The position numbers and the translations under genes were made by a program. A DNA stretch of 64,000 nt from contig NZ_JAEPPI010000001.1 of assembly GCF_017641085.1 (NCBI RefSeq), forward strand, positions 558,001 to 622,000, written 5' to 3'. Positions within the stretch are counted from its first letter, which is position 1. Every line of letters begins with the position of its first letter. Below the pieces are notes generated by a model, which saw nothing but the letters and a program-made list of their open reading frames with translations, ran no database searches and had not been told where the DNA came from. Source of the stretch: Gracilimonas sp. (GTDB taxonomy: Bacteria > Bacteroidota > Rhodothermia > Balneolales > Balneolaceae). Below are positions 1-64,000 of this stretch, piece by piece.

Positions 1-1245
1 TACCACATTTACGATGTAAATCCTGCCGAAGTATTGGCAAACAAAGGAGCAAAAGCCATTATCAACATTTCGGCTTCTCCCTTCAATAAAGATAAACCGG
101 TGTCCCGGAAAAGAATGCTTCAAAATCATGCCCGGAAGTTAGGAACACCACTTTTTTATGTGAATCAGGTGGGCGCCCAAACCGAGCTTTTGTTTGACGG
201 TGATTCCCTTGCTTTTGATGGTTCCGGAGAGATGAAAGCTCGATCCAAGAGATTCGAACCGGACTACATGGATATTATCTTCAATGAAGAAGATCAGTCG
301 GTTGAAGCTATAACGGATGTGGAGGCAAACTTTGAAACACCGGGCAAAGAGCAGGTTATGTTTGAAGGTCTGGTAATGGGAGTTCGCGATTACCTGAAAA
401 AATCCAACGCCGCCGATAAAGTGATATTAGGTCTGAGCGGGGGAATTGACTCTGCCCTGGTTTGTACGATTGCGAAAGAAGCACTCGGGGCAGAAAATGT
501 AAAAGCTGTGACGATGCCATCGAAGTTTTCATCGGCAGGAAGTGTCTCCGATTCAGAAAGGCTGGCGGAGAAACTGGGGATTGAACTCCTGGAAATCCCC
601 ATAAAAAATATTTACGAAGAATACCTGAATGCGCTGGCTCCGGTTTTTGAGGGAACTGAATTCAATGTGGCAGAAGAAAATCTGCAAAGCAGGACCCGTG
701 GTGATCTACTCATGGCCATTGCGAATAAGTTTGGATATATGCTGCTGAATACAGGAAATAAATCCGAAATGGCTGTCGGTTACTGCACACTGTATGGCGA
801 TATGGCCGGGGGATTATCCGTCATATCCGACGTTTACAAAACCGAAGTTTATGATATTTGCCGCTGGCTGAATGAAGAATATTACGGGGAAGAAGTAATT
901 CCGGAGGCCATTCTTACCAAAGCTCCAAGTGCGGAATTACGCCCAGATCAAAAAGATTCAGATTCTTTGCCCGACTACGGAACTTTAGATACCATTTTGA
1001 GATACTACCTGGAGGAGCAGCGATCAAGAGAAGAAATCATCAGTAGCGGCTTAGACGAGCACACCGTAGATAAAACCCTCCGATTGGTAGATTTGAACGA
1101 ACACAAACGATTCCAGGCACCACCCGGGCTAAAAGTGTCCGCAAAAGCCTTTGGAACCGGGCGCAGATGGCCATTAGCGCAACAATGGACCGGGCAAGAG
1201 AAGCAAATCATTCAATCCGGAAAAATTAATAAAGAAGGGCGCTAA
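1..1245 (+). CDS. nadE: Glutamine-dependent NAD+ synthetase, C-terminal part (5' end outside window)
   Basis: The frame is open from base 1, so the gene begins upstream and only its last 414 codons are present; full-length enzymes have about 540-550. The first ~60 residues are the end of a nitrilase-type glutaminase domain (INISASPF, FYVNQVG). The synthetase domain follows with the ATP-pyrophosphatase P-loop SGGIDS at bases 436-453, then NTGNKSE and the GDMAGG stretch typical of NAD synthetase. The enzyme amidates nicotinic acid adenine dinucleotide with glutamine and ATP in the cytoplasm. A TTG at 34 is in frame but is not a credible start because homology continues upstream of it. The tryptophan-cleaving genes at 24-28 kb could feed the same cofactor pathway, but that link is only inferred. 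Confidence 0.95.
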   Translation, partial: YHIYDVNPAEVLANKGAKAIINISASPFNKDKPVSRKRMLQNHARKLGTPLFYVNQVGAQTELLFDGDSLAFDGSGEMKARSKRFEPDYMDIIFNEEDQSVEAITDVEANFETPGKEQVMFEGLVMGVRDYLKKSNAADKVILGLSGGIDSALVCTIAKEALGAENVKAVTMPSKFSSAGSVSDSERLAEKLGIELLEIPIKNIYEEYLNALAPVFEGTEFNVAEENLQSRTRGDLLMAIANKFGYMLLNTGNKSEMAVGYCTLYGDMAGGLSVISDVYKTEVYDICRWLNEEYYGEEVIPEAILTKAPSAELRPDQKDSDSLPDYGTLDTILRYYLEEQRSREEIISSGLDEHTVDKTLRLVDLNEHKRFQAPPGLKVSAKAFGTGRRWPLAQQWTGQEKQIIQSGKINKEGR

Positions 1246-1344
1246 TTCGTTGTTTTCTTCGTTGATGTTGCCGTGAGTTCTATTCTCCCAATTCTATACA
1301 ATAATTAGTACTTTAGACAATCATTTTAAAATCATCTCTAATAC

Positions 1345-3351
1345 ATGCTTAAGAAGTTACGAAAAACGGCTATTGCCATAACCTGTTGTATGTTTATTGC
1401 ACCCGGCATTTCTGCCCAGGACACCACTGCAACACTCGATTTAAAAGAAATGCCATTGCGGCTTTTGGATTACAAAAGTCCTATGCAAGGTTTGCAGGAA
1501 GGTGATGGAATAACCCAGCAACCGGCCATGCAGGAACTGGATAACTTCCAGAAAGATATCATGAGTCGCATTTCGGATATCTATCGCATACACATTAAAG
1601 CGATGGAAGCCCAGGTAAGCAATGATCCTCTGGAAGCAGAAGCTCAGATTAATGATGCCGTAGCTGCCACTCAGGGACTGTTGGATGATTATCCTGAAAT
1701 CCGGGGCGACCGGCGATTTACCGAACTGTACCGATCCGTAATTTCAGAATACCGACAGTTTTATGGTATCACGGAAGTTGGGAATGAGCCTGAAGGAGAG
1801 ATTTTTGCTATTCAGGAAGAACTGTTTTCTGAAGATGACAGCTGGATGAACGAAGATTATGACTTCCCGGAAGACCTTCCACTGAATAAAACGGATGTTC
1901 CGCTTATTCAGAATGACAAAGTAAACCGCCACCTGGTTTATTATACGTTACGTCGGCCTGAAGTAATGGAGACGTGGTTACAACGAGCAGTTAAGTACCA
2001 ACCTATGATGCGCAAGATCTTTAGAGAAGAGGGCGTACCCGAAGAACTTACATACCTCGCTTTTATTGAAAGTGGATTAAACCCAAGTGCACGTAGTTGG
2101 GCTGCTGCTGTTGGAATGTGGCAGTTTATCAGGGCAACCGGCTCCGTTTATGGACTGGAAGCTAACTGGTGGATTGATGAGCGTCGCGATCCCGAAAAAG
2201 CAACCCGTGCAGCAGCACGTCACTTAAGAGACTTATACAATATTTGGGGTGACTGGCACCTTGCAATGGCGAACTACAATATTAGTCCGCGTGGGCTGAA
2301 ACGAGCCATCAACAGAGCGGGTGGAGTTGAAGATTACTGGGCAGCTTATCCATATCTGCCAAGAGAAACCCGTGGGTATGTTCCCGGCTTTATTGCCACA
2401 ACCTTAATTGGGATGAACCCTGAAGAATTTGGATTCCAGAAAAGCTATCCCGGTGAGCCCTATTCCTACAAAGTAGTAGAAGTTGACGGGTTAATGGAAC
2501 TGTCGGATTTAGCAGCTGCTGCAGGTATCACCACTGAAGAACTTAAAGAATACAATCCTGAACTGCTTCGCTGGGCAACCCCTCCGGGAGGAAAGTATCC
2601 ACTGAAACTGCCTGTTGAAACGGACAGAGAAGAATTTCTGGCTGAGTACAATGAGATTCCTAAAGAAAGCCGAAGCCAGAACATAACCATGCATACGGTT
2701 CAAAGGGGAGAGTCTCTGGGAATTATTGCTCGTAAATACGGAACTACTGTAGCCGGTTTGTATGGCTCCAATGAAAACCTCTCCAGTACTATCTACCCCG
2801 GGCAGAAAATTGTAGTGCCTCTTCCTCAGGGAAGTGCTACACAGATTTCTGCCAACAAACCCACAAACCAGCAGCGAAGTGTGACTACCAGACGGTCGTC
2901 CTCATCTCAGGTTAGTGCCCCTGCAAATTCAACAGCCGTGACCTATAAAGTGAAAACAGGTGATACGGTTGGGCATATTGCTGAGTGGTATGATGTAAGA
3001 GCGTGGAATATCCGCACGTGGAACGGCATCGGCAATACCATAAGGGTAGGGCAGTCGCTTACCATTCATGTGCCAAAAAGCCGGAAGAGCCATTACGAAA
3101 AAGTAAACGAAATGAGCTACGCCGAGAAGCAGGCTATCGAGCGCAAGCAGCGCCGTGGAGAAGACATTTTTATCGCATCCGCAACATCAACCGATAGCGA
3201 TAATTATACCACCTATACCGTTAAGCAAAACGACACCCTTAGCGAAATAGCAGAAAGCTTTGGCGTTGGCTTAAGTCAATTGAGAAGCCTGAATAATATC
3301 TCCGGAAACCGGATTTATGTAGGCCAGACTCTCAGAATTTCTGCCAACTGA
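1345..3351 (+). CDS. Membrane-bound lytic murein transglycosylase D-like protein with LysM repeats
   Basis: 668 aa with a signal peptide (residues 1-24, ending GISAQ). The transglycosylase (SLT) domain covers about residues 215-345. It contains the catalytic-glutamate motif FIESGLNPSA (Glu242), the GMWQF motif and AMANYN. Three LysM peptidoglycan-binding repeats follow at about 450-495, 535-575 and 622-668, each with a GDT/GES...IA core. The predicted role is cleavage of glycan strands to anhydro-muropeptides in the periplasm, fitting the recycling genes at 43-58 kb. The domain order matches MltD. There is no lipobox cysteine after the signal peptide, so lipid anchoring is not supported. The CtpA-like gene starts 4 bases downstream, so the two are probably co-transcribed. 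Confidence 0.92.
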   Translation: MLKKLRKTAIAITCCMFIAPGISAQDTTATLDLKEMPLRLLDYKSPMQGLQEGDGITQQPAMQELDNFQKDIMSRISDIYRIHIKAMEAQVSNDPLEAEAQINDAVAATQGLLDDYPEIRGDRRFTELYRSVISEYRQFYGITEVGNEPEGEIFAIQEELFSEDDSWMNEDYDFPEDLPLNKTDVPLIQNDKVNRHLVYYTLRRPEVMETWLQRAVKYQPMMRKIFREEGVPEELTYLAFIESGLNPSARSWAAAVGMWQFIRATGSVYGLEANWWIDERRDPEKATRAAARHLRDLYNIWGDWHLAMANYNISPRGLKRAINRAGGVEDYWAAYPYLPRETRGYVPGFIATTLIGMNPEEFGFQKSYPGEPYSYKVVEVDGLMELSDLAAAAGITTEELKEYNPELLRWATPPGGKYPLKLPVETDREEFLAEYNEIPKESRSQNITMHTVQRGESLGIIARKYGTTVAGLYGSNENLSSTIYPGQKIVVPLPQGSATQISANKPTNQQRSVTTRRSSSSQVSAPANSTAVTYKVKTGDTVGHIAEWYDVRAWNIRTWNGIGNTIRVGQSLTIHVPKSRKSHYEKVNEMSYAEKQAIERKQRRGEDIFIASATSTDSDNYTTYTVKQNDTLSEIAESFGVGLSQLRSLNNISGNRIYVGQTLRISAN

Positions 3352-3355
3352 TTTT

Positions 3356-4999
3356 ATGACCAGGAAAGGGAAATATAAAGCAACCTTTGCCACAGCGCTG
3401 ATTATACTTGCTTCGGCAGGGATAGCTGCACAGCAGACGGATATCTATTTCCTGATCAAAAAGAACTTTAGCATTTTCAGTAATGCCTATGAAAATGTGG
3501 CCCTGGAGTATGTGGATGAGGTAGATCCCGAGATACTCATGCGAAATGGTATTGATGCCATGCTCGAAACATTGGACCCCTACACCGTCATGTTCAATGA
3601 ATCTCAAAACGAGCAGGCCGAAATCATGTCGCGAGGCAATTACGCTGGCATCGGTATTGAAGCCGGCTATCGTGACGGGGAAGTGGTTGTGATTGCACCT
3701 ACTGAAGGCGGCCCGGCCGAGCAAGTCGGCATCAGGGCCGGAGATGTGATTGTTGCCGTTGATGGAGTTTCAACCGAAGGACTTCAACCCGAAGAAGTAA
3801 ATGCGCTGACAAGCGGAGAGGTCGGATCAGATGTTACCATTTCCATAGAACGTTTTGGACTTGATCAAACGCTGGATTTCACCCTCAACCGGCAGCGCAT
3901 TGAAGTGAGCAATATTTCTTATTCCGGTTTGATTGGGGAAGAGGGAAAAACCGGTTATGTTAGACTCACTCAGTTTGGCAGTAACTCTGCTGAGGAAGTC
4001 AGACAAGCCATGATTAATTTGACGGAGAGCACGGAGCTGGATGGTTTAGTGATTGACCTAAGGGACAATCCAGGAGGTATTTTACAGGAAGCCGTAGGTA
4101 TTATCGACAAGTTTATTGAGCCCGGCATTACCGTTGTGGATATACGCGGGCGAGTAGCAGAGTATAACCAAACCTTTGCAACGCGAGAGCCTGTTATGTT
4201 CGACAAACCGGTGGTGGTTTTGATGAATGAGGGAAGTGCCAGTGCCTCAGAAGTACTTGCCGGCGCTCTTCAGGATTTGGACAGGGCTTTGATAGTCGGA
4301 GAACAGAGTTTTGGGAAAGGGTTAGTTCAGGTGGTTAAGCCATTGCCGTATAATACATCCCTGAAGATCACTATTTCGCGTTACTACATTCCAAGCGGCA
4401 GAAGTATTCAGTCTATTCAGTACACGCATCAGGGGCGGAATTCTGCGGTTATGAATCAAGACTCATCCAAAAGAGAATTCAAGACCCGCAACGGCAGAAC
4501 GGTGTATGAAGGAAGAGGCATTGAGCCCGATGTGGAATCTGGAAAAGGCGACCTGAGTATTCTGGAGATAGCCTTGCTCCAAAAAGGAATGTATTTCGAT
4601 TTTGCTACTGAATATGAAGCCACACATGATTCCTTTGTCTATGATGCATTACCTGATGACGTTTTTGAGGAATTCAGAAATTATCTTACCGAAAATGGCT
4701 TTGATTTCGCCACTGAATCCGAGAAACTGCTAAACGAGTTGTCTGCCCAGCTTAGAGGAGTGGATGGTGCCGAAAATCAATTAAACGGACTTAGAACGGC
4801 TATTTCCAGAGAAAAGGAGAAGCAGTTTACAGAAGATGAAACTGAAATTCGCAGAAACCTTTATCTCGAGTTGGTTTCCCGATATGAGGGGCAAACAGGA
4901 AGGGTGGAAGCCGGACTTAAATCAGACCCGGACGTACTCAAAGCCCTTGAGTTTATTGCCAACGAAGCAGAAATGAATAAGCTGCTTTCAGGGGAATAA
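3356..4999 (+). CDS. S41-family C-terminal processing peptidase (CtpA/Prc-like)
   Basis: 547 aa with an N-terminal hydrophobic export segment (about residues 8-25). A PDZ domain lies at about 95-170 (YAGIGIEAG, AGDVIVAVDG). The S41 catalytic core follows with LRDNPGG, GSASASE (probable nucleophile Ser296) and SFGKGLVQ (Lys321). The 25-residue Ser-Lys spacing equals that of E. coli Prc. It should trim C-termini of periplasmic or envelope proteins. The C-terminal ~130 residues are charged and helical. The start ATG is 4 bases after the transglycosylase stop, and the stop is 3 bases before the PHP gene start, so this is a tight operon. Pairing of a Prc-type protease with a murein hydrolase is biologically reasonable because Prc controls hydrolase levels in other bacteria; here that is inference. 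Confidence 0.93.
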   Translation: MTRKGKYKATFATALIILASAGIAAQQTDIYFLIKKNFSIFSNAYENVALEYVDEVDPEILMRNGIDAMLETLDPYTVMFNESQNEQAEIMSRGNYAGIGIEAGYRDGEVVVIAPTEGGPAEQVGIRAGDVIVAVDGVSTEGLQPEEVNALTSGEVGSDVTISIERFGLDQTLDFTLNRQRIEVSNISYSGLIGEEGKTGYVRLTQFGSNSAEEVRQAMINLTESTELDGLVIDLRDNPGGILQEAVGIIDKFIEPGITVVDIRGRVAEYNQTFATREPVMFDKPVVVLMNEGSASASEVLAGALQDLDRALIVGEQSFGKGLVQVVKPLPYNTSLKITISRYYIPSGRSIQSIQYTHQGRNSAVMNQDSSKREFKTRNGRTVYEGRGIEPDVESGKGDLSILEIALLQKGMYFDFATEYEATHDSFVYDALPDDVFEEFRNYLTENGFDFATESEKLLNELSAQLRGVDGAENQLNGLRTAISREKEKQFTEDETEIRRNLYLELVSRYEGQTGRVEAGLKSDPDVLKALEFIANEAEMNKLLSGE

Positions 5000-5002
5000 A
5001 GC

Positions 5003-5854
5003 ATGCCTCTTAAAGCAGATTTACATATCCATACCACCTGCTCCGACGGCCGTTTATCACCTGAAGAAGCCGTGCAAGTGGCCAAGGATAAAAATCTGGC
5101 AAGCCTGGCGATAACGGATCACGATACCTGTCAGGGGTATTTCAAAGCTGTTGATAAAGCAAATGAGTTGGATATTGAGCTCATTCCCGGTGTGGAGATT
5201 ACATCCGTGCTGGCAGATAAAGAAGTTCACATACTTGCCTATTATTTTGATCCCGATACCAATTATCTGGAAGAATTCCTGAAAGAGCAGAAGAAAGCCC
5301 GAAAAAACAGGATTAAAGGGATTATTAAAACGGTGAAGAAGTCGGGAATTGATGTTGAGTATGATGAGGTTTGGGCAGAGGCAAACGGAGCGAATATCGG
5401 CCGGCCACACCTGGCTCGGGTGCTTACCCAGAAAGGATATGTAAGCAGCCCTAAAGAGGCTTTTATCAGGTACCTGAGCAATCAGAAATTGGGTTCTATT
5501 GAAAGCACTTATCCTGATTACCGGGAAGTGATTGAGATCATCAAAAATGTGGGCGGAGCCAGTGTGGTGGCTCACCCCGGAAGGTTTTATTCTTCGGATG
5601 AAATGCGGGCCTTTGTAGATGCAGGCATTGACGGTGTTGAGTGTATTCACCCCAGTCATAATTTCAAGCTGCAAAAAAAGTACACCGAATTTTGTGAGGA
5701 GCACGGATTATTGATGACCGGAGGCAGTGATACCCATGAAGGTGTCGATGCCGGATATACCAATTTGGGTGTGGTTACGATTGCCTACAAGCATATTGAG
5801 AAAATGAAGAAAATGACGGAACAACGAAAAAACATTACGGAAATTAAGAGTTAG
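5003..5854 (+). CDS. PHP-domain phosphoesterase (RNase AM / nucleoside 3',5'-bisphosphatase type)
   Basis: 283 aa. The N-terminus carries PHP metal-binding motifs LHIHTTCSDG and ITDHDT, then PGVEI, VAHPGR and a C-terminal GGSDTH motif. This arrangement is that of the stand-alone PHP proteins of the YciV/RNase AM type, which remove 5'-terminal nucleotides or dephosphorylate 3',5'-nucleoside bisphosphates in the cytoplasm. No polymerase or other domain is attached and length is normal. It starts 3 bases after the protease stop and ends 1 base before ribH. The exact substrate cannot be told from sequence. Confidence 0.85.
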   Translation: MPLKADLHIHTTCSDGRLSPEEAVQVAKDKNLASLAITDHDTCQGYFKAVDKANELDIELIPGVEITSVLADKEVHILAYYFDPDTNYLEEFLKEQKKARKNRIKGIIKTVKKSGIDVEYDEVWAEANGANIGRPHLARVLTQKGYVSSPKEAFIRYLSNQKLGSIESTYPDYREVIEIIKNVGGASVVAHPGRFYSSDEMRAFVDAGIDGVECIHPSHNFKLQKKYTEFCEEHGLLMTGGSDTHEGVDAGYTNLGVVTIAYKHIEKMKKMTEQRKNITEIKS

Positions 5855-5855
5855 T

Positions 5856-6326
5856 ATGGCAGCAGAGTTAATAGAAGGCGACACAAATCCCGGAAAAGTG
5901 AAAATTGGCATCGTGGTATCAAAATGGAATTCCATGATTACCGATAAGATGCTGGACGGGGCTTTAAAAGCGCTTAAAGGTAATGGGATAGAGGAAGCGG
6001 ACATCACGGTAGTAAAATGTCCCGGCTCCTATGAAATACCGTTAACCGTGCAAAAGGTTCTGGAGAACCGAGACGTAGCCGGTGTGGTTGCCCTGGGAGT
6101 TGTGATAAGAGGAGGAACACCACATTTTGACTACGTATGTGACGCTGTTAACCGTGGAATTACCGATTTAATTTTAAAACATAATAAACCCGTGGCGTTT
6201 GGAGTTTTAACTACCGATGATGTGAAACAGGCGATGGAACGAGCCGGTGAGAAAGGGAATAAGGGTGGAGAAGCCGCTTTGGCCCTTTTAGAGATGATAT
6301 CAATGGAACAAAAACTAACTTCCTGA
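5856..6326 (+). CDS. ribH: 6,7-dimethyl-8-ribityllumazine synthase
   Basis: 156 aa, normal length for the family. Recognisable motifs are GIVVSKWN near the N-terminus, CPGSYEIP, ALGVVIRGGTPHFDYV with the catalytic histidine, and FGVLTTDD. The enzyme condenses 5-amino-6-ribitylaminouracil with dihydroxybutanone phosphate in the penultimate step of riboflavin synthesis. It lies alone, away from other rib genes, inside an envelope-themed operon; such scattering of ribH is common. The ATG is one base after the PHP stop, suggesting translational coupling. Confidence 0.96.
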   Translation: MAAELIEGDTNPGKVKIGIVVSKWNSMITDKMLDGALKALKGNGIEEADITVVKCPGSYEIPLTVQKVLENRDVAGVVALGVVIRGGTPHFDYVCDAVNRGITDLILKHNKPVAFGVLTTDDVKQAMERAGEKGNKGGEAALALLEMISMEQKLTS

Positions 6327-6340
6327 AAAGATTATTTACC

Positions 6341-7228
6341 TTGATAAAGGACAAGCAAAGCTCTAATTTTCAAAGCTTCAAAAACAGCCCAAAAAATCAC
6401 TTGAAAGAGCTTACTTTAACAAACACCGTACAGACTGAAGACGATAAGAAGAATCAGGAAATCCTGAAGAATTCAGGCGAGATTCCTCTTCATATTGCCA
6501 TAATTATGGATGGCAACGGTCGGTGGGCTAAGAGTAAGGGAAGTATCAGGCTGCATGGCCACAAAGTTGGAGTTGACTCGGTTCGGGACATTACAGAATC
6601 GTGTGCTCAGCTGGGTGTTAAATATTTAACGCTGTATGCTTTTTCAACGGAAAATTGGGGACGTCCATCGGCAGAAGTGCAGGGCTTGATGAGATTGTTG
6701 GTTTCCTCACTCCGTAAAGAGGCTGAAAACCTGAATAAAAACGATATCAGGCTGGCCACCATTGGTCAGATGGACCGCTTTCCAAAGAATTGCCAGAATG
6801 AGCTTCAGGAGGCTATTGAGCTCACCAAAGATAATAAGCTGCTGGAATTGTGCCTGGCACTGAGTTATTCCGGACGATGGGATATCACCGAGGCAGTTAA
6901 GAAAATAGCTCATCATGTAAAGGAAGGACGTTTAGACCCCGACCTTATCAACGATCAAATGATAAGTGACCACCTTTCGACCGCAGATGTTCCCGATCCG
7001 GATTTAATAATCCGTACCAGTGGGGAGTATCGCATCAGTAACTTTCTATTATGGCAGCTGGCATACTCCGAACTCTACATTACGGAAACCTACTGGCCGG
7101 ATTTCAGAAGAGATGAATTATACGAAGCCATTCGTTCCTATCAGCAAAGAGACCGAAGGTTTGGAAAAATTCCATCATCCAAAGACGAAAACTCCTATTC
7201 ATCTCGTTTAGTTAACAAAAAATCATAA
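6341..7228 (+). CDS. uppS: Isoprenyl transferase (undecaprenyl diphosphate synthase)
   Basis: Motifs IIMDGNGRWAK with the catalytic Asp, LYAFSTENWGRP, LSYSGRWDI, and RTSGEYRISNFLLWQ...YSELYIT identify a cis-prenyltransferase that makes the C55 lipid carrier for peptidoglycan from farnesyl diphosphate and IPP. The family is usually about 240-255 aa. Here the frame allows 295 aa from TTG 6341, with a ~50-residue polar N-terminal extension of no recognised domain. Another in-frame TTG is at 6401; no ATG exists before the catalytic motif, so the start is uncertain. It lies 14 bases after ribH and 16 bases before bamA. Confidence 0.94.
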   Translation: MIKDKQSSNFQSFKNSPKNHLKELTLTNTVQTEDDKKNQEILKNSGEIPLHIAIIMDGNGRWAKSKGSIRLHGHKVGVDSVRDITESCAQLGVKYLTLYAFSTENWGRPSAEVQGLMRLLVSSLRKEAENLNKNDIRLATIGQMDRFPKNCQNELQEAIELTKDNKLLELCLALSYSGRWDITEAVKKIAHHVKEGRLDPDLINDQMISDHLSTADVPDPDLIIRTSGEYRISNFLLWQLAYSELYITETYWPDFRRDELYEAIRSYQQRDRRFGKIPSSKDENSYSSRLVNKKS

Positions 7229-7244
7229 GCATTAACCAAAAGGC

Positions 7245-9716
7245 GTGTTGTTACTTTTGAAAAGATTACTTTTTGCAACCTTATTGACGTTCGGCTTCAC
7301 TTCTCATCTTTTACAGGCTCAGGATATTGAATTAACCGACCCCACTACACTCACCCCGGCCGAGTATCAAATTATGGAGGTAACGGTTGAAGGGAATAAA
7401 AACACCCGCGAGCAATTCATTAAAAATGCCAGTACGCTGGTTGAGGGAAGCTCCATTACCTATCCGGGTGGAGATAAACTGACAAGAGCAATCAGCCGAC
7501 TTTACCGGTCAGGACTCTTTTCAGATATCAAGATTTTTGTTACAGATCGAACTTCTACCGGAATCAGTTTTCTTATTAAAGTAGAGGAGCAGGCACGCAT
7601 CCTGGAGTATAAGTTAAAGGGTATTAAGCGTTCAGAGCGACGTGATTTGGAAGATTTGCTGGTTTTAACCCCCGGAACGGTAATTACTGAATCCGCTATT
7701 GGTCAGGCCAAGAACACGATCCGACGTTTTTACGAAGATAAAGGGTATTGGTACACGGAAATTGAAACCAGCACAAAAGAAGTGGAAGGGGTGGAAGACC
7801 GTGTTCGACTCATTTTTGACATCAAGCCGGGAGAACGGTTAGAGGTTAAGGACATTGTTTTTAAAGGTGCTGATGAGTTCAAAGACCGAAAGCTGCGTCG
7901 TCAAATAAAGCCACTTAAGGAAGATGCCTGGTGGAAAATTTTTGGCAAAAAGGTATTTAAAGAAGAAGAATTTGAAGAGGGAAAGGAAAGTGTGTTAACC
8001 TTCTACCGTGAAAATGGATTCACCGATGCCCGAATTATAAAAGATTCGGTGTACACGTACGAGCATGACGGATTATTCAAAGATAAAACCGGACTCAAGG
8101 TAGTGGTGACTATTGAAGAAGGCCCGCAATATAAAGTCCGTGATATCACCTGGGACGGAAATACGGTTTACTCCAATGAAACGCTCACACAGGTGCTGGG
8201 TTTTGAGAAAGGGGACATTTTCAACCAGAACAAATTTGAAGAAAATTACAGCTTTGGCGAAAGCAGCGTTAGCAGTTTGTACCAAAATAACGGATACCTG
8301 TTTTTCAGGGCTGTTCCAAATGTTACGAAAGTTGCTGAAGACTCTCTCGATATCCACTTTGATATTTATGAGGATGAAATTGCCACTATTCGCCACGTAA
8401 GCTTCTCCGGAAATACACGAACTCACGATGATGTAGTACGCCGTACGTTGAGAACCACTCCCGGAAATCGCTACAGCAGAGATGCCGTTATCCGAACCAT
8501 TCGTGAACTTGGTACGCTGGGCTTTTTTGATCCGCAAAACATTCAACCCGATATTTTACCGAACCGTGAAGATAAAACCGTTGACATCAATTATCGCTTA
8601 GATGACAGCCAAAGTACCAGTAACTTTGAGTTTTCCGGTGGTTATGGTGGCCCGAGTATTGGTGTGATTCTCTCTGCCCGGGTTAACTTCAATAACTTCT
8701 CGTTAAAACGTGCTTTTGAAGATGGCGGCTGGACTCCAATCCCTTCCGGTGATGGACAGAAATTATCATTGGGTGTTCAGGTTACCGGTACAGGTTATCA
8801 GAGCTACAGTTTTGGTTTCCAGGAGCCATGGTTCCAGGGTAAGCCTACATCGGTTGGGGTGAATGTATCTTATAACTTGTTGAACTACAGAGGTTCCACG
8901 GAAAGAAATGAGCTGTTTTCAAGCTCAGTTTCCATGGGTAAGCGTTTGAAGTGGCCGGATGATTATTTCTCTACACAGTCAATTATCGGCTACCAGTTAT
9001 ACAATATTGAAGGGAACTCTTCTTTCCTTGCAGACGGAACTTCCAGCCTGTTAACCTTTGAGCAAGTGCTGGAAAGAAATTCTGTTGATAACCCAATTTC
9101 TCCGATGACGGGTTCTAAATTTACGCTTTCGTTTGAAGCGGCCCCTCCACTGCCGGGATTCTCTGAATATTATAAATTGACATCGGCCTACCAGCATCAT
9201 GTGCCGGTTGTTGAAAAGCTTGTGTTAACCAGTCAGGTGCAATATGGATACATCGGTTACTTTACTGATGACAAGCGAAGTGAGCTGAATAAGTTTTTAG
9301 TTGGTGGTACGCAGTTACAACAGCGTCAAAGCTTTTTGTATGATAACATTGACCTGCGTGGTTACCCCGGTGGTACCACAACCAGTATTTCTCCGATTGT
9401 TGATGGCAGAAAAGTAGCCGGAACAATGTATAGTAAGTATTCACTTGAAATGAGATATCCGGCCGTTTCCAACGAACAGGTTCAGATTATTCCTTACGTT
9501 TTCACCGACGCAGGTAATTCATATCTTGACTTCAATGATTTCGATCCCTTCCGTGTAAAAAGATCAGCCGGTTTGGGAGTTCGATTATACCTTCCCGTGC
9601 TGGGCTTGGTTGACCTGAGTTACGGTTATCGTCTTGATGGCGTTACGGTACCAAACAGTGCTGATGTACAGCCGGGGAACTGGGAATTCTTATTTAACAT
9701 AGGAGCACCGTTCTAA
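7245..9716 (+). CDS. bamA: Outer membrane protein assembly factor BamA (Omp85)
   Basis: 823 aa with signal peptide (about residues 1-27, ending LLQAQ). Several POTRA domains fill about residues 40-430 (for example VTVEGNKNTREQ, DIVFKGADEF, DITWDGNTVYSNE, HVSFSGNTRTHDDVV). The C-terminal half is the transmembrane barrel (FGFQEPWFQGKP, DLRGYPGG) and ends with ...FNIGAPF, a terminal aromatic beta-signal. It inserts beta-barrel proteins into the outer membrane. The start is GTG 7245, with an AAAAGG just upstream; TTG 7257 is a possible alternative. The first Skp gene begins in the bases of the bamA stop region (ATG at 9716), giving direct coupling between the assembly machine and its chaperones. 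Confidence 0.96.
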   Translation: MLLLLKRLLFATLLTFGFTSHLLQAQDIELTDPTTLTPAEYQIMEVTVEGNKNTREQFIKNASTLVEGSSITYPGGDKLTRAISRLYRSGLFSDIKIFVTDRTSTGISFLIKVEEQARILEYKLKGIKRSERRDLEDLLVLTPGTVITESAIGQAKNTIRRFYEDKGYWYTEIETSTKEVEGVEDRVRLIFDIKPGERLEVKDIVFKGADEFKDRKLRRQIKPLKEDAWWKIFGKKVFKEEEFEEGKESVLTFYRENGFTDARIIKDSVYTYEHDGLFKDKTGLKVVVTIEEGPQYKVRDITWDGNTVYSNETLTQVLGFEKGDIFNQNKFEENYSFGESSVSSLYQNNGYLFFRAVPNVTKVAEDSLDIHFDIYEDEIATIRHVSFSGNTRTHDDVVRRTLRTTPGNRYSRDAVIRTIRELGTLGFFDPQNIQPDILPNREDKTVDINYRLDDSQSTSNFEFSGGYGGPSIGVILSARVNFNNFSLKRAFEDGGWTPIPSGDGQKLSLGVQVTGTGYQSYSFGFQEPWFQGKPTSVGVNVSYNLLNYRGSTERNELFSSSVSMGKRLKWPDDYFSTQSIIGYQLYNIEGNSSFLADGTSSLLTFEQVLERNSVDNPISPMTGSKFTLSFEAAPPLPGFSEYYKLTSAYQHHVPVVEKLVLTSQVQYGYIGYFTDDKRSELNKFLVGGTQLQQRQSFLYDNIDLRGYPGGTTTSISPIVDGRKVAGTMYSKYSLEMRYPAVSNEQVQIIPYVFTDAGNSYLDFNDFDPFRVKRSAGLGVRLYLPVLGLVDLSYGYRLDGVTVPNSADVQPGNWEFLFNIGAPF

Positions 9717-10252
9717 TGCGATTGTATAAGTATTTATTTATTGCTGCTCTGGTTGCGGGACTATCTCAATCTATATGGGCGCAGGAGCAAAAAATCGGAT
9801 TTTATGAGTCTGATTACATTCTTCAGCAGATACCGGAGTATGAGGGGATTCAGCAGCAGCTGGATTTACTGAGCACCCAGTGGAAGGAGCAGGTAGAAGA
9901 GATGGAGAATGAGATTCAGCAGCTTCAGGAAGACTATGAAGCCAAAGAAATACTATATACTGATGAAATTCGTAATCAAAAAAAGCAGGAAATAGCTCAA
10001 AAGAAGAGACAAAAAGAGCAATACCTTGCCCAGAAATTTGGACCTGAGGGAGAGTATTTTTCCCGGCAGCGTGAATTGTTAGAGCCTATACAACGCCAGG
10101 TTTTTACAGCTGTACGAGCAGTGGCTCAGCAGCAGAGTTTTGATTTTGTATTCGACCGTTCAGGCGACATCTATATGGTGTATGCCAATAATGAATACAA
10201 TTTAAATGATGATATTTTGTTGGAACTGGGAATCGAGGTAGAAGAACAGTAA
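9716..10252 (+). CDS. Skp/OmpH-family periplasmic chaperone, copy 1
   Basis: 178 aa with signal peptide (about 1-22, ending SIWAQ). The mature part starts with the family hallmark KIGFYESDYIL, followed by a long Glu/Gln/Lys-rich coiled coil (about residues 45-115) and a C-terminal beta motif FDFVFDRSG. Skp holds unfolded outer-membrane proteins for BamA. The ATG overlaps the bamA terminator codon region, so it is co-translated with bamA. It is the first of three consecutive paralogs and the most divergent at its N-terminal motif. Confidence 0.92.
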   Translation: MRLYKYLFIAALVAGLSQSIWAQEQKIGFYESDYILQQIPEYEGIQQQLDLLSTQWKEQVEEMENEIQQLQEDYEAKEILYTDEIRNQKKQEIAQKKRQKEQYLAQKFGPEGEYFSRQRELLEPIQRQVFTAVRAVAQQQSFDFVFDRSGDIYMVYANNEYNLNDDILLELGIEVEEQ

Positions 10253-10305
10253 CGACAATTGACTGAAAAAACTTTTAAATTAGAAAAAACGACAGATCCA
10301 CAAAC

Positions 10306-10824
10306 ATGAGTAAAAGAATTACCGCAATTATCCTTTTCCTGAGCGTTTTTGCGCTCCAGGATGCTATGGCACAGGTGAAAATCGGTTACACCAATCCCGC
10401 CCGTGTACTTAGCCAACTTCCTGAAGTAGAAGAGGTTGACGAACAAATTAATACCCTGATTGACCAAAGAGATGAGGAGCTGGCTGCAAAAGCCACCGAC
10501 CTGCAACAAATTTTCTCTAACTACGAGTCTTCCATGGCCAATCTTTCTCAGCAGGAAAGAGCAGTTAAAGAGCAGGAGTTGATGGAAATGAACCAGGAGT
10601 TTGAGCAGGATCGTGAGACCATGATGAATGAAATTCGCCAAAAGCGAAATGAATTAATGGCCCCCATCATCGAAAAGATGAATGCAGCAATGGAAGAAGT
10701 TGCACAGGAGATGGACCTTGACCTGGTACTTAATGAAGGAACTTCTTACGGAGACGCCATTATCTTTTTTGCAGAAAATGAAGGTCTCGACATCACCGAC
10801 GAAATTATAGCAAAATTAAAATAA
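10306..10824 (+). CDS. Skp/OmpH-family periplasmic chaperone, copy 2
   Basis: 172 aa with signal peptide (ending DAMAQ). It has KIGYTNPARVLSQLPEV at the start of the mature chain, a central coiled coil (about 45-115) and LDLVLNEGTSYG near the C-terminus. It is the same fold and layout as its two neighbours and probably binds unfolded outer-membrane proteins. It lies 53 bases after copy 1 and 23 bases before copy 3. Confidence 0.92.
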   Translation: MSKRITAIILFLSVFALQDAMAQVKIGYTNPARVLSQLPEVEEVDEQINTLIDQRDEELAAKATDLQQIFSNYESSMANLSQQERAVKEQELMEMNQEFEQDRETMMNEIRQKRNELMAPIIEKMNAAMEEVAQEMDLDLVLNEGTSYGDAIIFFAENEGLDITDEIIAKLK

Positions 10825-10847
10825 TCAAAGCCAATAAAACGATACAA

Positions 10848-11396
10848 ATGAAGAAATTAAGCTTATTACTTGTTTCCTTTTTGATTGCCTTTTCATCCAT
10901 GGATGTTGCCAAGGCACAGGAAGCAGAAATGAAAATCGGTTACGTAAACCCGCAAGCTGTGCTTGCTAAAATGCCGGAAATGGCTGCGATACAGAAAAGA
11001 CTGCAAAATTTTGCAGAACAGAAGCAGCAGGAACTGCTTCAGAAAGAGCAGGATTTTCAACAGCAGGTTGCTGAGTATGAGCAAAAAGCAGGCGTAAGAA
11101 CACAGGAAGCTAACCAAAGAGAACAAGAGCGTCTGGCTCAGCTGCAGCAGGATTTAAGTACAGCTCAGCGTGAAGCAGAGCAAGCACTTCAGCAGCGCCG
11201 CCAGGAACTGTTAGGCCCTATGTTTACACAAATTGGTACAGCCATTGACGCGGTAGCCAAAGAAAAAGGCCTGACTTATGTATTGAATACAACCACCTCA
11301 AGCGGTGACCTGATTATTCTTTATGCTTCTGATGAATACCAGTCTAAATATGATATTACCGACGCGGTAATGCAGGAACTGGGTGTATTCAACTAA
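10848..11396 (+). CDS. Skp/OmpH-family periplasmic chaperone, copy 3
   Basis: 182 aa with signal peptide (ending VAKAQ). The mature chain opens with KIGYVNPQAVLAKMPEM. A Gln/Glu/Arg-rich coiled coil spans about residues 50-125, and LTYVLNTTTSSGD lies near the end. It is closest in its motifs to copy 2. It is the last gene of the 1-11.4 kb plus-strand run, and a rho-independent terminator follows 28 bases after the stop. Confidence 0.92.
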   Translation: MKKLSLLLVSFLIAFSSMDVAKAQEAEMKIGYVNPQAVLAKMPEMAAIQKRLQNFAEQKQQELLQKEQDFQQQVAEYEQKAGVRTQEANQREQERLAQLQQDLSTAQREAEQALQQRRQELLGPMFTQIGTAIDAVAKEKGLTYVLNTTTSSGDLIILYASDEYQSKYDITDAVMQELGVFN

Positions 11397-11424
11397 GCGA
11401 ATACGTATCCAACATTACTTTGAG

Positions 11425-11453
11425 AAGCCGTTCAATTCTGGGCGGCTTTTTTT
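11425..11453 (+). terminator. Rho-independent terminator after the skp cluster
   Basis: A 6-bp stem (AAGCCG 11425-11430 with CGGCTT 11443-11448) is followed directly by a T-run to 11453. It ends the bamA-skp transcript. Its T-run touches the stop codon of the convergent VWA gene. Confidence 0.85.
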
Positions 11454-12564
11454 ATTTCACATTTTTTTTCCGATTCCGGATATAATCCTCAAAAATATAT
11501 CCGCCTAAATTATCAAGAGAGGCAAAGTAGGCTTTTCCTTTGTTGGCTTCCGTCATTTCCCGCACAAAACTTTGTAGATAAGGATCTTGCGCAATCATGA
11601 AGGTGGTGATAGTAATTTGATCTCTGCGGCATTTCACGGCTTCGTCAAGTACCTTATTGACGATTTTACGATCCAGCCCAAAGCTGTTCTTATAAAGTCT
11701 GCCGTTTTCAATCATACAGGACGGCTTCCCGTCGGTTATCATAAAAATCTGTTTGTTGGCGTACTTTTTACGCTGAAGAATATGACGTGCCACTTCAAGA
11801 CCTTGCTTGGTGTTGGTGTGATATGGACCCACTTTTAAATAAGGCAGATCATCCACGGAAATTTTCCAGGCTTCGTTGCCAAACGCTACTATATCCAGAG
11901 AATCCTTGGCATAGTTATTCATGATAAGTTCTGAAAGGGCCATAGCCACTTTTTTGGCCGGTGTGATGCGGTCTTCGCCATATAGTATCATAGAGTGACT
12001 CAAATCGATTAGCAGAACCGTAGCATTAGATGTGTAGTGATCGGTTTCATAAACTTCCAGATCATCTTCCTGTAGGTTGAAAGCGTCAATGCTACTATGG
12101 TTCAGCATGTTCAACATAGTGCCCACGCTGTCTATTTGCCCGATGTCATCGCCCTGCGTCCATTTTCGGGTCTCCGGCTGGCGTTCCAATCCTTTACCGG
12201 TGTGGGGCGTTTTGTGCGATCCTACTCCACCTTTCTCAAGGTCTTTAAAAATTTCTTCCAGTGAACGTTTTCTGAGGCTGCGCTCCGTTTTTTTGGTCAT
12301 GATGAAACCGGCACTACCACCATCATTTTCGATATAGCCTCTTTCCTTCAGTTCATCAATGAAATCACCCAAAGAATAGCCATCATCAAACTGTCCGGTA
12401 ATGTCATATTCATTATCGAGATCGGTAAGCCAGTTCAGAGCTTGTTTCACTTCCCCGCTGGATATAGTTAGCAGCTGTTGAAACAAGTCCCACAAAGTAT
12501 CGAACGGAGATTTCCCATTTGTCTTGGCAAATCGCTCATCCCACTCGAAATATTTAAAGTGCAT
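11452..12564 (-). CDS. VWA-domain protein, Mg-chelatase-subunit-like
   Basis: 370 aa, no signal peptide, so probably cytoplasmic. Residues 1-160 are mostly helical and charged, with no domain I recognise. The C-terminal half is a von Willebrand factor A fold with a MIDAS motif (LLIDLSHSM, Asp-x-Ser-x-Ser), MALSELIM, VAFGNEAW, and MITDGKPSC as the distal metal-site strand. Such proteins usually work with a MoxR/Mg-chelatase-type AAA+ ATPase that remodels a client. No such ATPase is in this window, so partner and substrate are unknown. It is a single-gene unit, divergent from rnhB by 31 bases. Confidence 0.8.
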   Translation of the reverse strand: MHFKYFEWDERFAKTNGKSPFDTLWDLFQQLLTISSGEVKQALNWLTDLDNEYDITGQFDDGYSLGDFIDELKERGYIENDGGSAGFIMTKKTERSLRKRSLEEIFKDLEKGGVGSHKTPHTGKGLERQPETRKWTQGDDIGQIDSVGTMLNMLNHSSIDAFNLQEDDLEVYETDHYTSNATVLLIDLSHSMILYGEDRITPAKKVAMALSELIMNNYAKDSLDIVAFGNEAWKISVDDLPYLKVGPYHTNTKQGLEVARHILQRKKYANKQIFMITDGKPSCMIENGRLYKNSFGLDRKIVNKVLDEAVKCRRDQITITTFMIAQDPYLQSFVREMTEANKGKAYFASLDNLGGYIFEDYIRNRKKNVK

Positions 12565-12595
12565 AATCAGATCCCTTTTTCATATCAAATACTAA

Positions 12596-13297
12596 GTGGA
12601 GCAAATGAGTTCCATTAATTCAGAAAAGAATAGAATACATGAATATATTCAATGCGAAATCAGGAACGAAGAAAAGCATATCATCGACCGGTTAAAATTT
12701 GAACGACAATTGTGGGCAGAAGGCTACACGCATGTAATGGGACTGGATGAAGTAGGCCGCGGATGCTTGGCGGGACCGGTTGTAGCTGCCGGAGTGGTAT
12801 TTCATCCAGATACAGACATACCGGAGATAAGAGACAGTAAAGGGATTGGAGAAGAAGAACGAAACAGGCTGGCAAAGCAAATAAAAGAGGAAGCCTTGCT
12901 GTGGACAGTTCAGGAAGGAAGTATTGCTGAAATTGACAAGTTGAATATTCTCTGGGCTTCACTTCACACCATGCAGAAATGTGTTGATGCCACCAAAATT
13001 ACCCCGGATTATTTGCTGGTGGATGGCAATCGATACATTAGTTCGCTGATACCTTACACGTGTTTGGTAAAAGGGGACGACCGGTCGATGAGTATTGCGG
13101 CTGCATCCATTCTGGCAAAGGTTTACAGGGATGATTTGATGCGAAAACTCCACGAACAATTTCCGGAATATGGTTGGGATACAAATGTCGGTTATCCTAC
13201 AGCCACTCATAAAAAAGGATTGAAAGAATTTGGCTATACCGTACATCACCGGACCTCCTTCAAGTTAGGCACTTCCAAAAAGCGACCTTCAAAGTAA
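12596..13297 (+). CDS. rnhB: Ribonuclease HII
   Basis: The acidic active-site motif GLDEVGRGCLAGPVVAA lies at residues 49-65, followed by DSKG, a further catalytic Asp in LLVDGN, and AAASILAKVYRD...GYPTATH. The enzyme removes RNA from RNA-DNA hybrids and single ribonucleotides from DNA. The frame gives 233 aa from GTG 12596, with a ~40-residue N-terminal extension over the usual ~200 aa. ATG 12605 is an equally possible start. Convergent with rodA, only 7 bases between the stops. Confidence 0.95.
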   Translation: MEQMSSINSEKNRIHEYIQCEIRNEEKHIIDRLKFERQLWAEGYTHVMGLDEVGRGCLAGPVVAAGVVFHPDTDIPEIRDSKGIGEEERNRLAKQIKEEALLWTVQEGSIAEIDKLNILWASLHTMQKCVDATKITPDYLLVDGNRYISSLIPYTCLVKGDDRSMSIAAASILAKVYRDDLMRKLHEQFPEYGWDTNVGYPTATHKKGLKEFGYTVHHRTSFKLGTSKKRPSK

Positions 13298-13304
13298 ATC
13301 TGCT

Positions 13305-14555
13305 TTAGCGGTAGATGCTGAAATCCCGTTTATAGAAGTCCATATTTAAACATATGGCCAACATAAGGGTGTTGGTGATAAAGGCCGACCCGCCATAACT
13401 TACAAATGGAAGCGGCAAGCCGATTACCGGGAGAAGGGCAGAAGCACTCCCCACATTGATAAAGAAATGCACAAAAAAGACAGAGGCAACACTCACCGTT
13501 ACCAACTGAGCAAAAGGGTGCTTATGGCTGCCAGCCATGTTCAACAAGCGGATGAATAAGAAAAGGAAGGTAATGATTACAATTGCAGCACCCACAAAGC
13601 CAAATTCTTCTCCAATCACACAAAAAATAAAGTCGGTCCACTGCTCCGGTAAAAATTTAAGCTGAGTTTGGGTTCCCTCTAAAAATCCTTTGCCGGTTAA
13701 TCCGCCTGAGCCAATGGCTGTTTTCGCCTGAATTACATTCCATCCTGCCCCGGTAGGGTCGTAAGCAGGATTTGTAAATGCGGCAATGCGGGCAATTTGA
13801 TGAGGTTGCAGCAGCTGAGTAAGTGCCAGCTGTACCCCTGAGGTAGTCAGCAAGCCGGTGATGAGGGATGTGATGGATAACCAGACTCTTCGCTGAATAA
13901 AGAAGATGGCGGCCGTCAAAATTACGGCTGCAATCACACCATAATACCATTCTATAACCGATAAATATGCGATGATGGCCGGAGATATGATGAAGAGCGA
14001 AACTCCGTAAGGTAACCCGGACCAGAACAGCATGACGGGAATCAGCGTCAGAAAAATCAATGCCGTTCCAAGATCGTTTTGCATGAAAACGAGAATGGTT
14101 GGTATCAAAATTATGATCACAGAAATAACAGCGTAACGAACATTCTCTGCAGAAATATCCCGGCGACTTGTAAGATAATTTGCCGTAGCCAGGATCGTGG
14201 CAATCTTCATTAACTCACTGGTTTGCAGGTTAAATGGCCCAAAACGCAGCCAGCTTTTGGCACCATTTACTTCGGTACCAAAATAGAGGGTTATCACCAT
14301 TAGCACTAAACAGATGGCGTAAAAGGCGTAAGAAAGCTGAATGAAGTTTCTCGGAGATATTAGCTGAACCGCTGCCAGCATAAATACGGAAAGGGAAACA
14401 AAGATGAGTTGCTTATAGAAATTGTCCTGAATGTATTCCGGCAAAAACTGGGACACCGGGCCCTGTGTAGCACTGTAAATAGCTACAATACCAATGGTGA
14501 ACAGCACCACCCAGGCGAAAACTACAGACCAGCTAAATTCTCTGATGTTATTCAT
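13305..14555 (-). CDS. rodA: Peptidoglycan glycosyltransferase RodA (SEDS family)
   Basis: 416 aa with about ten hydrophobic membrane helices. SEDS signatures include GTEVNGAKSWLRFGPFNLQTSE, MQNDLGTALIF, KTAIGSGGLTGKG, and the C-terminal GLPLPFVSYGGSA. RodA polymerises lipid II in the elongasome together with PBP2, whose gene overlaps its start by 8 bases. It is the last gene of the mreBCD-mrdA-rodA operon. Between helices near the middle the sequence RVWLSITSLITG is as expected for the longer RodA forms. Confidence 0.95.
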   Translation of the reverse strand: MNNIREFSWSVVFAWVVLFTIGIVAIYSATQGPVSQFLPEYIQDNFYKQLIFVSLSVFMLAAVQLISPRNFIQLSYAFYAICLVLMVITLYFGTEVNGAKSWLRFGPFNLQTSELMKIATILATANYLTSRRDISAENVRYAVISVIIILIPTILVFMQNDLGTALIFLTLIPVMLFWSGLPYGVSLFIISPAIIAYLSVIEWYYGVIAAVILTAAIFFIQRRVWLSITSLITGLLTTSGVQLALTQLLQPHQIARIAAFTNPAYDPTGAGWNVIQAKTAIGSGGLTGKGFLEGTQTQLKFLPEQWTDFIFCVIGEEFGFVGAAIVIITFLFLFIRLLNMAGSHKHPFAQLVTVSVASVFFVHFFINVGSASALLPVIGLPLPFVSYGGSAFITNTLMLAICLNMDFYKRDFSIYR

Positions 14556-16413
14556 TCTGTGCGGGCTGATTTAGTTGTGGGGCAGGTTGTTCGTCTTCCT
14601 CTTCTTTGGGCTCAAAGTTCAGTACGTAATTATAAACGTAAGGCCGGGTTATTTCGCCCTGCAGATACTTCTCAATTACCAGAGAGGCGATGGGGGCTGC
14701 CGATGTGGAAGCAAAGCCGGCATTCTCAACAAATGCGGTAACAACAATTTCAGGATTGTCAAGCGGAGCGTAGGAGGTAAACCATCCGTGGTCCATGCCA
14801 TGTGGGTTTTGGGCCGTTCCGGTTTTCCCGGCAATTTCAATATTAGGATGATTGGCATACCAGCGTCCGCTTCCTTCTGTCACAACACCACGCATCCCGG
14901 CTTTAACCACTTCAAGGTACTCATCCCGCAGCCAGTCAATTTTCGTACTTTCGGTGCGTACGCGGCTAATGGATCCATCCGGATGCTTGAAAACCTGCAC
15001 TAAATGAGGTTTTACCCGATACCCTCCGTTGGCAAAAATGCTGGTCATTTGAGCAATTTGAATAGGGGAAACAGAAACCATTCCTTGCCCAACTCCAAAG
15101 TTGATAAGATCTCCGAGCCCCCATCTTCGTTCCCCAAGCCGTCTGTTCAGGTACGTGCTGTCCGGGATGAGGCCCGAATTGGCGTTAGGCAGATCTACAT
15201 TACTGGCTACACCCAAACCGAAATCTTTAACCAGGCTGCTCCATTCATTAAGCTTGCCCTGAGAAGCGATCTTATCCATCAGCGAAAAGAAATAGGTGTT
15301 ACTGGAAAAAGTGATGGCTTTTTTCAGGTCATACTCGCCAACGGGAGCTAAATCTCGGTAGGCCCGCCCGCGCACATAAGCTCCGCTGTTATAAATTTTT
15401 GTTTGCGGGGTGATGATTCCCATGTGCAAACCGATGATTCCCATTAACGGCTTAAAGGTAGAGCCCGGGGGTTGACGGCTTGAAATGGCCCGGTTATACA
15501 GGGGAGTTGTTGAATCCGCATTAATTGCCTGCCAGTAATCCTGATCCAGCCGTCCGGCGAGTTTGCTAAGGTCGTAAGTAGGAGAGCTGACCATGGCAAG
15601 AATGGCTCCGGTATTTGGGTTCATAGCAACCACAGCTCCGCGTTTACCTTCCATCAGCTTTTCAGCAAATATCTGTAGCTCCGTATCTATAGTGGTGATG
15701 ATATTGCTCCCCTGCTCGGGATTGCGGCCAATTTCATTCCCTTCAAACTCTCCAAGAGCTTGTCCAAAAGCATTTACTTTGAGGTACCTGATGCCCAGTT
15801 CTCCGCGCAATGAGTCTTCATAGATCATCTCAAGGCCGCTTTTGCCAATTTTGTCGCCAAGACGGATGGTCTCAGATTGCCGATATTCGTTTTCATTGGC
15901 TTCCCGTAAATATCCAAGGAGGTGCGAGGCTTTCATCTCGGTGGGATAGTGACGTTTACTCTCTATCTGATGACCAATTCCGGGCAGCTGCCACAGGTTT
16001 TCCTGAACAGCCGAGAACGTGGGGAAATCTATCTCTGTAAACAACCGGGAAGTACGATGCCAGGAATACTGTTGAGCTTCCTGAACCTTGGTGTTTAAGA
16101 GGGAGTCAGAAACTCCAAGTAAATCAGCAAGCAATGGAATGTTACTTTTATCGAAAAGGGAAGGGGTGATGGTGATCGAAAATATGGGCTCATTATCGAC
16201 AATAAGATTTCCGTTTCGGTCATAAATCAAACCGCGTGCAGGATCTACATATTCCTGCCGAACGGAGTTTTCCTGACCCAGAGCGGCGTACACTTCGTAC
16301 TCCACAATCTGCAGGTAGAAAATCCGCCCCAGCACAATCAGAGTAAGCCCAAGTATGATAACCTGAAGCGCCCGGATAGAAGTTCTTGTTCGATTTGTTT
16401 GACCGGTGGACAT
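14548..16413 (-). CDS. mrdA: Penicillin-binding protein 2 (elongasome transpeptidase)
   Basis: 621 aa with one N-terminal membrane anchor (about residues 14-36). The dimerisation/pedestal region begins at VDPARGLIYDRNG (about 56-68). The transpeptidase domain has STFK (Ser318-Lys321), SSN (370-372) and KTG (530-532), all intact. The C-terminal 30 residues are acidic and Gln/Pro-rich. PBP2 cross-links the peptidoglycan made by RodA during lateral growth. Stop overlaps the rodA start by 8 bases; mreD ends 6 bases upstream. Confidence 0.95.
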   Translation of the reverse strand: MSTGQTNRTRTSIRALQVIILGLTLIVLGRIFYLQIVEYEVYAALGQENSVRQEYVDPARGLIYDRNGNLIVDNEPIFSITITPSLFDKSNIPLLADLLGVSDSLLNTKVQEAQQYSWHRTSRLFTEIDFPTFSAVQENLWQLPGIGHQIESKRHYPTEMKASHLLGYLREANENEYRQSETIRLGDKIGKSGLEMIYEDSLRGELGIRYLKVNAFGQALGEFEGNEIGRNPEQGSNIITTIDTELQIFAEKLMEGKRGAVVAMNPNTGAILAMVSSPTYDLSKLAGRLDQDYWQAINADSTTPLYNRAISSRQPPGSTFKPLMGIIGLHMGIITPQTKIYNSGAYVRGRAYRDLAPVGEYDLKKAITFSSNTYFFSLMDKIASQGKLNEWSSLVKDFGLGVASNVDLPNANSGLIPDSTYLNRRLGERRWGLGDLINFGVGQGMVSVSPIQIAQMTSIFANGGYRVKPHLVQVFKHPDGSISRVRTESTKIDWLRDEYLEVVKAGMRGVVTEGSGRWYANHPNIEIAGKTGTAQNPHGMDHGWFTSYAPLDNPEIVVTAFVENAGFASTSAAPIASLVIEKYLQGEITRPYVYNYVLNFEPKEEEDEQPAPQLNQPAQNE

Positions 16414-16419
16414 CTGTGT

Positions 16420-16890
16420 CTAATTTCCTTTAAAAATGAAAAGCATGGCTCCCAACAGTGCTGTATATAAACTGTTTCCAAGGATAAAAATTATAGGACT
16501 AAATCCGGTTGTATAAGCCTCAATGAAGCTGCTTAATCCAAGGAAAATCAGGTTATGGAAAACAGCCGCCGCAGTGATAACAAGGAAAATCTGCCACAAT
16601 AATAAACGCCCTTCTTTTCTTTGGTTCACGAAATTAAAGAATGCAAAACACATCAGCGTTTTGGCAAACATGTGTAATCCCCAAAAGTCAAAAAGGGCAT
16701 CCTGTACCAGGCCAAGTGAGGCAGCAAATAACACCAGCTTAATGCGATCGTATTTCATGGCCAGCCAAAGCAGGTAAAGAATCAGCGGGTCGGGAGTGGC
16801 TCCAAATAAGCTCAGGTGCTGAAAAATGAGTACTTCAGCCAGAATGAAGCATAAGCCAATCAAAAAGTCTTTTAGGGTTTCTGCACTCAT
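16420..16890 (-). CDS. mreD: Rod shape-determining protein MreD
   Basis: 156 aa, highly hydrophobic, about five membrane helices, with no strong motif, as usual for MreD. Recognition rests on the size, the topology and its place between mreC and mrdA. Helix content such as FDFWGLHMFAKTLMCFAFFNFV matches the family. It links MreC to the elongasome at the inner membrane. Its start overlaps the mreC stop by 4 bases. Confidence 0.88.
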   Translation of the reverse strand: MSAETLKDFLIGLCFILAEVLIFQHLSLFGATPDPLILYLLWLAMKYDRIKLVLFAASLGLVQDALFDFWGLHMFAKTLMCFAFFNFVNQRKEGRLLLWQIFLVITAAAVFHNLIFLGLSSFIEAYTTGFSPIIFILGNSLYTALLGAMLFIFKGN

Positions 16891-17729
16891 TCAAAAAGCT
16901 GGTTATAATCTTGTTGAAGGTTTACGATACTCGTATCAGGCTGAAATTCGATGACAAAGCCCTGTGCAATATCAGCCAGTATCACAAAGGGTTCTAAATA
17001 AATGCGTTGGGTTTCACGTCCAGGTTCCGGCTCAGACCGGATTACCCTTCCTATAGGAATTCCACCAGGAAATTGGTTGCTGTTTCCTGATGTTTCCACC
17101 ACATAGCCACTGTCAATAGGAATGGTCTTGGGTACAAAGTCCATCACAAGTTCACCATATATTTCACCCGGCCAGCTCACAATACCATGAGCCTGATTCT
17201 CCTGAATGCGTGCACTTACCCTGAATAAAGAATTATAATAGGGCATCACCTGTGAGTAGTAAGTTCCGGTGAGTACAATTTTTCCGATCAATCCATCAGA
17301 AGTAACAAGGGGCATTCCGTCTTCTAATCCATCAGAACTTCCGGCATCAATGGTCAGGATATTATTTGATCCTGTTAACTGCTTCCCAACAATAGAAACA
17401 GGAGCTAATTCAAACTGACTACGCTCTCTGTATCCCAGAAGACGTCGAAGCTCACGATTCTCTTGCTCAATGGACCGGAGCCGGCTCAGTTCATCCTGCA
17501 ATAAAATATTCTGGCGCTGCAGGTAGGTGTTAGTGTTGAGGGCTTGGCGGTAAACCCTGATGTTAGCCAAAGGTTCTTCGAGCAAACTCAGGCCCGTCAC
17601 GGAAATTTTTCGCAGGGTATCAATGCCGCCCTGATGCCTGCCAATCATTATGGCTAAGGCAAAAACCAGGATAAGAGCGGTAACTATGTAATCTTTAGCA
17701 TCACTTAAATTGAATGATCTAAATCGCAT
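16887..17729 (-). CDS. mreC: Rod shape-determining protein MreC
   Basis: 280 aa with one N-terminal membrane helix (about 11-27), a coiled coil (about 55-95, NTYLQRQNILLQDELSRL), then the beta-rich periplasmic domain (IDAGSSDGLEDGMPLV, GLIGKIV, GNSNQFPGGIPIGRV). MreC scaffolds PBP2 in the periplasm and activates it. Length is normal. Lies 14 bases after mreB and overlaps mreD by 4 bases. Confidence 0.94.
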   Translation of the reverse strand: MRFRSFNLSDAKDYIVTALILVFALAIMIGRHQGGIDTLRKISVTGLSLLEEPLANIRVYRQALNTNTYLQRQNILLQDELSRLRSIEQENRELRRLLGYRERSQFELAPVSIVGKQLTGSNNILTIDAGSSDGLEDGMPLVTSDGLIGKIVLTGTYYSQVMPYYNSLFRVSARIQENQAHGIVSWPGEIYGELVMDFVPKTIPIDSGYVVETSGNSNQFPGGIPIGRVIRSEPEPGRETQRIYLEPFVILADIAQGFVIEFQPDTSIVNLQQDYNQLFE

Positions 17730-17743
17730 TCATTTCCAGGGGA

Positions 17744-18808
17744 TTAGGAAATTACCGGACGGTAATATTCGAGATTTTCAAGTATGGCACCGGTTCCGCG
17801 AACTACGGCTGTTAATGGATCTTCTGCAATGTGGACAGGAAGATCGGTTGTTTCCATGATCAGTTTATCCAGATTCTTTAACAAGGCTCCGCCTCCGGTC
17901 AGCATAATTCCGCGATCCAGAATATCGGCCGACAGTTCAGGAGGAGTTTGCTCCAGAGATTTTGTAATCGACTCAACAATGGTGTTTACCGATTCCGCTA
18001 TAGCTTCGCGGGCATCTTTGGAAGTAATGTGACGTGTTCTTGGAACCCCGTTTACAAGGTCACGACCTTTGGTAATCATCTCCAGCTCTTCATCAAGAGG
18101 AGCGGCTGAACCAATCTCACATTTAATTTTTTCGGCCGTTCGCTCACCAATCAAGAGGTTATGATTTCTTCGGAAGTAGTTAATGATGTCTTCGTTGAGT
18201 TCATCACCGCCTAAACGAACCGACTGCGCATAAACAATTCCTGATAGCGCAATTACGGCAATTTCTGTAGTACCACCACCGATATCCACGATCATACTTC
18301 CCACCGGCTCATGAACATCCAGTCCGATTCCGATTGCAGCGGCCATGGGTTCATCCACAAGATAAACTTCTTTGGCCCCGGCATGTTCGGCGCTGTCTCG
18401 TACGGCACGGCGTTCAACTTCCGTAATTCCGCTGGGTACACAAATAACCATTTGTCGGGTGGTGGAATACCACTTCATCTTCACTTTCTTGATCATCCCA
18501 CGGATCATCTGCTCGGCAACTTCAAAATCAGCAATAACGCCATCTCTTAACGGGCGTACGGTTCTGATTTTGTTGTGCGTTTTCTCGTGCATCAATCTCG
18601 CCTGATGTCCTGTAGCAACAGGAACATTCTGTTGATTGAGAGCAACAATAGAAGGCTCATTTAAGACAATACCTTCTCCCCGAGAGTAGATCAACGTGTT
18701 TGCGGTTCCTAAGTCAATTGCTATATCGGTGTAAAGAAAATCTAAAAAGCCCTTCTGAGCTTGTTTTTTTGAAGACTGTGAAGGGTTTGCTCCGCTGGAA
18801 TCTGACAT
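17744..18808 (-). CDS. mreB: Rod shape-determining protein MreB (bacterial actin)
   Basis: 354 aa. Actin-fold nucleotide motifs are present: DIAIDLGTANTLIY (phosphate 1), VDIGGGTTEIAV (phosphate 2) and GIMLTGGGALLKNLD (adenosine). EPSIVAL and VPSGITEVERRAV are typical MreB sequences. The first ~22 residues are a polar Ser/Lys-rich extension before the fold begins. It directs the elongasome along the inner membrane. First gene of the shape operon; a 146-base spacer separates it from purH, so it may have its own promoter. Confidence 0.96.
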   Translation of the reverse strand: MSDSSGANPSQSSKKQAQKGFLDFLYTDIAIDLGTANTLIYSRGEGIVLNEPSIVALNQQNVPVATGHQARLMHEKTHNKIRTVRPLRDGVIADFEVAEQMIRGMIKKVKMKWYSTTRQMVICVPSGITEVERRAVRDSAEHAGAKEVYLVDEPMAAAIGIGLDVHEPVGSMIVDIGGGTTEIAVIALSGIVYAQSVRLGGDELNEDIINYFRRNHNLLIGERTAEKIKCEIGSAAPLDEELEMITKGRDLVNGVPRTRHITSKDAREAIAESVNTIVESITKSLEQTPPELSADILDRGIMLTGGGALLKNLDKLIMETTDLPVHIAEDPLTAVVRGTGAILENLEYYRPVIS

Positions 18809-18954
18809 TTGCGCTGATTAAGTGAATTGAACTTTAATGGGATGATATAATCATGAGAAAATACAATATTGAAATTGTATTTGCGAATGTATAAGCAACG
18901 AATATTAGGAAATTTATGAAACCGAAATGTAAGGTCATTTTTAAGCGGTAAATA

Positions 18955-20529
18955 TCAGTGCTTAAAGTGACGTTTTCCGGTGAAGATCATAGCCATGTCA
19001 TATTCATCTGCTTTGGCAATTACTTCTTCATCTCGGATACTGCCTCCCGGTTGAATCACTGCTTTAGCCCCGGCTTTAGCAGCTGCTTCAACACCATCTG
19101 CAAAAGGGAAAAAAGCATCCGAGGCTATAGCCGATCCGCTTAAATCCAGTCCTTCTTTATTGGCTTTGGCAACAGCAATTTCCGAAGAATCAACCCGACT
19201 TGTTTGTCCTGAGCCGATTCCCAAAGTGCGACCGTCCTTAGCATATACGATGGCATTAGACTTGATATGACGAACTACTTTCCATGAAAAAAGCAGGTCT
19301 TTCATTTCCTGGTCTGTTGGTTTTCGCTTACTCACAATTTCAAAATCATCCGGATTTGCAGGGGCCAAGTCAGCATCCTGATTCAGCAATCCTCCAAAAA
19401 TAGACCGGAATGATGAAGCTTGTACTTCACGAACTGACTTTTTGATCCTGATTAATCGCCTGTTTTTTTTCTGCTGTAGCAATTCCAGAGCTTCATCCGA
19501 AAAGTCGGGGGCTATGATAATTTCAGTAAAAATCTCATCAATGGCTTTTACTGTATCAATATCCATTTGCTGGTTTACAACAACGATGCCTCCGAAAGGA
19601 GAAACCCTATCGGTGCTGAAGGCTTTCTTATAGGCTTCGGTCAGGTTGTCGGCCACGCCCACGCCGCTTGGAATGGTATGCTTGATAATGGCACAGGCGG
19701 GCTCATCCTTATCGAAATCGGAAATGATGTTAAGTGCGGCATCTACATCCAGGTAATTGTTGTAACTAAGCTGCTTGCCATGAAAACAATCAATAAAATC
19801 ATCCTGACTTCCATAAACGGCCGCTTTTTGATGAGGGTTTTCTCCATACCTGAGTTCCTGTGAAAGCGGGAGGGAGGTATTGAATTGCCGGGCAGGCTCT
19901 TCCTCAATCAAACCCGTAAAATAGTTGGCAATGGCACTGTCATAATCTGCCGTGTGAGCAAAAGCAGCTTTGGCCAGTTTTTGACGCTTCTCAAAAGAAA
20001 TCGCCATCTTTTCTTCCAGCTCCTCGATAAAATCAGCGTAATGATCGGGAGAACTCAGAATAGAAACATGGGCAAAGTTTTTGGCTGCCGCCCGGATCAT
20101 GGTTGGTCCGCCGATGTCAATAAATTCTGTTGCATCGGCAGCAGTAACATCAGGTTCAGCAACTTTATTTTTGAAGGGGTAAAGGTTCACAACTACCAAA
20201 TCGATGGGAGTGATTCCCAGATCTTTGATTTCATTCACATCCGGCTCGTGAGAAGTACGGGCTAAAATTCCTCCATGAACCATAGGATGCAAGGTTTTAA
20301 CCCGACCATCCAGGCACTCCTGAAACCCGGTAACCTCGGAAACATCTTTAACCGGAATTCCTTCTGCTTCAATAGCTTTGGCCGTGCCACCTGTTGATAT
20401 AATTTCTACACCGGCAATATGAAGGGCTTTGGCAAGTTCTGATAGACCGGTTTTGTCAGAAACAGAAAGCAGTGCGCGGTTGATTTTAAGAGGTGTTTTA
20501 GGAAGGGATGAGAGAGGTTTAAGAGCCAC
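18955..20529 (-). CDS. purH: Bifunctional AICAR formyltransferase / IMP cyclohydrolase
   Basis: 524 aa, normal length. The N-terminal methylglyoxal-synthase-like cyclohydrolase domain carries [35 protein letters not shown] and [14 protein letters not shown]. The C-terminal transformylase domain carries [31 protein letters not shown] and [13 protein letters not shown], ending GKRHFKH. It catalyses the last two steps of IMP synthesis. It lies 18 bases after purN. Confidence 0.97.
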
Positions 20530-20547
20530 GGTTTTGGGTTTTGAAAT

Positions 20548-21132
20548 TTATAAGTTTTGTATGTGCTTCTGTATGGTTTGGGGATAGAGTCGATGCTCTT
20601 CCTTTAATACTCGTTTAGCTAAATCTTCCGGAGTATCGTTTTCATGAACCGGAACTTTGATTTGGGCAAGAATAGGGCCTTCATCAAATTCTTCGGTGAC
20701 AATATGGACGGTGCAACCCGATTCAGTTTCCCCGGCTTCAAGTACTGCTTTATGTACATTGGAACCATAAAACCCTTTACCTCCAAACTTTGGAAGTAAG
20801 GACGGGTGAATATTCAGAATTCGGTTGGAATACATCTTGATGACAGAGGAAGGAATTTTCTTCAAATAACCGGCTAAAGCTATCAGGTCTGCATCCCAGG
20901 CTTCTAATTGTCGCAACAGTGCTTCTTCATAATCCTGCTCAGAGCCAGGTTCTTCAGGATTGATAACCTTTACGGGGATGTCGTTTTTTTCGGCACGTTC
21001 AATGGCGCCGATTCCGGGTTTGTTAGTTATCAGGCCGCTGATACGGGCAGAAAGCTCGCCACGCTGAATAGCGTCTATTATTGACTGGAAATTGGTGCCC
21101 GAACCGGAGGCAAAAACAACAATATTCTTCAA
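20548..21132 (-). CDS. purN: Phosphoribosylglycinamide formyltransferase
   Basis: 194 aa. Motifs are FASGSGTNFQSI at the N-terminus, LAGYLKKIP, NIHPSLLPKFGGKGFYG with the catalytic Asn and His, and FDEGPIL with the catalytic Asp. It transfers a formyl group from 10-formyl-THF to GAR in purine synthesis. Directly upstream of purH in the same direction. A 79-base gap separates it from the permease gene. Confidence 0.96.
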   Translation of the reverse strand: MKNIVVFASGSGTNFQSIIDAIQRGELSARISGLITNKPGIGAIERAEKNDIPVKVINPEEPGSEQDYEEALLRQLEAWDADLIALAGYLKKIPSSVIKMYSNRILNIHPSLLPKFGGKGFYGSNVHKAVLEAGETESGCTVHIVTEEFDEGPILAQIKVPVHENDTPEDLAKRVLKEEHRLYPQTIQKHIQNL

Positions 21133-21211
21133 GAAAGTAGTGATGGATTTTGCAGTGCCTGATTGGGCGTTGAAGATAGTAAATGTTTGGGTGTAATGAA
21201 GGACTTTCTTG

Positions 21212-22300
21212 CTAACCAGGCGGACCGGTTGATTGAGAAATATCGCGCCTGAATACCTGGTAATTGTTGAAGCTCCAGCTTACCTGGGTAATGGTGATTT
21301 TTACAACTGTAGCTATAGGTATGGCAACCAGCATCCCGATAATTCCTGCCGTTTCAGCACCAATCAGAATAATAAACAGGATGGCAACCGGATGCATGTC
21401 GGCCGATCGTGAGAAGAGCATGGGTTGAAATACAATGTTGTCCAACATCTGAACTACAAATATGGCCAGGATACAGGCTGCCACTAAAGAGAAGTTGCCG
21501 GTTTCAATTATGGATACGATGATGGAAAGAAAATATCCCAGGATAGGTCCGAAGTAGGGGATGGTATTTGCCAGCCCGACCGCAATCCCCACCGACATTG
21601 CGTTATCCAATCCGGCAACGCTCAGTGTAGTCCACGAAGACAGGGCGACCAGAAAACTTTGGAAAAGTACGCTTCGAAAATAAAGGCCAAGACGTTTTTC
21701 AATTTTGTCTATAACGGTGAGTGTGGTCTCGAAATACTTATTCGGGACCAACTGAAGGAGGTCACGGCGGATTTTACTTCCGTCTTTAAGAAAAAAGAAA
21801 GCAGCAAAAGGCACTACTAATACAGCCGAAAAAATATTGGTAAAAATACTGAGGGCGTCGCTTACAATGGTTGAAATCTGATTTACATTAAACAGCTCAT
21901 TAAGTACTGCGGTTATATTTTCTTCCAGGAAGCCGTCAGGCAGAAACTCAAATTTATTGGTAAGCTGATTTTCAACCTGTACCGCAATCCGGCGGATGTT
22001 TTCAATACTGAGTTGTGCGGTTAGTTCCGCCATTTGGTTAGCGATAATCGGGATAACGCTGGTGGAAATAAAAACAAGAATCAGGATTACGGTGGCCAGT
22101 ATCAGTGTAATTCCAAACGTCCGGTTCAGCCCTGCTGATTGCAACCGGTTGGCAAATGGATCAAGGATGTAGCTGAGTATCATTGCCAGGATCAGGAACA
22201 CAACCAGGGTAGAATAATTGTATAGAATGAGCAGTGCCACAGCTATTGCCGCTGCTCCGAGAATGAATTTTACTACCCGTTCTAATGTGATATTTCCCAT
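21212..22300 (-). CDS. AI-2E family transporter (PerM/TqsA-like permease)
   Basis: 362 aa, about eight membrane helices in the pattern of the AI-2E/UPF0118 family. Helices 1-2 lie at the N-terminus, a large helical region sits around residues 90-160, and FAAFFFLKDGSK, GLANTIPYFGPILGY and DNIVFQPMLFSRSADMHPVAIL follow as family motifs. Members export small molecules or ions, and the substrate cannot be told from sequence. The ATG overlaps the recX stop by one base. Confidence 0.88.
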   Translation of the reverse strand: MGNITLERVVKFILGAAAIAVALLILYNYSTLVVFLILAMILSYILDPFANRLQSAGLNRTFGITLILATVILILVFISTSVIPIIANQMAELTAQLSIENIRRIAVQVENQLTNKFEFLPDGFLEENITAVLNELFNVNQISTIVSDALSIFTNIFSAVLVVPFAAFFFLKDGSKIRRDLLQLVPNKYFETTLTVIDKIEKRLGLYFRSVLFQSFLVALSSWTTLSVAGLDNAMSVGIAVGLANTIPYFGPILGYFLSIIVSIIETGNFSLVAACILAIFVVQMLDNIVFQPMLFSRSADMHPVAILFIILIGAETAGIIGMLVAIPIATVVKITITQVSWSFNNYQVFRRDISQSTGPPG

Positions 22301-22989
22301 TATGAGATGATATCTAAAAGTTCGTCCAGATGCTTTAAAATATTTTCTGAATCATACCCTTTTCTCATTAAATAGTCGAAAACTTTCTTCCGGCGTTTTT
22401 CTTCCGGCTCTCTCAGGTATCTCTTTTTCCTTTTGGTGATTAAAGTCATCATGCTTTCTTTGATCGCCTGATCTCCAAAAGTAGTATTAATTACCTGTTC
22501 GGCTATTGATTTTGAAATCCCCTTTTTAAATAACTGAGTTCTGATTTTATAGGGACCCCAGTCATTGAACTCAAACTTGTCGACGGCATATTTCTCAGCA
22601 AACTTCCGATCGTTGATGTATTCCTTTTGTTCAAATTCATCCAGAATTTCATCTATAAAGCTACCCGAGTAGCCTTTTTTGTAGGCTTTGTCTTTTAACT
22701 CTTTGCGGGAGTGGTCGCGCCGTGAGAGAATTCGAAACATGTATTCACGGGCAGCCCATTGGTCTTCCTGCTTCTCAATTTGCTGCAAAAAAGAAGGCGT
22801 TATTTCAACGCCTTTCTTTAGATTTAGTTTTGTCAGAGTAGAGTCGGAAACCCCGATCAGAAATTGGTTTTTAACAAAAATAGAGTACCGGCTGCTATTT
22901 TTCTTTTGAACCTGAATTTCGGAAACAGGGGCCGGAAGAAGTTTGAATGCTTCTTCCGAATACCGTTGGTATTTATCCTTCTTCTTCAA
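22300..22989 (-). CDS. recX: Regulatory protein RecX
   Basis: 229 aa, all helical and very rich in Lys/Arg/Glu. RecX three-helix repeats are seen ([62 protein letters not shown]). RecX binds RecA filaments and restrains recombinase activity. The first 17 bases overlap the end of recA, the classical recA-recX arrangement. An N-terminal ~60-residue region before the repeats is normal for members of this phylum. Confidence 0.9.
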
Positions 22990-24031
22990 CGGCTTCTTTG
23001 TCTTTTTTCTTACCCTTTTCCTCCTGCACTTCCTCTAATTCTTCACCGCGGAGTTTAGCGCGAACCTGCTGCTCAATTTTATCAGCTAATTCAGGATCTT
23101 CTTCCAGGAATTGCATTGCTGCATCGGAACCCTGACCGATCGGTTCACCGCCATGACGGAACCAGCTGCCTCGCTTCTCGATGATGTCGTACTCTACGGC
23201 AAGGTCAAGAATTTCGGAAATGCGGGAAATCCCTTTTCCATACATGATATTAAATTCGACCACTTTAAAAGGAGGGGCCACTTTGTTCTTAGCTATTTTG
23301 ACTTTGGTTCGGTTACCGATTACTTCGTCGCCACTTTTGATGGAGCCAATTCTGCGAATATCAATACGAACAGAAGAGTAGAATTTAAGGGCTCGACCAC
23401 CGGTGGTGGTTTCCGGGTTACCAAACATTACCCCGATTTTCTCCCGAACCTGGTTAATGAAAATGCAGGACGTCCGGCTCTTGTTGATGATTCCGGTAAT
23501 CTTTCTCATCGCCTGCGACATCAGCCGAGCTTGTAGCCCCATGTGAGAATCTCCCATTTCACCTTCCAGTTCGGCCCGTGGCACAAGCGCGGCTACGGAG
23601 TCAACCACAACTACATCGAGTGCGCCTGACCGAATCAAAGTTTCGGTGATTTCGAGTGCCTGTTCTCCGTTATCGGGTTGGGAGACCAATAGCTCTTCTA
23701 CATTAATCCCCAGAGCTTTAGCATAGCGTGGATCAAAGGCGTGTTCAGCGTCAATAAAAGCGGCATATCCGCCGGCTTTTTGTGCTTCCGCAATTACCTG
23801 AAGGGCGAGGGTGGTTTTACCACTCGCTTCCGGCCCGTAAATTTCAGTTACACGTCCACGTGGAATTCCCTGCACCCCAAGTGCATAATCAACCATGATG
23901 GAGCCGGTGGATATTACGTCAATATCCTGAATAGCTTCAGAACCCAGCTTCATGATGGTTCCCTTGCCGTGTTGTTTTTCTATTTGCCCTACGGCAATAT
24001 CGAGGGCTTTCATTCGATCGTCTTTTGACAT
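22973..24031 (-). CDS. recA: Recombinase RecA
   Basis: 352 aa. Walker A GPEASGKT lies at residues 66-73. Also seen are [12 protein letters not shown] (Walker B), the L1 region ([22 protein letters not shown]), [21 protein letters not shown] (L2), and an acidic/lysine-rich C-terminal tail. RecA drives strand exchange and SOS co-protease activity. A Bacteroidota-type -7 box and a 17-base inverted repeat lie 30-64 bases upstream, so DNA-damage control is likely. recX overlaps the 3' end. Confidence 0.98.
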
Positions 24032-24060
24032 GGTATTCGGTTTTTTGAATTTGTTTTAGG

Positions 24061-24068
24061 CAAATATA
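24061..24068 (-). promoter_or_regulatory. Candidate -7 promoter element of recA (TATATTTG)
   Basis: Read on the minus strand this is TATATTTG, a full match to the TAnnTTTG -7 element of Bacteroidota primary sigma factor promoters. It ends 29 bases before the recA ATG, leaving a short leader of about 20-25 bases. The inverted repeat at 24079-24095 covers the expected -33 region. No clear -33 TTG is seen at ideal spacing. Confidence 0.55.
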
Positions 24069-24078
24069 ATGGACAACA

Positions 24079-24095
24079 GTGACACTTCATGTCAC
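24079..24095. promoter_or_regulatory. Inverted repeat GTGACA-N5-TGTCAC upstream of recA, candidate operator
   Basis: Perfect 6-bp arms with a 5-base spacer, 48 bases upstream of the recA ATG. It lies just upstream of the -7 box so that a bound protein would block the polymerase. The position suggests an SOS repressor (LexA-type) site. This is inferred from position and symmetry only. Confidence 0.5.
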
Positions 24096-24111
24096 CTCTT
24101 TTACAACGGAA

Positions 24112-24134
24112 TCAATATATGTTCAATATATGTG
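24112..24134. repeat. Tandem 11-bp repeat TCAATATATGT x2 upstream of recA
   Basis: Two perfect copies occur at 24112-24122 and 24123-24133. A related ATATATGTT occurs again near 24194-24202. All lie in the recA-kynU spacer (24032-24239). One-helical-turn spacing would suit cooperative binding of a regulator, but no function can be assigned. Confidence 0.5.
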
Positions 24135-24239
24135 ATAGACAAATTTCAGATGTACTCATTTAAAATATTTCCCCAAAAAGTTGTTTATGTGTGATATATG
24201 TTAGAGCAACTAAAAAGGAATTCCTTACAAAAAAAATTT

Positions 24240-25427
24240 TCAGGGTAGATTTTTTACAACAGCATTAAGCTCATTTATGGCTTCATTGATCTGAGAAGTG
24301 GATATATAGGGGGCAGGCCCAAACCGTAGAATTTCACCACGGGCATCGGTGAAGACGCCTTTTTCAAGAAGAGCAGCTCTAATTTCCCGGGCGTGGGGAG
24401 AGGTAAGTGAAAGGAATCCGCCGTTCCGTTCCAGAGGCTCTTCGTGGGTGAGGCGAATCAAGGATTGGTCAAACTGATGGGCAAGGAATTCTTCTCTTAA
24501 CATTCCGACTTGGGTCAGGTATTGTTCGCGCAAAACAGTTGGAGATAATCCATGCTCCCGGAAAAAATCGACCACCCGGGCAGCTCGAAATTGGGAGGAA
24601 GGGTCATAGGTTCCGCTGGCAAAACGCTGGTTGCCGTTATCATATTCCACCGGGGCATCGGTTCGGGGTTTATCGAGAGAGCTGAACGCAGCAAACCAGC
24701 CGGTTATAGCGGGACGGTAATCGCAATCTTTAGGAAAACGAAGAAAGCAATTTGCTTCTCCCCACTGCAAATATTTGTAGCCTCCAATCAGGATAAAACA
24801 GTCCTCCAGCCCGGCTTCCCGGATAGACAGAGGAACAACATTGGTTCCGTGGTAGTCATCAATTAAAACGGGGATGTCTTTTTCTCTGGCAGCTGCAGCA
24901 ATTTCGGTGAGGTGTGTATTAATAAGACAAGTCTCAAAATACACGCGGGAAAGCATGATGGCCGATGTCCGGTCATCCATTTCATCAATAATACGTTCTG
25001 CAAAACTTTCATCGGGTTCAGTTGCTACTCGAACAAACTTCAGGCCTTCTTCTTCCAGCCTGTGCAGCTGACGAAACAGCGAATGAAATTCACCATCAGT
25101 GGATATGATTTTTGGCTTATTTTTAAGATCCAGACTGCTCATCCAGCTTACGAATAGCACATGGGTGCTTTCTTCACGACAATAGAATCCTTCAGGATCA
25201 TCATAAAAATCACGCAGGTAATTTCTGAGGATTTCCGTCTTTTCAAAAGCGATGTCCCATTTGTTGTCCACATGTTTAGCGCATACATCAAAATATTCGG
25301 TTTGTCCTTCCCGGGCTACATCCGGCCAGGCCTGGTGAGAGTGACCGGTAAACAAGAGGCGGTTGGCTACATCGAAGTGAGAATAATGGGGGGAAAGCTT
25401 ATGGGCTAGGGTGTCAATTGCGGACAT
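24240..25427 (-). CDS. Kynureninase-like PLP-dependent enzyme
   Basis: 395 aa with an aminotransferase class V fold. PLP-site features are VLIDDYHGTNVVPL (Asp and His that hold the cofactor), GGYKYLQWGEANCFLRFP (Lys that would bind PLP) and ASGTYDPSSQFRAARVVDFF. The N-terminal LLFTGHSHQAWPDV replaces the usual kynureninase GNSLG-type opening, so it belongs to a divergent branch. Kynureninase would split kynurenine into anthranilate and alanine. Tryptophan 2,3-dioxygenase encoded 1.5 kb upstream on the same strand supports this role. A kynurenine formamidase is not in the window. Another class V activity (lyase or aminotransferase) remains possible. Confidence 0.72.
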   Translation of the reverse strand: MSAIDTLAHKLSPHYSHFDVANRLLFTGHSHQAWPDVAREGQTEYFDVCAKHVDNKWDIAFEKTEILRNYLRDFYDDPEGFYCREESTHVLFVSWMSSLDLKNKPKIISTDGEFHSLFRQLHRLEEEGLKFVRVATEPDESFAERIIDEMDDRTSAIMLSRVYFETCLINTHLTEIAAAAREKDIPVLIDDYHGTNVVPLSIREAGLEDCFILIGGYKYLQWGEANCFLRFPKDCDYRPAITGWFAAFSSLDKPRTDAPVEYDNGNQRFASGTYDPSSQFRAARVVDFFREHGLSPTVLREQYLTQVGMLREEFLAHQFDQSLIRLTHEEPLERNGGFLSLTSPHAREIRAALLEKGVFTDARGEILRFGPAPYISTSQINEAINELNAVVKNLP

Positions 25428-25522
25428 GAAAAAATATCTGTTGATTCGTTTCTGGGCCTGAAAATAAGTTTACTTTGGCTTATTGCCTAAAAAGAATCAA
25501 GCTAACACGCAGGGATGATAAT

Positions 25523-26125
25523 TCATTCTTTCTGAGCCGAATTCCCGTCAGAAAGATATTTCATTAATCCAAAAGCCATTGCAACGACCAACATCATATA
25601 GACAATAGCTGATAGAGTATAGACAGTGGGAGTGAGGTCTATCGTTTCTGCAAAGTCATCTAAAAACAGGAAGCTTGTGATAGCCAAAACTCCAAAAAAC
25701 AGGAAAGCGAGAACACCTTTTGTAGAGAGCTTTTGGGACTTTAGTTCATCTTCATATTCTTCAAAAGTAGTTTCTTTGAGAACCCAATAGCGAGCTCTTG
25801 TCCGGTCCATTAACACAAATAGTAAAGCGAAAAGGGCAACTATTACAGGAATAGAAAACCACACCGGCTCAGAACCTATGGTGCTTTCGAGGTAGTAAAA
25901 AACACCCCAGGTAATTCCAAGCAAACCCAGAATAAAGAGGGGATAGATCAGCCAGAAAGGCTTTTCGAATTGAGGGAACCCGGAATCATTTTTTTTCTGA
26001 ATCAGAATGGTATCACAATGCTGACACCTGAAAAATCCCTGAAGGGCTCTTTTAAAACCAACCCCTTTCAAATAGAACGTTCCCATGAAACCCACAGGCT
26101 TTTTACCGCAATTCGGACAGTTCAT
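25523..26125 (-). CDS. Zinc-ribbon membrane protein, paralog A (unknown function)
   Basis: 200 aa. The N-terminus holds two Cys-x-x-Cys knuckles (C3/C6 and C34/C37: CPNCG...CQHC) typical of a zinc ribbon on the cytoplasmic side. Four membrane helices follow (about 57-76, 88-106, 140-155 and 168-187). A charged loop EEYEDELKSQKLS sits between helices 2 and 3. No enzyme motif is visible. It is a paralog of the next gene upstream, with identical cysteine spacing, and sits between the kynureninase-like and tryptophan dioxygenase genes. Function is unknown. Confidence 0.8.
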   Translation of the reverse strand: MNCPNCGKKPVGFMGTFYLKGVGFKRALQGFFRCQHCDTILIQKKNDSGFPQFEKPFWLIYPLFILGLLGITWGVFYYLESTIGSEPVWFSIPVIVALFALLFVLMDRTRARYWVLKETTFEEYEDELKSQKLSTKGVLAFLFFGVLAITSFLFLDDFAETIDLTPTVYTLSAIVYMMLVVAMAFGLMKYLSDGNSAQKE

Positions 26126-26217
26126 GATGTACCCCTTTTTTGTTTATCAATAACTTTCGGTTGACTCGGAGCTCTTAAGCCGCATTCTGTTGTTAACTAG
26201 GATATAAGAAGTAAGCT

Positions 26218-26805
26218 CTATTCCGGAAGTTTCTTAAATAATGACGAATTCATAATCTTAAGAGCGATAATTAAAACGATGGCCAGGTAAGTCAGTGTAC
26301 CCACAACAAAAAGTAAAGTGCTTATTGAATGATCATTTGCCCATTTACTGAGGAATCCAAAACCAAAGATGGCAAGTACTGCATAGGCCATAAACACAAT
26401 CATTCCCATAACTGATTTTTTTTGAATCTGTTCCTCTTTTGCAGGATCATAGATTTCGAGTGTTATATATTTCCTCGCCAATGCTCCTCCACCCAAACTG
26501 ATAGTTATACCAGCGAGAAAAAGTAAAGCCAAAGACAATGCAGGCGAAGAAATTGAGAAAATAACTTCCATATTCATAATCACCGCCCAAGTCAGGGTGA
26601 GTGTCAAAATAATGAGCGTGCTGAGAATCACGTAGAAACTGTTTTCGAAATGATAGAAACCATATTTATTCTTTTTGAAGGTTAGTTCGGTTCCGCATTT
26701 CCGGCAATTGTATTGCCCCTTTAAATTTTTCCTGAGCTCCTCTTTACCCGGAAATATAGATTCCAAAAAAGTATATGGCTGTTCTCCACAATTTGGACAA
26801 GTCAT
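26218..26805 (-). CDS. Zinc-ribbon membrane protein, paralog B (unknown function)
   Basis: 195 aa. It has the same cysteine positions as paralog A (C3/C6 CPNCGEQP, C34/C37 CRKCGT), the shared FKKN.YGF..F sequence after the ribbon, and four membrane helices. A short charged segment, YDPAKEEQIQKKS, replaces the longer loop of A. It is 92 bases upstream of A and 74 bases downstream of tryptophan dioxygenase, on the same strand. The pair looks like a local duplication. No function is recognised. Confidence 0.8.
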   Translation of the reverse strand: MTCPNCGEQPYTFLESIFPGKEELRKNLKGQYNCRKCGTELTFKKNKYGFYHFENSFYVILSTLIILTLTLTWAVIMNMEVIFSISSPALSLALLFLAGITISLGGGALARKYITLEIYDPAKEEQIQKKSVMGMIVFMAYAVLAIFGFGFLSKWANDHSISTLLFVVGTLTYLAIVLIIALKIMNSSLFKKLPE

Positions 26806-26879
26806 ATTGTACCCTAAAATTTTACCCGATTAAACGATGGCATTAAATACTAAAAATAACTCTTTTAAATCAAGCCAGA

Positions 26880-27659
26880 TCAGAAATTTGCCCGGATAGC
26901 CCAAAGGTCCGGGAAAATTGGATTGTTCAGTGTTTTATGCAGGTATTTGGCACCGTCCGATCCACCGGTTCCTTTCTTGGTGCCGATGGTTCGTTCCACC
27001 ATTTTAACGTGCCGGTAGCGCCACTCCTGTAGTCCTTCATCATAATCCACAAACAGCTCTGCAATCACAGCCGCTTCCGGATCATTTTTCATAGCTTCAA
27101 CCAACATCTCCTGAATCTCTTCGGAAGGCTCATGAACCAATCCCTTTTCGTTTTCGCGTTCGGGATGGATGTTATATCCCCGCGTTCTCAGGTAGGCACA
27201 AAAACTTTCCCACAATGTGGATTCTTCCATCCGCTGCTCCAATACCTTTATATGATTGGGCTGATCTTTATGGGCTTCTTTCATTAAGGGGAAGCGGAGT
27301 CCGCAAACGATTTCCATTTCCCGGAACTGCAGGGATTGAAACCCGCTCGACTGACCCAGGAATTTTCGAAAGCTATTGAATTCAAGAGGGGTCATGGTTT
27401 CCAGGATATCAATTTGGGAGACCATGGTTTTTAGTATGGTAAGAACCCGCCGCATGGTTTTAAGAGAAGCCCAGGTGTTTCCGTCTTCTAGGTTTTTGCG
27501 GAGCTTCCCAAATTCATGCAATATCTGCTTGAACCACAACTCATAGGTTTGATGGATAATGATGAACAGGGTTTCATCATGTTCAGGTGGGTTTGATTTA
27601 AGCTGCTGTAGTTCAAGCAGTTCGTCGATTTTCAGGTAGTTGGTATATGTAAGGCTCAT
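26880..27659 (-). CDS. Tryptophan 2,3-dioxygenase
   Basis: 259 aa, nearly the normal bacterial length. The TDO signature IIHQTYELWFKQILHEF holds the tryptophan-binding and haem-distal residues, followed by TMTPLEFNSFRKFLGQSSGFQSLQFRE. The C-terminal WRYRHVKMVERTIGTKKGTGGSDG.KYLH contains the proximal haem histidine region. It opens the indole ring of tryptophan to N-formylkynurenine. Downstream genes are the two zinc-ribbon proteins and the kynureninase-like enzyme, probably one transcript. Confidence 0.95.
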   Translation of the reverse strand: MSLTYTNYLKIDELLELQQLKSNPPEHDETLFIIIHQTYELWFKQILHEFGKLRKNLEDGNTWASLKTMRRVLTILKTMVSQIDILETMTPLEFNSFRKFLGQSSGFQSLQFREMEIVCGLRFPLMKEAHKDQPNHIKVLEQRMEESTLWESFCAYLRTRGYNIHPERENEKGLVHEPSEEIQEMLVEAMKNDPEAAVIAELFVDYDEGLQEWRYRHVKMVERTIGTKKGTGGSDGAKYLHKTLNNPIFPDLWAIRANF

Positions 27660-28313
27660 AGCACAATTTTGATTGAGCCGAATTATAGCGAGATCGTCGG
27701 ATTGATGCTAAAACTCAATTTGGATGATAGAGATGATAAAATTGGTGATTAATTTCATTAAGAATAGTTGAGATATTTTGAAATCGGGGATCTGTTTTAG
27801 CAACGCGCGCTCAAAATTTATCGACAAAAGATTTAAAAAATGTTACTTGGTATGGTTTTGAGAATATTTTCTGGGTTGAGAGCCTTGGCACTATAATAAA
27901 TTTTCGATCTCAAATCGGCGCACAACAAATAGGGGGAAGGGCGTAAGTTTGACAGCTCATCCAAACCTTTTATCGATTACTGAGTGTTAAATAACGGGTT
28001 TTCGGTGAAAATTTTTTTCATGGCAAGTCAGTTAAAATTCATATAGTTAAAGCATAAGCAGGAATTAGAAGTTCCATACAAGAAAATTTTTTATAAGGGT
28101 GGCAGGGGTATCTGGGATATAAGTAAGAGAGAGAAGTAAACAAATGAAGCGGTTTTAGGGCAAAGGAATTAACGAAATTCAGTGAGTTTCTCCGTTTGCT
28201 AAAAAACCTTCAACAAAAGTTTATTTCTTAATTGGAATTTTATACTATGCGGTTTCAGTCAACACTGAAAAATCCTGTTTGGGATTTCTACTGTTAAAAA
28301 AATTTTTCAGTCT
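27660..28313. other. 654-bp intergenic region between divergent genes
   Basis: AT-rich spacer between tryptophan dioxygenase (leftward) and the TonB-receptor operon (rightward). It should hold both promoters. No coding frame with support and no RNA gene was found. No full TAnnTTTG promoter could be placed. The one structural feature is the inverted repeat just before the receptor ATG, listed separately. Confidence 0.6.
28265..28310 (+). promoter_or_regulatory. Inverted repeat CTGAAAAAT...ATTTTTCAG immediately before the TonB-receptor start
   Basis: Perfect 9-bp arms at 28265-28273 and 28302-28310, 3 bases before the ATG at 28314. In RNA it would put the ribosome landing site at the foot of a hairpin with a 28-base loop. 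It could also be an operator. No function is shown by the sequence. Confidence 0.4.
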
Positions 28314-31300
28314 ATGGATGTTAAAAAGCTACTATCATTCTTCTTCTTTTTGCTTATCTCTCAATCCCTTCTTGCGCAAACCGGTAAAATAACCGGATTT
28401 GTAACCGACACGGAAGGGGAACCGCTTCCGGGGGTGAACGTAATTATTGAAGGAACAACTCAGGGAACAGCAACTCAACCGGATGGATATTTTCAAATCT
28501 TAAACGTGAAGCCCGGTACATATACCCTTAGAGCTTCTTTTGTGGGATTTACTCCGGTTGTTATTGAAGAGGTGGAAGTAAACATCAACCTGACTACCGA
28601 GATTGATATCGAAATGTCGGAACAAACATTTGAAGGGGAAGAAGTTGTGGTTGTGGCTGAACAACCTGTCGTGAAGAAAGATGTTTCCTCTAGCCAGGCT
28701 AATATCAGTAAAGAAAATATAGATGCGCTTCCGGTAGCCAGTGTAACTGATGTGGTTGGTCTGCAAGCCGGTGTTGAAGGCTTAAGCGTTCGGGGTAGTG
28801 GCTCTGATGAGATTTCGTTCAACCTGAATGGATTTACTCTTCGTTCCGGGCGAGATAACAGTCCCTTTACCGGAGTAAGTGTTACTTCAGTTGAAAATGT
28901 ACAGCTGCAAACCGGTGGTTTTAATGCTGAATACGGTAACCTCAGGTCCGGTTTGATTAACGTAACCAGTAAAGAAGGTAATCCCGATCGTTATACGGTA
29001 GATGGACTGATTCGTATTACTCCTCCACAAAAGAAAAATGTAGGGCAGGATATAAATAGTCCTAATTCATACTGGCTTCGTCCTTATATGGATGATGAAG
29101 TGGCCTGGACCGGTACGGACAATGGAGCCTGGGACCGATACACCCAGCAGAATTACCCATCATTTATCGGGTGGAATGCTTTTTCACAGAACCTTCTCGC
29201 TGACGACGATCCAACAAATGATTTGACACCTGAGGCAGCTCAGCAGGCTTTTCTATGGCAGCACAGAAAAGATTTTGCCATCACCGAGCCTGATTATGAA
29301 ATTGATTTGACGGTAGGTGGCCCGGTTCCGTTTGTAAGTGAAAAGTTAGGAGACTTGCGGTTTTCATCATCTCTTCGCCAAACCCAGACCATGTACATGG
29401 TACCCCTTTCAAGAGACCGGTATCAGCAAACTACTTTCCAGACCAAAGTAACGAGTAATGTGGGAACGGGTATGAAATTGTCGATTGACGGACTGTACAG
29501 TAAGGAAACAGGTACAGGTGCCAGTCAGTCAGGTAATCCGGGCTTCTTTGTATCCCCGTCCGGTATTGCAGGTAGTATTGAACGGGTAAGTTTCATTGAG
29601 TCCAGATTATATGCTACCGATTACTGGGCGCCATCTGAAAGAGTAAGTGCAAATCTTGGGGCACAGTTTACTCACTCCATCAACAACAATACATTTTACG
29701 AAGTAAAGGTTAGCAACTATTATTCAAGTAACAGCACGAATCCCGGTGGATTTCGCGATACTTCCGATGTTGTTAGTTTTGGAGGAGTTGGTTTTTCTGC
29801 AGCTCCATTTGGATTCTTTGATGAGACCTCATTTGGCTTAGCGTCCGGTATGCGAATGGGAGTTGGAATGAGTACCTCCCGGGATAGTAGTGAGGTTTCT
29901 GACCTGAATGTGAATTTCGCCATCACCAGCCAGGTCGATCGCTTTAACTTGATTAAGGCGGGGATTGATTTTAACAGAACAAACAGCCGGGTTAACTACG
30001 GTTCTTTTGATAAGGTGCTACCTTCAGGCCGTACCCGCTCCGTTTGGAATACAACTCCGTACCGAATAGGAGCATATGTTCAGGATAAGTTAGAGTTCCG
30101 TGGTATGATAGCTAACCTGGGGCTTCGCCTGACCTACAATGACCCGAATGTTGAGTGGTATGATTATGAGCCTTTTACTGATTTATTTTCTAGTGGAAAC
30201 GCTTCCGCGCTGGACACGGCAGCTACTTCAGATGTTGATCCTCAGGTTGTACTGCAGCCACGCTTAGGGGTTTCTTTCCCAATCACCGAAAGCAGTAAGC
30301 TGTTCTTTAATTACGGACATTTCGTTCAGCTACCGGATCCAGAAAACCTGTATCTGGTCCGAGTTGAGCCTTTTACGAATACCGTAACCCGAATTGCTGC
30401 TCCGGGTAATAGTTTACCTAAAACCGTTGCTTATGAACTCGGATATGAGCAAAACTTATTCGATAATTATTTGATACGAATAAGCGGTTACTATAAAGAT
30501 TTGACCAACCAGCCTATTCAGGTTTCATTTACAGGACGTGATAACAGCAACTACACGGTTAGCCGGCCATTTTCATATGAAGATATCCGCGGTATAGAAT
30601 TTACTCTCAGAAAACAAAGAGGAAGATTTTTCTGGGGTGAAATTAATTACACCTATGATGTGCAAACGACTGGGTTTTTTGGAACGCTTGAAAACTATGA
30701 AAACCCATTTGAGCAACGTCAATATGAGCGCTTAACAGCTGATAATGACATAAACAGATCAACACCACGTCCTTATGCCCGCTTGCAATTGTATTTCCAG
30801 ACACCATCTGATGTTGGACCTGAATTTCTTGGCGGCCACCCCTTAGGTAGCTGGCAGGTTGTGCCATTAGTTACCTGGAGGGCAGGGGATAAGTTTACTT
30901 ATACAGGAGGAGGCTCAATTCCCGGTATAGTGGATAACCTGCAATACAGAGATTTCTGGGGAACCAGCCTGCGATTGACAAAACGCGTGGACCTCGGGGA
31001 CGGATCTAACCTTCGATTCTTTGCTGATGTGAGTAATGTGATCAACCGAAGAAACTTCAGCATTTTCAATTCCGGCCTGATTGACGGTAACGATTACCTG
31101 GATTACATGGCTTCACTTCACCTGCCAAAAGGAAAACTTGAAGAGATAAATTTATTGAGTTCTCGTGTTCCCGGTAACGATCAACCCGGCGACTACCGTC
31201 CGGCAAGTGTTGAGTATGTACCGATTGAAGCTACCACAGATTTAGGAACCATAAGTAACCCGAACGGGCGGGCCTTGTACTACAATACCCAGGAAGGAAA

Positions 31301-31457
31301 GTATTACCAGTTTGAAAACGGATCTTTTGTTGAAGCAGATAAGGGCTTTGTCAATAAAGTGTTAGACGACAAAGCATATATCAATATGCCTAATCAACGG
31401 TTTTTCAATTTCCTTGATCCAAGGACGATCCGTTTTGGTGTAAGATTTTCGTTTTAA
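28314..31457 (+). CDS. TonB-dependent outer membrane receptor with carboxypeptidase-regulatory-like N-domain
   Basis: 1047 aa. Signal peptide 1-21 (ending SLLAQ). A carboxypeptidase-regulatory-like beta-sandwich covers about 25-105 (GFVTDTEGEPLPGVNV, PGTYTLRASFVGF). The plug domain covers about 115-230 (SVRGSGSDEISFNLNGF, VENVQLQTGGFNAEYGN). A large beta-barrel ends in the aromatic RFGVRFSF. It is SusC-like in architecture, but no SusD gene follows. Ligand uptake through the outer membrane powered by TonB is the expected role, with the substrate unknown. It is the first gene of a five-gene set closed by a terminator at 37386. There is a long upstream region with a hairpin before the ATG. Confidence 0.93.
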   Translation: MDVKKLLSFFFFLLISQSLLAQTGKITGFVTDTEGEPLPGVNVIIEGTTQGTATQPDGYFQILNVKPGTYTLRASFVGFTPVVIEEVEVNINLTTEIDIEMSEQTFEGEEVVVVAEQPVVKKDVSSSQANISKENIDALPVASVTDVVGLQAGVEGLSVRGSGSDEISFNLNGFTLRSGRDNSPFTGVSVTSVENVQLQTGGFNAEYGNLRSGLINVTSKEGNPDRYTVDGLIRITPPQKKNVGQDINSPNSYWLRPYMDDEVAWTGTDNGAWDRYTQQNYPSFIGWNAFSQNLLADDDPTNDLTPEAAQQAFLWQHRKDFAITEPDYEIDLTVGGPVPFVSEKLGDLRFSSSLRQTQTMYMVPLSRDRYQQTTFQTKVTSNVGTGMKLSIDGLYSKETGTGASQSGNPGFFVSPSGIAGSIERVSFIESRLYATDYWAPSERVSANLGAQFTHSINNNTFYEVKVSNYYSSNSTNPGGFRDTSDVVSFGGVGFSAAPFGFFDETSFGLASGMRMGVGMSTSRDSSEVSDLNVNFAITSQVDRFNLIKAGIDFNRTNSRVNYGSFDKVLPSGRTRSVWNTTPYRIGAYVQDKLEFRGMIANLGLRLTYNDPNVEWYDYEPFTDLFSSGNASALDTAATSDVDPQVVLQPRLGVSFPITESSKLFFNYGHFVQLPDPENLYLVRVEPFTNTVTRIAAPGNSLPKTVAYELGYEQNLFDNYLIRISGYYKDLTNQPIQVSFTGRDNSNYTVSRPFSYEDIRGIEFTLRKQRGRFFWGEINYTYDVQTTGFFGTLENYENPFEQRQYERLTADNDINRSTPRPYARLQLYFQTPSDVGPEFLGGHPLGSWQVVPLVTWRAGDKFTYTGGGSIPGIVDNLQYRDFWGTSLRLTKRVDLGDGSNLRFFADVSNVINRRNFSIFNSGLIDGNDYLDYMASLHLPKGKLEEINLLSSRVPGNDQPGDYRPASVEYVPIEATTDLGTISNPNGRALYYNTQEGKYYQFENGSFVEADKGFVNKVLDDKAYINMPNQRFFNFLDPRTIRFGVRFSF

Positions 31458-31488
31458 ATAACAGAGCAGTAATAATTAAACAAGCGTA

Positions 31489-33606
31489 ATGAGTAGAAAG
31501 AATTTGTATAAGAGTATCTGTGCTTCGCTACTAATAGCCTTTGGGTTGTCTGCTAATGCCTATTCGCAAGTAGAAAACAGATGGTTATCGGCGGGGTCTT
31601 TTCACAATTTTTATTCCAGTATTGGCTCTGAAATTGAAGAAGGCTTTATCAAGGAACAGCAGGGCGGATGGCAATGGCCTGCTATTTACAGAGGTCAGGA
31701 TGCCCAGGCCATGAAAGCACTTTGGCTTGGAGTAACAGACTATACGGACGAAAACGGAACTACCTTCAGCAGCCGGGTAGTCCATGTGGGCCCTCGTGTA
31801 ACCGGGCTTGGAGAATTTTACCCTGTGAGCATGGAAACGGTAAGTAAGTTTCAGCCACCATCAGTTACTGTAGATGGTTTGGATTCATTTTCAAAAAGTG
31901 TACAAAACGATCGTATAGATCCAAACCTGGAAGCTGACCGTGAAATACGCGTGGTTACAAACACCCTGATTGGTGTTACGGTAAAAAGAACCATCAAGCA
32001 GTTTAGCCAGCAGTACCACGATAACTATCACATTATTGAATATACCTTTGTAAACACAGGCAACACTGATGATGACCCTGAGATTGAAATGCAGGGGCAG
32101 GATATCACAGGTTTTGTACCCTACTTTCTGAACCGAATGGCACCGGTTAAAGCTTCCCGATATACCATCGGTAACGCAACAGGCTGGGGTATTAATACCA
32201 TGAATGATCAGCGAGGGGACGGTGCCCGACCCGGTGAACCGGAAGACTTCAGGGCTTCTTTTGCATGGCATGGCTATTTCCCAAGTTTTGCCAATCCAAA
32301 TTATGACAATATCGGAGCCCCGATTTTTGTACCAAATACCACCGGTGGTTATTTATCAGCCGATGATACCACAGGAAGGCTGGCAGCCTATCACTTTGTA
32401 GGAACCGTAACGCTGCATGCGGATGCCTCCTCAACGGATCCTACCGATGATCCAGGTCAGCCTTTTACCATGTCGTATGAGCATAATGATGATCCATTAT
32501 ACAGTAACAACGATGCTTTTAACGTTACTAAAATGGAAGATGAGTACGAGATGATGAATCGTGGCAGGGTTTCACCCCGACATGCCTACGTGGTAGAGCC
32601 AAGTGGTTTTGATGGTTTTGTGAACCCTTCAAACGATCCTTCTTTGGGTGAAGGTGGAGGGCAGGCTTATACCTATGGATATGGACCTTATGACATTGCA
32701 TTCGGAGACAGTGTGACTATCGTCATAGCTGAAGCCTCATCAGGTATTTCACGGGAGGTAGCCAATGAAACAGGTGCCGCTTTTAAGAGAGGCGATATCA
32801 CAGCTGAAGAAAAGAACAGGGTGGTTTTCCAGGGAAGAGACTCTTTGTTTCAAACATTTGAACGGGCCATTGCGAATTACGAATCCGGATATGCCATCCC
32901 CGAAGCGCCTGAGCCTCCAAGTATATTTACGGTGACCTCTGCAGGTAACGGAATTGACCTGGAATGGGAATACACCGGAAATACATCGAACCTATCAGGA
33001 TTTAGAATTTACCGTGCTTCCGGCCGGTTAGACAGTACATACCGGCTGTTGTATGAAGCTGATCCGAGTGAGAATTTTATTAAAGACGGGGATGTGGATC
33101 GCGGACCTGAATATTTATTGGATCCCCCAATACGCGGGCTCGACTATTACTACTATATAGTAAGTGTCGGCAACGTGAACAACGATGGAACCGGACAAAC
33201 GCCAACGAATACAGAGTTGGTCAGTAACCGATACTACATGCAAAGCTACGACCCTGCGCGCTTGCTGCGACCTGCCGGTGAAGCGATGGCGGATATACGA
33301 GTAGTTCCGAACCCCTACAGGGCCAATTCCCCCGTTGAATTGAAATTTGGAAGTGTAGCCAGTGAAGACCGGGTTGCCTTTTTTGAGGTGCCAAGCGTTT
33401 GTACTATTGAGATCTACACAGAGCTGGGAGAAAAAATAAGGACTTTGACTAACACAAATGGCAGCGGTGACATTTACTGGGATGTAAAGACCGACTACCG
33501 TCAAAGAGTAGCCAGTGGCATTTACATTGCCCGAATTATCAACGAAGATCCCAACAGTGATGAATTCGGCAGAGTAGCTACAAGAAAAATTGTAATCATA
33601 CTATAG
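31489..33606 (+). CDS. Large secreted protein with fibronectin-III-like and FlgD-like C-terminal domains
   Basis: 705 aa with signal peptide (about 1-26, ending NAYSQ). The first ~470 residues are beta-rich with no family I recognise. Residues about 485-570 resemble a fibronectin type III module (PPSIFTVTSAGNGIDLEWEY, LSGFRIYRASG, GLDYYYYIVSV). The last ~105 residues are FlgD-like/sorting-domain-like (VVPNPYRANS, IEIYTELGEKIRTL, GIYIARI) but without the NYPNPFNP core seen elsewhere in the window. Probably surface-exposed. Lies 31 bases after the TonB receptor and 8 bases before the PorV-like gene, so it is likely part of the same operon. Confidence 0.8.
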   Translation: MSRKNLYKSICASLLIAFGLSANAYSQVENRWLSAGSFHNFYSSIGSEIEEGFIKEQQGGWQWPAIYRGQDAQAMKALWLGVTDYTDENGTTFSSRVVHVGPRVTGLGEFYPVSMETVSKFQPPSVTVDGLDSFSKSVQNDRIDPNLEADREIRVVTNTLIGVTVKRTIKQFSQQYHDNYHIIEYTFVNTGNTDDDPEIEMQGQDITGFVPYFLNRMAPVKASRYTIGNATGWGINTMNDQRGDGARPGEPEDFRASFAWHGYFPSFANPNYDNIGAPIFVPNTTGGYLSADDTTGRLAAYHFVGTVTLHADASSTDPTDDPGQPFTMSYEHNDDPLYSNNDAFNVTKMEDEYEMMNRGRVSPRHAYVVEPSGFDGFVNPSNDPSLGEGGGQAYTYGYGPYDIAFGDSVTIVIAEASSGISREVANETGAAFKRGDITAEEKNRVVFQGRDSLFQTFERAIANYESGYAIPEAPEPPSIFTVTSAGNGIDLEWEYTGNTSNLSGFRIYRASGRLDSTYRLLYEADPSENFIKDGDVDRGPEYLLDPPIRGLDYYYYIVSVGNVNNDGTGQTPTNTELVSNRYYMQSYDPARLLRPAGEAMADIRVVPNPYRANSPVELKFGSVASEDRVAFFEVPSVCTIEIYTELGEKIRTLTNTNGSGDIYWDVKTDYRQRVASGIYIARIINEDPNSDEFGRVATRKIVIIL

Positions 33607-33614
33607 GTGTAAAA

Positions 33615-34619
33615 GTGAGATTAACCAAAGCAATATTCCTCTGTATTTTAGCGCTTCTTTGTACCACAGATATATACGGGCAAAAGAAAAGAGCGCAAAC
33701 AAGTATGAAATTCTTAAGTGTATCGCCCTCTGCCAGAGCTTCTGCCCTATCCGGAGCCGTTACTTCGGTTGAAATGGGAGCCTACTCTGCCTTATACAAC
33801 CCGGCAACCATGGCCTATATAAACGGTACGTACACCGCAAGCGTAGGTGCTGTGCAATGGATAGCGGACATCAACCACAATTCAGCTACTCTGGTTTATC
33901 AGCCGGCCGATGGTAAATTCGGAGTTATAGGGTTAAATGCTATTTCGGTTGATTACGGAGACATCCTATCCACGGCAAGGGCCGACAACGAGCAGGGCTA
34001 TATTGACCTTGGTACCATCAACCCAACAGCCTTTGCAGTAGGTCTTTCTTATGCAAATGCGGTGACCGACCAGTTTTCTGTTGGTGCAAACTTCAGGTAC
34101 AGTAATCAAAACTTAGGAAGTGCTGCAATTAGCACGGATGGGGCAGGGAACTACGAAACCCAATCATTTTCGGCGGGAACCGGGGTGCTGGATTTCGGAG
34201 TGCTCTATAAAACAGGGTTCAGAAGCTTAAATTTCGGAATGGCGCTCAGGAATTTCTCTCCGGAAGTAAGTTATGATGATGAAGGAGCTGAGCTGCCGCT
34301 TACGTTTAAGATTGGGGTATCCATGGATGTGCTGGACTTGACGAATCTCGACCCGGATGTTCATTCATTATTGGTAAGTATAGATGCGAATCGCCCCAGA
34401 GACTATGATGAACAACTTCTGTTCGGTCTGGAATATACGTTTATTGATCGGTTCGTACTTCGCGGAGGATATGGTTTCCCGAAAGATGAAGAGCAGCTTA
34501 CTTTCGGTGCCGGTATCAAACAGCCTATCGGTCCATTAGTGCTGAGTGTTGATTACTCATATACTCAGTTCGGTGTTTTTGGAGAGGTAAACAGGTTTAG
34601 TGCTCAAATAGGATTTTAA
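33615..34619 (+). CDS. PorV/PorQ-family outer membrane beta-barrel protein
   Basis: 334 aa from GTG 33615, with signal peptide (about 1-21, ending DIYGQ). The N-terminal family motif is FLSVSPSARASALSGAVTS, with ALYNPATMA, after which beta-strands of a FadL/PorV-type barrel run to the end (RFSAQIGF). PorV of the type IX secretion system shuttles substrates from the translocon to the attachment complex. Here the paralog is embedded in a TonB-receptor operon, so it may serve these neighbours only. The next ATG follows the stop directly. Confidence 0.85.
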   Translation: MRLTKAIFLCILALLCTTDIYGQKKRAQTSMKFLSVSPSARASALSGAVTSVEMGAYSALYNPATMAYINGTYTASVGAVQWIADINHNSATLVYQPADGKFGVIGLNAISVDYGDILSTARADNEQGYIDLGTINPTAFAVGLSYANAVTDQFSVGANFRYSNQNLGSAAISTDGAGNYETQSFSAGTGVLDFGVLYKTGFRSLNFGMALRNFSPEVSYDDEGAELPLTFKIGVSMDVLDLTNLDPDVHSLLVSIDANRPRDYDEQLLFGLEYTFIDRFVLRGGYGFPKDEEQLTFGAGIKQPIGPLVLSVDYSYTQFGVFGEVNRFSAQIGF

Positions 34620-35909
34620 ATGACATTAGTAAGTATGAAGTTCAGAAAAATAAATCGTCTCGTATTATTAGCAGTTTTAGCTACCGGATTGATCTCCTGT
34701 AAAGAAGGCAATAGTGTGTACGATCCGGGCTATGAACCGTCAAAACCAAATCCTGTAGTAACCAATATCACTCCTGAAAACGGATATCTTGCCGGAGTGG
34801 ATTCTGTTATTATAATAGGTGAAAACTTTGCCTCACATCCAGATAGCGTAATCGTAAACTTTGGAGGTTCGGCGGGCGTGGTTAAAAGTGCTACCGAAAC
34901 CCGCCTAGTGGTTCGGCCGGGCACTATTTGGGGTGATAACCTGGATGTAAGAGTTGGCGTTCGTGGTGCCGAGTTTTTCAGTGAACCCTATCAATATGAC
35001 CTTATTCAGCCATTTGGTTTCTATCCCGGGGTAGATGAAAGTAATACACCAACATCTCCTGTTGCAGTTGACGCTCAAAACAATATTTATACCATTATTA
35101 ACACGAATGGGATTATCAGGTACACGAGAATTTCTCCCGATGGCACCATCACTACCGACATGACAAGATATCCCGGTGAATTAAATGAAAACGACAACCC
35201 ATATCCGTCTGACAGTACCATGCGTTTTACTGCTTACTCCACGATGGAAGTGGGGCCGAATGGTGATTTATTTATGGCTCAGCAGAACCTGAGAGCCATT
35301 TTCAGTAAAGAATTCGGTAATGACCTGCAGGAAGATGTTTGGGTGGCTTCTTCCTCCGGTAACTTAAAGATTCGTGATTTTGTTTTTGATAACAACGGGT
35401 ACCTGTGGGTTGTAGGAGCAGACAGTGATCAAATTCACAGATTCAACACGGCTAATAGAAATGAGTCCAAGACTCCCTTTGCAGGAGCACTATCTTCGGT
35501 TGCATTTTATAGTAATAACAACGAACTATTTGTGGGTGGAGAAATTGATGGCGGACAAAAAGTTTGGAAATTTACCATTGACGGAGGAGGTAACCTGACA
35601 CAAGGAGGCCTATATTTTGATTATGGACAGCATTACGAAGGATCTGTTTCAGATATGATATTTGCTTCAAACGGTGAATTAATTATAACAACGGGCAGAG
35701 AAATTAATGATGTATCGAAGCCAAGTATGGTAAGAGTATTTCCTGATGGGCGTCATGAAGCTTTCTACGAAGGAATGCTAAAGCCCGGTGCCACAAGTAT
35801 AACCTGGAGGGATGATGAATTTGCTGTAGTAACCATTCGTGGAGAAGAAAACAGCATTAATTTCCTGGACATGTATGACCGAAGAAGGGCCGGGATTTTC
35901 GGATTTTAA
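34620..35909 (+). CDS. IPT/TIG-domain lipoprotein with propeller-like repeats
   Basis: 429 aa. Lipoprotein signal peptide with lipobox LISC (Cys about residue 27 from ATG 34620; ATG 34635 is an alternative start). An IPT/TIG immunoglobulin-like domain covers about 45-125 (VTNITPENGYLAGVDSVIIIGENF, VNFGGSAG). The rest has NHL-like strands (SPVAVDAQNNIYTI, DFVFDNNGYLWVVGADSDQIHRF, DMIFASNGELIIT). IPT-propeller lipoproteins beside TonB receptors often act as surface glycan-binding proteins; that role is inferred. It starts at the base after the PorV-like stop. Confidence 0.85.
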   Translation: MTLVSMKFRKINRLVLLAVLATGLISCKEGNSVYDPGYEPSKPNPVVTNITPENGYLAGVDSVIIIGENFASHPDSVIVNFGGSAGVVKSATETRLVVRPGTIWGDNLDVRVGVRGAEFFSEPYQYDLIQPFGFYPGVDESNTPTSPVAVDAQNNIYTIINTNGIIRYTRISPDGTITTDMTRYPGELNENDNPYPSDSTMRFTAYSTMEVGPNGDLFMAQQNLRAIFSKEFGNDLQEDVWVASSSGNLKIRDFVFDNNGYLWVVGADSDQIHRFNTANRNESKTPFAGALSSVAFYSNNNELFVGGEIDGGQKVWKFTIDGGGNLTQGGLYFDYGQHYEGSVSDMIFASNGELIITTGREINDVSKPSMVRVFPDGRHEAFYEGMLKPGATSITWRDDEFAVVTIRGEENSINFLDMYDRRRAGIFGF

Positions 35910-35973
35910 CTAAAACGATAACCAAAACAATAACCTAATAAGACCTATCGATAAACAGATACAAAGGAGAAAT

Positions 35974-37368
35974 ATGATGAAAACGAATAAACTATTAATG
36001 GTGCTAAGTTTTATGCTGTTACCGGCATTGGCTTTTGCACAATGGACGCAGGACACAACATTTGTCCCTGATGGAGATGATCTCTTCTTCGAGGTACATG
36101 GTGTAGCCGTAGATAATGAAGGCAAAGTTTGGGTTCAGTCATTTTATTCGACTGAAACTATAGTTGTTAACAGAGATCTCGGGGATGACGGGGTGCCAGA
36201 TACATTAAGTACCCGTGCCATTTACGTTTACAATGCTGATGGTACACCTGCTGATTTCTCACCACTTACCGTATTAGAATGGGAAGATGGAGAAACACCA
36301 AATGACACCCTGGGTAGATACTGGGATCCTTCATTAAACGATGGAGCGGGAGGATACGATACCCGATCCGGTCGAGGTATTGAAGCTGATTATGATGGTA
36401 ATATCATTATTTCTCAGTGGAACGTATTATTCAAACTGAACTCAGATGGTAAAGTATTAGCTAAAGTTGCTCCAGAAATTGGTTCACTTACAGAAGCTTC
36501 TACTGACCGAGATGGTAATGTTTACGTTTCTGCTGTAGTAGCAACAGATGCTCCTATCGTTAAGTACGATCCTAATCTCGAGAATCCTGAAGAGATCATT
36601 ACTCTTACTTCAAGCTTTTCACGTGACTTCCAGGTTTCCCCTGATGGAAACAAAGTCTGGTGGGCTGGATATACCTTAGGGGCTGTGCTGGAATACTCAC
36701 GTCCGGACGAATTCAGTAGCTTTGGTGCTGTACCAGATACTGTTTTAAGAGGTTATAAAGCAGAAAGCTTCGATCTGCATCCACAAACCTATAACCTGTG
36801 GATTGGTTCAGGTTCATTGAATGATGTACCAGCTGAAGGTATTCAACCACAAACCTGGTATGCCTTTGACTATTCTACATTAGGATCTGACGAAACACGA
36901 TTGGATAGTATCCAATGGGCAGCTGGTGCTGATGTAACAGCTGGTTATGACAACGCACGTCCTCGTGCTCTTGATTTCTCCCCTGATGGTACCATTGCCT
37001 ATATTGGTTCATTCAGTGCAGGTGAAACAACGGTGGATCTTCAGAAGTTTACCACCGATCAAGTTTATACATCTAACGAAGATGAGAACAAAAATGAGAT
37101 TCCGGAAGGCTATAGCTTAAGCCAGAACTATCCGAATCCGTTTAACCCAACGACTAACATTGAATATACTATTAACGAGGCCGGACCGGTTACTCTGAAA
37201 GTATATGACATGACAGGTCGTGAAGTGGCAACACTTGTAAATACGCGAATGAATGCAGGAGAGCACGTTGTTTCTTTCGATGCTTCTAACCTGTCTTCCG
37301 GCGTTTACATTTATTCGCTGCAGGCTAATGGCGTTCGTCTAACGAACAAAATGACTCTGATTAAGTAA
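35974..37368 (+). CDS. Secreted beta-propeller protein with type IX C-terminal sorting domain
   Basis: 464 aa with signal peptide (about 1-22, ending LAFAQ). The main body has propeller-like repeats (GVAVDNEGKVWVQS, STDRDGNVYVS, QVSPDGNKVWWAG, DFSPDGTIAYIG). The last ~85 residues are the sorting module (SQNYPNPFNPTTNI, LKVYDMTGREVATLV, SSGVYIYSLQ, NKMTLIK). An AAGGAGA Shine-Dalgarno sits 4-10 bases before ATG 35974, unusually good for this genome. It is the last gene of the receptor operon, 64 bases after the IPT lipoprotein and followed by a strong terminator. Confidence 0.87.
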   Translation: MMKTNKLLMVLSFMLLPALAFAQWTQDTTFVPDGDDLFFEVHGVAVDNEGKVWVQSFYSTETIVVNRDLGDDGVPDTLSTRAIYVYNADGTPADFSPLTVLEWEDGETPNDTLGRYWDPSLNDGAGGYDTRSGRGIEADYDGNIIISQWNVLFKLNSDGKVLAKVAPEIGSLTEASTDRDGNVYVSAVVATDAPIVKYDPNLENPEEIITLTSSFSRDFQVSPDGNKVWWAGYTLGAVLEYSRPDEFSSFGAVPDTVLRGYKAESFDLHPQTYNLWIGSGSLNDVPAEGIQPQTWYAFDYSTLGSDETRLDSIQWAAGADVTAGYDNARPRALDFSPDGTIAYIGSFSAGETTVDLQKFTTDQVYTSNEDENKNEIPEGYSLSQNYPNPFNPTTNIEYTINEAGPVTLKVYDMTGREVATLVNTRMNAGEHVVSFDASNLSSGVYIYSLQANGVRLTNKMTLIK

Positions 37369-37385
37369 CAGGCAATAAGCCGATA

Positions 37386-37414
37386 AAAGGCAGCCTTGTG
37401 CTGCCTTTTTTTTT
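37386..37414 (+). terminator. Strong rho-independent terminator closing the TonB-PorV operon
   Basis: Perfect 9-bp stem AAAGGCAGC (37386-37394) and GCTGCCTTT (37400-37408), 5-base loop CTTGT, then a T-run to 37414. It lies 17 bases after the stop of the propeller gene. Confidence 0.93.
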
Positions 37415-37427
37415 ACACCTATGAAAA

Positions 37428-39428
37428 ATGAATATCATGTCGTTTAAAAAATCAATACTACTTTTATTTGCAACTTTACTTGCCGGCAGTACAATTGCTC
37501 AACAAAATGAGCCCCCTAAAAAAGAATTCAGAGCCACATGGATGGCAACGGTAATAAACCTGGATTGGCCGGCTTCCGGTGATTTGCCTGTCCGTTTTCA
37601 AAAGCAAAGTTTAACCGACCGTTTGGATGACCTTAAAGCGGCGGGAATAAACACCTTATACTTTCAGATAAGAACTGAAGGGGACGCTCTGTATGATTCA
37701 GATATTGAACCCTGGTCGAAGTATTTGACCGGAGAAGAAGGCGTTGCACCGGATCCATATTGGGATCCTTTAGAATTTGTAATTGAAGAAGCTCATAAAA
37801 GAGGAATGGAACTTCATGCATGGCTGAACCCTTACCGCGCCATGCGTACAATTCCTGATGATTTCACACAAAAGATTTTCAACAATGAAAGCATCGACGA
37901 AAGCCTGAAGCCTTTTCTCGGCAGATACTACGATGCGAACTCAAAAAATAAGCTTCCCGGAACTACTGCACGCGATTCTCTGCATGTAGCTAATAAGCAT
38001 CCGGAGTGGCTGTTTGTAATGAATGACAAAATTGCCATTATGAATCCCGGCCTGCCGGAGGTAATGGAATACAATGTTAAGGTGGTGATGGATGTAGTAA
38101 ACCGCTACGATGTGGATGGAATCCACTTTGACGATTATTTCTATCCGTACCCTCCCAATCACATGGGCAGTTCCAGTGAGAACGAAGCTCTGGACGACAG
38201 CACCTTTGCTCAATATCCGCGGGGTTTTGATAATAAAGACGATTGGAGAAGAAACAATATCGACCTTTTTGTAGAGATGCTTCATGACAGCATCCAGGTT
38301 GTAAAACCCTGGGTTAAATTCGGTATCAGTCCCTTTGGAATTTGGAAAAGCGGAATTCCTCAAGGCACGAGTGGGATGGATGCCTACAGCGTTATTTACG
38401 GTGATGGTATAGCATGGCTGGAACAACGAACAATTGATTATATAACCCCTCAGTTGTACTGGGCATTTACCCGATTCGGGACGGCCCAGGATTATGGCAA
38501 GCTTGCAGACTGGTGGGCAGAACAGGCCGTGGCTAACGATCGCCATATCTATCCGGGGCATGGACTTTATCGTTCCAGCAGCAGTACCTTTTCCAATACC
38601 TTGTTTGATGCCGATGAGATTCCCCGTCAAATTCGACATAACAGGAATAATGAAAACATAAGCGGAAGTGTGTTTTTCAGATCCAGCAACATTACCACCT
38701 ATTCTTCCAAAGGATTTGCGGATTCCCTGAAAACGAACTTCTACAAGTATGCAGCCCTGCAGCCAACCATGGCCTGGAAAGATACAACGGCCCCGAACAG
38801 CCCTCAAAACTTGGTGGTAAACAGGGATTCCGAAAAGGAATATGTATTTGAGCTGAGCTGGGATAAGCCGGAAGTTGACGTGCAGACTAAAGTATCTGCT
38901 GCCGGGCATGTTGATACGCTGATTAAATACGCGGTTTACCGGGTAGATGCCGGTTCGTCTCCAAATACCGTTGAGGAGATGGAAAGCCCTTATAACCTGG
39001 TTGCCGTAACCGGGGAGACGTCATATACCGATATCGCTCCTCCATCCGAAGAAAGTCACTGGTACTTTGTTACAGCTGTGAGCAGAAACAATGTAGAAAG
39101 TGAGCCTACAGCCGCTGCCGAAGGTGGAATCGTGGTTTCAAACGAGGAGGTTGAGGAGACACCGGAGCAAATCTCCCTGTCTCAAAACTATCCGAATCCT
39201 TTTAACCCGGTAACGCGAATTACCTTCGACTTACCCAATAGCGGCTTTACCACGTTGAAAGTTTTTGACATGCTGGGCAGGCAGGTTACCGAGCTGGTCA
39301 GCCGAAATATGACGGCCGGCGAGCACACCGTTAATTTTGATGCCTCCGAACTGTCGTCAGGTATTTATATTTATCAGCTTAACAGGGGTGATGTTTCCTT
39401 AACTCGAAAAATGACGCTGATTAAATAA
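37428..39428 (+). CDS. GHL10/family-10-like glycosyl hydrolase with type IX sorting domain
   Basis: 666 aa with signal peptide (about 1-24, ending STIAQ). The catalytic TIM-barrel of the GHL10 (YngK-like) family covers about 30-400 (EFRATWMATVINLDWP, GINTLYFQIRTEGDALY, HAWLNPYRA, VDGIHFDDYFYPYP, FGISPFGIW, ITPQLYW). A fibronectin-III-like module follows (about 460-570). The end carries a sorting domain (SQNYPNPFNPVTRI, LTRKMTLIK). Predicted to be secreted and held on the surface, acting on a glycan, perhaps peptidoglycan-related; no substrate is certain. The stop overlaps the metallophosphoesterase start (TAATG). Confidence 0.88.
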   Translation: MNIMSFKKSILLLFATLLAGSTIAQQNEPPKKEFRATWMATVINLDWPASGDLPVRFQKQSLTDRLDDLKAAGINTLYFQIRTEGDALYDSDIEPWSKYLTGEEGVAPDPYWDPLEFVIEEAHKRGMELHAWLNPYRAMRTIPDDFTQKIFNNESIDESLKPFLGRYYDANSKNKLPGTTARDSLHVANKHPEWLFVMNDKIAIMNPGLPEVMEYNVKVVMDVVNRYDVDGIHFDDYFYPYPPNHMGSSSENEALDDSTFAQYPRGFDNKDDWRRNNIDLFVEMLHDSIQVVKPWVKFGISPFGIWKSGIPQGTSGMDAYSVIYGDGIAWLEQRTIDYITPQLYWAFTRFGTAQDYGKLADWWAEQAVANDRHIYPGHGLYRSSSSTFSNTLFDADEIPRQIRHNRNNENISGSVFFRSSNITTYSSKGFADSLKTNFYKYAALQPTMAWKDTTAPNSPQNLVVNRDSEKEYVFELSWDKPEVDVQTKVSAAGHVDTLIKYAVYRVDAGSSPNTVEEMESPYNLVAVTGETSYTDIAPPSEESHWYFVTAVSRNNVESEPTAAAEGGIVVSNEEVEETPEQISLSQNYPNPFNPVTRITFDLPNSGFTTLKVFDMLGRQVTELVSRNMTAGEHTVNFDASELSSGIYIYQLNRGDVSLTRKMTLIK

Positions 39429-40444
39429 TGACCACCCGCAGATCTTTCTTAAGAAACATAGGACTGAGTGCCCTGGGAATGGGCACTTTGTTCAACGGTA
39501 AACATTCCGATGAAGATAGCTTTCGAATTGTCCACCTGACCGACCAGCATGTCACCTCTCGCAGGCAAGGACATGAGGGATATAAAAAGTGTATCCAATC
39601 CATTAATGCGCTTGATCCTGCCCCTGATTTAGTGTTAATGGGTGGAGATATGGTGTTTGACGGTTTGTACACCGAACTTGAGACTTATCAGGAATCCATA
39701 CGGCTTTATCGAAGTATCACAGAAGAGCTCAATGTGCCTTATTATCATTGCATTGGAAACCATGATGTGCTCGGCCTCTCTTCCCGACGAAAAGTTCCGA
39801 AAGATCATCCAGGCATAGGCCGGAAAATGATTATGAAGGAGCTGGGGATGGAGAAAGATTACTACAGCTTCAATCATAAGGGATGGCATTTTGTAGTGTT
39901 GAATTCCATTTTTGAGTTTGAAGGGGAGAACGGCCCGGCCTATAAACCCATGATCGGGGAAGAACAAATGGACTGGCTCCGCCACGATCTTGGCGATCAC
40001 AAAGACATGCCGGCTATTCTGGTTTCGCATATGCCTGCTTTTTCTCATAAGGGGCAAATCAACAACGATTTTGAGATGATGGCTATGAGTCCTTTCATCT
40101 TGCAGGATAATATTGATCTGCGGTATGTTTTAGAGCGTCATAATGTGAAAGCACTGCTGCAGGGGCACACCCATATCAACGAGGATTTTAGATTTAATGA
40201 TGTTTGGTACACAACGTCTCAGTCTGCTTCTGCTGCATGGTGGGGTGGAAACTGGTTAGGTTTTAAACCCGGATATACGGTATTTGAACTTGGCAAGGAA
40301 GACATTTTGAAGTGGTACCCGGTGGAGTACGAATGGGAGCATCAGCTGGAGCCTGATGATACCGTGGAAAGGGAAAGAATACAGACCAGACAACAACTGG
40401 AGCAAAGGCAGGATAGCCTTTACCGCGCCGAAATTGAGAACTAA
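39428..40444 (+). CDS. Tat-exported calcineurin-like metallophosphoesterase
   Basis: 338 aa. The N-terminus TTRRSFLRNIGLSALGMG is a twin-arginine export signal. All metallophosphatase motifs are present: LTDQH, MGGDMVFDG, CIGNHD, VSHMPAF and LQGHTHI. The last ~35 residues are a Gln/Arg/Glu-rich helix. Probably a periplasmic phosphodiesterase. It is translationally coupled to the glycosidase upstream by a one-base overlap, so the two likely work on the same substrate. Confidence 0.88.
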   Translation: MTTRRSFLRNIGLSALGMGTLFNGKHSDEDSFRIVHLTDQHVTSRRQGHEGYKKCIQSINALDPAPDLVLMGGDMVFDGLYTELETYQESIRLYRSITEELNVPYYHCIGNHDVLGLSSRRKVPKDHPGIGRKMIMKELGMEKDYYSFNHKGWHFVVLNSIFEFEGENGPAYKPMIGEEQMDWLRHDLGDHKDMPAILVSHMPAFSHKGQINNDFEMMAMSPFILQDNIDLRYVLERHNVKALLQGHTHINEDFRFNDVWYTTSQSASAAWWGGNWLGFKPGYTVFELGKEDILKWYPVEYEWEHQLEPDDTVERERIQTRQQLEQRQDSLYRAEIEN

Positions 40445-40498
40445 GGTGAGTTTGAGATAAAGAATTCTTCTAACCGTAAGTACATCAGGTCATGATAT

Positions 40499-40588
40499 CC
40501 ATCTGACGGATCACCCGTCTGATGGATGGTCCGAATGTGCCTGGTAAGCTTAATTACAACGGTCAGACGGGCTTAAAGCCGTCGGACC
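40499..40588. repeat. Two adjacent imperfect palindromes sharing a GACGG/CCGTC stem
   Basis: Palindrome 1 (40499-40525) pairs CCATC-GACGG with CCGTC-GATGG. Palindrome 2 (40561-40588) pairs GGTC-GACGG with CCGTC-GACC around GCTTAAAG. No T-run follows either, so they are not simple terminators. They lie in the spacer after the metallophosphoesterase, beside the larger repeat at 40650. Confidence 0.65.
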
Positions 40589-40649
40589 GGGACGCAAAGG
40601 CTTTACAGGATCATTATGTCGAAGTTATTTTAGAATGAAAAACCAAACT

Positions 40650-40802
40650 GTCATCGCGAGGAGGAGCATATGGTGAATCAGGACTCTTTTGCATGGCGAC
40701 GAAGCGATCTCCTTGATTTACTTGGGATTATTGATTTAGGGAGATTGCCTGCTCAGTTTAACCAAAACTGTCCTCGAATTACCTGACTTCTACAGCAATG
40801 AC
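40650..40802 (+). repeat. Intergenic repeat element, copy 1 (about 153 bp)
   Basis: Starts with GTCATCGCGAGGAG and ends with GCAATGAC, a degenerate inverted end. The interior order is AGGACTC, TGGCGACGA, GCGATCTCCTT, then GGGAGATTGCCTGC. The same order is found in the reverse strand of the repeat at 43367-43537, so both belong to one family. Such GCGAGGAG/GGAGATTGC repeats look like those scattered between genes in many Bacteroidota. No coding capacity. The rest of the 40445-40893 spacer holds only the palindromes listed separately. Confidence 0.75.
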
Positions 40803-40893
40803 GAGTGTTTAATATTGAACCACCTTAACTTCTAATTAAGCAATCCCTGTCCGTTTGTTTCAGGATGTATCACTCAATCTAACCTTTATAGCT

Positions 40894-43329
40894 ATGAAGA
40901 AACTGATCTTGCTATTAACATTCCTCCTGTGTTCCATCACAAGTTTTGCACAGATAAAATATGACACCCTGAGTGTTCAGCAAATCGGGGATGGCATGTA
41001 TCATTATACCATTGAAGCTCCTTCCGTTCCGTGGACTTTTGATGTAGTTGAAGTAGATTTGACCCGGCCGGATACCAAACTGGAGACCGTTAAAGCTCAG
41101 GATACATTTGGAGGTTATGAACAAACCAGCTCGATGGCCCAGCGAAAATCCTATGAAGGTCATCAGGTTATTGCCGCGGTGAACGGCGACTTTTATGGGG
41201 GAGGAAATCCGACCAATGCGCAGGTTATAAAAGGCGAGATCATAAAAAAGCCCATCAGCAGAGATGTATTTGGATATACTAAAGAAAAAAAGGTGTTCAT
41301 AAATCCTACCACTTATACCGGAAAGCTATTTCAGGGTGGAAATGAATATGATATCACGGGTGTAAATCAGAGCAGAACAACGGACGCTTTAGTCTATTAC
41401 AATCACTACTACGGAGCTTCAACAGGAACCAATGAGTTTGGAACAGAGCTTATTCTAACCGCTCTGGATGAATGGGTGGTTAATGGGGAAGTAAAAGCCG
41501 TGGTGAAAGAGAAAACAACCTCGGGAGATGCTGCACTTTCAGATTCAACCTTTGTTTTATCCGGTCACGGAACTTCTAAAACTATACTGGACGGCTTTGA
41601 AGTAGGAGATACCGTAGTTGTGCATCACCAACTGATGCCCGGTTTCGATGATATCAAAGAAGTTGTAGGCGGACGCGGGAAATTTCTGAATGATGGAAAT
41701 AATGAGGGCGACTGGCCGGAGCGACATCCCCGTACGGCAGTAGGTTTTAATGCTGATTCAACAAAACTATATTTGCTGACGGTAGATGGCCGGCAAAGTA
41801 CCAGTGCCGGTATGACCCTGACGGAAATGGGCGAGTTCATGAAAAGATTCGGAGTGCAAAATGCTTTGAATCTTGATGGCGGCGGTTCTACAACTATGGT
41901 TGTTCATAATCAGGTAGTCAATGATCCCTCTGACGGAAGCGGAGAACGCGCGGTGGCAAATGCATTGATGGTGATTTCATCAAAGCAGAAAACGGGAGAA
42001 CTGGAGCATTTAAAGCTCGATCCCACATTCAAAAAATTATACAGGGGCAATACGTTTACGTTTACAGCCCGGGGAAGCGATGAGAACTACTATCCGGTTG
42101 AGCTCGACCCTCAAAAACTGAGCTTTAGCCTGAGCGAGAACTTTACTGCGACCATTGATAGTGAAGGCAATTTTACTGCCGGAAATTCCCCGGATACCGG
42201 TTATGTCTATGTGGATTATGAAGGCATGAAAGACACGGCGATGGTGATCGTGAAAGGAATTACCGAGTTCTCCCTTTTCCCTAAATATGCAGTTACTGAC
42301 AGTTCCTACGAGTTCAGCTTTTTCAATGAGTCCTTTGATTTTGACGGACAAAAACGTGGGGTAAGTAATACAGATATCAGCTGGCAGGTGGGTAGCGAGG
42401 AAGTAGGAGAGGTGATTGACGGAACGTTTATTGGTAAAACAGAAGGTACCACGCCCGTCATCGGAACCTATGATGGTATTTCTGATACGGTTGAAGTTGA
42501 GGTGCAAATCGGGGGAGGAATTGAAACCGTCAGCGGGTTTGAGGATCTTGAAGGCTGGTCGCTGAGCGGAGAAAATTTAGATCTTCAAAACTCTGAACTC
42601 ACCGTGGTTGACAGCACGTTTACCGAAGGATCCCACTCCGTTCGTCTGGATTATGAGTTTGTGTACGACAACGATCCGGAAGTATGGGCATACCTTGAAA
42701 CGGATATTCCGGTATTTGGGGTGCCGGATTCCATCAACCTTGATGCAAGATCCGATGGTAAAAGGCATTTAATTGAACTTGAACTTGCAGATAACAACGA
42801 TGAATTGTTTACCGTCCGCGTTAAAAAATGGGCCGAAAACACCGAGTTTGACATCTATCCGGCACTAACAAGTGATATTACCCCGGTTGATCCATTTAGC
42901 AGTTTCTATTATCCCATCACCATAAAAAAGATAGGCATCAAGCTGGCCTCTGATCAGCAAAGCGGTGAACGATATTCCGGAGCCATTTTTCTGGATAATC
43001 TCGAGATAGTATATCCCAACCGCACAGTAGTGTCTAATGAAAGAACGGGAGATGCTGAAGTTCCGAATGAACTTTCTTTGAATCAGAATTATCCAAATCC
43101 GTTTAATCCTACCACCAATATTTCTTTCCGCATTCCAAATGCGAGCCGGGTAGATCTTGATGTGTATGATGTGCTTGGCAGAAAGGTAGCTTCTTTAGTG
43201 GATCGAAGGCTTAGTGCAGGGAATCACACCGTTAGTTTTGACGCCGGAAAACTATCCTCCGGATTATACCTCTACCGGCTTTCAACCAACGAAACGAGCA
43301 TTTCCCGGAAAATGATGCTCATTAAGTAA
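40894..43329 (+). CDS. Phosphodiester glycosidase (NAGPA/DUF2233 family) with type IX sorting domain
   Basis: 811 aa from ATG 40894, chosen because the signal peptide MKKLILLLTFLLCSITSFAQ starts there; an upstream TTG at 40855 is in frame but less likely. The NAGPA domain covers about residues 60-370 (AAVNGDFYGGG, RHPRTAVGF, LTVDGRQS, ALNLDGGGSTTMVV). Bacterial Ig-like modules follow (about 375-540), then a beta-sandwich of carbohydrate-binding type (about 545-715), and the sorting domain (NQNYPNPFNPTTNI, SRKMMLIK). It would hydrolyse sugar-phosphodiester bonds such as GlcNAc-1-phosphodiesters. The gene is flanked by inverted copies of the 150-170 bp repeat. Confidence 0.88.
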   Translation: MKKLILLLTFLLCSITSFAQIKYDTLSVQQIGDGMYHYTIEAPSVPWTFDVVEVDLTRPDTKLETVKAQDTFGGYEQTSSMAQRKSYEGHQVIAAVNGDFYGGGNPTNAQVIKGEIIKKPISRDVFGYTKEKKVFINPTTYTGKLFQGGNEYDITGVNQSRTTDALVYYNHYYGASTGTNEFGTELILTALDEWVVNGEVKAVVKEKTTSGDAALSDSTFVLSGHGTSKTILDGFEVGDTVVVHHQLMPGFDDIKEVVGGRGKFLNDGNNEGDWPERHPRTAVGFNADSTKLYLLTVDGRQSTSAGMTLTEMGEFMKRFGVQNALNLDGGGSTTMVVHNQVVNDPSDGSGERAVANALMVISSKQKTGELEHLKLDPTFKKLYRGNTFTFTARGSDENYYPVELDPQKLSFSLSENFTATIDSEGNFTAGNSPDTGYVYVDYEGMKDTAMVIVKGITEFSLFPKYAVTDSSYEFSFFNESFDFDGQKRGVSNTDISWQVGSEEVGEVIDGTFIGKTEGTTPVIGTYDGISDTVEVEVQIGGGIETVSGFEDLEGWSLSGENLDLQNSELTVVDSTFTEGSHSVRLDYEFVYDNDPEVWAYLETDIPVFGVPDSINLDARSDGKRHLIELELADNNDELFTVRVKKWAENTEFDIYPALTSDITPVDPFSSFYYPITIKKIGIKLASDQQSGERYSGAIFLDNLEIVYPNRTVVSNERTGDAEVPNELSLNQNYPNPFNPTTNISFRIPNASRVDLDVYDVLGRKVASLVDRRLSAGNHTVSFDAGKLSSGLYLYRLSTNETSISRKMMLIK

Positions 43330-43366
43330 TGTGATTTCGAGATAAGAAGAAGTAAAAAACTATCAC

Positions 43367-43537
43367 GTCATTGCGAGGAGCCTATAAATCCTATGTCGGT
43401 CTGGGTGCATAACGACGCCGCCTGCCTGCTGGCAAAGGCAGGCAATCTCCCTGTACCTACATTCCAAGTGGCTTAAGGAGATCGCGTCGTCGCCAGACAA
43501 GGGAGTCCTGTTTCATCGTACAACTCCTCGCGATGAC
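43367..43537 (-). repeat. Intergenic repeat element, copy 2 (about 171 bp, inverted)
   Basis: The ends are GTCATTGCGAGGAG (43367-43380) and CTCCTCGCGATGAC (43524-43537), an inverted pair matching at 13 of 14 positions. On the minus strand the inner segments run in the same order as copy 1 (AGGACTCCC, TGGCGACGA, GCGATCTCCTT, GGGAGATTGCCTGCC). An extra TGCCTGC...GCAGGCA hairpin is present near 43430. It lies in the spacer between two convergent genes, with no coding capacity. Confidence 0.78.
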
Positions 43538-43603
43538 CGAGTTTTACAACCAACCACATCCACAGCAGTGCGAGATTCAAATTGGCTCAAAAAGAATCTT
43601 AAG

Positions 43604-44764
43604 CTACACCTTAATGATGATGTTCTTCTTTTTCATCCAGGCGGCGAGCAGGTAAAAGAGAACGATCCACATGATTGCATAAAGCAGGGAAGCGTTAATA
43701 GGTGAAGCTATGGAGGTGAGAACCACTTCGTAAATCCAACCTTTCAGGGTATAAGATTCCCCTCCGTATGAAAACCGGATCATGTTAAATACTCGGGCAA
43801 TAACTCCACTCAGGAAAAAGACGGTAATGGCATTAATTCCATAAGCCACGCCCCAGTCAGTAAATCGCTGTTTACTTTTTACATCAATAAACCAATAGCA
43901 TAAACCAAAAATACACATGGCCTGTCCGCCGGTAAATAAGGTGTAGGAGCTGGTCCAGATATTCTTGTTGACAGGGAAAACCCAGCTCCAGGCATAACCA
44001 AGTATGATGAGTATGAAGCCCCAAATGAAAAACTGTATGGTTCGCGAAGATTCGGATTCTTTATCACTCATCAACATTCGTCCCGTCCAGATTCCAATCA
44101 GGGTAGTTCCAATAGCCGGGAGCGTACTAAGCAAGCCTTCGGGGTCCCAGTTTTCCTTCCACATATGCCCGGAGAGTAGCAACTGATCGATATAGGCAGC
44201 AAGATTTCCTTCTGCGGTATCAATGGCTCCGGCTCCATAACCGGGAACGGGAATGGCCATCATCAAAATCCAGTAACCGATAAGGAGTCCGCCCAGCGTA
44301 AGCATTTGGGTTCTTGGTTTGGTGTAAAGGAACAGGAAAGCTCCCGCGGCATAGCAGATAGCAATTCGTTGCAGAACTCCAGGGATGCGAATATCAATCA
44401 GGTTTTGGTGGAGTCCGAAGTCCGGGATAAATGTAAGATAGGGAAAGGCGGAAAGGGCCAGTCCGAGGCCGAATATTTTTGCGGCCCGGATGAGCGTCTT
44501 TTTCAACAAATCAGAATCATCGGCACCTTTTGCCTTTGCTTTGGTAAAAGCCAGCACAATGGAAACGCCAACAATGAATAAGAAAAACGGGAATATGAGA
44601 TCGGTTGGCGTCCATCCATGCCAGGCCGCATGTTTTAAAGGTCCGTATATGTGTGACCATGATCCGGGGTTGTTAACCAAAATCATGGCGGCAACGGTAG
44701 CACCTCTGAAGAAATCGAGTGAAACAAGTCGTTTGCCTGATGAAATTCCGCTGAGAGTAGTCAT
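43604..44764 (-). CDS. HGSNAT/NagX-like multipass membrane acyltransferase (DUF5009 type)
   Basis: 386 aa from the ATG at 44764, where the family N-terminus begins (GKRLVSLDFFRGATVAAMILVNNPG). The frame is open to 44851 but the extra 29 residues look spurious. About ten membrane helices are present. Motifs include HGWTPTDLIFPFFLFIVGVS with the family histidine, GVLQRIAICY and LLSTLPAIGTTLIG. Relatives transfer acetyl groups to glucosamine across a membrane or support GlcNAc use. It is divergent from the BadF-type kinase by 100 bases, fitting an amino-sugar locus. Confidence 0.85.
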   Translation of the reverse strand: MTTLSGISSGKRLVSLDFFRGATVAAMILVNNPGSWSHIYGPLKHAAWHGWTPTDLIFPFFLFIVGVSIVLAFTKAKAKGADDSDLLKKTLIRAAKIFGLGLALSAFPYLTFIPDFGLHQNLIDIRIPGVLQRIAICYAAGAFLFLYTKPRTQMLTLGGLLIGYWILMMAIPVPGYGAGAIDTAEGNLAAYIDQLLLSGHMWKENWDPEGLLSTLPAIGTTLIGIWTGRMLMSDKESESSRTIQFFIWGFILIILGYAWSWVFPVNKNIWTSSYTLFTGGQAMCIFGLCYWFIDVKSKQRFTDWGVAYGINAITVFFLSGVIARVFNMIRFSYGGESYTLKGWIYEVVLTSIASPINASLLYAIMWIVLFYLLAAWMKKKNIIIKV

Positions 44765-44864
44765 AAAGAATATTTTGTGAACGCCAATAGTATAAAAAAA
44801 GAAACCAAAGTGGTAATGGAATAATGTGTTAAGTATCTTCGCTCCAATCAATTAAAATAGATGC

Positions 44865-45719
44865 ATGAACATACTGATAGCAGATAGTGGCTCCACTAAA
44901 ACGGAATGGATTTTAATAGATGATGAAGGGCATAAGGAGTATTTCCATACAGACGGGCTGAATCCCTATTTCATGTCGCTAGAGCAACTCATCCATGCCA
45001 TTGATGAGGGGCTGGCCCAGGTTTTGGAGAGTAAGCCCATTGATAAAATCTTTTTCTACGGAGCCGGCTGTGGGACAGAGAAGAGTAAGGAAGTCGTCAG
45101 AAAAGGAATCGCGGCCTGTTTCAGTAATGCTGAAATTCAGGTAGATACCGATCTGTTGGCAGCAGCTAAAGCCTGTTTCTGGGATAAGCCGGGTGTGGCT
45201 TGTATCTTGGGAACCGGGTCCAATTCTTGCATCTATGACGGGGAGAAGATAGTAAACAAGATCCCTTCATTGGGCTTTACGCTGGGTGATGAAGGCTCAG
45301 GCGGATACTTTGGGAAACGCATTTTGAGAAGTTACTACTATAACATTATGCCGGAAGATTTGAGGAATGAACTCGAGCAACGGCACGACATGAGGCTGGA
45401 TAACATCCTGGAAATGGTGTATAAAAAGCCGAATGGAAATCGGTTTGTGGCGTCCTTTTCACATCTGCTGGGGAATTTTGCTGATCATGATTTCATCAAG
45501 AATATTGTGCGGAGCGGTTTCGAAGATTTTGCCGATAAGCAGCTGGCCTACTTCGGGGACTTATCCGGTAAAGAAATCGGCTTTGTAGGATCTATTGCCG
45601 CCATTCACCGCGATACCCTTGAAAGCGTTTTATCAGAAAGAGGGCTGAATTTAAGCGTCATTGTCCGAAAACCAATTGAACGTTTGGTGGAGAACCATCT
45701 GAAAGAATCCAAGGCTTAA
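44865..45719 (+). CDS. BadF/BadG/BcrA-type sugar kinase (N-acetylglucosamine kinase-like)
   Basis: 284 aa with an ASKHA fold. The phosphate-1 loop is IADSGSTKTEW, with TDGLNPYF typical of the GlcNAc/MurNAc kinase branch in Bacteroidota. Then come YGAGCG, DTDLLAAAKACF, CILGTGSNSC (phosphate 2) and GFTLGDEGSGGYFGK. It should phosphorylate GlcNAc or MurNAc after hydrolysis by NagZ and NamZ. Cytoplasmic, no signal peptide. Neighbours are the NagX-like protein and NagZ. Confidence 0.88.
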   Translation: MNILIADSGSTKTEWILIDDEGHKEYFHTDGLNPYFMSLEQLIHAIDEGLAQVLESKPIDKIFFYGAGCGTEKSKEVVRKGIAACFSNAEIQVDTDLLAAAKACFWDKPGVACILGTGSNSCIYDGEKIVNKIPSLGFTLGDEGSGGYFGKRILRSYYYNIMPEDLRNELEQRHDMRLDNILEMVYKKPNGNRFVASFSHLLGNFADHDFIKNIVRSGFEDFADKQLAYFGDLSGKEIGFVGSIAAIHRDTLESVLSERGLNLSVIVRKPIERLVENHLKESKA

Positions 45720-45905
45720 AGGAAAGAAGAACCTCCAAGCGTCCGCTGTTAAATGAAACTCATCGATATCTAACCAGCCATATCCCCGCAACGCTTTCAG
45801 GACCTGTGGACGCTGAAAGGTTGCTCCGACTGTGTTGGGCGTTGCCTTTCTAAACTTGGTTTTTTTGAGTGGCATAAGACAGATGATCAAGGAGAAGTAA
45901 TCGGC

Positions 45906-46113
45906 AATAGCTCCGCCCTTCAGGGCGGGGTAGAAAAAGTAAAATGAAAAGCTTCGCCCTGATGTAGATTAAGTAAAATGGGTGTTCGAAGCTTTGGCTA
46001 TATGCCTTTAAAGTGGAAAGCCCAACCCTGCGATAAGCATCTAAACTTAATATCTATAGATGCTTGGGTTATTTTCAAATTTCATAATCCCCGTCTTGAA
46101 GGACGGAACTATT
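45906..46113. mobile_element. 208-bp structured repeat element with 25-bp terminal inverted repeats
   Basis: The ends 45906-45930 and 46089-46113 are inverted copies matching at 21 of 25 bases. Each end is itself a hairpin (CCGCCC-TTCA-GGGCGG on the left, CCGTC-TTGAA-GGACGG on the right); the four differences are transitions. Inside are two perfect 9-bp stems: AAAGCTTCG (45948-45956) with CGAAGCTTT (45987-45995), and AAGCATCTA (46035-46043) with TAGATGCTT (46057-46065), the latter extended by AACCC/GGGTT. No ORF. It resembles a non-autonomous hairpin-ended element of the IS200/IS605 or REPIN kind. The rest of the 45720-46144 spacer shows nothing else. Confidence 0.65.
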
Positions 46114-46144
46114 TTTATCATGAAACAGACTTTTGGGCTTGTTC

Positions 46145-47206
46145 TTAGAGCCTACCCTTCAGCTTCAAAATCCGGGACACAGATTCATCAATTCTTTCCT
46201 CCGAAATTTCTCCTTCCTCAACAAGTTGCTCCACGGCAGAAATGCAATCGTTGAGTTCCACCTGTTCTTTAAGCAGGTTGTTGCCAAAGCAGAAGATATC
46301 GAGGCCTGCTTTCAATCCTTCTTCCAGTGATTCTTTAAGGGAATAATGATCGGAAATGGCCCTCATCTGCATATCGTCAGAGATGATCACTCCGCTGAAA
46401 CCCAGGTTTTTTCTTAACAGATTCTTTAACACATTTCTCGAAAGGGTGGCAGGCACAACTTCATCCATATCATTATGGAAGATGTGTGCGGTCATAATCA
46501 TAGTGCAAAGTCCTTCATTAATTAACGCCTCATAAGGCTCCAGTTCATGTTCCTCCCACGTGTGTGTGATGTCAACGAAACCGGCATGGGTATCACCTTC
46601 GGCGCTGCCATGTCCGGGAAAATGCTTGCAACAGGTTTGTATGTTTTCCTGCTGATGCCCTTTGATGTAAGCTCGTGCATGCCGGGTTACTTTTTCCGGC
46701 GAAGACCCGAATGAACGTTCTCTCTTTGCAATGATGGAGCTGTCGGGGTTGGAGCTTAAATCAAGCACCGGGGCAAAATTGAGGTTAATACCGGCTTCAG
46801 ATAGTGTTTTGGCGATATGCCGGGAATGCAATTCAGTGTATTCTTCATCGTCTTTCTCACCTAACTTCTGATGGGAGATGGTTTCCGGGAAGCCGTACTC
46901 GGGCTTCAGCCGGTTTATGAGTCCGCCTTCCTGATCAATGCCAATTAAAAGAGGGGTTTCGGAAGAAGCTTGTAATGCTTTTGTAAGGCTGCGAACCTGT
47001 TCAGGCGACTTGATATTATGAACCGGTTGGTCATGAACCATATCTTTATCAAATAGAATAACTCCGCCCGGTTTGTGTTCTTTAATCATGTTCAGAACTT
47101 CCGAATCTTCAGATATGTCATTCCCCCTGAATCCCATTAAAAAAAGCTGGCCAATTTTTTCTTTAAGACTTAGTTCGCTTACGGTACCTAGGTTGCTGTT
47201 GGGCAT
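46145..47206 (-). CDS. nagZ: Glycoside hydrolase family 3 beta-N-acetylhexosaminidase (NagZ), cytoplasmic type
   Basis: 353 aa without signal peptide or sorting domain. NagZ motifs are EKIGQLFLMGFRG, GGVILFDKDM, LIGIDQEGGLINRL and KHFPGHGSAEGDTHAGFVDI, which carries the Asp-His catalytic dyad, then the nucleophile region GVIISDDMQMRAI. It removes GlcNAc from GlcNAc-anhydroMurNAc peptides in the cytoplasm. Its lack of signal contrasts with the sorted homolog at 62711. It is divergent from the NamZ-like gene, which starts 111 bases away. Confidence 0.92.
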   Translation of the reverse strand: MPNSNLGTVSELSLKEKIGQLFLMGFRGNDISEDSEVLNMIKEHKPGGVILFDKDMVHDQPVHNIKSPEQVRSLTKALQASSETPLLIGIDQEGGLINRLKPEYGFPETISHQKLGEKDDEEYTELHSRHIAKTLSEAGINLNFAPVLDLSSNPDSSIIAKRERSFGSSPEKVTRHARAYIKGHQQENIQTCCKHFPGHGSAEGDTHAGFVDITHTWEEHELEPYEALINEGLCTMIMTAHIFHNDMDEVVPATLSRNVLKNLLRKNLGFSGVIISDDMQMRAISDHYSLKESLEEGLKAGLDIFCFGNNLLKEQVELNDCISAVEQLVEEGEISEERIDESVSRILKLKGRL

Positions 47207-47316
47207 GTGCTTGAAGGGGTTTCTATTTTTTACAAGTAGTAATCATTCGTGCCTGAAGTTCAGGTTGAGAATGTATAACTTCAACAGCTTAAAATGAAAA
47301 AAAGATCACTCTTATT

Positions 47317-48561
47317 ATGATGAAAAAAGCTCTGCTCGTTCTGCTGGTAAGTTTTTTGGGATATTCAAACGGCTTCACTCAGCATACTAACCAAGTTAAA
47401 ACCGGAATTGAAGTGTTGGCTGAAAACAACTTCGAATTATTGAAAGGAAAAAGAGTTGGAGTTATCACTAACGCCACCGGAGTCAATGCTGATCTTGTAT
47501 CTACTGTGGATCTTATTTACAACGCTCCGGGTGTGGAGCTCACGGCTTTATACGGGCCGGAACACGGGGTAAGAGGAGAGTTCGCCGCCGGTGACAAGGT
47601 TGATACCTATGTGGATGAAGCAACCGGTGTAACCGTGTTTTCACTATATGGAGCAACCCGCAAGCCAACTCCGGAAATGCTGGAGAATGTGGATGTGCTG
47701 GTTTATGATATTCAGGACATCGGCGTTCGTTCGTACACCTACATCAGTACAATGGGGCTGGCCATGGAAGCTGCCGCAGAGCATGACCTTGAGTTTGTGG
47801 TGCTCGACCGTCCCAATCCACTGGGTGGAGAAAAGGTGGAAGGCAATATTGTGGAAGAAGGATATTTTTCTTTTGTGAGTCAGTTTCCGGTTCCCTATAT
47901 CTATGGGCTTACTCCGGGTGAAGTAGCCAAAATGATCAACAAAGAAGGCTGGCTGGCTAATGGCAAACAATGTAATCTTACCGTTGTGGAAATGGAAGGC
48001 TGGAACCGCTCTATGACCTTTGACGAAACGGGATTGCCCTGGGTGCCCACATCACCGCATATTCCGCATGAGTATTCCGCTTACTTTTATGTGGCCACAG
48101 GTATTATGGGAGAGTTGGGAGTATTCTCGGAAGGTGTTGGATATACGCTTCCTTTCCAGGTGTTTGCCGCCGAGTGGATTGATGAAGGTGAGCTTGCCGA
48201 CCGCATGAATGCCCTGGATATACCGGGAGTGGTATTTCGCCCCATTGTTTTTAAGCCTTTTTATGGAAGAGATCAGGGCAAGACCTTACATGGTGTTCAG
48301 ATTCATTTCAGCGACTACACGCAAGCTCATTTGATGAAGCTACAGTTCTGGTTTATGCAGGTTCATAAAGAAATGTATCCGGACAAGGATGTTTTTGAAA
48401 TGGGCAAAAACCGATGGAGTATGTTTGAGAAAGTAACCGGAACCGATCAAATACGTAAGCGGTTCAGCCAAAATTATAAGGTTTCAGACATCTCGGAATA
48501 CCTTTCCAAAGATATAGCCTCCTTCAAAGAGAAATCACAAAACTATTATCTATACAAGTAA
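47317..48561 (+). CDS. DUF1343 exo-beta-N-acetylmuramidase (NamZ-like)
   Basis: 414 aa with signal peptide (about 1-22, ending NGFTQ). Family motifs are GKRVGVITNATGVN, LYGPEHGVRGEFAAGDKV, VYDIQDIGVRSYTYISTM, VVLDRPNPLGG and LPWVPTSPHIP. NamZ of this family removes terminal MurNAc from peptidoglycan fragments. Predicted periplasmic. The amidase gene follows after 3 bases, so they form one unit: strip peptides, then release MurNAc. Confidence 0.9.
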   Translation: MMKKALLVLLVSFLGYSNGFTQHTNQVKTGIEVLAENNFELLKGKRVGVITNATGVNADLVSTVDLIYNAPGVELTALYGPEHGVRGEFAAGDKVDTYVDEATGVTVFSLYGATRKPTPEMLENVDVLVYDIQDIGVRSYTYISTMGLAMEAAAEHDLEFVVLDRPNPLGGEKVEGNIVEEGYFSFVSQFPVPYIYGLTPGEVAKMINKEGWLANGKQCNLTVVEMEGWNRSMTFDETGLPWVPTSPHIPHEYSAYFYVATGIMGELGVFSEGVGYTLPFQVFAAEWIDEGELADRMNALDIPGVVFRPIVFKPFYGRDQGKTLHGVQIHFSDYTQAHLMKLQFWFMQVHKEMYPDKDVFEMGKNRWSMFEKVTGTDQIRKRFSQNYKVSDISEYLSKDIASFKEKSQNYYLYK

Positions 48562-48564
48562 TTC

Positions 48565-50424
48565 ATGAAGTATTTAAGTTTATTAGCCGCCTTTCTGGTT
48601 GTACAGTTTACTCCACAAAACCTGCAAGCCCAGGTCGATTCTGTCAGGGTTGATACGGTACAGGCCGACACTACCATCGCAGTCAGCGATTCTCTTTACC
48701 TGAATATTGTTATTCCTGAAACCGATACGGTTACCTACAGTTTTTCGCGATATCGTGTTGCAGCTAACACGAACCCCGCTGCAAATGCGTATATAAACGG
48801 GAAGCCGGTGAAGGTGTACGAAAGCGGTGCATTCATTGATATGATGGGGCATCGGTCGGATACCACCGAAATAGAATTCAGAGTAGAACTGAACGGCGAG
48901 GAACTGACCAAAACCATGTACCTGGTACGTCCGGAGTCTCCGGAACCATTAGATACCAAGGGAAATGTAATTTCTGACCGGATGATGAAACCATCCAGCG
49001 AGCTTTGGCTGGTAACCGGAGAAACACTGGACGTGCAATTTTTGGGTTCGCCCGGAAAAGAAGTGGTCTTCAATATCGATTACTTCAAGAATAATATCCC
49101 CATGAAAGAAGTACCCGAAGAAATTGCCGGTATTGAAGGACTTTATAAAGGAAGCTACACCGTGAAACCCGGTGACAAGGTAAGGGACAAACATATCACC
49201 TTTAAAATGAAAAAGGGTTTGTTCGGGTATGAGAAGAAAAAAAGTGAATATACCGTCAGTTTTAACAACTTCTCCCGCGTTGCGGAAGTGATGGATGAAA
49301 ATGCCTACCTGAACATTGGCATGGGTACCGACCGCCTCGGAGGAGCTCGTTATGGCTCCCTTGAACCGGGAGTAAAACTCAATATCACCGGTCGCAAAGC
49401 CGATAATTACCGGGTACAGTTATCCAAAAGCCTGAGCGCCTGGATACCGGTTCGGTTTGTTGAACTTCAGAATGAGTACACTCCCCCGGCCACATCCCTT
49501 ACAGGAAATATCAGGGTGTCGGGCAGAGATAAATCAGATATGATTTCGCTCACGCTTTCTCAAAAACTGCCGTATATCACCTACCAGGAGCTGGAACCGA
49601 ATGTAATTATTGTTGATGTATTTGGGGCTACGTCCAACACCAACTGGAAGATTAAGCACAACAGTTCACAAGGCATCAAAAATGTAACCTGGAATCAGGT
49701 TGAGGATGATCGTTTCCGGCTGGAGATTGAGCTGAATCACAGCCAAAACTGGGGATATACCGTAGGGTACGGCTGGGGTTCTCAGCTGAATGTGGAAGTA
49801 AAAAGGCCTCCGGTTGTTACCAATTTCAATAGTCCGCTCGACGGCAGAACCATTTCGGTTGATGCGGGTCATGGCGGTGACAATCGCGGATCCTTAGGAG
49901 CTGCGGGGAATCTTGAAAAGGATGTTACCCTGAAGCTGTCTTACCTGGTGAAAGAGCTGCTCGAGGAAAGGGGAGCCAAGGTGGTACTACCCCGAACCGA
50001 TGACAGCTATGTGTATATGAGCGAGAGAAAAGAGATCACTATTGAGGAAGATGCAGACCTGCTCGTCAGTATTCACACAAATTCAATTGGGTATGGAAGT
50101 GATCCGCTTGATGTGAGGGGAACCGGTTCTTTCTACAAGCATATCGCCTTTAAACCGCTTGCCGCTATTATGTATGATAAGATGATGGAGCTGGGCTTTA
50201 AAGACTACGGGCTGACCGGTAGTTTTAACTTCTCCCTGAATGCACCCACTGAGTTTCCGAATGTATTGGTAGAAACGGCTTTTATTTCAAACCCGGAAGA
50301 GGAAATATTATTAACTGATCCGGATTTCCAGCAGAAAATTGCTGAACAAATTGTGAAGGGACTCGAAGAGTTTTACCTGCAGCACGGATACCTTGAAACG
50401 GTGTCAGATATGCCTGATAAATAG
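48565..50424 (+). CDS. N-acetylmuramoyl-L-alanine amidase (AmiC type) with SH3-like and AMIN-like N-domains
   Basis: 619 aa with signal peptide (about 1-22, ending NLQAQ). An unassigned beta-rich region precedes an SH3-like module (about 245-305, AYLNIGMGTDRLGG, SAWIPVRFVEL) and an AMIN-like beta-sandwich (about 312-415). The amidase_3 domain covers about 425-610 (ISVDAGHGGDNRGSLGA, LVSIHTNS, PNVLVETAFISNPEEE) with zinc ligands and the catalytic Glu present. It cuts stem peptides from MurNAc. No sorting domain. Three bases after the NamZ-like gene. Confidence 0.92.
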   Translation: MKYLSLLAAFLVVQFTPQNLQAQVDSVRVDTVQADTTIAVSDSLYLNIVIPETDTVTYSFSRYRVAANTNPAANAYINGKPVKVYESGAFIDMMGHRSDTTEIEFRVELNGEELTKTMYLVRPESPEPLDTKGNVISDRMMKPSSELWLVTGETLDVQFLGSPGKEVVFNIDYFKNNIPMKEVPEEIAGIEGLYKGSYTVKPGDKVRDKHITFKMKKGLFGYEKKKSEYTVSFNNFSRVAEVMDENAYLNIGMGTDRLGGARYGSLEPGVKLNITGRKADNYRVQLSKSLSAWIPVRFVELQNEYTPPATSLTGNIRVSGRDKSDMISLTLSQKLPYITYQELEPNVIIVDVFGATSNTNWKIKHNSSQGIKNVTWNQVEDDRFRLEIELNHSQNWGYTVGYGWGSQLNVEVKRPPVVTNFNSPLDGRTISVDAGHGGDNRGSLGAAGNLEKDVTLKLSYLVKELLEERGAKVVLPRTDDSYVYMSERKEITIEEDADLLVSIHTNSIGYGSDPLDVRGTGSFYKHIAFKPLAAIMYDKMMELGFKDYGLTGSFNFSLNAPTEFPNVLVETAFISNPEEEILLTDPDFQQKIAEQIVKGLEEFYLQHGYLETVSDMPDK

Positions 50425-50658
50425 AAGAGGTGTTTGGTAATAAGTAATAGAGTCCTTAAATAATGAGAGTTAGATGAGTAAGAATAAGCTTCCGCTTTCG
50501 TCCGACCGCTTTAGGAAAGAGTTTAAATTAGCAATACAAGGTTTGGCGGCCTGTCGATTAGAACAGGCATAAGTTAAGACTTAATCTCGTAACGATGCTC
50601 CGTCTCTAAATAAGTGCGTTTCTATCTTAAATTCATTCTTGCCAATTACTTAACATCC

Positions 50659-50673
50659 TGAGGCTCAGCCTCA
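50659..50673. repeat. Perfect 15-base palindrome TGAGGCT-C-AGCCTCA
   Basis: Lies in the 322-bp spacer between two convergent amidase genes (50425-50746), 6 bases before the terminator-like hairpin at 50680. No other feature is recognised in the rest of that spacer. Confidence 0.6.
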
Positions 50674-50679
50674 CAACCG

Positions 50680-50710
50680 GGTGCCGCAGCAGAGCGGCGG
50701 CACCTGTTTT
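50680..50710 (+). terminator. Terminator-like hairpin between convergent amidase genes
   Basis: Perfect 8-bp GC-rich stem GGTGCCGC (50680-50687) and GCGGCACC (50697-50704), followed by TGTTTT. The T-run is short and the upstream stop is 255 bases away, so function as terminator is only likely. Confidence 0.5.
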
Positions 50711-50746
50711 AAATGAATAATTAGGGTATCTAAGCTGCCGGGTTCT

Positions 50747-53251
50747 TTATTTAAGCAGAGTCATTTTCTTGGAAATGGTACCCGACTTCGTAACCAATCG
50801 ATAGATATACACTCCACTTGATAGTCTTGAAGCGTCAAACTGAATAGTATGAAACCCTTTTGATTTGACCCCGGAGTAAACGGTGGCTACTTCCCGTCCC
50901 AGCATGTCGTAGATCTTCAGGTTAACGTCACTCTGTTGGGGCAATCCAAAACTGATGTTAGTGGAAGGGTTAAATGGGTTCGGATAATTCTGCTTCAGCT
51001 CAATTTGGTTGGGTACATCTGAAAGAAGCTCATCATTGGGTTCGTTTGAAGTAGCGAGCCCCATCTCAACCGCTCTGAGATCATCAAATACAATAAAACC
51101 TTTTGTTGGCTGCCCGTCGGTGTAGGTCATCTGAAAGCTGTCCAAATACAGGTTTCCATTCAGCGTTCCGTTCCCATTTACCCATGCAACCACGCTGTCT
51201 TGAGTGAGGTCCCATGAAACCAATTTCCAGCCCAACCAATCTACAGTGTACCAGGAACTCCCTTCGAGCTCTCCATTGCCGTCGCGAAGCATGAACCTGA
51301 ATTTATTGCCATTCCCATCACCGAATACATAGGTTTGAAGAACAAGATCATTAGTGAACTTAGGAGTAGTGACACTGCCACGATATTGACGAATAAGGTT
51401 TGCAGTGCTGGTAGTATCCCAGCCGTAATTCACCCTCATAGACTGACTGCTGTTAGTCAAAAGGTTGACTTCAGCGGTGCTGATTTCCAGGCTGGTTTCT
51501 TCGGGGATATAACCGTCCGTGCTTCCGCTTTGAGAGGGCTCCCACCAGGCTGAAATTCCATCTTCAAAATCATCAACAACGGTTTCATTTATAATGTCCT
51601 GATCTCCGGTAGGGAAGGTTCGTACTACATCAGATCCGAGACTGTTTCCAACCGTATCACTGATCGATTTGGAGAACGTGAGGGTGTAATTCCGGGATTT
51701 ATCGAGTCTCTCGGAAGGGAAGAAGTTAAGTACACTTCGATTACCTATGGTATAATAAACGGTTTCACCGAGAACGGTGTAGTCGCTTTTGCTCACTTCG
51801 ATGGTTTTGTTATCAAAAAGTGCGGTATCCAGTGGCTCATCAAAAGTGGCGCTAATGATAGGCCGGAGTTCGTTCAGTTGGGTATTGGTTGGGCGAATAT
51901 CAGAAATAGCCGGAGGAATAATATCGACCGGACCGGTCTCGAAGGCAACGGTGTAAGAATCACCCTGCGTGCCATCGGCATTGCCGTCAATGTTATGAGC
52001 ATAGGATGATTTGTCGGTTGCCGTAGAATCAATTGTAAGGGTGTAACTGCTTTCAAAGTCAAAATTAGCCGTGGAAATACTCAGCTTCTTATCTGAATTC
52101 CACGTGAGGGTATAGTCGGCTTCAGGCGTGAGGGATAAGGCATTTTCTACCGCAGTTCGATCCATAGACCGGCTGAAATTGAGTACGAGTGCTTCCCCGG
52201 GATTAATCTCATCGTCATCCCCAATGGAAGTAGATGCCACAAAGGGAGGGATGTTTGAAACCAATGCCACATCGGTAAAGGTGAAATCGGTAGAAATGAT
52301 GTTGGTATCAACGGTATCAGTGTAAAATCCTTCCGCTTCAACAATGATTTGAGCGGGCCCGTTTTCGAGGTCTTCTATATAGTAAAAACCGTTTTGCAAG
52401 TCGCCGGGGTTTGCAGCGTAATTGTTGAACAGGGATTCAAAAGTATCGGTGGTATAGGTAGAATCGCCAACTGATACAACGGCCCCATTAACTGGAAGCC
52501 CGCCATCAGCATCGGTGATGTACCCGGTAGCAATGCCAACCGGAGGTCGTTCCACATCCAGGTAGTCCAGAATAGACCAGAAAAAGGATTGTGCTTCCAG
52601 TCGCTTCCAGTCCGCATTTAAGTTTCGTTTTTGCTGGGTAGGATTTGTATGAAATCCGGCTTCACTCAATACAGAAGCCATGTTGGTTGTTCTGTTTACA
52701 AAGAGGTACGGGAACTGATTGCTGTGATTATCAACAGAGCTGCCCTGATAGAAATTACGATCGGCCCAATTCCCGATGGTAGGTATCCGCATGGCATCGG
52801 TGAGCTCAATTTCCATAATGTCGCCCATTTCTTTTCCTCCGTTCGGAGTTTTCTCAACGGTTTGTCCATTTGAACGCCAACCGCCATGTAGAAACAATGT
52901 GTTGTTTGCAGTATTTGAGCCTGCGTTGCTGTGAATGGAGTGAAAGAAGTCGGCACCGGTTGCGTTGGCAAGATCATCTCTCTGAGACAGAGGAACCTGC
53001 TGAGAATCACTTGTCCGGCTAATGTACACGGTGTCGATGTCGGTTTGGGTGAGCAGCATTTCACGAAGAGCCAGCCCTACACGAAGTACTTTCTCAGCTT
53101 CCGAATAGTTGTAAAGTCCCATGTTTTCCGTTTGGCTGTGCCCCGGATCAAGAAAAATAGAAAAGCCTTCGAGTCCTGTTACGGTCTGGGCTTTAACCGG
53201 GGCCGTACTTAAAAGTGCTGCAAATGCTAAAAGGGATAGAAAATACTTCAT
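50747..53251 (-). CDS. Secreted N-acetylmuramoyl-L-alanine amidase with Ig-like domains and type IX sorting domain
   Basis: 834 aa with signal peptide (about 1-21, ending PVKAQ). The amidase_3 domain covers about 28-235 (FSIFLDPGHSQTENMG, FHSIHSNAG, ASVLSEAGFHTNPTQQ). A carboxypeptidase-regulatory-like module (about 240-335), two Ig-like domains of the big-5 type (about 335-560) and a carbohydrate-binding-like sandwich (about 565-740) follow. The end is the sorting module (KQNYPNPFNPSTNI, SKKMTLLK). It would act on peptidoglycan outside the cell, unlike the AmiC-type neighbour. Lies 43 bases after the TolB-like gene on the same strand. Confidence 0.88.
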   Translation of the reverse strand: MKYFLSLLAFAALLSTAPVKAQTVTGLEGFSIFLDPGHSQTENMGLYNYSEAEKVLRVGLALREMLLTQTDIDTVYISRTSDSQQVPLSQRDDLANATGADFFHSIHSNAGSNTANNTLFLHGGWRSNGQTVEKTPNGGKEMGDIMEIELTDAMRIPTIGNWADRNFYQGSSVDNHSNQFPYLFVNRTTNMASVLSEAGFHTNPTQQKRNLNADWKRLEAQSFFWSILDYLDVERPPVGIATGYITDADGGLPVNGAVVSVGDSTYTTDTFESLFNNYAANPGDLQNGFYYIEDLENGPAQIIVEAEGFYTDTVDTNIISTDFTFTDVALVSNIPPFVASTSIGDDDEINPGEALVLNFSRSMDRTAVENALSLTPEADYTLTWNSDKKLSISTANFDFESSYTLTIDSTATDKSSYAHNIDGNADGTQGDSYTVAFETGPVDIIPPAISDIRPTNTQLNELRPIISATFDEPLDTALFDNKTIEVSKSDYTVLGETVYYTIGNRSVLNFFPSERLDKSRNYTLTFSKSISDTVGNSLGSDVVRTFPTGDQDIINETVVDDFEDGISAWWEPSQSGSTDGYIPEETSLEISTAEVNLLTNSSQSMRVNYGWDTTSTANLIRQYRGSVTTPKFTNDLVLQTYVFGDGNGNKFRFMLRDGNGELEGSSWYTVDWLGWKLVSWDLTQDSVVAWVNGNGTLNGNLYLDSFQMTYTDGQPTKGFIVFDDLRAVEMGLATSNEPNDELLSDVPNQIELKQNYPNPFNPSTNISFGLPQQSDVNLKIYDMLGREVATVYSGVKSKGFHTIQFDASRLSSGVYIYRLVTKSGTISKKMTLLK

Positions 53252-53294
53252 AATGCCGTGTGTGGATGGTTGCTGATTGATTATACGGGATGAA

Positions 53295-54254
53295 TTAATA
53301 GCTGATATTCAGGATGTAAATACTTCCATCATCGGGGCTGTCGAAGGCTATTTGGTCACCTTGAGGAGACCAGTCAGGGTTCATAGCTATTATATCCGTT
53401 GATGAAGTCAGGTTAATTCGCTCTTCTCCATCAATGCTCAAAGCATATAGGTCTGATTTGGTGTAGTTGTGTCCGTCATCTTCGGCAACCATCGCCACCA
53501 GGTATTGACTGTCGGGCGACCATTTTGCCCGGTTAGCTTTACCCAGATCCATAAGGTTGGTACCGTCAATATTCATTACGAATAAGTTGCCCCCGTACAC
53601 TTCAAAGGCCAGTTTTTTACCGTCCGGCGATACTTCCAGGTTCAGGTATTGGGCATCATCAAAAGGGGAGATATTCTCGGTGCTGTTTTCCGGGACTTTA
53701 CCTTTAGCAATCTGGTTCGACTTCAATACATAAAAAGGTTTGGTGACCGAAGCTTTTTGCTGGGTAGAAATTTCTTTGCCAGAGTCGAACGATTCAATAT
53801 CATTATCAGAAATAAGCACTACCTGCCGGTCATAATTGGCCCACTTTGGAATGGTTGGCATTTGATCTCTGAACTCAGTCAGCTGCTCAGGTTCTTTGCC
53901 ATTGGTGTGGTAAATCTTAACAGCGAGTTTTCTTCTTTTATTCTGAAACTCTGAAACCCGGGTCAAAATAGATTCGGAATCAGACGACCATGAGAAGCCG
54001 TACCCGGCCGATTCATCTGTAATCTGCTGCATGTTTGAACCGTCCGTATCTGCTATCCAAAGTCCCTGCTGCCGCGATGAAGTGAAAGCTATTTTGGTTC
54101 CGTCAGGTGACCAAACCGGGTTCATAAAATCAGAACCTTCCACACTTATCAATTTTTGTGGATTTCCATTCGGAGCTGGCTGAGCAATGGCTGTTACGGA
54201 TAAAGTAATCACCAGCAGAAGGGAGGTGATTATAGATGATATAGAAGAGTTCAT
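53295..54254 (-). CDS. TolB-like WD40/PD40 beta-propeller protein
   Basis: 319 aa from ATG 54254, chosen because the signal peptide (MNSSISSIITSLLLV...AIAQ) begins there; the frame is open to an ATG at 54284. Four to five PD40 repeats are seen (NPVWSPDGTKIAFTSSR, GFSWSSDSESILTR, LEVSPDGKKLAFEVYG, AKWSPDSQYLVAMV, NPDWSPQGDQIAFDS). Periplasmic or surface propeller that may bind proteins or glycans. It precedes the sorted amidase in the same direction and is probably co-transcribed. Confidence 0.82.
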   Translation of the reverse strand: MNSSISSIITSLLLVITLSVTAIAQPAPNGNPQKLISVEGSDFMNPVWSPDGTKIAFTSSRQQGLWIADTDGSNMQQITDESAGYGFSWSSDSESILTRVSEFQNKRRKLAVKIYHTNGKEPEQLTEFRDQMPTIPKWANYDRQVVLISDNDIESFDSGKEISTQQKASVTKPFYVLKSNQIAKGKVPENSTENISPFDDAQYLNLEVSPDGKKLAFEVYGGNLFVMNIDGTNLMDLGKANRAKWSPDSQYLVAMVAEDDGHNYTKSDLYALSIDGEERINLTSSTDIIAMNPDWSPQGDQIAFDSPDDGSIYILNISY

Positions 54255-54392
54255 ATTTTGGATTTTAAACGATTTACAGATCATAGTGGAGTAGGTAAAA
54301 ATGATGGAATTAGCTGTAAGATGCTACAAGGGAGCGCCTTAAAGATTTTATTCTTTGTAAAACTATCTTGTTGTAAAAACAGGTTTCGATGA

Positions 54393-55697
54393 TTAATTAT
54401 TCTCTGCTTCCTGCTTGTCTTTTTTCTTTCCAAAGTCAGGATCGATATCTACAAACTTTGTTACAATAAAAATCGGGATAGTGGCAATCATCACCCAGAT
54501 AAAGAAGTCGAGGTAGCCCAGCCATTCCTGCATAAAACCACTGATAGAGCCGGGGATCAACATACCAAGGGCCATAAACCCGGTTCCGAAAGCGTAATGT
54601 GCTGTTTTATTCTCGCCGCGGGCTATATAAATCAGAAACATCAGGAAAGCAGCGAAGCCAAATCCATATCCAAATTGTTCAATGGCTACAAAAGCACTGA
54701 TTAAAGTATAGGATTCCGGTTGGAAGTAGGCCAGAATCACATATACCAGGTTGGGCACGTTCATAGCAATAAGCATAGGCCAGAGCCAGTATTTAAGTCC
54801 TTTTCTTGAAATAACCACACCGCCGATAATGCCACCGATGGTCAGGGCAATCACGCCTATGGTTCCATAGATAAATCCTAAATCGGAAGTGGAGAGGCCT
54901 AGTCCTCCGGCATTAATTTCATCCAAAAAGAAAGGAGGCCCCATTTTCACGAGCTGACCTTCCGCAAACCGGTAAAACAGGATAAAAGCAAGCGCTACCC
55001 AGATTTGTTTCTTCTTAAAGAAATCGATGAATACTTTGAAAAAAGCTGCCAGTTGTTCTTTGGGGCTGTCATATTCTTCGGCATAGTCACCGGCAGGCTT
55101 GGGAATAGAAAGGGTGTGGTAGAGGGCAAAAACCGTCATAACCACAGCCAGGATACCAAAGGTTACGGCCCAGGCATAATCTACATCGGTTCCGCTTTCA
55201 ATCAGGTAACCGGCTAAAATAACCAGCGCCCCTTTACCGCTTATTATGGCAATGCGATAGAAGGTAGATCGGATCCCCACAAAAAAGGATTGCTTCTCTT
55301 CATTAAGGGCAATCATATAAAAACCGTCTGCGGCTATATCATGGGTTGCGGAAGCCAGGGCCAGCAGATAAAGCACGATAAGGCTAAAGGCAAAGAAAGA
55401 AGGAGTGAGCAATACAAGAGCCACGCCGGCAAAGGCGGCTCCCATCACAAACTGCATCCCTATGGTCCACCAGCGCTTGGTTTTGGTGTTCTCTACCAGT
55501 GGACTCCAGAATGGCTTAATAATCCACGGCAGGTACAGCAAACTGGTGTATAAACCAATCTCGGCATTAGAGATGTCAAGGTTTTGATACATGATTACCG
55601 AAACCTCTACCACCATGATGTAGGGAAGTCCCTGAGCGTAGTAGAGAGAAGGAATCCAAAACCATGGATTCTCTTTTAGCTTAGCTATTAAATTCAT
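54393..55697 (-). CDS. Major facilitator superfamily permease, AmpG-like
   Basis: 434 aa with about twelve membrane helices. AmpG-type features are YYAQGLPYIMVVEVSVIMY in helix 1, SLLYLPWIIKPFWSPLVE, and ATHDIAADGFYMIAL. AmpG imports GlcNAc-anhydroMurNAc peptides into the cytoplasm, where NagZ acts. Its place among amidases, NagZ and the NagB-like fusion supports a muropeptide permease, though related carriers move other ligands. The nearest upstream gene, the NagB-like fusion, ends in a terminator, so this gene probably has its own promoter. Confidence 0.83.
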   Translation of the reverse strand: MNLIAKLKENPWFWIPSLYYAQGLPYIMVVEVSVIMYQNLDISNAEIGLYTSLLYLPWIIKPFWSPLVENTKTKRWWTIGMQFVMGAAFAGVALVLLTPSFFAFSLIVLYLLALASATHDIAADGFYMIALNEEKQSFFVGIRSTFYRIAIISGKGALVILAGYLIESGTDVDYAWAVTFGILAVVMTVFALYHTLSIPKPAGDYAEEYDSPKEQLAAFFKVFIDFFKKKQIWVALAFILFYRFAEGQLVKMGPPFFLDEINAGGLGLSTSDLGFIYGTIGVIALTIGGIIGGVVISRKGLKYWLWPMLIAMNVPNLVYVILAYFQPESYTLISAFVAIEQFGYGFGFAAFLMFLIYIARGENKTAHYAFGTGFMALGMLIPGSISGFMQEWLGYLDFFIWVMIATIPIFIVTKFVDIDPDFGKKKDKQEAENN

Positions 55698-55753
55698 ATG
55701 CCGATGTTGATTTCATGGTTAAGCTTCAAAATGTCGAAGTCGGAATTATAGGT

Positions 55754-55788
55754 AAAAAAAAAGCGAAAGAAATATTTCTTTCGCTTTT
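55754..55788 (-). terminator. Rho-independent terminator after the NagB-like fusion gene
   Basis: A perfect 30-base palindrome (AAAAGCGAAAGAAAT and its complement, 55759-55788). On the minus strand it is followed by a run of T (complement of 55754-55762). It starts 16 bases after the NagB-like stop and separates it from the AmpG-like gene. Confidence 0.9.
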
Positions 55789-55803
55789 AAATGTTTAAAA
55801 ATG

Positions 55804-57738
55804 TCAATCCAGCTCTTTCCAGCGCACGAAGGCTTCCATGGCTTCGTACTCAGCCAGCCCCAGCTTGTCGTAGAGTTCGGCGGTGCCGCGGGTTCGGTCA
55901 TCGGCACGCTGCCAGAATTCCCGCTTGTCGGTTCCGGGGAACAGAGGTCGGTCTTTCTGCGACTGATGCTTGAAGATGGCTTTACGCTTGCGGTCTGTTT
56001 CTTCGGGGCTGAGTGGCACTGCCATTTCAATGTCCTCAATATCCCATTCCTGCCAGGCACCGCGGTATAACCACGTCCAGCATTCTTGCATCCACGGCTC
56101 ATCCTTCAGTTCACGCAAAGCGGTGAAAACAGCATCCAGACACACCCGGTGCGTACCGTGCGGATCGGATAAGTCGCCCGCTGCATAAATCTGATGGGGT
56201 TTCACCTGCTGTATAATATTTTTAGTGATCTCAATGTCTTCCGGGCCAATAGGCTTTTTACGCACTTTCCCTGTTTCATAAAACGGAAGATCCAGGAAGT
56301 GCATGTTCTCATCGGGGATGCCCACATACCGACAGGCTGCTTTCGCCTCTCCGCGTCGAATCATTCCCTTAATGGTTTTCACTTCATCGGAATCCACTTC
56401 GCCGGGTTTCTTATTCTTGATGGAAGCTCTTACTTCCTCAAAAAGCTCAGCTGATTCTTCATTCTCCAATCCAAAACTTTCGTGGTAATCGGTTACGAAA
56501 TCGGCAAAACGAATGGCTTCGTCATCAAAAACGGCGATGTTACCCGACGTCTGATAGGCTACATGAACTTCATGTCCCTGATCCACCAGGCGGATAAAAG
56601 TACCGCCCATTGAAATTACATCGTCATCCGGGTGGGGACTGAAAATAAGCACGCGTTTTTTAGCCGGTGATTTTCGTTCCGGACGGTAGGTGTCGTCTTC
56701 GTTGGGTTTTCCGCCGGGCCATCCGGTAATGGTATGCTGAATCTCGTTAAAAATGCGGATGTTCACATTGTAAGCGCGGCCAATGTCAATCAATACATCG
56801 TTCATGCCATGCTCACTGTAATCTTCATCCGTAAGCTTGAGGATTGGTTTCTCCAGATAGAGGCTTAACCATACCACCGCTTTTCTAAGCAGCTCGTCTG
56901 TCCAGTCAATAGGGCCGACCAGCCACGGAGTTTTGGTACGTGTAAGTTCTGCCGAAGAAGCATCATCGAGGAGGAATTCTACGTTCTCGTGCTTTTGAAG
57001 GAAGGTAGCCGGAATCTGGCTGGTGATGTCCCCTTCAATAGCCTTTTGAACAATCTTAGCCTTGCCTTCGCCCCAGGCCATCAGGAAGATGCGGTCGGCT
57101 TTCATAATAGTTCCAACCCCCATGGTGATGGCGCGACGGGGAACATTTTCAACACCAAAGAATCCACTGGCGGCATCTAATATCGTCAGGCTGTCTAAAG
57201 CAATGAGGCGGGTTTTAGAATTGATGGATGAACCGGGCTCATTAAAGCCAACGTGACCGGTTCGCCCGATACCCAGAATCTGGATATCCAATCCGCCAAG
57301 GGCATCAATTTTCTCTTCGTATTTTTGGCAAAAATCGTACACGTCTTCCCGATCCAGTGTACCATCGGGGATGTGGATATTTTCTTCTTTGATGTCCACA
57401 TGGTCAAAGAGATACTCGTGCATAAAATGGACATAACTGTGAATGGAGTCCGGCTCCATCGGGTAGTATTCGTCCAGGTTGAAGGTGACTACATTCTCAA
57501 AACTCAGCCCTTCCTCTTTATGCATCCGCACCAGCTCATCATACAGCTGCGTTGGAGTGGAACCGGTTGCAAGTCCCAGGACTGCTTGCTCACCTTTGGC
57601 CGCTTTATCTCGTATCAGTGAAACAATTTCATCAGCGGCATATTTAGAAGCAATTTTGGCCGTATCAAAAACTTTGGTAGGCACTTTCTCATACTTTTCA
57701 AACTCAGGGCGGATGAGTGGAGTAGAAGACATAAACAA
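55804..57738 (-). CDS. NagB-like glucosamine-6-phosphate deaminase fused to a PIG-L deacetylase domain
   Basis: 644 aa. Residues about 20-270 are the NagB fold (GLATGSTPTQLYDEL, FNLDEYYP with Asp89, GIGRTGHVGFNEPGSS with His162 and Glu167). Thr160 stands where E. coli NagB has the catalytic Asp141. Residues about 360-600 are a PIG-L/LmbE zinc deacetylase domain with both zinc motifs, HPDDD (369-373) and DPHGTH (525-530). A link region lies at 275-355. The pair suggests deacetylation of a GlcNAc-6-phosphate-like sugar followed by deamination/isomerisation to fructose-6-phosphate; no nagA is in the window. It is followed by a terminator. Confidence 0.88.
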   Translation of the reverse strand: MFMSSTPLIRPEFEKYEKVPTKVFDTAKIASKYAADEIVSLIRDKAAKGEQAVLGLATGSTPTQLYDELVRMHKEEGLSFENVVTFNLDEYYPMEPDSIHSYVHFMHEYLFDHVDIKEENIHIPDGTLDREDVYDFCQKYEEKIDALGGLDIQILGIGRTGHVGFNEPGSSINSKTRLIALDSLTILDAASGFFGVENVPRRAITMGVGTIMKADRIFLMAWGEGKAKIVQKAIEGDITSQIPATFLQKHENVEFLLDDASSAELTRTKTPWLVGPIDWTDELLRKAVVWLSLYLEKPILKLTDEDYSEHGMNDVLIDIGRAYNVNIRIFNEIQHTITGWPGGKPNEDDTYRPERKSPAKKRVLIFSPHPDDDVISMGGTFIRLVDQGHEVHVAYQTSGNIAVFDDEAIRFADFVTDYHESFGLENEESAELFEEVRASIKNKKPGEVDSDEVKTIKGMIRRGEAKAACRYVGIPDENMHFLDLPFYETGKVRKKPIGPEDIEITKNIIQQVKPHQIYAAGDLSDPHGTHRVCLDAVFTALRELKDEPWMQECWTWLYRGAWQEWDIEDIEMAVPLSPEETDRKRKAIFKHQSQKDRPLFPGTDKREFWQRADDRTRGTAELYDKLGLAEYEAMEAFVRWKELD

Positions 57739-58036
57739 TAATTGATTAGATGTTAATTTCGATGCAAAGCCCGCGTTAAGACAGCAGGTCTGAAAAAGAT
57801 AGAACCCGCAAAATAACGCTTAAAATGATTAATTCAATACGATGTTGGGCAGTTTTACCTAAAGCAACAATTTGTTAACATAATGTGTCCCTTATGTATA
57901 GATGAGGCGCCTGGTGATTTTGAGGATGCTGAATTTGTCAAAGTTCTCAATCCGAAATGGATCCGGATATTTGGTTGTCATCATGAAATTGATTCAGGAT
58001 CTTTAGTGGCATTTTAATTAAACAAGCACCAACCAC

Positions 58037-58795
58037 GTGATAGACACCCATTCCCATATATACCTTCCTAAATTTGATGAAGACCGTGCTGAAGTAAACC
58101 GGCGAGCAGCAGAAGCCGGAGTAAAAGCCATATTCATGCCGGCTATCGATTTCGATTCGCTGGGGCAGATGGATAAGCTGAGTCATTCTGAAATTGATTT
58201 CTACAAAATGGCGGGCATACACCCTTGCGATGTGGAGAGCCTGCCGGATGATTTTGAAGAACAACTGTTAGGGCTTTGTTCAAAAGAAGATATCTACGGA
58301 GTGGGAGAGACCGGGCTGGATTATTACTGGAGCACCGATCATGTGGAGGAGCAGAAGCGCAGCCTTCGCGTTCATTGTAAAGTGGCTAAAGAAGTGCAGA
58401 AGCCGATCATTATCCACAACCGGGAGAGTACGGACGATGTGCTTGACATCCTGGAAGAGGAGCAGGATGGCAGCCTGACCGGCATCTGGCACTGCTTTAA
58501 CGGAACGGTGGAAGAAGGCAAACGGGCCATCGGGTTTGGATTTCATCTCGGGATCGGCGGCGTGGTAACCTTTAAAAACGGGGGAGTGGATAAAACCGTA
58601 GCTCAGCTCCTGCTGGATAAGATGGTGTTGGAAACTGATGCCCCATATCTGTCGCCCACCCCAAAGCGCGGCAAACGCAACGAACCGGCTTTCATGAAAT
58701 ACACCGCTCAAAAACTCGCCGACATTTTTGATCTGAGTCTGGAGGAAATAGACATCAAAACCACGGAGACAGCGAAGCGGTTATTTGGGATTTGA
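58037..58795 (+). CDS. TatD-family metal-dependent DNase/hydrolase
   Basis: 252 aa from GTG 58037, right at the family N-terminus MIDTHSHIYLP. Metal-binding motifs are THSH, AGIHPCDV, VGETGLDYYW, IIHNRES, WHCFNGT and LETDAPYLSP, all intact. TatD proteins are cytoplasmic 3'-5' exonucleases or related hydrolases. A 298-bp spacer with no recognised feature separates it from the divergent NagB-like gene. No link with the neighbours. Confidence 0.93.
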   Translation: MIDTHSHIYLPKFDEDRAEVNRRAAEAGVKAIFMPAIDFDSLGQMDKLSHSEIDFYKMAGIHPCDVESLPDDFEEQLLGLCSKEDIYGVGETGLDYYWSTDHVEEQKRSLRVHCKVAKEVQKPIIIHNRESTDDVLDILEEEQDGSLTGIWHCFNGTVEEGKRAIGFGFHLGIGGVVTFKNGGVDKTVAQLLLDKMVLETDAPYLSPTPKRGKRNEPAFMKYTAQKLADIFDLSLEEIDIKTTETAKRLFGI

Positions 58796-58885
58796 TTGCC
58801 GTTGAAAATGAGGGGTAAGGTATTATCTTAGGAGAGCGAGAGGGTGTTATGCAAAAAACTTTAACACTATTGAATCAAAGTTGTT

Positions 58886-59428
58886 TTGGCAAAAGATACT
58901 GCACTTATAGTTGTTGATATGCAAGTTGGCGTTTTTAATGGCTCGACTATCCCCGCAGTTTTTGAGTCTGAAAAGTTACTTTCAAACGTATCTCGTTTGA
59001 TAGAGAAAGCAAGAAATGCGGTGATCCCAATTGTATTCATTCAACACAATGGAGGAAAAGGACACCCTTTAGAGCAGGGTACAAACGATTGGCAGATCCA
59101 CCCGGGTCTGGATCTCACCAATGATGATTTTATTGTGCAAAAGCATACTCCTGATTCATTTTATGATACAAATCTTATAGGCATATTAGATTCAAATAAA
59201 ATTAACAGAGTGATAATAGCTGGAATCCAAACCGAATATTGTATAGATACTATTTGTAGGAGGGCATTTAGTCTTGGCTATGAAGTGACATTGGTTAAAG
59301 ATTCTCATAGCACCTGGGATACTGACGACCTTACTGCATCACAAATAATTAATCATCATAATTCTTTACTAAATGAATGGTTTGTATCACTAAAGGCAGA
59401 AAACGAGATTGAGTTGAACCAGTTTTAA
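58886..59428 (+). CDS. Isochorismatase-family cysteine hydrolase
   Basis: 180 aa, start TTG 58886 at the family N-terminus (AKDTALIVVDMQVGVF with the catalytic Asp). Then VQKHTPDSF holds the catalytic Lys and VIIAGIQTEYCID the nucleophile Cys. The fold covers isochorismatases, nicotinamidases and other amidohydrolases; nicotinamidase metal ligands are not obvious, so substrate is unknown. The codon use and AT content are somewhat higher than in the cluster before it. Confidence 0.88.
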   Translation: MAKDTALIVVDMQVGVFNGSTIPAVFESEKLLSNVSRLIEKARNAVIPIVFIQHNGGKGHPLEQGTNDWQIHPGLDLTNDDFIVQKHTPDSFYDTNLIGILDSNKINRVIIAGIQTEYCIDTICRRAFSLGYEVTLVKDSHSTWDTDDLTASQIINHHNSLLNEWFVSLKAENEIELNQF

Positions 59429-59479
59429 ATTGATGTCCTGCTGCTTATCACTGGGCTGTTATGCTTTAAACCTAAAACC

Positions 59480-59563
59480 ATGAGTCAAATCAAATTCAAG
59501 GGAATACCAACTTTCAGAATCTTCAAGTATGATGAAGCTGTAGAATTCTATATTAATTTCCTT
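59480..59563 (+). pseudogene. N-terminal fragment of a glyoxalase/bleomycin-resistance-like gene
   Basis: From ATG 59480 the frame reads MSQIKFKGIPTFRIFKYDEA, then VEFYINFLG, the opening strand and helix of a VOC-fold protein. At 59564 the frame runs into the hairpin of a repeat element and stops at 59600. No continuation of the fold was found on the far side of the element, so only about 28 codons remain. The call rests on a short match. Confidence 0.5.
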
Positions 59564-59774
59564 GGATCTCGTTCCCAACCACCCGGTTGGGAATGCTACT
59601 GAGGACCACCTGGTCCAACTAAGGGTTATTCGCCTGAGGTTCACCATAAACAGATGGAAGGTCCTATAATATATCTGCCTTGATACTCCAATCAAGAATG
59701 CTGTTATCCCAGTACCATGTAAGCAGAGCTTACCACATGCGTTCCGAAGCTGGAGCTTCTGAACGAGTACCATG
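59564..59774. repeat. REP-pair-like element of about 210 bp with inverted ends
   Basis: The left end has CTCGTTC leading into a perfect stem TTCCCAACC (59572-59580) / GGTTGGGAA (59585-59593). The right end, inverted, has CGTTC-GAAGCT / AGCTTC-GAACG (59740-59765) followed by GAGTACC. Both ends share the order GG..CTCGTTC-hairpin-GAAnGC. A further GTAAGC-AGA-GCTTAC hairpin sits near 59720-59734, bracketed by direct repeats AGTACCATG at 59711-59719 and 59766-59774. A GGACCA/TGGTCC palindrome lies near 59603. No ORF. The rest of the spacer 59429-59870 shows only the glyoxalase fragment. Confidence 0.6.
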
Positions 59775-59870
59775 AGATTTAACAGTTGAACTTGATTGAG
59801 TGGAGTTAATTTTGCTACTTCCGTAAACCTCTAACCCAGCGCTACATGTGTGGTGAGCCATATTATAACA

Positions 59871-60323
59871 ATGATGAACCTTCCTCTATTAGTTGGAATA
59901 GCATTTACTCTTTTTGGAGTTTATTTAGTAATACATGCAGTCAGGAATCATAGAAGAGCAAAGCAAAGTGAAGACTGGCCTGTGGCAAACGGGAAATTGG
60001 TAAGCGTTGAACTGTGGGGAAAACGAAATATTGATGGCGAGATGAAAGATGCTGAAAAGTTGTCGGTTAAGTATGAGTATATCTTGAAAGGTAAGGTATA
60101 TGAAAGTTCTACAGTGGCATTTTATACGATGATGTACCCGGAGACCATTGAATTTGCTGAGAATAATTCCCCGGACCAAGCAGTGGATGTATATTACAAT
60201 CCGGCTAAACCGAATGAATCCGTTCTAATCCCTGGTCTTCGCTCCGGGAATAAGCGATACAGTGATCTGATTCTGGCCTTATTTGCTGTCTTTATTGGAA
60301 TAGTGGTAGCTATAATGAGTTAA
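59871..60323 (+). CDS. DUF3592-family membrane protein, copy 1
   Basis: About 150 aa from ATG 59871 (the frame opens at GTG 59850). One N-terminal and one C-terminal membrane helix enclose a small beta domain (DWPVANGKLVSVELWG, VKYEYILKGKVYESS, AVDVYYNPAKPNESVLIPG), which is the DUF3592 layout. Function unknown. It is followed 14 bases later by a paralog with the same YNPxKPxxSxLI motif. Confidence 0.8.
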   Translation: MMNLPLLVGIAFTLFGVYLVIHAVRNHRRAKQSEDWPVANGKLVSVELWGKRNIDGEMKDAEKLSVKYEYILKGKVYESSTVAFYTMMYPETIEFAENNSPDQAVDVYYNPAKPNESVLIPGLRSGNKRYSDLILALFAVFIGIVVAIMS

Positions 60324-60337
60324 TTGGTAAAGAATAA

Positions 60338-60832
60338 ATGACTAACTATTTGATAGAAATGTGGGGTTTACTTCTTGAGGGATCAACCCAGGGGATTTTC
60401 TTCTGGGCAGCAGTATATGCATCTGTTGTATTGTTGATTTCAGTTGTTTACCAAATAAGAACAAGTTTATGGCCGGGGGTAGCCGGAACGTTAATAAAAA
60501 GTGATTTGCAAAGGTTTGGAGCTGCTGAGTGGGATAAAAGCGAAGATGATTATATCACAGAAACCGCTTATTTATACCAGGTAAATGGCAAGGAATACAA
60601 GGGGCACAGATTAACTGCCTGGACGGTAGTAGCCTCACATAACTTCAGGTTTATCCTTAAAAATCAGTTAAACAGGGTAACAAAGAATCAGAAGGGCGAT
60701 GTTATTGTATTTTATAATCCTAAAAAGCCGGAAAAAAGTTTTCTGATTAAACCCGGAATAGCCGGTATAATTACAACTGCTCTGATGGCTTTATTGCCTT
60801 TTCTATTATACTGGGTAAAGTACTATGGATAG
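60338..60832 (+). CDS. DUF3592-family membrane protein, copy 2
   Basis: 164 aa with membrane helices at about 18-38 and 142-160. The beta domain between them has GVAGTLIKSDLQ, TAYLYQVNGKEYKGHRL and VIVFYNPKKPEKSFLIKPG. Tandem paralog of the preceding gene. No function is known. The 178-bp spacer after it contains no recognised feature. Confidence 0.8.
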   Translation: MTNYLIEMWGLLLEGSTQGIFFWAAVYASVVLLISVVYQIRTSLWPGVAGTLIKSDLQRFGAAEWDKSEDDYITETAYLYQVNGKEYKGHRLTAWTVVASHNFRFILKNQLNRVTKNQKGDVIVFYNPKKPEKSFLIKPGIAGIITTALMALLPFLLYWVKYYG

Positions 60833-61010
60833 TAGTTTATAGAACCAATTAACACGGCTCAGCAGAGTTTTAGCCATAAGAAAGTGACAATAGATTATAG
60901 CTTTTCTATTATCTCCGAAACCCGTTGGCCGAGAAGTATCTAAATTATTTCTAATTCCGTTATTTCCCATACTTCAATATTATGAAGCAAAATCAATCTA
61001 CGTTAGGCTT

Positions 61011-61457
61011 ATGGGACAGCAACAACTACTCCTGGTGATACTGGTAGCAGTATTAGTGGGTATCGCAACGGTTATCGCCATTACAGTGTTTGGGGATGCC
61101 TCTAATTCTATGAATAACGATGCCGTTCGGCAGGATCTGATAACCATTTCGGCCTCCGTGCAGAGTTATTTGCAAAAACCCCCTATGCTTGGCGGTGGAG
61201 GGGGAAGCTTTGACGGTTTTACCTTCCACAAAATAGCGTTCCCGGCCGATGAGATTTCAGAGGATGGATTACATGCCCGGAATGCAAACGGAGTCTATCA
61301 CGTGTTTAGCGTCACACCTACCGAAGTGGGACTTTGGGGAGAACCGATGATGGAAGTAGGCGGACCTATAGATATATCCAGCCTGGTATCTGATTCTGAT
61401 TATTTTGAGCTGGTCGTAACTAAAGACGACATCGCGTGGACAAATACACCGGACTAA
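61011..61457 (+). CDS. Small single-pass protein with prepilin-like N-terminus
   Basis: 148 aa. The N-terminus MGQQQLLLVILVAVLVGIATV starts with a Gly followed at once by a ~22-residue hydrophobic helix, like the N-terminus of type IV pilin-like proteins, but the usual Glu5 is missing and no longer leader precedes it. The soluble part has a short glycine stretch (LGGGGGSF) and mixed beta-strands with no recognised domain. No pilus assembly gene is nearby. Unknown function. Confidence 0.7.
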   Translation: MGQQQLLLVILVAVLVGIATVIAITVFGDASNSMNNDAVRQDLITISASVQSYLQKPPMLGGGGGSFDGFTFHKIAFPADEISEDGLHARNANGVYHVFSVTPTEVGLWGEPMMEVGGPIDISSLVSDSDYFELVVTKDDIAWTNTPD

Positions 61458-61559
61458 TTTTAATCCCGCCCGTTTTATATTGGTAGATTAATTGAAAAGG
61501 CTTAACTACATTTCAAATTAATAACAGTATTAATAAATGATTTTCGGGGAGCTCGTTAC

Positions 61560-62054
61560 ATGGATATTTTTCAGATTACACTGATTCTTGCCACCTTTTT
61601 TTGTTCGGTGGTTGGTGGTTTTTTAATGGCTTTTTCCATTGTGGTAATGCCGGGTATCAAAAACCTTAATGACGGAGAATTTATCCGGGCATTTCAGGCT
61701 ATCGACCGGGTCATTCAAAACGGTCAGGCGCTATTTATGATATTTTGGGTAGGTTCGATTATTGCTTTGGTTGTCACGGCCGTATTAGGGGTGGGAGAAC
61801 TGGATACAACAGGTTGGGTTTTTATGATCCTTGCCATTGCTACTTACTTTCTTGGTGTTCAGTTACCAACTGTCCGCATCAATATTCCCCTGAATGATGC
61901 TTTACAAATGCTGGATGTAGATGAGATGGACGAAGAAGAACTACAAACCGCCCGCACTAATTTTGAAGAGAAGTGGGTAAAATGGAATATCATTCGAACG
62001 GCTTTCTCCAATATTACGGCATTGTTGCTTATCCTATTACTTTTCTTACTCTAA
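61560..62054 (+). CDS. Four-helix membrane protein of the DUF1772 type
   Basis: 164 aa with four membrane helices (about 7-28, 55-78, 86-104, 140-160). The N-terminal GGFLMAFSIVVMPGI, with FIRAFQAIDRVIQNG, matches the DUF1772/anthrone-oxygenase-like family. The helix-3 end carries GVQLPTVRINIPLNDALQ. Enzyme activity is not shown for most members. Stands alone. Confidence 0.75.
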   Translation: MDIFQITLILATFFCSVVGGFLMAFSIVVMPGIKNLNDGEFIRAFQAIDRVIQNGQALFMIFWVGSIIALVVTAVLGVGELDTTGWVFMILAIATYFLGVQLPTVRINIPLNDALQMLDVDEMDEEELQTARTNFEEKWVKWNIIRTAFSNITALLLILLLFLL

Positions 62055-62227
62055 GCTTACAGTTATCAATGGGTACTCATCGTATCCCAAATCTACCTGA
62101 ACTTCTTCGTGAATATTTCGTTAAGGCAATCAGGTGAGAAGAAATGATTTAACCACTCATTTATTTTTTTAAAGGCACGTTAATTCATAAGCTTTCTCCA
62201 TAACTGAACTCATATCATAAATTCATC

Positions 62228-62644
62228 ATGATGAAATCATATACAATAATTGTACTGCTTACTTCTGTATTAGTATTAGCAGGATGTGGTAATGCCGGGG
62301 TTTTCGTAGCAAGTAACAATACTCAGGTAGAACTGAGCGAAGGGAACTACTCCATCGTAGCCAAAAATGTTTCAGGTACGTCTGAATCAGCATATATCCT
62401 GGGTGCCAGCTACTCCTGGGGAATGGCAACTAACGCAGTTGGACTTATTCCGATAGGAGATGGAAAAATGCTTTATAAAGATGCCCGTGAAGATTTGTGG
62501 GCTAACTTTGAAGCAGCAAACTCTCCGGTTGAAGGCAGAAAACTGGCTTTGGTAAACATTCAGTACGATGCCGGAACAACTAACTTAGTTCTCTATACCA
62601 AAGCGAAGGTTACCATCACCGCCGATGTAATCGAATTCGACTGA
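62228..62644 (+). CDS. Small lipoprotein of unknown function
   Basis: 138 aa with lipoprotein signal peptide and lipobox LAGC (Cys about residue 20). The mature part is beta-rich (TQVELSEGNYSIVAKNVSG, YILGASYSWG, LALVNIQYDAG) and resembles small DUF6567-like Bacteroidota lipoproteins; that match is from memory of the pattern. Starts at ATG 62228, next to ATG 62231. A terminator follows 25 bases after the stop. Confidence 0.72.
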   Translation: MMKSYTIIVLLTSVLVLAGCGNAGVFVASNNTQVELSEGNYSIVAKNVSGTSESAYILGASYSWGMATNAVGLIPIGDGKMLYKDAREDLWANFEAANSPVEGRKLALVNIQYDAGTTNLVLYTKAKVTITADVIEFD

Positions 62645-62669
62645 TCTATTCGAATCTAACAGATAATAC

Positions 62670-62703
62670 AGTCCATCGTTCTTTTGAGCGGTGGACTTTT
62701 TTT
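62670..62703 (+). terminator. Rho-independent terminator after the lipoprotein gene
   Basis: AGTCCA (62670-62675) pairs with TGGACT (62692-62697), with further inner pairing, and is followed by seven T. It lies between convergent genes. Confidence 0.82.
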
Positions 62704-62710
62704 ATGCTCA

Positions 62711-64000
62711 TTATTTGATGAGCATCATTTTGTGCACCTGACGGGTTTCCGGAGTACTCACCACTACGAGGTACATGCCGGAGCTGAGGCTTCTTCCGTC
62801 AAAAGTAAAGTTATGCACACCTGATGAGAGCTGTGTTTGGGCAAGTGTTTGCACCCGCTGACCAATGGAGTTAAAGACTTGTACCTGTACCTGACTGGAC
62901 TGATCTAAAGACACCGTAATGGTAGTGGAAGGGTTAAAGGGGTTCGGGTAGTTGGCGATGTCAACCTGATCGGGAAGCTCCTGCGGTTCATAATCCACTT
63001 CGTTACTGGTTGGGATGCGGGTATCCTTCAGAGTCATAATGCGATTATAAGAAGCGGTGATGGTGGCTTCATCAATAACGCCGGCTTCTACTTTTTCTGA
63101 AATGAGTGAGATGATATAGGCCGGAAGGGATTTGTCCTGATACAAATTGGTGTTGAACAAAAGAATGTCTGTGTCAGAATTCACCACCTGAACAATGGCT
63201 TCATCCATTCCGTAATTTTCCTGAACGGCGCCCATAAAAAGCTCATCGGAAATCACAACCCCGTTAAATCCAAGGCTGTCTCTCAGAATGTCGGTGACGG
63301 CATAGGAAGAGAGGGAGGCCGGGTAGTCTTCATCCCAATTTTGATTAAATAGATGTCCGGTCATAACGGCATCGTTGTATCCATCTTCAATAAGAAAACG
63401 GAAAGGGTCGAGTTCACGGTCTTCCCATGTGTCGGTGATGTCGGTAAACCCTTCATGGGAGTCAGATACAGCGCTTCCATGACCGGGAAAATGCTTGAGT
63501 GAGGTGGTAATATTTTGTTTATGAAACTCATCCACAAACCAGGAGGCATGTTGATAAACAACCTGTTCATCCGTCGAAAAACTGCGATCCAGTCCGCCTA
63601 TAGCCGGGCTGTTGGGATCAACATTTACATCCACTACCGGTGCCAGGTTCATGTTTAACCCGGTATTCGCCATCCAGCCGGCCATTAGCGCGGCCTGCTT
63701 TCGTGTGGAATCTTCGGAATTAAATTCGGTGCCCAGTTTATGTGCCGAGAAAGTTCGCTCAAAGCCGTTTTGCTCATCAAGGCGGGCTACAATACCGCCT
63801 TCCTGATCTGTGGCCAGAAATAAAGGGGTGTCTGCCAGTCCTTGAAATCTCGAATTTTGGCTGCGTATCTGGCTGGGAAAACGAAGGTTATATGCGAACA
63901 ACAACACCCCGCCCAGGTTTCGGTGCTCGATGTCATACTTCAAAGAATCCTGGTGTTCCTGGCTGGTTTCAACGCCAACCATAATCATCTGGCCAATTTT
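62711..64000 (-). CDS. Secreted NagZ-like GH3 N-acetylhexosaminidase with type IX sorting domain (5' end outside window)
   Basis: The frame continues to the window edge: residues KIGQ lie before the first in-frame ATG at 63988 and complete the NagZ motif KIGQMIMVG, so the start and signal peptide are beyond base 64000. 430 codons are visible. Motifs are GGVLLFAYNL, FLATDQEGGIVARL, KHFPGHGSAVSDSHEGFTDI with the Asp-His dyad, and GVVISDELFMGAV. The last ~85 residues are a sorting domain (IANYPNPFNPSTTI, GIYLVV-like strand SGMYLVVVS, HKMMLIK). It would remove terminal GlcNAc outside the cell. It is a homolog of the cytoplasmic NagZ at 46145. Confidence 0.9.
   Translation of the reverse strand, partial: KIGQMIMVGVETSQEHQDSLKYDIEHRNLGGVLLFAYNLRFPSQIRSQNSRFQGLADTPLFLATDQEGGIVARLDEQNGFERTFSAHKLGTEFNSEDSTRKQAALMAGWMANTGLNMNLAPVVDVNVDPNSPAIGGLDRSFSTDEQVVYQHASWFVDEFHKQNITTSLKHFPGHGSAVSDSHEGFTDITDTWEDRELDPFRFLIEDGYNDAVMTGHLFNQNWDEDYPASLSSYAVTDILRDSLGFNGVVISDELFMGAVQENYGMDEAIVQVVNSDTDILLFNTNLYQDKSLPAYIISLISEKVEAGVIDEATITASYNRIMTLKDTRIPTSNEVDYEPQELPDQVDIANYPNPFNPSTTITVSLDQSSQVQVQVFNSIGQRVQTLAQTQLSSGVHNFTFDGRSLSSGMYLVVVSTPETRQVHKMMLIK

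Follow-up and report, generated by a model that had tools for sequence, protein, structure and literature searches.

A NagB–PIG-L fusion protein of Bacteroidota as a candidate bifunctional enzyme of amino-sugar salvage

The locus analyzed here raises the question of which reaction, or reactions, would be catalyzed by a single protein that joins a domain of the glucosamine-6-phosphate (GlcN-6-P) deaminase family, NagB, to a zinc deacetylase domain of the PIG-L (LmbE-like) family. The gene is located on the minus strand, at positions 55804-57738 of the window (a 64,000-nucleotide stretch of a Gracilimonas genome, family Balneolaceae of the Bacteroidota), and encodes 644 amino acids; the ORF opens at TTG, and the ATG two codons in is the likelier start. 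The NagB domain (residues 30-251; 56986-57651, minus strand) matches PF01182, Glucosamine_iso, with 84.7 bits, and the PIG-L domain (residues 364-540; 56119-56649, minus strand) matches PF02585 with 69.2 bits against a cut-off of 28.2. An NCBIfam search identifies NF002557 (PRK02122, "glucosamine-6-phosphate deaminase-like protein"; cut-off 384 bits) with a score of 1074.5 bits, the match covering positions 24-652 of the 653 in the model. The fusion described in an earlier note on this DNA is thus borne out, and the protein and its family are already catalogued as NF002557/PRK02122, a model with the same two-domain layout whose description names no deacetylase reaction. The closest named homologue found is a protein from a Balneola metagenome-assembled genome (MAG), with 82% identity. 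Long forms of NagB are known in Bacteroidota, as the earlier note also had it: NF002557 is over the cut-off in 120 of the 296 genomes sampled from the phylum.

We take the relevant residues of Escherichia coli NagB, with their roles, to be Asp72 (the catalytic base), Asp141, His143 and Glu148. Relative to this allosteric enzyme (1dea/1cd5), the fusion retains Asp89 (codon 57472-57474, minus strand) and His162 and Glu167 (57238-57255, minus strand) as the equivalents of Asp72, His143 and Glu148, respectively, whereas Asp141 is replaced by Thr160 (57259-57261, minus strand) and a PIG-L partner is added. In alignments with solved deaminases, Thr160 faces the asparagine of 2bkv and the aspartate of 7lqn. 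These four residues of the fusion were named correctly in the earlier note, which went on to suggest, as one of two ideas, that the NagB half might now catalyze a different reaction. The best match of this half by sequence as well as by fold is NagB of Bacillus subtilis (2bkv/2bkx), a monomeric GlcN-6-P deaminase that has no PIG-L half; a fold search with an AlphaFold2 model of the fusion (mean pLDDT 87.5) places 2bkv closest among solved folds, with a TM score of 0.96-0.97 on the target length. The B. subtilis enzyme likewise has no aspartate at the position in question, with asparagine in place of the threonine of the fusion. Asparagine is found at this place in the solved GlcN-6-P deaminases of B. 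subtilis (2bkv) and Streptococcus mutans (2ri0 and 2ri1), and aspartate in the human (1ne7) and Haemophilus influenzae (7lqn) deaminases. Among 230 distinct NagB domains of long forms (the fetched loci after removal of identical domains, which are fewer than all copies in the 296 genomes), the residue is threonine in 133, asparagine in 64, serine in 30, valine in two and arginine in one, and aspartate in none; in the alignment, no aspartate elsewhere in the loop around Thr160 of the fusion takes the place of Asp141.

The threonine is therefore a trait of the family, neither a peculiarity of this gene nor a chance substitution. Given the threonine, serine or asparagine rule in the long forms and the asparagine in solved deaminases, Asp141 is not a required residue, and because the position varies among deaminases, its change by itself is no argument for new chemistry. 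In a phylogenetic tree of 119 NagB domains, selected from 240 distinct ones by an 80% identity filter (with 16 rows retained by name) and computed without column 160, the long forms comprise one clade (SH-aLRT 99), with threonine widespread, serine mostly confined to one group of 14 rows and asparagine to one group of 28 rows. Of the 116 inner branches in this tree, 40 are open; the branch to the outgroup is long, and the rooting was a matter of choice. The rest of the NagB site is strongly conserved: among 241 rows of long forms, a count of fetched loci, some fetched twice, and not of all copies in the 296 genomes, the place of Asp72 is occupied by aspartate in 228, that of His143 by histidine in 237 and that of Glu148 by glutamate in all 241.

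A shift of the NagB half to another reaction (on a different sugar phosphate, as a lactonase, or as a sensor) would draw on the uniform lack of the aspartate in the 230 domains, and on duplicated copies with altered loops, such as FNES for FNEP. The asparagine in the B. subtilis and S. mutans enzymes speaks against it, as does the score of the NagB half above the cut-off of the nagB equivalog model TIGR00502 (264.8 against 236.9 bits). A 6-phosphogluconolactonase, in particular, is an unlikely candidate because zwf was not found in the host genome, so that there is no evident need for such an enzyme. We consider shifted chemistry quite improbable, and this part of the earlier proposal is not supported.

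The available text of a Giardia study counts Asp141 as one of the E. coli residues that bind the allosteric activator (PMC4281351), which would fit a regulatory role of the position, and GlcNAc-6-P is given as the allosteric activator of the E. coli deaminase in the part of PMC4008608 that is accessible. Given this activation of the E. coli enzyme, one could conceive of the fusion as a regulatory or structural pairing, with GlcNAc-6-P sensed by one half that in turn governs its partner, so that a single half is catalytic in the cell; the existence of family members with one degenerate half points the same way. Against such a pairing, most rows are complete at both sites (the NagB site in 228 and the PIG-L motifs in 232 of the same 241 rows), and we regard it as very improbable.

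The PIG-L / LmbE deacetylases have a signature of two motifs, HPDD(E/D) and HxxH. Both zinc motifs are kept in the fusion, as the earlier note had seen: HPDDD at residues 369-373 (56620-56634, minus strand) and DPHGTH at residues 525-530 (56149-56166, minus strand), so that membership in the family follows from the motifs together with the Pfam score. The PDB sequence relatives of this half are diacetylchitobiose deacetylase-type chains only, with 27-31 bits over about 48 residues, and the first PIG-L match by sequence and, with the AlphaFold2 model, by fold is the Pyrococcus diacetylchitobiose deacetylase Dac (8bgo), which belongs to the same family but stands alone and, according to the title of the entry, was crystallized with unphosphorylated diacetylchitobiose. 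BshB1, the GlcNAc-malate deacetylase of bacillithiol synthesis, is another member of the PIG-L family; its best stretch against the fusion has 35% identity over 48 residues, and the BshB1 model TIGR04001 scores 32 bits on the fusion, below the cut-off of 182.5. The reaction proposed here for the PIG-L half is that of NagA (TIGR00221), which comes from an unrelated family of amidohydrolases, and TIGR00221 has no match to the fusion protein at E<=0.001.

The gene content of the host genome, which is 98.4% complete, speaks for a replacement of NagA by this half. The earlier note had remarked that there is no nagA nearby and had called for a search elsewhere; the model for nagA (TIGR00221, cut-off 225.65 bits) detects none in the whole genome either, only 18 fragment matches of 20-31.5 bits, although the same search also scored below the cut-off in a control genome, B. 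subtilis, with no match at E<=1e-40. The NagA of B. subtilis is known as structure 2vhl, if, as we take it, that entry originates from this species. Since the control was missed, a divergent nagA may escape the search, and all counts of genomes lacking nagA given below are upper limits. A nagA hidden behind the fragments was considered: of the 14 ORFs concerned, one is unrelated to amidohydrolases, and for the 13 amidohydrolases NCBIfam gives whole-protein TIGR00221 scores no higher than 59 bits, a different model fitting each of them better (one is HutI, 454 bits). The fusion is the only gene with a PF01182 domain, that is, the genome encodes no other member of the NagB family, and there is one murQ (376 bits). 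PIG-L genes number four, including the fusion and a BshB1 (257 bits, cut-off 182.5), and the presence of this separate BshB1 makes a bacillithiol role for the PIG-L half unlikely. The other two are a BshB1-like gene (60 bits) that adjoins a wecB-like gene and a gene with an apparent signal peptide, both labels being readings of the ORFs; either might deacetylate amino sugars, and the presence of these two genes counts against the role favored below for the fusion.

Examination of the genomic context reveals a set of wall-salvage genes, all within a stretch of about 14 kb in the window. The next gene downstream of the fusion encodes an AmpG-like permease of the MFS superfamily (54393-55697, minus strand; TIGR00901 170.6 bits, cut-off 350), followed on the same strand by a TolB-like beta-propeller protein (53295-54284; NCBIfam) and an N-acetylmuramoyl-L-alanine amidase with a T9SS sorting tail (50747-53251; Pfam), with gaps of 106, 108 and 43 bp along this run. 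Further on, the neighborhood contains genes for an Amidase_3 protein with an AMIN domain, a cell-wall amidase (48565-50424, plus strand; Pfam); NamZ, an exo-beta-N-acetylmuramidase (47317-48561, plus strand; PF07075 286 bits, PF20732 140 bits); a NagZ-like beta-N-acetylhexosaminidase of family GH3 (46145-47206, minus strand; PF00933 251 bits, PRK05337 188.4 bits, cut-off 207); a sugar kinase of the BadF type, a candidate MurNAc/GlcNAc kinase (44865-45719, plus strand; PF01869 40 bits, cut-off 31.5); and a NagX-like membrane glucosamine N-acetyltransferase (43604-44851, minus strand; PF07786 48 bits, NF046061 190 bits, cut-off 480). Because the AmpG, NagX and NagZ scores are below the respective curated cut-offs, these names hold at the family level only. 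The kinase assignment is supported by MurK of Tannerella forsythia, described in the available text of PMC5790795 as a MurNAc kinase of the BadF family, upstream of MurQ. More generally, in the portions available, the murT–murK–murQ and AmpG salvage system of T. forsythia (PMC5790795, PMC7670621) shares with the present proposal the steps of the BadF-family kinase (PF01869), MurQ and AmpG; neither paper uses the terms "NagA", "NagB" or "deacetylase" in its main text.

Similar neighbors occur elsewhere in the family. Neighborhoods were compared for 206 of 211 long-form loci, including the window, some loci being present twice (as unnamed and named records) and 30 having flanks of 1.5 kb only. 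At least one marker of amino-sugar metabolism or wall recycling is present at 89 of the 206 loci and at least two at 27; the markers are GH20 (21 loci), NagP-like (21), AmpG-like (19), NagX (18), GH3 (14), MurQ (14), AnmK (13), ROK (10) and BadF (8), with cluster names based on one or two scanned representatives and "ROK" being a label by reading, from no profile scan. Within these flanks, a TolB-like gene is found at 10 loci and a T9SS-tailed amidase at eight. Genes for an AmpG-like permease, a GH3 enzyme and MurQ accompany the fusion at nine loci (L045, L068, L133, L134, L173, L186, L192, L193 and L208), five of which also encode AnmK, and in none of the nine genomes is nagA over the cut-off; one of them, G182, has a match of 201 bits, below it.

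Across the 296 genomes of the phylum, for which six nagA candidates per genome were scored, nagA is over the cut-off in 42 and murQ is present at E<=1e-30 in 212. Nearly all genomes with the long form encode murQ (119 of 120, against 93 of the 176 without it), an association that is inflated by clades lacking both genes and for which Fisher tests, ignoring the kinship of species, yield values that overstate the evidence. No nagA is over the cut-off in 97 of the 120 long-form genomes, and 91 have no match even at E<=1e-40. As many as 72 of the 212 murQ genomes encode neither nagA nor the fusion, so a NagA step is not obligatory where MurQ is present. In the family to which the window belongs, murQ is found in all 36 genomes, with or without the fusion, which is missing from eight; nagA at E<=1e-40 is likewise missing from these eight, as is, among the matches listed, nagB at E<=1e-30, a pattern that would arise if both functions resided in the fusion.

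Several of these observations leave room for a substrate of the PIG-L half other than GlcNAc-6-P, namely the intact PIG-L motifs in genomes with nagA, a genome discussed below in which the motif is altered, the presence of murQ in those genomes of the window's family that have no fusion, and the diacetylchitobiose deacetylase-type relatives. The NagB half could be an ordinary GlcN-6-P deaminase joined to a PIG-L half with a different amino sugar as its substrate, be it free GlcNAc, a disaccharide, MurNAc-6-P or some other precursor, and this deacetylation would precede the NagA step or run parallel to it. The solved relatives act on an unphosphorylated sugar; of the 32 copies fetched from genomes with nagA over the cut-off, 30 have intact PIG-L motifs, so that retention of this half is not limited to genomes lacking NagA; and the NagX-like N-acetyltransferase gene in the same cluster suggests that free glucosamine may be handled. 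Conversely, the bacillithiol role is already taken by the separate BshB1, the product of MurQ, GlcNAc-6-P, is already phosphorylated, and the nine loci with AmpG-like, GH3 and MurQ genes belong to genomes without nagA over the cut-off. On this evidence, a different PIG-L substrate is possible but doubtful.

The degenerate members of the family bear directly on the alternative favored here, that the fusion deacetylates GlcNAc-6-P and deaminates the product. The NagB half is degenerate in 11 genomes. In all seven genomes of the group f12 in the sample, the place of Asp72 is occupied by alanine, serine or asparagine. All seven lack a nagA match at E<=1e-40 and encode a separate NagB in which Asp72, His143 and Glu148 are present, and the PIG-L motifs are intact in the six with a complete gene (the G246 locus ends inside the gene, probably at a contig end). 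Two genomes of f45, where Asp72 is changed to tyrosine and His143 to asparagine, show the same pattern of a stand-alone NagB, no nagA and an intact PIG-L half. In Marinilabiliaceae JC017, Asp72 is changed to methionine, and in a MAG of Cyclobacteriaceae the glycine loop is broken; both encode a stand-alone NagB, in the MAG next door on the opposite strand, and both have no nagA at E<=1e-20. Overall, all 11 genomes have a stand-alone NagB, not one of them yielded a nagA, and each of the 10 readable copies has an intact PIG-L half; by comparison, a stand-alone NagB is present in at least 10 and at most 29 of the 82 other long-form genomes without nagA, a contrast for which Fisher values again overstate the evidence, species being related. 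As f45 and JC017 are neighbors in the tree (SH-aLRT 91) and might reflect one event, these cases amount to three or four decay events. Decay beside a stand-alone NagB is expected if both do one job, which argues further against shifted chemistry; most simply, the NagB half would have the same function as stand-alone NagB, and the PIG-L half would provide something still wanted. In the genome G219, the two halves are encoded as neighboring ORFs.

The mirror image, decay of the PIG-L half in genomes with nagA, was not found, and the PIG-L-degenerate copies have no clear link to nagA. These are L111, L112, L113 and L115, with HPADD, and L059, L132 and L229, in which His527 is changed to asparagine (L219 and L147 represent the same gene as L059); in the genome G146, the sole long-form copy has the change of His527 to asparagine and no nagA was detected.

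According to the portions available of PMC5127042, deletion of the chitin-locus nagB of Flavobacterium johnsoniae, Fjoh_4557, had no effect on chitin utilization, the genome contains three further nagB-like genes, attempts to produce the Fjoh_4557 protein in E. coli failed, and NagA is predicted elsewhere than in the chitin locus; a F. johnsoniae strain in our sample has both a long form and nagA (L197). A survey of gut-glycan utilization, in the text available, relied on clustering and on co-occurrence with nagB to annotate nagA, and named replacements for other steps (PMC5583593). In the open-licence literature, we recognized no paper that tests the long-form family or proposes PIG-L as a replacement of NagA.

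Taken together, the two ideas of the earlier note are partly supported: the shifted reaction loses ground, and deacetylation followed by deamination in one chain gains independent support from the lack of a detected nagA, the wall-salvage neighbors, the AmpG/GH3/MurQ loci without nagA and the decay of the NagB half in three or four lineages. We therefore lean, by a little more than an even chance, to the view that one protein combines GlcNAc-6-P deacetylase and GlcN-6-P deaminase activities, with PIG-L replacing NagA, in the salvage of amino sugars from peptidoglycan and chitin. In the proposed pathway, imported wall sugars would be phosphorylated by the BadF-type kinase, or by AnmK in relatives, and MurQ would convert MurNAc-6-P to GlcNAc-6-P, the order of the MurQ and NagA steps being that stated in the accessible part of PMC13041923. 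The PIG-L half of the fusion, probably a cytoplasmic enzyme, would then remove the acetyl group from GlcNAc-6-P, and the NagB half would convert the resulting GlcN-6-P to fructose-6-phosphate and ammonia, Thr160 standing in for the aspartate beside the catalytic histidine of E. coli NagB, which the reaction would not need. We infer the PIG-L substrate, the order of the steps, the compartment and any channelling, the GlcNAc-6-P activity being read from gene content.

In general terms, it is about an even call whether the PIG-L half is a non-orthologous GlcNAc-6-P deacetylase that, fused to the deaminase using its product, provides the normal exit for recycled wall sugars in much of the Bacteroidota, with the NagB half decaying where a separate NagB exists and the protein being kept for its deacetylase. 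As the family shows, the aspartate of the NagB loop is dispensable. If the proposed role is correct, the gap after MurQ in peptidoglycan recycling would be filled for many Bacteroidota without a detected NagA, the PIG-L superfamily would gain a substrate from central metabolism, and the annotation "glucosamine-6-phosphate deaminase-like" would be corrected for a family found in two-fifths of the sampled genomes of the phylum.

The salvage genes for wall sugars are grouped at window positions 43604-57738, on both strands, and encode NagX-like, BadF kinase, GH3, NamZ, amidase and AmpG-like proteins along with the NagB–PIG-L fusion. A second GH3 NagZ-like protein is encoded near the window end (62711-63988), beyond which it may extend; it carries a T9SS sorting tail and is therefore probably exported. 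A small membrane protein (61560-62054) matches the chryseobasin maturation helper ChrI below the cut-off (92 vs 275 bits).

Within the family Balneolaceae, the sampled genomes G159, G278, G293, G042, G069, G077, G081 and G175 possess murQ and gave no matches to the fusion, nagA or nagB. At L281 (genome G309) and L240, the NagB loop of the long form is broken and a stand-alone, divergently transcribed NagB gene adjoins it. At L152 (genome G219) the NagB and PIG-L halves are encoded by two adjacent, separate ORFs.

Some fusion paralogues have altered motifs. In one genus of Balneolaceae, the second fusion copies (L111, L112, L113 and L115) retain an intact NagB site and contain HPADD as the PIG-L motif, a form that lacks the general base. 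In another set of paralogues (L050, L056, L057, L062, L064, L066, L067, L071, L075, L076 and L078), the NagB loop motif FNEP is replaced by FNES, accompanied by GNGH (ANGH in L062). Several of these genes are located close to genes for NagP-like, phosphotransferase-like and nucleotidyltransferase-like proteins, and the FNES paralogues perhaps belong to a separate amino-sugar pathway.
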